The notes under the pieces were generated by a model that did not search any database, was not told the DNA's origin, and saw nothing but the letters and a program-made list of their open reading frames with translations. From the IMG/VR virus record IMGVR_UViG_3300035698_015265, positions 1 to 22,547 of that record: a stretch of 22,547 bases of DNA; one strand, given 5' to 3'. The translations under genes and the position numbers were made by a program. This DNA comes from a virus. Position 1 is the stretch's first letter. The number at the start of each line of letters is the position of its first letter. Positions 1-22,547 of the stretch are shown here, one piece after another.

Positions 1-143
1 AAAAAGCAGTATAAAAAATAAGAATATAATTTAAATTATATAAACCGTGGTTATATTATAATATTAATTAATTAATTAGAATTATAAAAGAATATAATAT
101 AATATTCCAGGACAACAACAACAAAAAAAAGGAGTATAAAAAA

Positions 144-290
144 ATGAAAAGTACAATAAAAAAATATCATACTAGAAATTATAATTACAAACAAAATAAA
201 TATAATTATAGAAAAAATTTTTGTATCATGGATAAAATTTTATTTATAATTATGATAATAATAATAATGATAATTTTATCAGTAATATAA
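144..290 (+). CDS. Small single-pass membrane protein (48 aa)
   Basis: An ATG frame of 48 codons sits 9 nt after the ribosome binding site AAAAGGAG (ends near 134). The first 30 residues are polar, basic and rich in Tyr/Asn/Lys. The last 17 or so (from KILFIIM to the end) are almost entirely Ile/Leu/Met/Phe/Val, a convincing transmembrane helix with a basic flank, so a cytoplasmic N-terminus is expected. No family is recognised. Small membrane peptides of this kind are common in phage accessory regions (holin-like, exclusion or toxin peptides), but nothing here picks among those. It lies upstream of the 371-589 gene in the same direction. The AT-rich composition makes Ile/Asn/Lys runs easy by chance, so the ribosome binding site is the main support. 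Confidence 0.5.
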   Translation: MKSTIKKYHTRNYNYKQNKYNYRKNFCIMDKILFIIMIIIIMIILSVI

Positions 291-307
291 TAATTAATAA
301 ATAACTA

Positions 308-335
308 TTGACAATAGTATTTTATAATGTATAAT
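308..335 (+). promoter_or_regulatory. Sigma-A-type promoter
   Basis: Perfect -35 TTGACA (308-313) and perfect -10 TATAAT (330-335) are separated by 16 nt. The promoter lies 36 nt before the ATG at 371 and reads into the 72-aa gene, which is closed by the terminator at 614-649, so this looks like a monocistronic unit. Confidence 0.75.
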
Positions 336-370
336 TAATTTATAAAATAAATTAAAAAAAGGAAATAAAA

Positions 371-589
371 ATGTATACGTTAACAGACAAGGCAAAAAAA
401 GAATTAAATAATACTAACACTAATCAACTTTTTAAAATCAATGATATATTAATATCAAAGTATCAAATAGAAATAAAAATTATTGATATTAAAAATGGTA
501 ACTATATCATGCAGGAATTAAATACAAATAGAAAAATTATAAAAGAATATGATTTTAAATCAGTACAATGGCTATATAAATTAAAATAA
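371..589 (+). CDS. Hypothetical protein, 72 aa
   Basis: ATG start with AAAAAAAGGAA about 6 nt upstream. The protein is small, Lys/Asn/Ile-rich, with no Cys, no signal peptide and no membrane segment. The middle (ISKYQIEIKIIDIKNGNYIM) reads like alternating beta strands, and the end is Trp/Tyr/Lys-rich. No family is recognised. It has its own consensus promoter (308-335) and a strong intrinsic terminator directly after it, so it is probably transcribed strongly and independently, a pattern typical of early phage genes that act on the host. That role is inference from architecture only. Confidence 0.7.
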   Translation: MYTLTDKAKKELNNTNTNQLFKINDILISKYQIEIKIIDIKNGNYIMQELNTNRKIIKEYDFKSVQWLYKLK

Positions 590-613
590 TATATAGTCAA
601 TAAAAATAATAAT

Positions 614-649
614 AAAAAAAGCTATATATAAATTATATAGCTTTTTTTT
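614..649 (+). terminator. Rho-independent terminator (potentially bidirectional)
   Basis: GCTATATA (621-628) pairs with TATATAGC (634-641) around a 5-nt loop. The stem is extended by an A7 tract (614-620) matching the T-run (642-649). The U-tract after the stem gives termination on the + strand; the A-tract before it could terminate transcription arriving from the other side. Confidence 0.85.
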
Positions 650-804
650 ATTATCTAATTACATTTAATTATACTAACATTAATTATATATAATATATTG
701 CATTGTATGGATTGATATAGCTATACAATAGGTTATATTATTATATGGATAGATATATATAACTATATTACTATTGTATTGTAACGCATTGTAACGCTTG
801 AAAC

Positions 805-831
805 ATTGAAGCTATTGAAGCTATTGAAGCA
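805..831 (+). repeat. Tandem repeat, 9 bp x 3 (ATTGAAGCT)
   Basis: Units at 805-813, 814-822 and 823-831; the last ends in A instead of T. Just upstream, the word ATTGTAACGC occurs twice in tandem (779-798). Confidence 0.85.
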
Positions 832-847
832 TTACATATAATATAGC

Positions 848-871
848 ATTGTATCATTGTATCATTGTATC
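848..871 (+). repeat. Tandem repeat, 8 bp x 3 (ATTGTATC)
   Basis: Three exact units at 848-855, 856-863 and 864-871. They are followed by CAGTAGACT, which recurs near 931-939 after another ATTGTAT, so a larger duplicated segment may be present. Confidence 0.85.
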
Positions 872-946
872 AGTAGACTGATATATAATATCGGTATTGT
901 ATAGAATGGTATTATATAATGGTATTGTATCAGTAGACTATTGTAT

Positions 947-986
947 AACCTTATAACCTTATAACCTTATAACCTTATAACCTTAT
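947..986 (+). repeat. Tandem repeat, 8 bp x 5 (AACCTTAT)
   Basis: Five exact head-to-tail copies. This is the longest perfect array in the gene-free region, typical of replication slippage or an iterated binding site. Confidence 0.9.
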
Positions 987-1088
987 ACGTTTACTAGATA
1001 GGATTGTAACGATATAATTATATATAGATAGATGTTTATAACGCTATTAGCTATATAGCTATTACATGGACGTATAACAACGCTATAT

Positions 1089-1145
1089 GATACATACATG
1101 ATATATACATGATAGATACATACATGATAGATACATACATGATAG
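1089..1145 (+). repeat. Tandem repeat, 15-bp unit GATAGATACATACAT with shorter variants
   Basis: Two full 15-bp units (1111-1125, 1126-1140) are preceded by 11-bp variants (GATACATACAT at 1089, GATATATACAT at 1100) and followed by GATAG. Confidence 0.85.
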
Positions 1146-1376
1146 ACTAAAAATTTTTATATAGTTGCTTGCTGCATGCATACCATATAAAAAAAAATAG
1201 GATATAAAAATAATATAATTAGTTGAATAGTAAAAAATTTCATGTGAAATTAAATGATCTTAAAATAATATACTAGACTTTATTAGTATGATATAATTGT
1301 ATCATGTGTAATTAATTGAAATAGTTATATTAATTAATAGTTAATATATAATGGATCTTATTTTATCAATGTGAAT

Positions 1377-1401
1377 ATTGTGTATACTGAACATACACAA
1401 T
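1377..1401. promoter_or_regulatory. 9-bp inverted repeat with 7-nt spacer
   Basis: ATTGTGTAT (1377-1385) and its exact complement ATACACAAT (1393-1401) flank the spacer ACTGAAC. It lies 25 nt before a promoter-like sequence at 1427-1455, so it could be an operator or an extruded hairpin. The 7-nt spacer matches the other hairpins listed at 3422-3687 and 8961-9060. Confidence 0.55.
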
Positions 1402-1426
1402 TGTATAAAATAAAAAAATTGACAAA

Positions 1427-1455
1427 GTGACATCAAAAAAAATTTTTGTTATAAT
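1427..1455 (+). promoter_or_regulatory. Promoter-like sequence with no gene downstream
   Basis: GTGACA (1427-1432), 17 nt, then perfect TATAAT (1450-1455). No open reading frame follows, so if active it would make an untranslated RNA running toward the C-rich region. The AT-rich background makes chance matches possible. Confidence 0.35.
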
Positions 1456-1615
1456 CGAAATAGAACAGCTAATATATCATATGTAAAAAAATTACATTAT
1501 ATCATTGGTAAAAAAATAATAAAAAATGATCTTATTTCAATAAATCCATATCAAATATCATATCAAATTATATATTGCTTATTTGCTCACATTCTAGCAT
1601 CTGAAACACTCTAAA

Positions 1616-1647
1616 AAATCATATCAAATCATATCAAATCATATCAA
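1616..1647 (+). repeat. Tandem repeat, 10 bp x ~3 (ATATCAAATC)
   Basis: Units at 1621-1630 and 1631-1640, a partial at 1641-1647 and a partial before 1621. The related word ATATCAAAT occurs twice at about 1550-1570, so this array has degenerate neighbours. Confidence 0.8.
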
Positions 1648-1797
1648 TTAACATAAAAACTAACATATTATAACTATAATATACCACTTTTTATATGCTA
1701 AAATAGCACTGTACATTAATACAATTTTTTTAATGGATGCCCGTACTTTACAATATTTCAATGGACTTTTTACAGAAAATAACAATGAGTACACTAA

Positions 1798-1889
1798 CTC
1801 ACACCTCTACCCAACTCACAACTCACAGCTAACTCACAACTAACTCACACATATTAACTCACATATACTCACCCAACTCACGTACTCAC
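1798..1889 (+). repeat. Iteron-like cluster of nine CTCAC words
   Basis: CTCAC begins at 1798, 1815, 1822, 1833, 1844, 1858, 1868, 1877 and 1885, mostly as AACTCACA. Intervals are 17, 7, 11, 11, 14, 10, 9 and 8 nt, averaging close to one helical turn. Further copies occur at about 2424 and 2446. Irregular spacing separates it from the slippage arrays nearby. An iterated protein-binding site, such as a replication origin, is one reading; biased composition alone is another. Confidence 0.5.
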
Positions 1890-2155
1890 AGATATCATAA
1901 TCATCACAAATATATACCTACCCCAACATTACAATTTAACTCTCAATAGTCACATAAATACCCCTTTATCACAATGTGCCCCTACATACATTACTCGACT
2001 ATCTGTCATACTACCTATCCCAATACCTATCCTTTTATAATTGGTACTTACATATTTATCACATACCTATCATATATTTATCATATACTTATCTCACCCA
2101 CCTCTTATATTGCCTTATTATATTATAACATAATGTTATTTTAATAATCCAATAG

Positions 2156-2358
2156 TCTACTTTCATAACTTACTTTTATACTTACTCTTACATTTTCCTC
2201 ACCTTCCTCTTAATTAAACACTTAATTAAACACCTAAACATCTCAACTATTCTCAATCATTCTCAACCATTTTTAATACATAATCAATCATTTTTAATAT
2301 ACTTTCAATCATTTTTAATATATAATTAAACATATTCATACATTTTTATATACAACTT
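2156..2358. other. 203-nt tract with no G on the + strand
   Basis: Between the G at 2155 and the G at 2359 the + strand contains only A, C and T, with C still common. The surrounding 1690-2520 has only a few G per 60 nt. A transcript of the - strand would contain no C here and would be nearly unstructured. No gene explains the bias. Confidence 0.85.
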
Positions 2359-3012
2359 GATCTAACTTAATTTAATATATATTAACATAATAATTAACAT
2401 AATATATTATAAAGTTACATCAACTCACACTTATTTACATATACACTCACACTTATTTAAGATCCATTACATGCTCCTTAAACTTAATCTAATATAATCC
2501 AATATATTTATCAAACCTACTGTTTAGTGTACTTAAGAGCTCATTCTCAATAATCTATATTTAATCTAACCTAATCTATTTCTAATCTAACATACCTCTT
2601 AATCTAACTTAAGTAAACTTGAATAAGTATGTTATATTAATTCTATTGTAATTTCTTTTACTACTTTGTCCTATTGTTTTATTGTAACAATACTATTATA
2701 ATTATCGACTAATCCATTGTTTTAAAATATCACTATAACATAAATATACTATAACTCTTATTATTAATGTACTGTTTAGATATGTTTGGATACTATTTAG
2801 ATATATAATAAGTAATTAATAAAGTATGAAATAATAATGAAATAATACTATAAACTAACATAATAATTAACATAATAATTAATATAATACTTTTGTTTAT
2901 TATACTACTTGAATAATAGTTTAAGATAATATATAATATGAAATTTTAATAATCTACCGACTAGTAGTTTATAATAGCCTATACCCCTCTTAATATCTAT
3001 TGTACTATATAT

Positions 3013-3045
3013 GTTGTACATGAGTTGTATATGAGTTGTACATGA
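3013..3045 (+). repeat. Tandem repeat, 11 bp x 3 (GTTGTACATGA)
   Basis: Units at 3013-3023, 3024-3034 (GTTGTATATGA, one change) and 3035-3045. The outer two contain the palindrome TGTACA. Confidence 0.85.
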
Positions 3046-3067
3046 CTCTGTCTATGCCTAAGTAACC

Positions 3068-3134
3068 CTTTACTCATGGCTTTGCCATTCATAAAGCTTG
3101 TAAAGTAAAAGGAACAAGTTCCTATTCACTTTAC
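3068..3134 (+). promoter_or_regulatory. Two mutually exclusive hairpins (switch-like element)
   Basis: CTTTAC (3068-3073) can pair with GTAAAG (3100-3105), enclosing an inner stem ATGGC-TTT-GCCAT (3076-3088). The same segment, GTAAAGT (3100-3106), can instead pair with ACTTTAC (3128-3134), enclosing AGGAAC/GTTCCT (3110-3115/3118-3123). The two folds share one strand, as in attenuators and riboswitches. No known riboswitch class is recognised and no gene starts directly after it. Confidence 0.45.
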
Positions 3135-3320
3135 CTATATCTACTTATAGCTATATACTTATAATTATAATATTTTTAAACCTATTGCTTTTATGTCCCT
3201 TTTATAGTATAATTGTCTTAAGTTAATTTATATTATATATTATTATATTATATTTTATATTTCATATCTTATATCATTCAATTTCATACTTAATTACCTA
3301 TTAATCATATTGTATCTAAA

Positions 3321-3350
3321 TTAATGTTAATTAATGTTAATTAATGTTAA
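3321..3350 (+). repeat. Tandem repeat, 10 bp x 3 (TTAATGTTAA)
   Basis: Three exact units, followed by TT. It ends 5 nt before the first TTTTAGCAG word of the leader module (3356). Confidence 0.9.
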
Positions 3351-3421
3351 TTGTATTTTAGCAGTTTTATATATATACTTATATAAAGAAGAAGAATAAC
3401 TCAGGTGTGTACTGTAGGGGT

Positions 3422-3447
3422 AAATATACTGTAAACTAGTGTTATTT
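3422..3447. promoter_or_regulatory. Palindrome family copy 1 (7-nt loop)
   Basis: AAATA-T-ACT pairs with AGT-G-TATTT (one bulged T) around the loop GTAAACT (3431-3437). It shares the core ACTGTAARCTAGT and the flank TTATTTTGTA with copy 2. Confidence 0.55.
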
Positions 3448-3530
3448 TGTACATGGTATAAATTGGCAAAAGTAGTGTTTTAGCAGTTCTGCTTTTTAAG
3501 TAGCTAGTAGGGGTAGATTGATAAAAGTTA

Positions 3531-3559
3531 AAAATAACACTGTAAGCTAGTATTATTTT
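3531..3559. promoter_or_regulatory. Palindrome family copy 2 (7-nt loop)
   Basis: AAAATAA pairs with TTATTTT, then one C/A mismatch, then ACT with AGT, around the loop GTAAGCT (3542-3548). Confidence 0.65.
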
Positions 3560-3589
3560 GTATCCTTCGATATGTCTCTGAAAACAGCG

Positions 3590-3614
3590 TTTTAGCAGAA
3601 TGGAACTGCTAAAA
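3590..3614. promoter_or_regulatory. 9-bp hairpin TTTTAGCAG / CTGCTAAAA (7-nt loop)
   Basis: Perfect stem around AATGGAA (3599-3605). Its left arm is the third copy of the TTTTAGCAG word. The right arm is followed by TTTCATT, so a weak terminator or attenuator is possible. Confidence 0.6.
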
Positions 3615-3666
3615 TTTCATTAAAAACACGTGTGTGTGTTTGTTTTATCTTATATATGTTCTTGTC

Positions 3667-3687
3667 TGTTCGTGTTTTATACGAACA
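3667..3687. promoter_or_regulatory. Inverted repeat TGTTCGT / ACGAACA, possible operator
   Basis: Perfect 7-bp arms with the 7-nt spacer GTTTTAT, about 95 nt before the helicase-like gene. The spacing differs from the Bacillus LexA box (GAAC-N4-GTTC), so a different repressor or a structural role is more likely. Confidence 0.5.
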
Positions 3688-3780
3688 AGAGTGAATATTA
3701 ATAAATAATAGTAAATAATTGTAAGTAGTAAATAGATAGTGAATGAATAAGGAATAGATAGGGAATGGATAGGGGATTAA

Positions 3781-5043
3781 ATGATTAAAGATAACATTTA
3801 TATTGTTGATGCAATAGCAGGAAGTGGTAAGAGTACAGCTATAATTAATATGATTAACAATTGTACTAGTGAAAAGAGGTTCTTATATGTAACTCCGTTC
3901 TTAAAAGAAGTTGAGAGAATAATAGAGGAATGTCCTAAGAAAAACTTTATACAACCAGATAAGAAAACAAGATCTAAGAAAGGAGATATATATAAGCTAA
4001 TTAGCAAAGGGAATAATATTGTAACTACACATGCTTTGTTTCAATCATTTACTCCTGAAATAAAAGAATTGATATATCAGCAGGATTATACTTTAGTTTT
4101 AGATGAGGTTTGTAATGTTGTTGAAAATGTAGCTATAAGTAAACATGACTTAAAAAACATATTAGAATCTTTTGCTCATGTTAATGATGATAATCTAATA
4201 GAGTGGGATGTAAATGATTATAATGGTAAGTTTGATAATTATAAAACAATGGCAGATAATAAAAGCTTATTAGTTTATCAAGATGCTGCTTTGATGTGGA
4301 AGTTTCCTATTGAAGTGTTTAGGGCTTTTGAAAAAGTATATATATTAACATATATGTTTGATTGTCAAATGCAAAAATATTATTATGACTATTATGGGGT
4401 AATATATAATTATCTTTCGGTAAAACACAATGTAAATGATAAGGGGATTATTGATAGAAAGTCATATGCCTTAAGTACATTGAGCGAAGCTATATTACCA
4501 GAGTATACTAAAACATTAAAAAATAATATAAATATTGTAGATAATGATAAGATAAATTCAGTAGGAGAATCTATAACAAGATCTCAACCTCTTAGTGCAA
4601 GTTGGTTTAAAAGGCAGACAGACCATGGTGCAGATGATATGGTATTGATAGATAAATTAAAGTCTCATTTATATAATTACTTTAGGAATATTGCTAAAGG
4701 TAATTCTACAGATAATATGTGGACTACATTTAAAAGTCATAAACAATTATTGTCTGGTAACGGATATACTAAAGGTTTTGTCGCTTTGGGAGCTAGAGCA
4801 ACTAATCAATATATGCATAAAAAGAATTTAGCTTATTGTGCTAACATATTTATTAATCCGATTTTAAAGCAATTCTTCGCATTAAAAGATATTAAAATAA
4901 ATGAGAGTAAATATGCTTTGTCTGAATTAGTACAATGGGCATGGAGGAGTCAAATTAGATTAGGTGAACCAATAACTATATATATACCTAGTTATAGAAT
5001 GAGAACATTATTTATAGAATGGATAAATGAGTTTAATGAATAA
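3781..5043 (+). CDS. Helicase-like P-loop ATPase
   Basis: The 420-aa protein carries an SF1/SF2-type P-loop at its very N-terminus (AIAGSGKST, residues 11-19), a Walker B LVLDE (D108, E109), and a C-terminal motif-VI-like segment QWAWRSQIR (385-393) with candidate arginine fingers R389 and R393. It is therefore probably a DNA or RNA helicase or translocase of the viral replication type, acting in the cytoplasm. It is short for a full helicase and has no accessory domain. The start is set by the purine-rich GGATAGGGG, 7 nt before the ATG. The gene follows the large gene-free region and its hairpin-rich leader, and opens the replication/transcription block that also contains the dUTPase and RNA polymerase-like genes. 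The exact helicase family is uncertain. Confidence 0.75.
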   Translation: MIKDNIYIVDAIAGSGKSTAIINMINNCTSEKRFLYVTPFLKEVERIIEECPKKNFIQPDKKTRSKKGDIYKLISKGNNIVTTHALFQSFTPEIKELIYQQDYTLVLDEVCNVVENVAISKHDLKNILESFAHVNDDNLIEWDVNDYNGKFDNYKTMADNKSLLVYQDAALMWKFPIEVFRAFEKVYILTYMFDCQMQKYYYDYYGVIYNYLSVKHNVNDKGIIDRKSYALSTLSEAILPEYTKTLKNNINIVDNDKINSVGESITRSQPLSASWFKRQTDHGADDMVLIDKLKSHLYNYFRNIAKGNSTDNMWTTFKSHKQLLSGNGYTKGFVALGARATNQYMHKKNLAYCANIFINPILKQFFALKDIKINESKYALSELVQWAWRSQIRLGEPITIYIPSYRMRTLFIEWINEFNE

Positions 5044-5089
5044 GTCGTTTATAATAGTATAATTTGGTAATAAATCTTTTCTTAAACTA

Positions 5090-5118
5090 TTGAATAATAG
5101 GACGAAGTGTGGTATACT
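5090..5118 (+). promoter_or_regulatory. Promoter for the dUTPase operon
   Basis: TTGAAT (5090-5095), 17-nt spacer, TATACT (5113-5118), about 60 nt before the dUTPase ATG. The -10 is part of a small inverted repeat, TATACT-tgc-AGTATA (5113-5127), which may allow regulation. Confidence 0.6.
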
Positions 5119-5177
5119 TGCAGTATAAAATAAAAGATAAGAAATAATAAAAAAAGAAAAGAAATGGAGACTAATTA

Positions 5178-5717
5178 ATGACAAAAGACATAGGACAATA
5201 CAATATAAAATTAGAAGATGATAAAATTTATTTTGCTAAAATGAGAGAGGATGCAATAATTCCTTCTAAAAAAGATGGGGATGCTGGATATGATATATAT
5301 GCTTGTTTTGATGAGATAGGATTAATTATAGACCCTCACTCAGTAGCAATAGTTCCTACAGGAATTAGATCAGCTATATCAGAAAAATATAAGTTTGAGA
5401 TTGCAGAAAGAGGCAGCACAGGAAAAATAAACATGAAATATGGGGCAGGGATTATAGATGCATCATATAGGGGGCAATGGTTTATAATGCTTAGTAATGC
5501 AAACGATATGCCAATTGCTATTGTAAAAAAGGGAGAGCCCCCTTTGGCTTTAGAACTTTTAGCAGAGGAATATATAGTGTATTCATATGAAAAAGCTATT
5601 GCCCAAGCAATGCTAGTTGAAGTTCCTGATGTAGAAGTAATTGAGATTACAGAAGAAAAGTTAATGGGTTTTAAATCAGATCGTGGAGAAGGTAAGTTAG
5701 GAAGTAGTGGTAAATAA
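5178..5717 (+). CDS. dut: dUTP diphosphatase (trimeric dUTPase fold)
   Basis: Hydrolyses dUTP to dUMP and pyrophosphate, keeping uracil out of phage DNA and supplying dUMP for dTMP synthesis. The five motifs occur in order: I DAGYDIYA (35-42), II ERGSTG, III GIIDASYRG (91-99, with the catalytic-type Asp94 and Tyr97), IV AIAQAMLV, and V RGEGKLGSSGK (169-179) at the extreme C-terminus. At 179 aa it is longer than the usual 140-150, mainly through an insertion between motifs III and IV. Motif V differs from the canonical RGxGGFGSTG: the aromatic residue that stacks on the uracil is Leu. The ATG follows AAGAAATGGAGA. It is the first gene after the 5090 promoter. Confidence 0.92.
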   Translation: MTKDIGQYNIKLEDDKIYFAKMREDAIIPSKKDGDAGYDIYACFDEIGLIIDPHSVAIVPTGIRSAISEKYKFEIAERGSTGKINMKYGAGIIDASYRGQWFIMLSNANDMPIAIVKKGEPPLALELLAEEYIVYSYEKAIAQAMLVEVPDVEVIEITEEKLMGFKSDRGEGKLGSSGK

Positions 5718-5718
5718 T

Positions 5719-5895
5719 ATGGATATAAATGAAAGAGTTAATTATGAAGTAATAATTACAGACAATATTGAGGCTTATGTTGAGTTGTCAGACCCAAGGT
5801 ATAAGCCCTATGAATGTAAGTACGAGGGTATATGTGATAATTGTAGAAAACACTGTAATAGTGGGTTAGATTGTTTTGTCTCTATAAATGAATGA
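5719..5895 (+). CDS. Small Cys-rich protein (58 aa)
   Basis: A short frame starts one base after the dUTPase stop; an in-frame GTG at 5707 would add four residues and overlap the dUTPase gene. AGGAAG (5698-5703) is slightly far from the ATG and very close to the GTG, so the start is uncertain and translation may be coupled. The C-terminal half has Cys in the order C-x5-C-x2-C-x3-C-x5-C, suggesting a small metal-binding (probably zinc) module. The N-terminal half is acidic and strand-like. No family is recognised. It is one of several small Cys-motif proteins near the RNA polymerase-like gene. Confidence 0.6.
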   Translation: MDINERVNYEVIITDNIEAYVELSDPRYKPYECKYEGICDNCRKHCNSGLDCFVSINE

Positions 5896-5991
5896 AAACA
5901 AAATATAGATATGCAATATAGATATACAATATAAATAGATGATATAGACATATAAGATATAAATAAAATAATAGTAATAGGAGGATAAATA

Positions 5992-8919
5992 TTGCTAGAT
6001 AAACTACTAGACAAACAAATTCAACTTCATAGCGTAGATACTGCAAGTTTTTATACAGAAAATGAAATTGAAATCCATAAAAAAATGCAACCATTATATT
6101 ATAAAAGAAAAGAAATGTCAGATGACAGAGATAAACTTATAATAAAACTTAGGAAGACAAAAGAAAAGACAGAAAAAGACGAGATAGAAGAAAATATAAA
6201 AAAAACTAGCTCAGATATAAGAGATATAAATAATGACATATCATCACATAAAGAAAAACTCAAATCACTAATAATAAATAATACGGATACAAGAAAGTTA
6301 AATGAAGACTTACTTAGGGACACTAACTTGGTATCTATCTTTGAAAGTACTCTTACAAGAACATTAAATTGCATAAAAAATGAAACTACTACAGATTTAT
6401 TTATTGTACGGATATTTTATTTTGGTGTGTTTGAAGACATTATGATAAATGGGTTTTATTATAATGATGAAAAATATGTATTTTGCTATGCTTCTGCTGG
6501 GCAAATACGTAAAAAAATGATAGTATGTATTAAAGAAAAGATATTAAAAAAATATTCAAAGTCATTAATGTGTGGTTTAACTATTGATGATATTAACAAT
6601 ACTACTGTAGAATATGATGATAATAATATTCCAATTAAAGGAATGAATATTAACAAGTTTATATCATATTGTGCTTTAAGTAGTAGTGCTACAAACGAAT
6701 GGATAGACTTCAATATTGATAAGTGTATAGTTGTTGATGATTTTGAAACTAATGTCAATGGCGAAGTAGATTACATGGATTGGGACACATTTACAATCGA
6801 AAGAAAAAACATGGATGTGCCTATTCCTCATTCTGATGGTTGTGGAATAATGCTAAATGGGAAAAATACTATAGTAAGGCTTCCATTTATAAAAGGGTTA
6901 TTGGTAAATTTCAATTATCTAGATTTTATACACGAATATCATTGTAATCCTGTAGTTAAAGATATTTACGGAAAAGAATGGGACATAATAAAAGATGATA
7001 TACAGATAATATTTACAAAATCAATGTTTAAGATGTATAAGTATTATAAGGACTGGGAAACATATAAAGAAAATTATAAAAAATATAATTGTCAAGCTGG
7101 TATATGTAATGTTGAACCCGAGAGAATAACTAATGCTAATATTGGTTATCAGATGTTACAAACATTATATGACATGGATACTAAAGATATTAAAACTATA
7201 TGTAAAAAGAGTATTGGTGATATTAATTCGTTAGGAAAAGACATTAATAAAACACTAATGTTATTGGGAGCGAGAGATAATACTATTAAACAAAATAGTT
7301 TACAAAAAGCTTTAAATATATATCCACCATTAATGCAAGACGGACATTCTCGTCAAATACTAAAAGATAAGAAGAAACAGTTAGTGAGAAAAGCAAAGTC
7401 TGGTAAGTTAAAATTAAAATGCAAATATACATATGTTGTACCAGACATATTTGCATTTTGCGAATGGTTGTTCTTGGGAATAGAGAATCCAGTAGGTATA
7501 TTGAAAAATGGAAATGTGTCATGTTCTTTATTTCAAAACAATGAAGAGTTAGACTGTTTAAGAAGCCCCCACTTATATATAGAGCATGGAATAAGAACAA
7601 ATATAAAAAATAATGAAACAAGGCGCTGGTTTAAAACAAAAGCAATCTATGCAAGTACTCATGACCTTATAAGCAAGCTATTGTCTTATGATAGCGATGG
7701 AGATATGCTGCTAGTATGTAATGAATATGCTATTGTAGATAATGCAAAGAGGATAATAAATAAACATAATATAGTGCCACTATACTATGAAATGCACAAA
7801 GCAAGAAGTCAAAAGATAACCCCAGAAACATTATATAGTGGAATGAGCTTATCTTACTCTGGTGGAAACATTGGTATAGATAGTAATAACCTCTCTAAGT
7901 TATGGAATCAAGATAAGATAGATAATGATGATATAACTATGGCTAAATGGCTGGTCTCTTTAAGTAATTTTCAAATAGATTTTGCAAAAACATTATATAA
8001 ACCTACAATGCCATCGGACTATCGTAAAAAAATATCTAGCAAAACAAATGTTAAATTACCATACTATTTTGTATATGCTAAAGATAAGAAAGTTTCACAA
8101 GTTTCTTCTAAAAACAATAGTGTAGTAAATAGACTTGATAATATTATACCAAAAGGTAATCTAAAGTTTGATATGGACAATTTAGATAAATTTGATTATA
8201 ACATATTAATGAGAGAAAAAGGAATAGATATAGAAAGTGATCTTGCAAGTAAAATAATAACTAAATATTGCGAATTAGATGAGAAAAAACCTTTTGTATT
8301 AAATACATATAACAAAGATTATAATAATAGGTCTATTGTTTATCAAGGAATCAAAAAACAAATAATGAAGATTACAAATGATGAATTTTATATTACAGAC
8401 GTTTTAGTAGAGTATTTATTTACAAATAGAATGCCACATAAAAAAACTACTTTTTGGGAATGTTTTGGAGATATAGCAGTGTGGAATACAAAGCAAAACC
8501 TAAATATGGTAAACAGTAGTCATTGTGCTTTCTGCCATAAGTTAATTATAAAAACAAGTGGAAGACAAAAATATTGTGAAGACTGTAGAAATATAGTAAA
8601 GAACAAAAAAAAGAAAGAAAGATATTCCAAGGTTGGGCTAATAACCAAAGAGTGTCAATATAAAGGTTGCGATAATATTTTTGAGCTCAAAGCAGATAAC
8701 ACAAGACGCAAGTACTGTGATAGTTGCAGAAACTTTTTAAAAGAAAAAAAAGAACAAGAAAAACAAAAAGAAGTTACTTGCCAAGACTGTGGAGAAAAGT
8801 TTATTGTTTCTAATAAGGCTACTAACGTTATAAGGTGTAAAAAATGCACTATTAAAATACGTAGAGAAAGAGACAAAATACGTAGACAGGCTAGTAAAAA
8901 AAGCAAAAAAACAACTTAG
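5992..8919 (+). CDS. YonO/RdRp-like (two-barrel, DxDGD) RNA polymerase with three C-terminal zinc fingers
   Basis: 975 aa, TTG start 7 nt after TAGGAGG. Residues about 20-115 are highly charged and predicted coiled coil. The middle has motifs matching the family that links eukaryotic QDE-1-type RNA polymerases and phage YonO: SAGQIRKKM, HSDGCGIM (280-287), VRLPFIKGLLV (295-305), an IFTKSMFKMYKYY block, and the catalytic loop DSDGD (567-571), whose three Asp would bind the catalytic magnesium. The upstream LRSPHLYIEHG matches the R-x-P-x2-H region of that family. The C-terminus holds three Cys4 modules (C845/848/862/865, C888/893/909/912, C930/933/949/952) joined by Lys-rich linkers, probably for nucleic acid binding. 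The likely role is phage-controlled RNA synthesis. YonO is DNA-dependent; the template here is not known. Assignment is from remembered motifs, not a search. Confidence 0.72.
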   Translation: MLDKLLDKQIQLHSVDTASFYTENEIEIHKKMQPLYYKRKEMSDDRDKLIIKLRKTKEKTEKDEIEENIKKTSSDIRDINNDISSHKEKLKSLIINNTDTRKLNEDLLRDTNLVSIFESTLTRTLNCIKNETTTDLFIVRIFYFGVFEDIMINGFYYNDEKYVFCYASAGQIRKKMIVCIKEKILKKYSKSLMCGLTIDDINNTTVEYDDNNIPIKGMNINKFISYCALSSSATNEWIDFNIDKCIVVDDFETNVNGEVDYMDWDTFTIERKNMDVPIPHSDGCGIMLNGKNTIVRLPFIKGLLVNFNYLDFIHEYHCNPVVKDIYGKEWDIIKDDIQIIFTKSMFKMYKYYKDWETYKENYKKYNCQAGICNVEPERITNANIGYQMLQTLYDMDTKDIKTICKKSIGDINSLGKDINKTLMLLGARDNTIKQNSLQKALNIYPPLMQDGHSRQILKDKKKQLVRKAKSGKLKLKCKYTYVVPDIFAFCEWLFLGIENPVGILKNGNVSCSLFQNNEELDCLRSPHLYIEHGIRTNIKNNETRRWFKTKAIYASTHDLISKLLSYDSDGDMLLVCNEYAIVDNAKRIINKHNIVPLYYEMHKARSQKITPETLYSGMSLSYSGGNIGIDSNNLSKLWNQDKIDNDDITMAKWLVSLSNFQIDFAKTLYKPTMPSDYRKKISSKTNVKLPYYFVYAKDKKVSQVSSKNNSVVNRLDNIIPKGNLKFDMDNLDKFDYNILMREKGIDIESDLASKIITKYCELDEKKPFVLNTYNKDYNNRSIVYQGIKKQIMKITNDEFYITDVLVEYLFTNRMPHKKTTFWECFGDIAVWNTKQNLNMVNSSHCAFCHKLIIKTSGRQKYCEDCRNIVKNKKKKERYSKVGLITKECQYKGCDNIFELKADNTRRKYCDSCRNFLKEKKEQEKQKEVTCQDCGEKFIVSNKATNVIRCKKCTIKIRRERDKIRRQASKKSKKTT

Positions 8920-8960
8920 CAAAATGTAATGGAATGGGACATTTAGAAATAGATACAAAA

Positions 8961-8997
8961 TGTCAAAATAACACTGTCTTATAGTACTATTTTGACA
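8961..8997. promoter_or_regulatory. Palindrome family copy 3 (10-bp outer stem)
   Basis: TGTCAAAATA (8961-8970) pairs perfectly with TATTTTGACA (8988-8997). Inside, ACT pairs with AGT around the 7-nt loop GTCTTAT, as in the other copies. It lies 42 nt after the stop of the RNA polymerase-like gene. Terminator function is possible, but no clean U-tract follows. Confidence 0.7.
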
Positions 8998-9029
8998 TTT
9001 GAACATTTGTGGAATTAAATCCTAGTATA

Positions 9030-9060
9030 TAAAATAATACTGTTCCATAGTATTATTTTA
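9030..9060. promoter_or_regulatory. Palindrome family copy 4 (perfect 12-bp stem)
   Basis: TAAAATAATACT (9030-9041) pairs perfectly with AGTATTATTTTA (9049-9060) around the 7-nt loop GTTCCAT. It is the most perfect member of the family, 68 nt before the next gene. Confidence 0.75.
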
Positions 9061-9128
9061 CCTCTTTTATAAAGTTTTCTATATGGAAAGAACGAAATCT
9101 GCAATAGAAAAGAGAAGAGAGATAAAAG

Positions 9129-9389
9129 ATGGGCGAATATAAAAAGTATAAAGTAGGTAAGAACTTAGTTACCAACCCTTACATATCTTCATTATTGATT
9201 AATAATGGCTATGCATATAGAATAACCAATATTAAAAAAAATAAAATATGTAGAGAATGTACTGAACCAAAATGTCCAGTATGTAAACAATTTAATGGAA
9301 TAACTCACATTGGGTTTGACATGACAGAAGAAATGGTAAAATTAATAGAAAAGGATTCAGAAACGAAAAGAGATGTGAAAAATGAATAG
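9129..9389 (+). CDS. Small zinc-binding protein, 86 aa
   Basis: ATG preceded by the purine-rich GAGAAGAGAGATAAAAG. Cysteines occur as C-x2-C (KICREC) followed by CPVC, a four-Cys arrangement typical of a small zinc knuckle, in the middle of the protein. The N-terminus is basic (KKYKVGKN) and the C-terminus charged. No membrane segment. The 3' end overlaps the HU-like gene by 8 nt, so the two are co-transcribed and probably translationally coupled. A DNA- or RNA-binding accessory role is plausible, but no family is recognised. Confidence 0.7.
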   Translation: MGEYKKYKVGKNLVTNPYISSLLINNGYAYRITNIKKNKICRECTEPKCPVCKQFNGITHIGFDMTEEMVKLIEKDSETKRDVKNE

Positions 9390-9675
9390 AGAGATTAAAG
9401 GATCAATTAATAGAGAGGAAATGGTAAAGCATCTTGCAAAAGAGACTGATTTAACACGTGCAAGTGCAAAAAAATATTTAGACGTACTTACTGCTTTTAT
9501 AAAAGATCAAATTAAAGAAGATAAAAAAGTAACGATAAAAAACCTAGGAACGTTTAGACCAAAAGACATAAAAGGAACATTCCATAATTTTAAAACAGGT
9601 GGAGAGTGTGAAGTTAAAAAAAGAGGAATGGGCTTTATTAGTTCTTTTAATTGTAAAAATGACATACAAGATTAA
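9382..9675 (+). CDS. HU/IHF-like DNA-binding protein
   Basis: 97 aa, the usual size for the HU/IHF family. The N-terminal helices (REEMVKHLAKETDLTRASAKKYLDVL, as spaced hydrophobics) lead into VTIKNLGTFRPKD at about residues 50-62, the family's beta-strand signature with the conserved Gly-x-Phe turn. The C-terminal half replaces the classic arm sequence with a Lys/Gly-rich stretch, so it is a divergent member. HU proteins bend and compact DNA as dimers; phage versions assist replication, transcription or packaging. It overlaps the preceding gene by 8 nt and lies in the operon leading to the metallophosphoesterase. Confidence 0.75.
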   Translation: MNREIKGSINREEMVKHLAKETDLTRASAKKYLDVLTAFIKDQIKEDKKVTIKNLGTFRPKDIKGTFHNFKTGGECEVKKRGMGFISSFNCKNDIQD

Positions 9676-9733
9676 ATCGTTATAAAATACAAAAAAAAGA
9701 GAAAATATTTAAGAAAAGAAAGAGGTACTATTT

Positions 9734-9946
9734 TTGAAAACAATTAATAATATTTGTAGTTATAAACTTAAAGGATACTTAGAAAACTTTAATGATGAAA
9801 AGATAATTATTACTAAAATTGTAAAAGGTGAGATTGAGGAAGATTCTATTAATTTTAAAGAAGCTATACAAAGTATCCTTAGTGTTGCTGGTAATTTTAG
9901 TGGAAAAGAAGTTGAACTCGTTTTTAGTATTAAAGGGATAGAGTAA
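9734..9946 (+). CDS. Hypothetical protein, 70 aa
   Basis: TTG start 8 nt after AAAGAAAGAGG. Acidic and Ile/Val-rich, with a probable beta-alpha-beta pattern (LKGYLENFNDEKIIITKIV, then EAIQSILSVAGNF, then KEVELVFSIKG). No Cys, signal peptide or membrane segment. It ends 5 nt before the metallophosphoesterase ATG, so the two are probably translated as a pair. No family is recognised. Confidence 0.65.
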   Translation: MKTINNICSYKLKGYLENFNDEKIIITKIVKGEIEEDSINFKEAIQSILSVAGNFSGKEVELVFSIKGIE

Positions 9947-9951
9947 TTATT

Positions 9952-11181
9952 ATGAGTAAAATTTTTAAATTAGGAAATAATGAAACTAAATGGCACTTTA
10001 TATGGAGGTTATATACTTATCAGAAAAATACTAGTTCATTAAGTAATGAAGACTGTGGAGAAATTTGCAGACAACAGCTTAAGGAAGATTACGATGAGTC
10101 TGCTTACAGAAAAGTGTTTCAGTATTTTGACAAAATCTGGACTGATGTTGAAAAAGAATATATAGAAGACGAAGGTTTATTAGATATACTTGATGAGAAA
10201 AAAAGAGAAGTGTATATAGAAACTCAACGTAATAGAGATGTTCTTCTACAATATAGACAATTGCAAAGAGAGCAAGCAAGATATAAAGAGTGGCTTTATG
10301 TAATTGAAAAAAAGTTTGAAGAAAAAATTAAAGAAAAACCTTTAAATGTTCCAAAGGTTATTGTAGATAATAATCCAAATAGTAAAAAGGAAATAGTTGT
10401 TGCAATAGCTGACCCCCATTATGGGGCTGATTTTACTATAAAAGGTTTCTTTGATGAGATAATTAATAAATATAATCCAGAAGAGTTTAAAGCAAGAATG
10501 TGGATTGTAAGAGATGAAATATACTCATTTGGAAAAATGACTGGTATTAATAAAATAAGAATGGTTGACTTAGGTGATTCAGTAGAAGGGAAGTTACATA
10601 TCGGTCAGCTTGCTGGATTAAAAACAGATATTGTAGATGATATTATAGATTATGCTGACTTTATATGTGAATGGCTAACAAGTTTTGAAGAAGATTTTAT
10701 AATAGATTTTTATACTTCAACAGGTAATCATTCAGATCTTCGCCTACTAACTGGTAAAAAAGGTGATTTTCCTCACGAAAATTTAGAAAAAATTTATCAT
10801 AAATGGATTGGTAAGCACGTAGAAAAAAATCCAAACATAACTTTGCATAATAACCTAAAGGGGGTTAATTACTTTACTTCTTGTGGATATAACATATTAA
10901 CAGTACATGGACAGCAAGATAGTAATTTAAAAGTAGTAATCGACAGATATCAAAATATGTATCACATTTCAATAAACTATGCAATGCTTGGACATTTACA
11001 TAAAAAAGAAGAGCAAGAGACTTCTATGGGAAAAGAGTCCATACGAGTTAGAAGCATAATGGGAGTTAATGACTATGCAGAGACTATAAAAGAAAGTAGT
11101 TATGCTGGGGCTTTAATGTTTACAATTGAAGAGGGCGTAGGTAGAAAATATACTAATGACGTAATATTTAATACGCATTAA
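9952..11181 (+). CDS. Calcineurin-like metallophosphoesterase
   Basis: 409 aa. All metal-binding motifs of the family are visible in order: D-x-H in ADPHYG (D154, H156), GD in DLGDSVEG (D209), GNH in TGNHSD (N259, H260), an isolated His in VHGQQ (H319), and GHLH (H348, H350). It should bind two metal ions and cut phosphoester bonds; phage members are usually nucleases or nucleotide phosphatases (SbcD/Mre11-like relatives). The first 125 residues are a separate, charged helical domain (KWHFIWRLY, then YRQLQREQARYKEW) that may bind DNA or a partner. It closes the middle operon and is followed by a terminator. Its position just before the terminase genes suggests a role in DNA processing before packaging, but that is inference. 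Confidence 0.85.
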   Translation: MSKIFKLGNNETKWHFIWRLYTYQKNTSSLSNEDCGEICRQQLKEDYDESAYRKVFQYFDKIWTDVEKEYIEDEGLLDILDEKKREVYIETQRNRDVLLQYRQLQREQARYKEWLYVIEKKFEEKIKEKPLNVPKVIVDNNPNSKKEIVVAIADPHYGADFTIKGFFDEIINKYNPEEFKARMWIVRDEIYSFGKMTGINKIRMVDLGDSVEGKLHIGQLAGLKTDIVDDIIDYADFICEWLTSFEEDFIIDFYTSTGNHSDLRLLTGKKGDFPHENLEKIYHKWIGKHVEKNPNITLHNNLKGVNYFTSCGYNILTVHGQQDSNLKVVIDRYQNMYHISINYAMLGHLHKKEEQETSMGKESIRVRSIMGVNDYAETIKESSYAGALMFTIEEGVGRKYTNDVIFNTH

Positions 11182-11213
11182 AAAGATACTAAATAAATAT
11201 AATAATATAGTAC

Positions 11214-11244
11214 AAGACCACTTATTAATTTAGGTGGTCTTTTA
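11214..11244 (+). terminator. Rho-independent terminator after the metallophosphoesterase
   Basis: AAGACCAC (11214-11221) pairs with GTGGTCTT (11234-11241) around a 12-nt AT loop, followed by a short T-run. It separates the middle operon from the packaging/head genes. Confidence 0.75.
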
Positions 11245-11293
11245 GTGTATAACTATATACTAAAAAAGATAAAAGAAAAGAGTGGTGAAACAC

Positions 11294-12349
11294 ATGAGAC
11301 AAGATGAATACGATAAGCTTTCGTTGGAAAAAGAGAAGGTAGAAAAAAGACTTAATGAAATATTAGATGGAGAAATTGTATATTGTAGGATGTGTAGAAA
11401 ACATAAAAGAGTAAAAGACTTTTATGAACATATAAATATTATTGTAGATATGAATGGCAAAATGTCAATATGTGCGTCTTGTCTTAATGGTTATTGTAAC
11501 GATATATTAGAAAAATATCCAGATAATTATAGAAAAGCAATATATGAAACTTGTAAGATTGCCAACATTGTTTTTAATGAAGAATCTATGGTTTATGTTG
11601 AAAGTCATATTTTAAGCTACGAACAAAGAGGGGTTAATATTAATAAACCCTTTGGTATCTATAAAAGCAAATTGTCATCAACTGCTAGAAAGAATGGAGT
11701 AATACCTCATACTTTTGTTGGAGAGGCTGTTTTAAACATAGGCATGCCAAATAGTGTAAAGGTAGAAGACGAATTAGTTGATGATAAGAATTTAGTTATT
11801 CCAAAAGAAAAGGTTTCTGAAAATGGAGTTACATGGGGAAGTGATTATGCTCCTGAAGACATTAAAGAATTAGATGAGATTTATAAAGACTATATTGTTT
11901 ATGAAAGAAATACTCCAGTGCAAAAAATGCTTCATGAAAATATAGCTAAAGCAACTCTAAGGATGAATGGATTAGCAAAGAATGGTAAAATAGATGATTA
12001 TACAAAAGCTTATGGTATATTGTCAAAATTACTAAATGATGGTAATTTAAAACCTGTGCAAGAAACTGGAGATAACGCCACAGAACAAACTTGCTATGGA
12101 GTTTTTATAAAAAAGATAGAAAATCAAAGACCTATATCTGAACCAGATGAAGATTTTAAAGACGTAGACAATATCAAATGGTTAATAAGAGTATATTTTA
12201 TTGGACACCTTTGCAAAGTTTTAAATATAAAAAATAAATATTCTAAAGAATATGAAGCAGAGATGGAAAATAATAAAATAATTTTAGAAGAAAATTTTGA
12301 AGATATAGATCCTGAAGAAATGTTTTCTACTGAACAAGAGAGCCAATAA
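11294..12349 (+). CDS. Zinc-finger protein in the small-terminase position
   Basis: 351 aa from the ATG at 11294, chosen because GTGGTGA (11282-11288) is then a well-placed ribosome binding site; the in-frame GTGs at 11282/11285 are the alternative. The N-terminus is a short coiled coil (KLSLEKEKVEKRLNEIL), then a Cys4 finger C31-x2-C34...C60-x2-C63 (YCRMC and CASC). The middle has no recognised domain; the C-terminus is helical and ends very acidic. It overlaps the large terminase start by one base (TAATG), typical of translational coupling. Position argues for a DNA-recognising small terminase subunit, with the finger as a possible DNA contact. No sequence similarity to known TerS is claimed. 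Confidence 0.6.
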   Translation: MRQDEYDKLSLEKEKVEKRLNEILDGEIVYCRMCRKHKRVKDFYEHINIIVDMNGKMSICASCLNGYCNDILEKYPDNYRKAIYETCKIANIVFNEESMVYVESHILSYEQRGVNINKPFGIYKSKLSSTARKNGVIPHTFVGEAVLNIGMPNSVKVEDELVDDKNLVIPKEKVSENGVTWGSDYAPEDIKELDEIYKDYIVYERNTPVQKMLHENIAKATLRMNGLAKNGKIDDYTKAYGILSKLLNDGNLKPVQETGDNATEQTCYGVFIKKIENQRPISEPDEDFKDVDNIKWLIRVYFIGHLCKVLNIKNKYSKEYEAEMENNKIILEENFEDIDPEEMFSTEQESQ

Positions 12350-12621
12350 TGGCTGGCTTTAGTAATTTTCAAGTTAGAAGAAATAAATATACAAATGGAA
12401 CAGATTTATTTAAAAAAGGCGTAAATTATAATAAGTTTAATGATATTAGCCTACAGAATGAAAAGTTAGTAGAAGGGATAGATGAATGGACTGGGTTTTA
12501 TAGAAATCATCCACACAGGTTTGCAAAAGACTATCTAGGAATAACCTTAAAGCTTTTTCAAATAATAATAATAAATGCAATGTTCATGTTTCCGAATATT
12601 GTATATCTTGCCGCTAGGGGT
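12349..12621 (+). CDS. terL: Large terminase subunit, exon 1 (N-terminal 91 aa)
   Basis: The ATG overlaps the stop of the preceding gene. The exon encodes residues 1-91 and ends within the ATPase P-loop: ...YLAARG. Reading on, TAA follows immediately (12622-12624), so unspliced mRNA would give a useless 91-aa fragment. The upstream stretch (WTGFYRNHPHRFAKDYLGITLKLFQ) has the look of the N-terminal adaptor region before the P-loop in phage terminases. Joining to 12900 gives AARGQGKTYLTAV, a normal terminase Walker A, in the same frame with no codon split. Confidence 0.88.
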
Positions 12622-12899
12622 TAACAAACTGGCTCTCCTATATAGAAATGTATAGGTAATAAATTGGGGAAAATCGGTAAACGCTGAAATGCCAATACCG
12701 AGGTAAATATTGTTGTAAAAAACAATGTCACCGTAACGCATAGATACGAAACTATTTTAAATAGAATATAAGTATCCACGAGTCTCCGACACCTAAATTT
12801 GTTTTTATATAAGAAGATAAGGTGAAAATATATGCCGAACTAATGTGAATAGAAACCATTAGAACTAAAGGATAAAAAGCCTTTAGGATAACAAAATTG
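12622..12899 (+). ncRNA. Group I self-splicing intron in the terminase gene
   Basis: A 278-nt segment whose removal restores the terminase frame. A full group I fold can be drawn by hand. P1: exon GGGGT (12617-12621) with GCTCT (12632-12636), placing a U-G pair at the 5' splice site. P2: CCTATA/TATAGG (12637/12651). P3: AATAAAT (12658-12664) with ATTTGTT (12797-12803). P4: TCGGT/ACCGA (12674/12697). P6: GGT/ACC (12702/12730), extended by P6a ATTGTT/AACAAT (12709/12721). An extra hairpin GATAC/GTATC lies at 12743/12772. P7: CACCT (12790-12794) with AGGTG (12820-12824). P9-type hairpins: CTAATG/CATTAG (12840/12857) and CTAAAGG/CCTTTAG (12865/12880). The intron ends in G (12899), the expected terminal guanosine. 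It carries no homing endonuclease gene. P5, P8 and P10 are weak in this drawing. Confidence 0.9.
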
Positions 12900-14504
12900 C
12901 AAGGCAAGACATACTTAACAGCGGTATTTTGTGTAATTTATTGCATATTATACCCTGGTGTAAAAATTGTTGTAGCTTCTGGAACTAAAGGTCAAGCAAT
13001 GAAAATAGTTACAGAAAAGATTCCAGAAATTAAAGCTCTTGAAAATAGTTGTCTTGGTAGAGAGATAGAAAAAGAACAAAAAAGTTTAAATTCTACTGAG
13101 CCAAATGTACAGTTTCACAATACTAGTACTATAACTATAGTTACAGCAAGTAATAATGCAAGGTCTCATCGTGCGAACATTTTAATATTAGATGAGTTTA
13201 GAATGATTGATAACAATATCATAAAGGCTGTATTAAGAAGATTCAAAGCAGCCCCAAGACAACCAGGATATTTATCGAAACCAGAATATAAAAATAACAA
13301 AAAGCTTATAGAAAGAAATAGAGAAATATTGCTTTCTAGTGCATACTATAAGTATCATTGGGCATGGACAAAAGTTAAAGCTGTTTTTCATGGCATGATT
13401 ACTAAATCAAAAAGTTATTTTATATGTGCGTTACCATATCAACTTTCACTTAAAGAAAATTTATTGGTAGAGCAAGATATAAAAGACGAAATAGAAGAAG
13501 AGGGTTTTGATCCCATTCTATGGGAAATGGAAATGGAATGTTTGTTCATAGGAGAATCTGATAGTGCTTTTTATAAGTTCACAGATTTTTTATCTAATAG
13601 AACAATAAATTTACCAATAATACCTACAGATAAAAATCTTATTCCAACTCATTTAAAAAATAGAAAAAAAGAAACAGGAGAAACAAGGCTTTTATGTTGT
13701 GACTTTGCTACTAGAGAAGGAGACGAAAATGATGCGTCTGTCTATTCTTTAATAAGTATCTTTCCATTGGGAAATAAAATAGCTTATTATAAAAGAAAGT
13801 TAGAATATATGGAATCTATGGTTGGTGGACATACAAATACACAAGTTGAGAAATTAAAATATCTTTTTGAAAATTTGTCTTGTGATTACCTAATTTTAGA
13901 TGAGGCTAACGCAGGTACTAGTATAATGGATATGCTTTCTCTTCCAACAGCTAGTTTAACTGATGATAGTATTGAGTATGCGCCATACTGGGCTGTAGAA
14001 GATGATATAAATAAAGAGTTATGTAAGAATACAACTAAAGAAGAAGTTAATGATCGTTTTAGAAAAGAGTATTCTCATTACGAAGATTCTTCTAAAAAAG
14101 TTATGTATATGATACATGGAACAGAGTTATTGAATAGCGAAATCGCAAAAGCATTAAAAAGTGCATTAATAAGTAAAAGATTATCAATGTTAATAAATGA
14201 AAAAGATGCAGAAGTTTATTTGACCAAGAAGTATGCAAAAAAATATATGGATTTACAAAATATTGATAAGTCAATGCTTCTGTCTATATATGCACAAGTT
14301 ACTGGATTAGTAAATGAAACGGTAATGCTTGAAAATAAAAGCGATCCAAGTGATCCTTTGTTAAAACTTAAAACTATAGGTAAAAAAAGAAAAGATAGAT
14401 TTAGTTCAGTTTCTTATGGTAACTATGTTATTAGTTTAATGGAAAGGAAGCTACGTTCTAAATCAGATGACATTGACTGGGAGTCATTTTATATAAGGGG
14501 ATAA
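12900..14504 (+). CDS. terL: Large terminase subunit, exon 2 (ATPase core and nuclease)
   Basis: Encodes residues 92-625 of the spliced protein, completing Walker A (RGQGKT, 90-95). Walker B is ILILDEF with D189 and catalytic-type E190. The C-terminal nuclease domain shows the RNase H-like acidic residues: LLCCDFATREGD (D359) and YLILDEANAG (D425). The enzyme pumps DNA into the prohead using ATP and cuts the concatemer. The in-frame TTG at 12897 is the last three bases of the intron, has no ribosome binding site, and is unlikely to be a real start. The portal gene follows after 48 nt. The 625-aa total is within the upper normal range for the family. Confidence 0.9.
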   Translation, partial: QGKTYLTAVFCVIYCILYPGVKIVVASGTKGQAMKIVTEKIPEIKALENSCLGREIEKEQKSLNSTEPNVQFHNTSTITIVTASNNARSHRANILILDEFRMIDNNIIKAVLRRFKAAPRQPGYLSKPEYKNNKKLIERNREILLSSAYYKYHWAWTKVKAVFHGMITKSKSYFICALPYQLSLKENLLVEQDIKDEIEEEGFDPILWEMEMECLFIGESDSAFYKFTDFLSNRTINLPIIPTDKNLIPTHLKNRKKETGETRLLCCDFATREGDENDASVYSLISIFPLGNKIAYYKRKLEYMESMVGGHTNTQVEKLKYLFENLSCDYLILDEANAGTSIMDMLSLPTASLTDDSIEYAPYWAVEDDINKELCKNTTKEEVNDRFRKEYSHYEDSSKKVMYMIHGTELLNSEIAKALKSALISKRLSMLINEKDAEVYLTKKYAKKYMDLQNIDKSMLLSIYAQVTGLVNETVMLENKSDPSDPLLKLKTIGKKRKDRFSSVSYGNYVISLMERKLRSKSDDIDWESFYIRG

Positions 14505-14552
14505 TATAATTTCTCCTTCTCCCAAAAAATAAATTAAAAGGTAGGTGATTAT

Positions 14553-16091
14553 TTGTCTAACGATAAAGATATAAAAAGAGAAGCAAACCAAACAGAACTA
14601 TCTACCTCAGAGGCAATTGAAAATCCAACATACACAGAGTGGGTTGAAAACTTTGCTTCTAGATATAATAATATAATGGGAAGCTATACTCCATATCAAG
14701 GAAATAATGCGGTTAAAAGTGTAAATGTAAATCCTATAAGACCTACTACTGCACAATTAACAAATTGGCTTTTAGCTCCTCAAAATCATGAAAAGCAAAT
14801 ACAGGATTTTTCACTATATTTATATTATACTGTAAGTGAATACAATAGACTTATAGGGCATATAGGAAATATTCTTAGCTTTGACTATACTCTTGTACCT
14901 CTCGACTCTTATAAAAAAGACGCTGAAAGTACTAAAGACGAAAAAGTTAGATATGAATATAATAAGAAAAAAGCAATGATGTGGTTAGAAAAATTTAGAG
15001 TTAAAGATCAGTTAAATAAGATAACTCCACAGATTGTTTTAAAAGGTGGTAAATATTTTTACTTGCGCTTTTCTAAGGATTTTATTGCATTGCAAGAAAT
15101 GCCAGAGCAATATTGTACTGTAACTAGTGTAGGAGATTTGGGGCTTAGGTACTCATTGGATATGACATTTTTTGATAACTATCCTATTGGAGGTTATGCC
15201 CCAGAGTTTAATTCATGGTATAAAGAATTTCAAATCGATAAGCGTAAAAATAATAATCATTATAAAATAATGCCACAGAGTTTATCTGTTGTGTTTAAAC
15301 TTGATGAGTTTTCACCTTTGATAATGCCTAAATTTACAGGCACATTTAAAGATGCATTGCAGATTGAAGATTATAAAGATTTGCTTAGACTCCAAACAGA
15401 ATTAGAGACTTGGAAGATTATATTTCAAGAAATTCCTAAGAATGCCGATGGTAAGCCTGTCGTAGACGACAAGATAGCAAGAACGTTTGCAAAAGTAGTT
15501 CAAGATCAATTACCTACTGGAGCACTTACTGCTGTAACTCCATTTAAAGTAACCCCTATTTCTTTTGACCAATCGCAGAGTGCAAATAATATTACTGGAA
15601 AAGGTCAAGAACTATTTTGGGGAAGTACTGGTTCAGCACCATTATTTGATGGTAAACAAAGTGGTAATTTCGCTACTAAAATGTCTATACAATCTGATTA
15701 TTTAATAATGCAACAACTATATGATCAGTATGAACGTTTTATTAATTATCATTTGTCTTTAATATGTAAGAAGTATAAGTTTAAGATTAAGTTTTTAAGA
15801 CGTTGTTCTTATTTCAAAGACGAAAGCAATGATCAATATTTTAAAGAAATGCAAGGTGGCTCTCCACCTGAGTTATTTATGGCTGCTAAAGGATTTGAAC
15901 CTTTTGAAATAGAAAATTATTTACAAAGCTCAATGGATAGTGGTATAAGAGATTTATTTGTACCAACGGCTAGCGCTTTTAATCAATCTGCCGAAGACCA
16001 AGGTACTGGTAGAAAGAAATTAAAAGAGTCCGAATTGACAGACGCTGGTGGAACTACAGCAGATCGTGGAGATAATGAAGAAAAACTATAA
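14553..16091 (+). CDS. Portal protein
   Basis: 512 aa, TTG start 4 nt after AGGTGA. It lies directly after the large terminase and before the scaffold/capsid genes, where phage portals belong. Sequence features fit: an early helical segment around residues 70-110 (LTNWLLAPQNHEKQIQDFS), a beta-rich wing, a central region with WGSTGSAPLFDGKQ around 355-370, and a following helix (IQSDYLIMQQLYDQYERF) reminiscent of the portal stem and crown helices. The last 35 residues are polar and probably disordered. A dodecameric portal forms the DNA channel, docks the terminase and nucleates prohead assembly. The assignment rests on position and pattern, not on a diagnostic motif. Confidence 0.8.
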   Translation: MSNDKDIKREANQTELSTSEAIENPTYTEWVENFASRYNNIMGSYTPYQGNNAVKSVNVNPIRPTTAQLTNWLLAPQNHEKQIQDFSLYLYYTVSEYNRLIGHIGNILSFDYTLVPLDSYKKDAESTKDEKVRYEYNKKKAMMWLEKFRVKDQLNKITPQIVLKGGKYFYLRFSKDFIALQEMPEQYCTVTSVGDLGLRYSLDMTFFDNYPIGGYAPEFNSWYKEFQIDKRKNNNHYKIMPQSLSVVFKLDEFSPLIMPKFTGTFKDALQIEDYKDLLRLQTELETWKIIFQEIPKNADGKPVVDDKIARTFAKVVQDQLPTGALTAVTPFKVTPISFDQSQSANNITGKGQELFWGSTGSAPLFDGKQSGNFATKMSIQSDYLIMQQLYDQYERFINYHLSLICKKYKFKIKFLRRCSYFKDESNDQYFKEMQGGSPPELFMAAKGFEPFEIENYLQSSMDSGIRDLFVPTASAFNQSAEDQGTGRKKLKESELTDAGGTTADRGDNEEKL

Positions 16092-16124
16092 ATAGATTTT
16101 TATAAATAGATTTTTTATAAATAG
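16088..16124 (+). repeat. Tandem repeat, 14-15 bp x 2.5 (ATAAATAGATTTTT)
   Basis: Units at 16088-16101 and 16102-16116, plus a partial at 16117-16124, starting at the portal stop codon and filling the gap before the next gene. Confidence 0.75.
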
Positions 16125-16155
16125 TATAATATAATAAAATAAGAGAGGTGTAGAA

Positions 16156-16344
16156 ATGAACAATACTTTATTTCTTGAATGTTACACCAAAGAAGATAAA
16201 GATAAATTAATTGATATGGGGTTTGCATATATGTCTGAAGCTAGCAATGATTCTAAATTTGTTTTTTTAAACGATTTTAGTATGGATGTAAATTTTAGTA
16301 AAAGCGATATAATTGTAAAATACCATAACGATGCTAACGTATAA
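16156..16344 (+). CDS. Hypothetical protein, 62 aa
   Basis: ATG 8 nt after AAGAGAGG. Small and acidic, with Phe/Tyr/Met in an alternating pattern (TLFLECYTKEDKDKLIDMGF, then KFVFLNDFSMDVNF) that suggests a compact alpha/beta fold. No membrane segment. It sits between portal and protease/scaffold in the late operon. No family is recognised. Confidence 0.65.
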   Translation: MNNTLFLECYTKEDKDKLIDMGFAYMSEASNDSKFVFLNDFSMDVNFSKSDIIVKYHNDANV

Positions 16345-16376
16345 TTTTATATGATTATTAGAAAGGAGGGATATTG

Positions 16377-18014
16377 TTGGAAGATAAATCTAAAAAAGAA
16401 GAATTTAATTTAACAGAAACTAATCCTACTTTATCTAGAGTAAAAATTAAAATAGCATACTCAGGAAAGAATAGAAAGAATTTTGATTTTTCTAAAAATT
16501 TTCTACAAGACATGAAGGCTTCATTAAAAGGAACAGCGATTCTTGCTTTTTATGCTGAAGACATAAATCAGATAGGTGGTCATGAAGGTGATCTTTTTAG
16601 AACACCAGATGGTTTAAGAAAGACAGGAAAACCTATACCTTATGGTTTTGTAGACCCTGTAACAGAACCGTGGTTTGAAGAATCTGATGGAAAAGAATAT
16701 CTAACATCTTTTGCTTATTTATGGAAAGAGAAATATCCAAAAGAGGTAGAAGCTATATCAAATTCAGGGCAATCATTAGAAATGAGAATAGTTGATGCAG
16801 ACATTATTAATGGATACATTACTCCAAATAAAGCAATGTTTTTAGGATTATGTGCATTAGGTTGCGATAAAGAAGGAAATATTCAAAGTGGCATTGAGCC
16901 TACGTTTGAAGATAGTTATTTTGAAAAGTTTTCAATTAACGACTTAAATCTCCAGTTTCAAAATATGTATGAAGAAATAGGAGAGGTGGTTGGATTTTCT
17001 ATCGATGAAGTTAATGAAGAGGTTAACGAAGACACTAAAGATATTGAAGATGCCGATATGGCAAAAGAAGAAAACACTAATACAGAAAACAAAGAAGAAG
17101 AAAAAGATGGTGACGTAGATTCTTTAAAAGAAGAAAAAAAAGAAGAAGAAGATAAGCCGATTGATAAAGAAATTAAAGAGCCTGTTGAAAAAGAGAAAAA
17201 AGAACTTCTTGAAAAAAAGAATAAAGACACAAAAAACATTGATAGCAAAACCAAGAAAAAAAAAGAAGATGCTATGGGTGCTAATTTTGACACAAATAAT
17301 ATAAAGAAAGGTGGTAAAATAGTGGAAATTAAAGATATGGCTGAAATGTATGAAGCTTATGGCGATAATAAATATGTGTTTGCATCCAAAGATGACGATA
17401 ATATTTATGCAATTAATTTAGAGAGTATGGAACTTGTAAAAATGACTTACACTAAAGAAGAAGACAAGATCGTTCCAAACATAGCAGAGATGAGTGTTTG
17501 TGAAACAGAAATGGAACAAGAAGGCTTAATGAAAGCAGTAAAGGTTCTATATAACTCTTCTAAGATACAAGCTGATAATTTCTCGTCACTACAGAAAGAC
17601 CAAGAAACTTCTGTTTCTGAAAAAGTAGAACTTGAAACTAAAGTCACAGACTTAGAAGCAAGTATCGCTTCTCTTAATTTAGAGAATGATGGATATTTAG
17701 TTAAAGAAAGGAAAAGTGAAATCTCTGAAATGCTTAGTGGTGAAAGCTTTTCTATACTTGCAGATTCCGAGAAGAAAGAATTTATTGACAAGATTGAAAA
17801 AGAGACTGATATTGATAACTTAAAAATGTCAATCCAAGCTTTTGCTTTTACAAAAGAAAAACTAATTGATCCTGCAAAAGTCAAGAAAGAAGAACCTAAA
17901 GAAAAAGATGCTGAATTTTCAATAAATCTAGATGGTGATGTTAAGAAAATAGAGACACAAATGGAAAAAGACATTTGGAAATCAGTAATAGAAAAATATA
18001 GTAACCAACTTTAA
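16377..18014 (+). CDS. Putative prohead protease-scaffold fusion
   Basis: 545 aa from the TTG at 16377, 7 nt after AAAGGAGGG; the TTG at 16374 is also in frame but only 4 nt away. Three parts are visible. Residues 1-205 form a globular domain with GQSLEMRIVDADIINGYI followed by MFLGLCALG, a pattern resembling phage head proteases of the XkdF/U35 type (a Ser just before an Met/Leu-Glu strand); the catalytic residues are not certain. Residues about 205-305 are a long, extremely Glu/Lys-rich linker. The remainder is an acidic helical region with a coiled coil (VELETKVTDLEASIASLNLE), as in scaffolding proteins. It lies between portal and capsid genes, the normal place for protease and scaffold. 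A possible internal start is listed separately. Confidence 0.65.
   Translation: MEDKSKKEEFNLTETNPTLSRVKIKIAYSGKNRKNFDFSKNFLQDMKASLKGTAILAFYAEDINQIGGHEGDLFRTPDGLRKTGKPIPYGFVDPVTEPWFEESDGKEYLTSFAYLWKEKYPKEVEAISNSGQSLEMRIVDADIINGYITPNKAMFLGLCALGCDKEGNIQSGIEPTFEDSYFEKFSINDLNLQFQNMYEEIGEVVGFSIDEVNEEVNEDTKDIEDADMAKEENTNTENKEEEKDGDVDSLKEEKKEEEDKPIDKEIKEPVEKEKKELLEKKNKDTKNIDSKTKKKKEDAMGANFDTNNIKKGGKIVEIKDMAEMYEAYGDNKYVFASKDDDNIYAINLESMELVKMTYTKEEDKIVPNIAEMSVCETEMEQEGLMKAVKVLYNSSKIQADNFSSLQKDQETSVSEKVELETKVTDLEASIASLNLENDGYLVKERKSEISEMLSGESFSILADSEKKEFIDKIEKETDIDNLKMSIQAFAFTKEKLIDPAKVKKEEPKEKDAEFSINLDGDVKKIETQMEKDIWKSVIEKYSNQL
17322..18014 (+). CDS. Possible nested scaffold protein from an internal start
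   Basis: Within the protease/scaffold gene, AAAGGTGG (17307-17314) is followed after 7 nt by an in-frame GTG (17322). Initiation there gives a 230-aa product starting MEIKDMAEMYEAYGD, exactly after the disordered Glu/Lys linker and just before the folded/coiled-coil part. Lambda C/Nu3 uses the same design, where the scaffold is the nested C-terminal part of the protease gene and is made in excess. The site is seen; its use is inference. Confidence 0.5.
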   Translation: MEIKDMAEMYEAYGDNKYVFASKDDDNIYAINLESMELVKMTYTKEEDKIVPNIAEMSVCETEMEQEGLMKAVKVLYNSSKIQADNFSSLQKDQETSVSEKVELETKVTDLEASIASLNLENDGYLVKERKSEISEMLSGESFSILADSEKKEFIDKIEKETDIDNLKMSIQAFAFTKEKLIDPAKVKKEEPKEKDAEFSINLDGDVKKIETQMEKDIWKSVIEKYSNQL

Positions 18015-18036
18015 TTTTAATTAGGAGGAATAATAA

Positions 18037-18579
18037 ATGGCTAATCTAGTAAGACTTTTAGACAACTATGGCAACAACAATGTTGGAATTATAAGTATCA
18101 GAGCTGCGTCAGTACTTGATGACGGACTTTTGGTAGTTGCAAAAACATTGTCAACTACTGACTTAGAAAATGAGGTTTATGTAGCAACTTTACCTGCTGC
18201 TATAACTGATGGACACTTGGCACTTGTTTGTGGCGAGGAATATTATGAAGACTCAGCTGGTAATAGAGTAGATATCACAGATCCAACTGACATCACATAT
18301 CCAGTAGGTAGTGTGGTTAGGGCTGTAAGACCACGTTTAGACACTCGTTTTGCAATATCTGACAGTGCTATTACAGGCACACCAGAAGTGGGTGGATATT
18401 TATCCGTAACTGCCGTAACAGGAAAACTTCTTTATGGGGCTGCTATGGGAGTTCTTGTAAAAACAGGTTTCCTAGTAGAGCGCATATCTAAGAACATTAG
18501 CTTCAAGGGCTTAATACCAATTACAGGTGTAGAAGTACGTACAGTTGTATATACCCCTGATGCTGCACCACTAACATAA
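18037..18579 (+). CDS. Putative capsid decoration or head accessory protein, 180 aa
   Basis: ATG 8 nt after the ideal TTAGGAGGAA. The composition is that of an abundant virion protein: few Lys for this genome, rich in Val/Thr/Ala/Gly, one Cys, predicted all-beta (repeated short hydrophobic strands such as YLSVTAVTGKLLYG). It lies between the scaffold and major capsid genes, where many phages encode head decoration or stabilising proteins. No specific family is recognised; a small head-fibre base or a minor capsid protein is an alternative. Confidence 0.6.
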   Translation: MANLVRLLDNYGNNNVGIISIRAASVLDDGLLVVAKTLSTTDLENEVYVATLPAAITDGHLALVCGEEYYEDSAGNRVDITDPTDITYPVGSVVRAVRPRLDTRFAISDSAITGTPEVGGYLSVTAVTGKLLYGAAMGVLVKTGFLVERISKNISFKGLIPITGVEVRTVVYTPDAAPLT

Positions 18580-18605
18580 TAAATAGAAAGAATGGGGGGT
18601 AAAAA

Positions 18606-19736
18606 ATGAACATGCACGTAATGAACAAAAATTACAACTTTTCTAGCGAACAGTTGAACTCTGTAAAATTAGGAAAAGACCTAGTAAAAAGATATTTGTT
18701 TTCTGAAGACGGAAAAACTTTTGCAAAATATAAGAATTTTTCTAGAAGTGACGTTTCTCTTGAGCTAGCTAACTTTGCTTTTTTAGAAGAGCTTAAAACG
18801 TCTGCTTATGCAAAATCTGGTGTAAACCCAGAGTTAGTTAAACTTGACGAGGCTTTTGGATACGTTACTTGGGAAAAGGCTGTATTTTCAGTAATTGAAG
18901 AAGTAATTACTGGACTAACATGCAAAACAGAAGTAATGGACATCCTTAACTTTATGGAAGTTAGAGACTTAGCTGATGGAGATTCTAGCAATATTAGAAT
19001 TAAGAATCCTAATGCTTATGTACTTTCTAAGGTAGCTAGGGGCAAGAAAGACGCTAACACTCAACGTAACTATGATGATAATGTAGCATTAACACCAGTA
19101 GTTTATAAAGGTACTATCAGCGTAAATATGAAAGATATTATGTCTGGCAGAACACCTATTGGCTATGAAATGGCTAAATTAGTGCAGGGAGTAAGGACAA
19201 CTTGGTTACAAGCTGCTTCTGATCTACTTTTCTCTACTTCTTCAAACCCAATAGCTAACAAAATAATTAGTACAGGTGCAATCACAGAAGTTAACTTTAG
19301 AATTATAGCACAGAAGATTAGTGCTTGGAACAAGGGTAAAGTTGACATCTATGGTACAAACATTGCATTAAGTTATTTGCTTCCTACTTCTGTTCTTAGA
19401 TACGCTCTAGGACAAGAATACATGGATCAAGGCTATATAACTACTGCATTTGGATATAAAGCTGTAGAATTATTGCAGGGCATAGAGTCAGAGTCAACGC
19501 CTTATGGTGGTATCGCTAATATTATAGGAATCTTACCTAATGATTATGTAATACTTTGTACACCTGGCGCACAAAGACCAATGGTACTTGGACTTGCTGG
19601 TGGAGTTAAACTTGTTTCAACTAGTGAAGATGATAGCGCTACAGAAGATCGTATCGTTACTGTTTCTCAAGAGTTTGACGTCAAGATGGCTTCTCAAGGC
19701 ATAGTAGGAATAGTACAAGTAAGTAGCTTTACTTAA
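18606..19736 (+). CDS. Major capsid protein (HK97-fold type)
   Basis: 376 aa, ATG 6 nt after GGGGGG, a strong binding site. It follows the protease/scaffold and the putative decoration gene and is followed directly by a strong terminator. Order and pattern fit an HK97-fold capsid: an N-terminal basic helical arm (about 1-60), a long E-loop-like region around 130-175 (IRIKNPNAYVLSKVARGKKD), a spine helix near 195-215, and a C-terminal A-domain with strands ending in MASQGIVGIVQVSSF. It should build the icosahedral head around the scaffold. Start alternatives at in-frame Met codons 3 and 6 cannot be excluded. Confidence 0.82.
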   Translation: MNMHVMNKNYNFSSEQLNSVKLGKDLVKRYLFSEDGKTFAKYKNFSRSDVSLELANFAFLEELKTSAYAKSGVNPELVKLDEAFGYVTWEKAVFSVIEEVITGLTCKTEVMDILNFMEVRDLADGDSSNIRIKNPNAYVLSKVARGKKDANTQRNYDDNVALTPVVYKGTISVNMKDIMSGRTPIGYEMAKLVQGVRTTWLQAASDLLFSTSSNPIANKIISTGAITEVNFRIIAQKISAWNKGKVDIYGTNIALSYLLPTSVLRYALGQEYMDQGYITTAFGYKAVELLQGIESESTPYGGIANIIGILPNDYVILCTPGAQRPMVLGLAGGVKLVSTSEDDSATEDRIVTVSQEFDVKMASQGIVGIVQVSSFT

Positions 19737-19763
19737 GGGTAAAAGTTAAAACTTAAACAATAG

Positions 19764-19796
19764 TGTACCTCTCTTTATAGAGGGGTACATTTTATT
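19764..19796 (+). terminator. Rho-independent terminator after the major capsid gene
   Basis: An 11-bp stem (TGTACCTCTCT with AGAGGGGTACA, one G-U) around the loop TTAT, followed by TTTTATT. It is the strongest GC-containing terminator in the window and would separate the highly expressed capsid gene from the connector genes. Confidence 0.9.
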
Positions 19797-19839
19797 AACA
19801 TTTTGACATAGAAGATTTAATAAAAAGAGGAGTATTATA

Positions 19840-20601
19840 ATGGCTACAAAAGTAAATGTTACAAAAGTAAACCAAAATAGCAATAAAGCTGAAATATTTG
19901 AAGAGCTCAAGAAAGCAAGAGCTGAACTTAAAAAAAAAGAAGAAACAAAAACAGAGCCAGATGTGGTAGAAGTAACTAAGGAAGTTGAAGTAATTAAAAG
20001 AGTAGAGGCAATTAAAGAAGTAGAGAATACCGCTATGCTTGAAAAACTCCAATTAGAAATAGAGACTTTAAAAACCAAATTAGAAAATAAAGAAACTCTA
20101 GACGACAAACCAAAGCCTAGAAAGAAAAGTAGATATATAAGCATAATGAATATGACTAGTGGTGTTCATTGGATCAATGGTGAAGCATTGAATTTTCCTT
20201 TTGATCAAACAAACATAAGAGAGGAAAAATTTGAAGATTTCTTTAATGAGAATAAGCGATCTTTTGATGACCTAAACGTAATAATAGTTGATAACAATGT
20301 GGCAGAAGAATATGACCTATTAAACAAATATGAAAAAAATGGACTAGATCTAGTTAAAATAAAAGAAGCAATAGAAGGTACGGCAGAAGAGTGTCTTAAT
20401 TATGTTAAGAGTGTTGAAAACCCACGTATACAGATGTGTATAATAAAGGAAGTTGCAAGGCAGTTAATGGAAGGCAACGAAAAAGTAGATAGCTCAAATA
20501 AACATACTCTATTAGAAACTTTTGTTAGAGATGAGATGCATTTCACAGTAAGAATTAAAGATATGGCAGATGAAATGAAAAGAGTAGGAAACTTATTTTA
20601 A
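19840..20601 (+). CDS. Coiled-coil virion or assembly protein, 253 aa
   Basis: ATG 8 nt after AAAAAGAGGAG. Residues 15-95 are a long charged coiled coil (KAEIFEELKKARAELKKKEE through LQLEIETLKTKLENKE), then a basic linker KPKPRKKSR. From about 105 comes a globular part beginning SIMNMTSGVHWINGEALNFP with a mixed alpha/beta look; the C-terminus is helical. It is the first gene after the capsid terminator and before the connector genes. A head-completion or internal structural role is plausible; no family is recognised. Confidence 0.6.
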   Translation: MATKVNVTKVNQNSNKAEIFEELKKARAELKKKEETKTEPDVVEVTKEVEVIKRVEAIKEVENTAMLEKLQLEIETLKTKLENKETLDDKPKPRKKSRYISIMNMTSGVHWINGEALNFPFDQTNIREEKFEDFFNENKRSFDDLNVIIVDNNVAEEYDLLNKYEKNGLDLVKIKEAIEGTAEECLNYVKSVENPRIQMCIIKEVARQLMEGNEKVDSSNKHTLLETFVRDEMHFTVRIKDMADEMKRVGNLF

Positions 20602-20640
20602 CATTAAATAACATTAAATAAAATTAAAGAAAATTAAATA
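20601..20640 (+). repeat. Degenerate 10-bp x 4 repeat in an intergenic gap
   Basis: ACATTAAATA twice, then AAATTAAAGA and AAATTAAATA. It begins at the stop codon of the preceding gene and fills most of the gap to the next ribosome binding site, like the tandem array after the portal gene. Confidence 0.75.
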
Positions 20641-20667
20641 AAAAACTAAGAAAGAGGGTAGAATATT

Positions 20668-21360
20668 ATGACAGAATTTGGCGTATTTTATAAACAGTTT
20701 TTGAATATAAAGGCTAAAGATATAGATTTTACAGGAACATACAAACCCAATATTCTATCCTATTATTTATATGGGCTATTACTTGATGGTAGGCGTATGT
20801 TTAGAGATATGGTAGTTCTTGCTGCTGGTGAGACTGATAACAAAATGGAAGATGTAGTTGAGTCTACAATGGATGTTGACGAATATACGTTTATTGGTGC
20901 TACTAATACAAGAATATTATCTCCTTTACCTACTGACAATTCAGAAATATATGTTGAGGTTAATGACGCTGTATGGACTGATTATACTTATACAGAATCA
21001 ACAAAAACATTAACAATAAATGGAGCTCCTGCCACTGGAACAAATTCAGTATATGCAGGAACTTATTATGACGGACAATTTAATCAAACAGTAAATTTAA
21101 CAGAAGAGGGATTATTATTAGATGCTATGCAATTAGCGTATACAGATAATCAATTAGTAAGTGGAAAAAATCTTAATCAACAAATATATGGTAAAAACCA
21201 TGGAATGAATTCACAAGCAAGCCATATTAAAGCTAATCTAGGTGTAGTTAAATATAAAAAAGAAGAATTATTTTTAGCAGTTACTGCCTATACATATAGA
21301 CAGTCGGCAGATAGCTGTGAAGGATTGGGTGGAAGAGCGTATGTAGGTGGATCGACATGA
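20668..21360 (+). CDS. Putative head-tail connector or tail completion protein, 230 aa
   Basis: ATG 8 nt after AAGAAAGAGGG. The N-terminal 60 residues are helical and aromatic (FGVFYKQFLNIKAKDIDFTG). The middle (about 85-150) is beta-rich, with TFIGATNTRILSPL and a YTYTESTKTLTINGAP stretch resembling a small Ig-like or carbohydrate-type sandwich. The C-terminus is mixed. It overlaps the next gene by 4 nt (ATGA), showing translational coupling. Position between capsid genes and an Ig-containing structural gene suggests a connector, neck or tail component; no family is proven. Confidence 0.5.
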   Translation: MTEFGVFYKQFLNIKAKDIDFTGTYKPNILSYYLYGLLLDGRRMFRDMVVLAAGETDNKMEDVVESTMDVDEYTFIGATNTRILSPLPTDNSEIYVEVNDAVWTDYTYTESTKTLTINGAPATGTNSVYAGTYYDGQFNQTVNLTEEGLLLDAMQLAYTDNQLVSGKNLNQQIYGKNHGMNSQASHIKANLGVVKYKKEELFLAVTAYTYRQSADSCEGLGGRAYVGGST

Positions 21361-22547
21361 GTGTAAGTTATATACAAATTGGTAAAAGCATGAATACCGT
21401 AGATGGCGATACATTAAGAGACCAAAGACTTAATGGACAAATAGCTTTCTTCCTTGATACCTTTAGAAATACACCAGAATATGAAATAGTTAAGGTAGCC
21501 TCTTTAGGAGATGTACAATTAGAGACATTAATATATTCAAATGAATCATATAGAGAACATCCTGCTGAGAGAACTATTAATTTTGCTCCATATAGTAATG
21601 AAGCTTTAATTTTCTCTGGGCAATACATTAGACCTCAGAGACATGGTGGAACTTATTTATTAATGTCCGAAGATAAACAATATGAAAATAACATAAGAGG
21701 GATTATATTAGAATGCACACAGACGCTCTCTAGATATAATAGTGATGGTGTTTTAGTACAAAAATTAGCTCCATTTGTAAATATTAAATCAGGCAATATA
21801 ATTAAAGATAAAGATATTGACACCTTAGATGGATCAAGAATAGCATATCTCCCATATGATTCAGATACTCAGGAGTGGATTGAAAACTTTAGAAGAGATG
21901 ATAAAAGTGTATTATTTGTAATACCAAATGAAATAGCAACTTATCGTGTCTCTCACATAGACATGTCTGATAGTGATACTTTAGTTATATTTAAGTTTGA
22001 ACTATATCCAAATGATGAACAGGATACAGATTGGAATATAGGAGTAATTAACTCTACAGAAGAACAACAATTTACTTTAGAGATTGAACCTATTACTGCT
22101 GAACTAGCCGTAGGTACGTCAATCCAAATAGAATCAAGTGTTGTAGATGGGAATGGAGTATTAGCTACTAAGGCTGTTACATGGAGTGTGGATAATGAGC
22201 TAATTGCTACAATAAGTAGCACAGGTTTATTAACTACTGTCTCTTTAGGTGACGTGAATATTAGTTGTACAATGACTAACAATAGCACAGTAAATGATTC
22301 TGTTTCAATTGATGTTGTAACAAGCCCTGCTGATGATTATTCTATTCTTTTAATTCCTAATATAGATTCTTTAAGGTTATCTGATTATAAAGAATTTGAA
22401 GTTCAGTTAGTTAATAACGGAATTGACGTAGTAGAAACTTATAATATAAATATTGGTGGAGAGAACACAGTTGATAGTGATATTTATTATTTTAAGCAAT
22501 CTAGTAATAATAAATTTAAAGTAAGAAATAAAGATGGTGCAAATACA
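21357..22547 (+). CDS. Structural protein with BIG2 Ig-like domain, cut by the window end
   Basis: Open for 397 codons from an ATG overlapping the previous TGA to the last base of the window, with no stop; the 3' end is missing. Residues 1-235 are a globular region with aromatic and acidic patches (ILPNEIAT-like strands around FVIPNEIATYRVSHI). Residues about 239-321 form a bacterial Ig-like group 2 domain: LEIEPITAELAVGTSIQIE, AVTWSVDNELIATISSTG-L, then a final VNDSVSIDVV strand, all in family order. A second beta-rich stretch follows from about 325. BIG2 domains are common on phage neck, tail and capsid surface proteins, where they may bind cell-surface sugars. By position it could be a head-tail connector or neck protein. 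Confidence 0.75.
   Translation, partial: MSVSYIQIGKSMNTVDGDTLRDQRLNGQIAFFLDTFRNTPEYEIVKVASLGDVQLETLIYSNESYREHPAERTINFAPYSNEALIFSGQYIRPQRHGGTYLLMSEDKQYENNIRGIILECTQTLSRYNSDGVLVQKLAPFVNIKSGNIIKDKDIDTLDGSRIAYLPYDSDTQEWIENFRRDDKSVLFVIPNEIATYRVSHIDMSDSDTLVIFKFELYPNDEQDTDWNIGVINSTEEQQFTLEIEPITAELAVGTSIQIESSVVDGNGVLATKAVTWSVDNELIATISSTGLLTTVSLGDVNISCTMTNNSTVNDSVSIDVVTSPADDYSILLIPNIDSLRLSDYKEFEVQLVNNGIDVVETYNINIGGENTVDSDIYYFKQSSNNKFKVRNKDGANT

Follow-up and report, generated by a model that had tools for sequence, protein, structure and literature searches.

A compact, endonuclease-free group I intron in the Walker A motif of a terminase gene from an SPbeta-like phage

The large terminase gene in the stretch of phage DNA analysed here (the window, 22,547 nt in full) is almost certainly interrupted, within its Walker A codons, by an IA-type group I intron that carries no endonuclease gene and would splice itself from the transcript. 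This reading draws on the position of the insert, the reading frame, covariation, homology and alleles found at the same site. Terminase group I introns, some of them spliced in vivo, have already been published, and the window gives a further terminase intron, a compact one in the SPbeta-like phages.

The interrupted terminase gene

From its sequence, the interrupted gene is the large terminase of an SPbeta-like phage, and is arranged as follows:

12349 to 12621, + strand: terminase large subunit (yonF-like), exon 1; 91 codons, C-terminal ...AARG
12622 to 12899, + strand: group I intron, 278 nt, without an ORF; first three bases an in-frame TAA, last base G
12900 to 14504, + strand: terminase large subunit, exon 2; 534 codons plus stop, N-terminal QGKT

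Exon 1, which is homologous to the N-terminus of SPbeta yonF, finishes with the codons GCC GCT AGG GGT (AARG) and exon 2 opens with CAA GGC AAG ACA (QGKT). A single profile, PHROG 15503, spans both exons, matching exon 1 over profile positions 11–95 and restarting at 97 in exon 2. The second exon also matches Pfam PF03237 Terminase_6N together with PHROGs 26582, 15503 and 2, and is 44–46% identical to SPbeta-like terminases. Excision of exactly 278 nt gives AARG/QGKT in a joined frame that remains open for 625 codons and encodes a normal terminase, with 43% identity to SPbeta yonF across 623 residues, i.e. over the full length. The genes around it are arranged as in SPbeta, yonJ-yonG-yonF-yonE-yonD, where an exonuclease comes first and yonE is the portal, and the structural genes surrounding the terminase are intact.

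The P-loop is contiguous in yonF and in 106 of the 110 related terminase loci, so that the site is usually empty. A preliminary description of this DNA had placed the intron within the Walker A codons, with a stop right after AARG and an exact P-loop upon removal of 278 nt. All of this is borne out by the AARG/QGKT split, by the in-frame TAA at 12622–12624 and by the joined frame, which reads AARGQGKT.

The 5' splice site falls after GGU (U12621) and the intron finishes at G12899, preceded by the conserved sequence GATAACAAAATTG. No other frame-keeping cut has both a U before the 5' splice site and a G at the intron end, and the exact boundaries and terminal G originally proposed can be retained, as can the claim that the intron lacks an internal endonuclease, there being no ORF in 12622–12899. 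Related DNA was found by blastn in 40 phage records, with matches that stop at 12899 or a few nt away.

The conserved intron 3' end at 12884–12899 (AGGATAACAAAATTG) resembles a ribosome-binding site followed by a TTG that is in frame with exon 2, and gene callers can therefore mistake exon 2 for a separate gene. Intron-split terminases are annotated as two proteins, and the terminase is thus easily overlooked.

Alleles at the same site and mobility

The window's site is also occupied in two other loci. In the metagenomic phage L196 (IMGVR_UViG_3300001544_000063) the split, AARG/QGKS, is at the identical position and the intron, of about 1.1 kb, contains a LAGLIDADG ORF (PF14528, PF00961), which starts shortly past the splice site and extends across the internal guide sequence into P2, thereby filling L1 and overlapping the P1 3' strand and P2. 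In L178, CRG/LGKT is split by a 256-nt intron without an ORF, which scores 48.1 bits in Rfam (E = 3.1e-9). This SPbeta-like terminase (L178:4438–6459) is broken by three group I introns, of which the one at the window's site is the first and the other two score 105.7 and 85.5 bits. The window, L196 and L178 introns all start with an in-frame UAA. In a Butyrivibrio prophage (L128) and in Limosilactobacillus ingluviei (L111) the intron lies 1 nt further 3', within the next codon, and the L128 copy is 79.5% identical to that of the window across aligned bases.

There is hence a natural series at one site, from empty (106 loci) to an endonuclease-free intron (window, L178) and a LAGLIDADG intron (L196), which allows endonuclease gain and loss, and the attraction of introns to ATP-binding codons, to be studied. 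On this sequence comparison, the window intron belongs to a mobile element as its endonuclease-free allele, and the Walker A position that it occupies is a recurrent one. The existence of the LAGLIDADG-bearing allele at the identical site sharpens the earlier suggestion that the intron is either minimal and non-mobile or dependent on an endonuclease in trans: the window copy has probably lost its LAGLIDADG gene, or is the gene-free form, and may move only via co-conversion or a trans-acting endonuclease. Of the proteins encoded in the window, 19 were scanned with Pfam and/or PHROGs and no endonuclease domain was found in them, the window being a 22.5-kb genome fragment. This counts against, and the L196 allele and a LAGLIDADG intron two codons away in phage phi127 count for, an addition to the best explanation that is possible but on the unlikely side, namely that the window intron can still move with the help of an endonuclease, supplied from another part of the phage genome or by a co-infecting phage with the L196-type allele.

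Two observations concern individual loci. At L111:3758–4001 the frame-keeping cut has a C, not a U, before the 5' splice site, with UGGGC pairing to GCCCA, and the splice-site pair of P1 may here be a naturally occurring C-G. At L119:2123 the terminase P-loop reads AARG-stop-GKT, where an in-frame TAG stands in place of the Gln codon and more in-frame stops follow; TAG is probably recoded in this Lachnospiraceae (pro)phage.

Class and structure of the intron

The segment 12622–12899 is, by its sequence features, a complete group I intron. Nothing in the window matches Rfam at the gathering cut-off, and sequence relatives were therefore used instead. The covariance search proposed in the preliminary description does align RF00028 with the intron over the model from end to end (E = 0.0047), but at 20.7 bits the match falls short of the gathering cut-off of 50. 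That cut-off serves curation and does not define the structure, and none of the 8 loci with related introns reaches it either. A profile built from 17 relatives, with the window left out, matches 12662–12898 at E = 1.8e-42, and this, along with the covariation described below and the score of the same-site L178 intron, upholds the original group I assignment. An intein is ruled out, as stops are present in all frames of the insert; an assembly error or frameshift is likewise ruled out for a 278-nt insert with covarying structure. Neither a tRNA nor a tmRNA was found when sought in the window.

The helices of the intron are:

12617 to 12621, + strand: P1 5' strand (exon GGGGU), pairing with 12632–12636; read from the sequence
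12622 to 12631, + strand: L1 loop, 10 nt; site of the LAGLIDADG ORF in L196
12632 to 12636, + strand: P1 3' strand, the internal guide sequence (GCUCU); from the sequence and the L196 comparison
12637 to 12656, + strand: P2 hairpin CCUAUAUA-GAAA-UGUAUAGG; from the fold
12664 to 12670 and 12783 to 12789, + strand: P3 5' and 3' strands; 98.4% of cells paired, double changes at 5 of 7 pairs
12674 to 12701, + strand: P4 (12674–12679 with 12696–12701), enclosing P5; 99% paired
12683 to 12684 with 12691 to 12692, + strand: P5, inside P4; 2 bp, weak
12702 to 12732, + strand: P6 (12702–12704 with 12730–12732) and P6a (12707–12714 with 12721–12728); double changes at 9 of 11 pairs
12738 to 12742 and 12831 to 12835, + strand: P7 (guanosine-binding) 5' and 3' strands; 100% paired, double changes at 2 of 5 pairs
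12743 to 12747 with 12772 to 12776, + strand: P7.1; 100% paired, double changes at 4 of 5 pairs
12752 to 12756 with 12760 to 12764, + strand: P7.2, window-specific; 35% paired across the alignment
12790 to 12824, + strand: P8 (12790–12794 with 12820–12824); 100% paired
12840 to 12862, + strand: P9 hairpin; 100% paired
12865 to 12886, + strand: P9.1 hairpin, then the conserved 3' end; 99.2% paired, double changes at 7 of 7 pairs

The U.G at the 5' splice site is formed by U12621 and G12632. P2 (12637–12644 with 12649–12656, closed by the GAAA loop) is readable directly from the sequence and is also found in L128, and the P10 pairing is short, at no more than 2 bp. The unconstrained fold of the intron has a z of -4.4, with none of 100 shuffles equally stable.

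Covariation was scored in an alignment of 18 related introns for P3, P4, P5, P6, P6a, P7, P7.1, P7.2, P8, P9 and P9.1. Standard pairs make up 93.2% of pair cells and 42 of the 59 pairs are changed on both sides, with 216 double-change cells observed against 61 in shuffles. The scored structure came from the window's own fold and the aligned sequences are related to one another, which introduces some bias in its favour; when the partners are slid as a control that retains relatedness, pairing falls to 32–43%, and the double changes far exceed that control. P3, P4, P6, P6a, P7, P7.1, P8, P9 and P9.1 covary, so that both pseudoknot helices, P3 and P7, are supported, while P7.2 is present in the window's fold and unsupported across the alignment. 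The helices that had at first simply been drawn are consequently present beyond chance.

The intron appears IA2-like, that is, IA-type and most similar to IA2. Of the features looked for in that subgroup, a P7.1/P7.2 extension lying between P7 and the P3 3' strand and a P9.1, P7.1 and P9.1 covary and P7.2 occurs only in the window's fold. One survey describes the IA2 subgroup itself as heterogeneous (PMC11878797).

Proposed splicing of the terminase transcript

In group I splicing a guanosine bound in P7 attacks the 5' splice site, which here would be the bond following U12621. The exon end thus freed then attacks behind the final intron base, here G12899. The intron RNA is expected to fold into P3–P8 and P4–P6 domains, with P1 offering the 5' splice site, with its U.G, to the guanosine held in P7. 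Two transesterifications would free the 278 nt and ligate AARG to QGKT, allowing the full terminase to be made. The in-frame UAA that forms the first intron codon would halt ribosomes at the unspliced junction, such that unspliced RNA would give only a 91-residue piece without GKT. We infer, on sound grounds, that packaging and the GKT-containing ATPase would depend on splicing.

It is very improbable that the intron is catalytically dead and the gene split, with exon 2 translated alone from the TTG at 12897 and the two polypeptides assembling afterwards. This TTG, at the end of the intron, is in frame with exon 2, has an AGGA about 9 nt upstream and begins a listed open reading frame, but the GATAACA...TTG string is the conserved 3' end of the intron. 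Moreover, in L128 and L111 the junction falls inside a codon, with no in-frame start, and both exons are still kept; all core helices covary; and exon 2 alone would be without the strand preceding the P-loop. Slighter still is the chance that the phage genome is dead or defective and the intron in it only a decayed remnant with no function left, as could be imagined from the missing endonuclease and from the long non-coding stretch (590–3780) of this metagenomic fragment, because the exons are open through 625 codons, the surrounding structural genes are intact and the core pairs are unbroken.

The stretch at 590–3780 (about 3.2 kb) is unusual in a phage genome, being very AT-rich and having no credible ORF on either strand. 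Short motifs are repeated in tandem within it, among them ATAACCTT and TACATGATAGA.

Relation to known terminase introns

A review of bacterial group I introns counts terminases among the genes that these elements commonly occupy in phages (PMC3984707). In a partial literature search no description was found of SPbeta-like terminases with a group I intron at the Walker A codons. Like the window, Lactobacillus phage LL-H (Mikkonen and Alatossava 1995, as cited in PMC4299906) and Bacillus phage Moonbeam, with two such introns (PMC4299906), have group I introns in the terminase of a phage of Gram-positive bacteria, a likeness at the level of gene and host; the Moonbeam introns differ in having endonuclease genes. 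The survey cited above reports that the TerL group I introns of phiAGATE and SIOphi (Bastillevirinae) are spliced in vivo, that of SIOphi also in vitro, and that most of the introns surveyed are IA-type (PMC11878797), but these phages are not SPbeta-like. The Jug phages similarly have short terL group I introns, of about 206 nt, with endonucleases that are mostly stand-alone, and according to metatranscriptomes their split terL is respliced (PMC12363816); unlike the window, they are huge phages with predicted Bacteroides or Phocaeicola hosts. Inteins occupy the TerL ATPase domain (P-loop and Walker B) in mycobacteriophages (PMC5050341), which makes them comparable as selfish splicing elements recurrent in that domain, except that they act by protein rather than RNA splicing.

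Closer relatives are found within the same intron family. Mammaliicoccus phage phi127 (L003) shares with the window an SPbeta-like terminase, the Walker A location, the intron family and the 3' end GATAACAAAATTG, yet it has a LAGLIDADG gene and its site is 6 nt further 3' (SRGLG/KS). Staphylococcus phages PMBT8 (L012) and IMEP5 (L021) also have this intron family in the Walker A of the terminase, the PMBT8 copy again without an endonuclease and the IMEP5 copy with a GIY-YIG gene, but they belong to other terminase families and their site, between G and K, is two codons further 3'. An Rfam 'drum' RNA lies at L003:209–326, amid tRNA genes upstream of the phi127 terminase.

Nucleotide-binding motifs as intron sites

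The G/K[ST] site, two codons 3' of that in the window, is used in phi127, L121, PMBT8, IMEP5 and the RecD-like helicase of Bacillus phage PJN02, and in L015, an apparent DnaB-like helicase whose 5' exon was not located, the intron precedes K[ST]. Homologous introns thereby lie within 6 nt of one another in ATPases both orthologous and unrelated, namely SPbeta-like and staphylococcal terminases and RecD-like and DnaB-like helicases. The 1-nt shift that separates the window and L196 from L128 and L111, all of them orthologous terminases, could point to several insertions in place of one inherited site. For this intron lineage, Walker A codons might then serve as a landing site common to several protein families, where the intron inserts repeatedly, guided by its own P1 recognition of a GGU/GGGU-type end and not by strict homing, although this proposal is doubtful.

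A strict 3'-end pattern for same-site introns gave no match in IMG/VR, because the last intron bases vary among relatives, and a looser family pattern did find them. Among the matches listed, at least 120 family introns have enough downstream sequence, and in 12 of these a K-S/T pair of codons directly follows the candidate intron end, whereas 0–5 introns (about 1.5 on average) have such a pair at any one of the eleven codon positions that follow. The same listed matches include two same-site terminases and one /GKT. With candidate sites judged from the 3' side, this Walker A enrichment is a lead.

At least 8 further introns among the matches listed have a Walker B-like stretch at the start of the 3' exon. 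Introns directly upstream of such stretches (e.g. LVFFDESGF) are seen in L138, L157, L172, L181, L182, L195, L199 and L214, and Walker B-like stretches appear to be a second intron hotspot. Those of L138, L157 and L182 are in SPbeta-like terminases.
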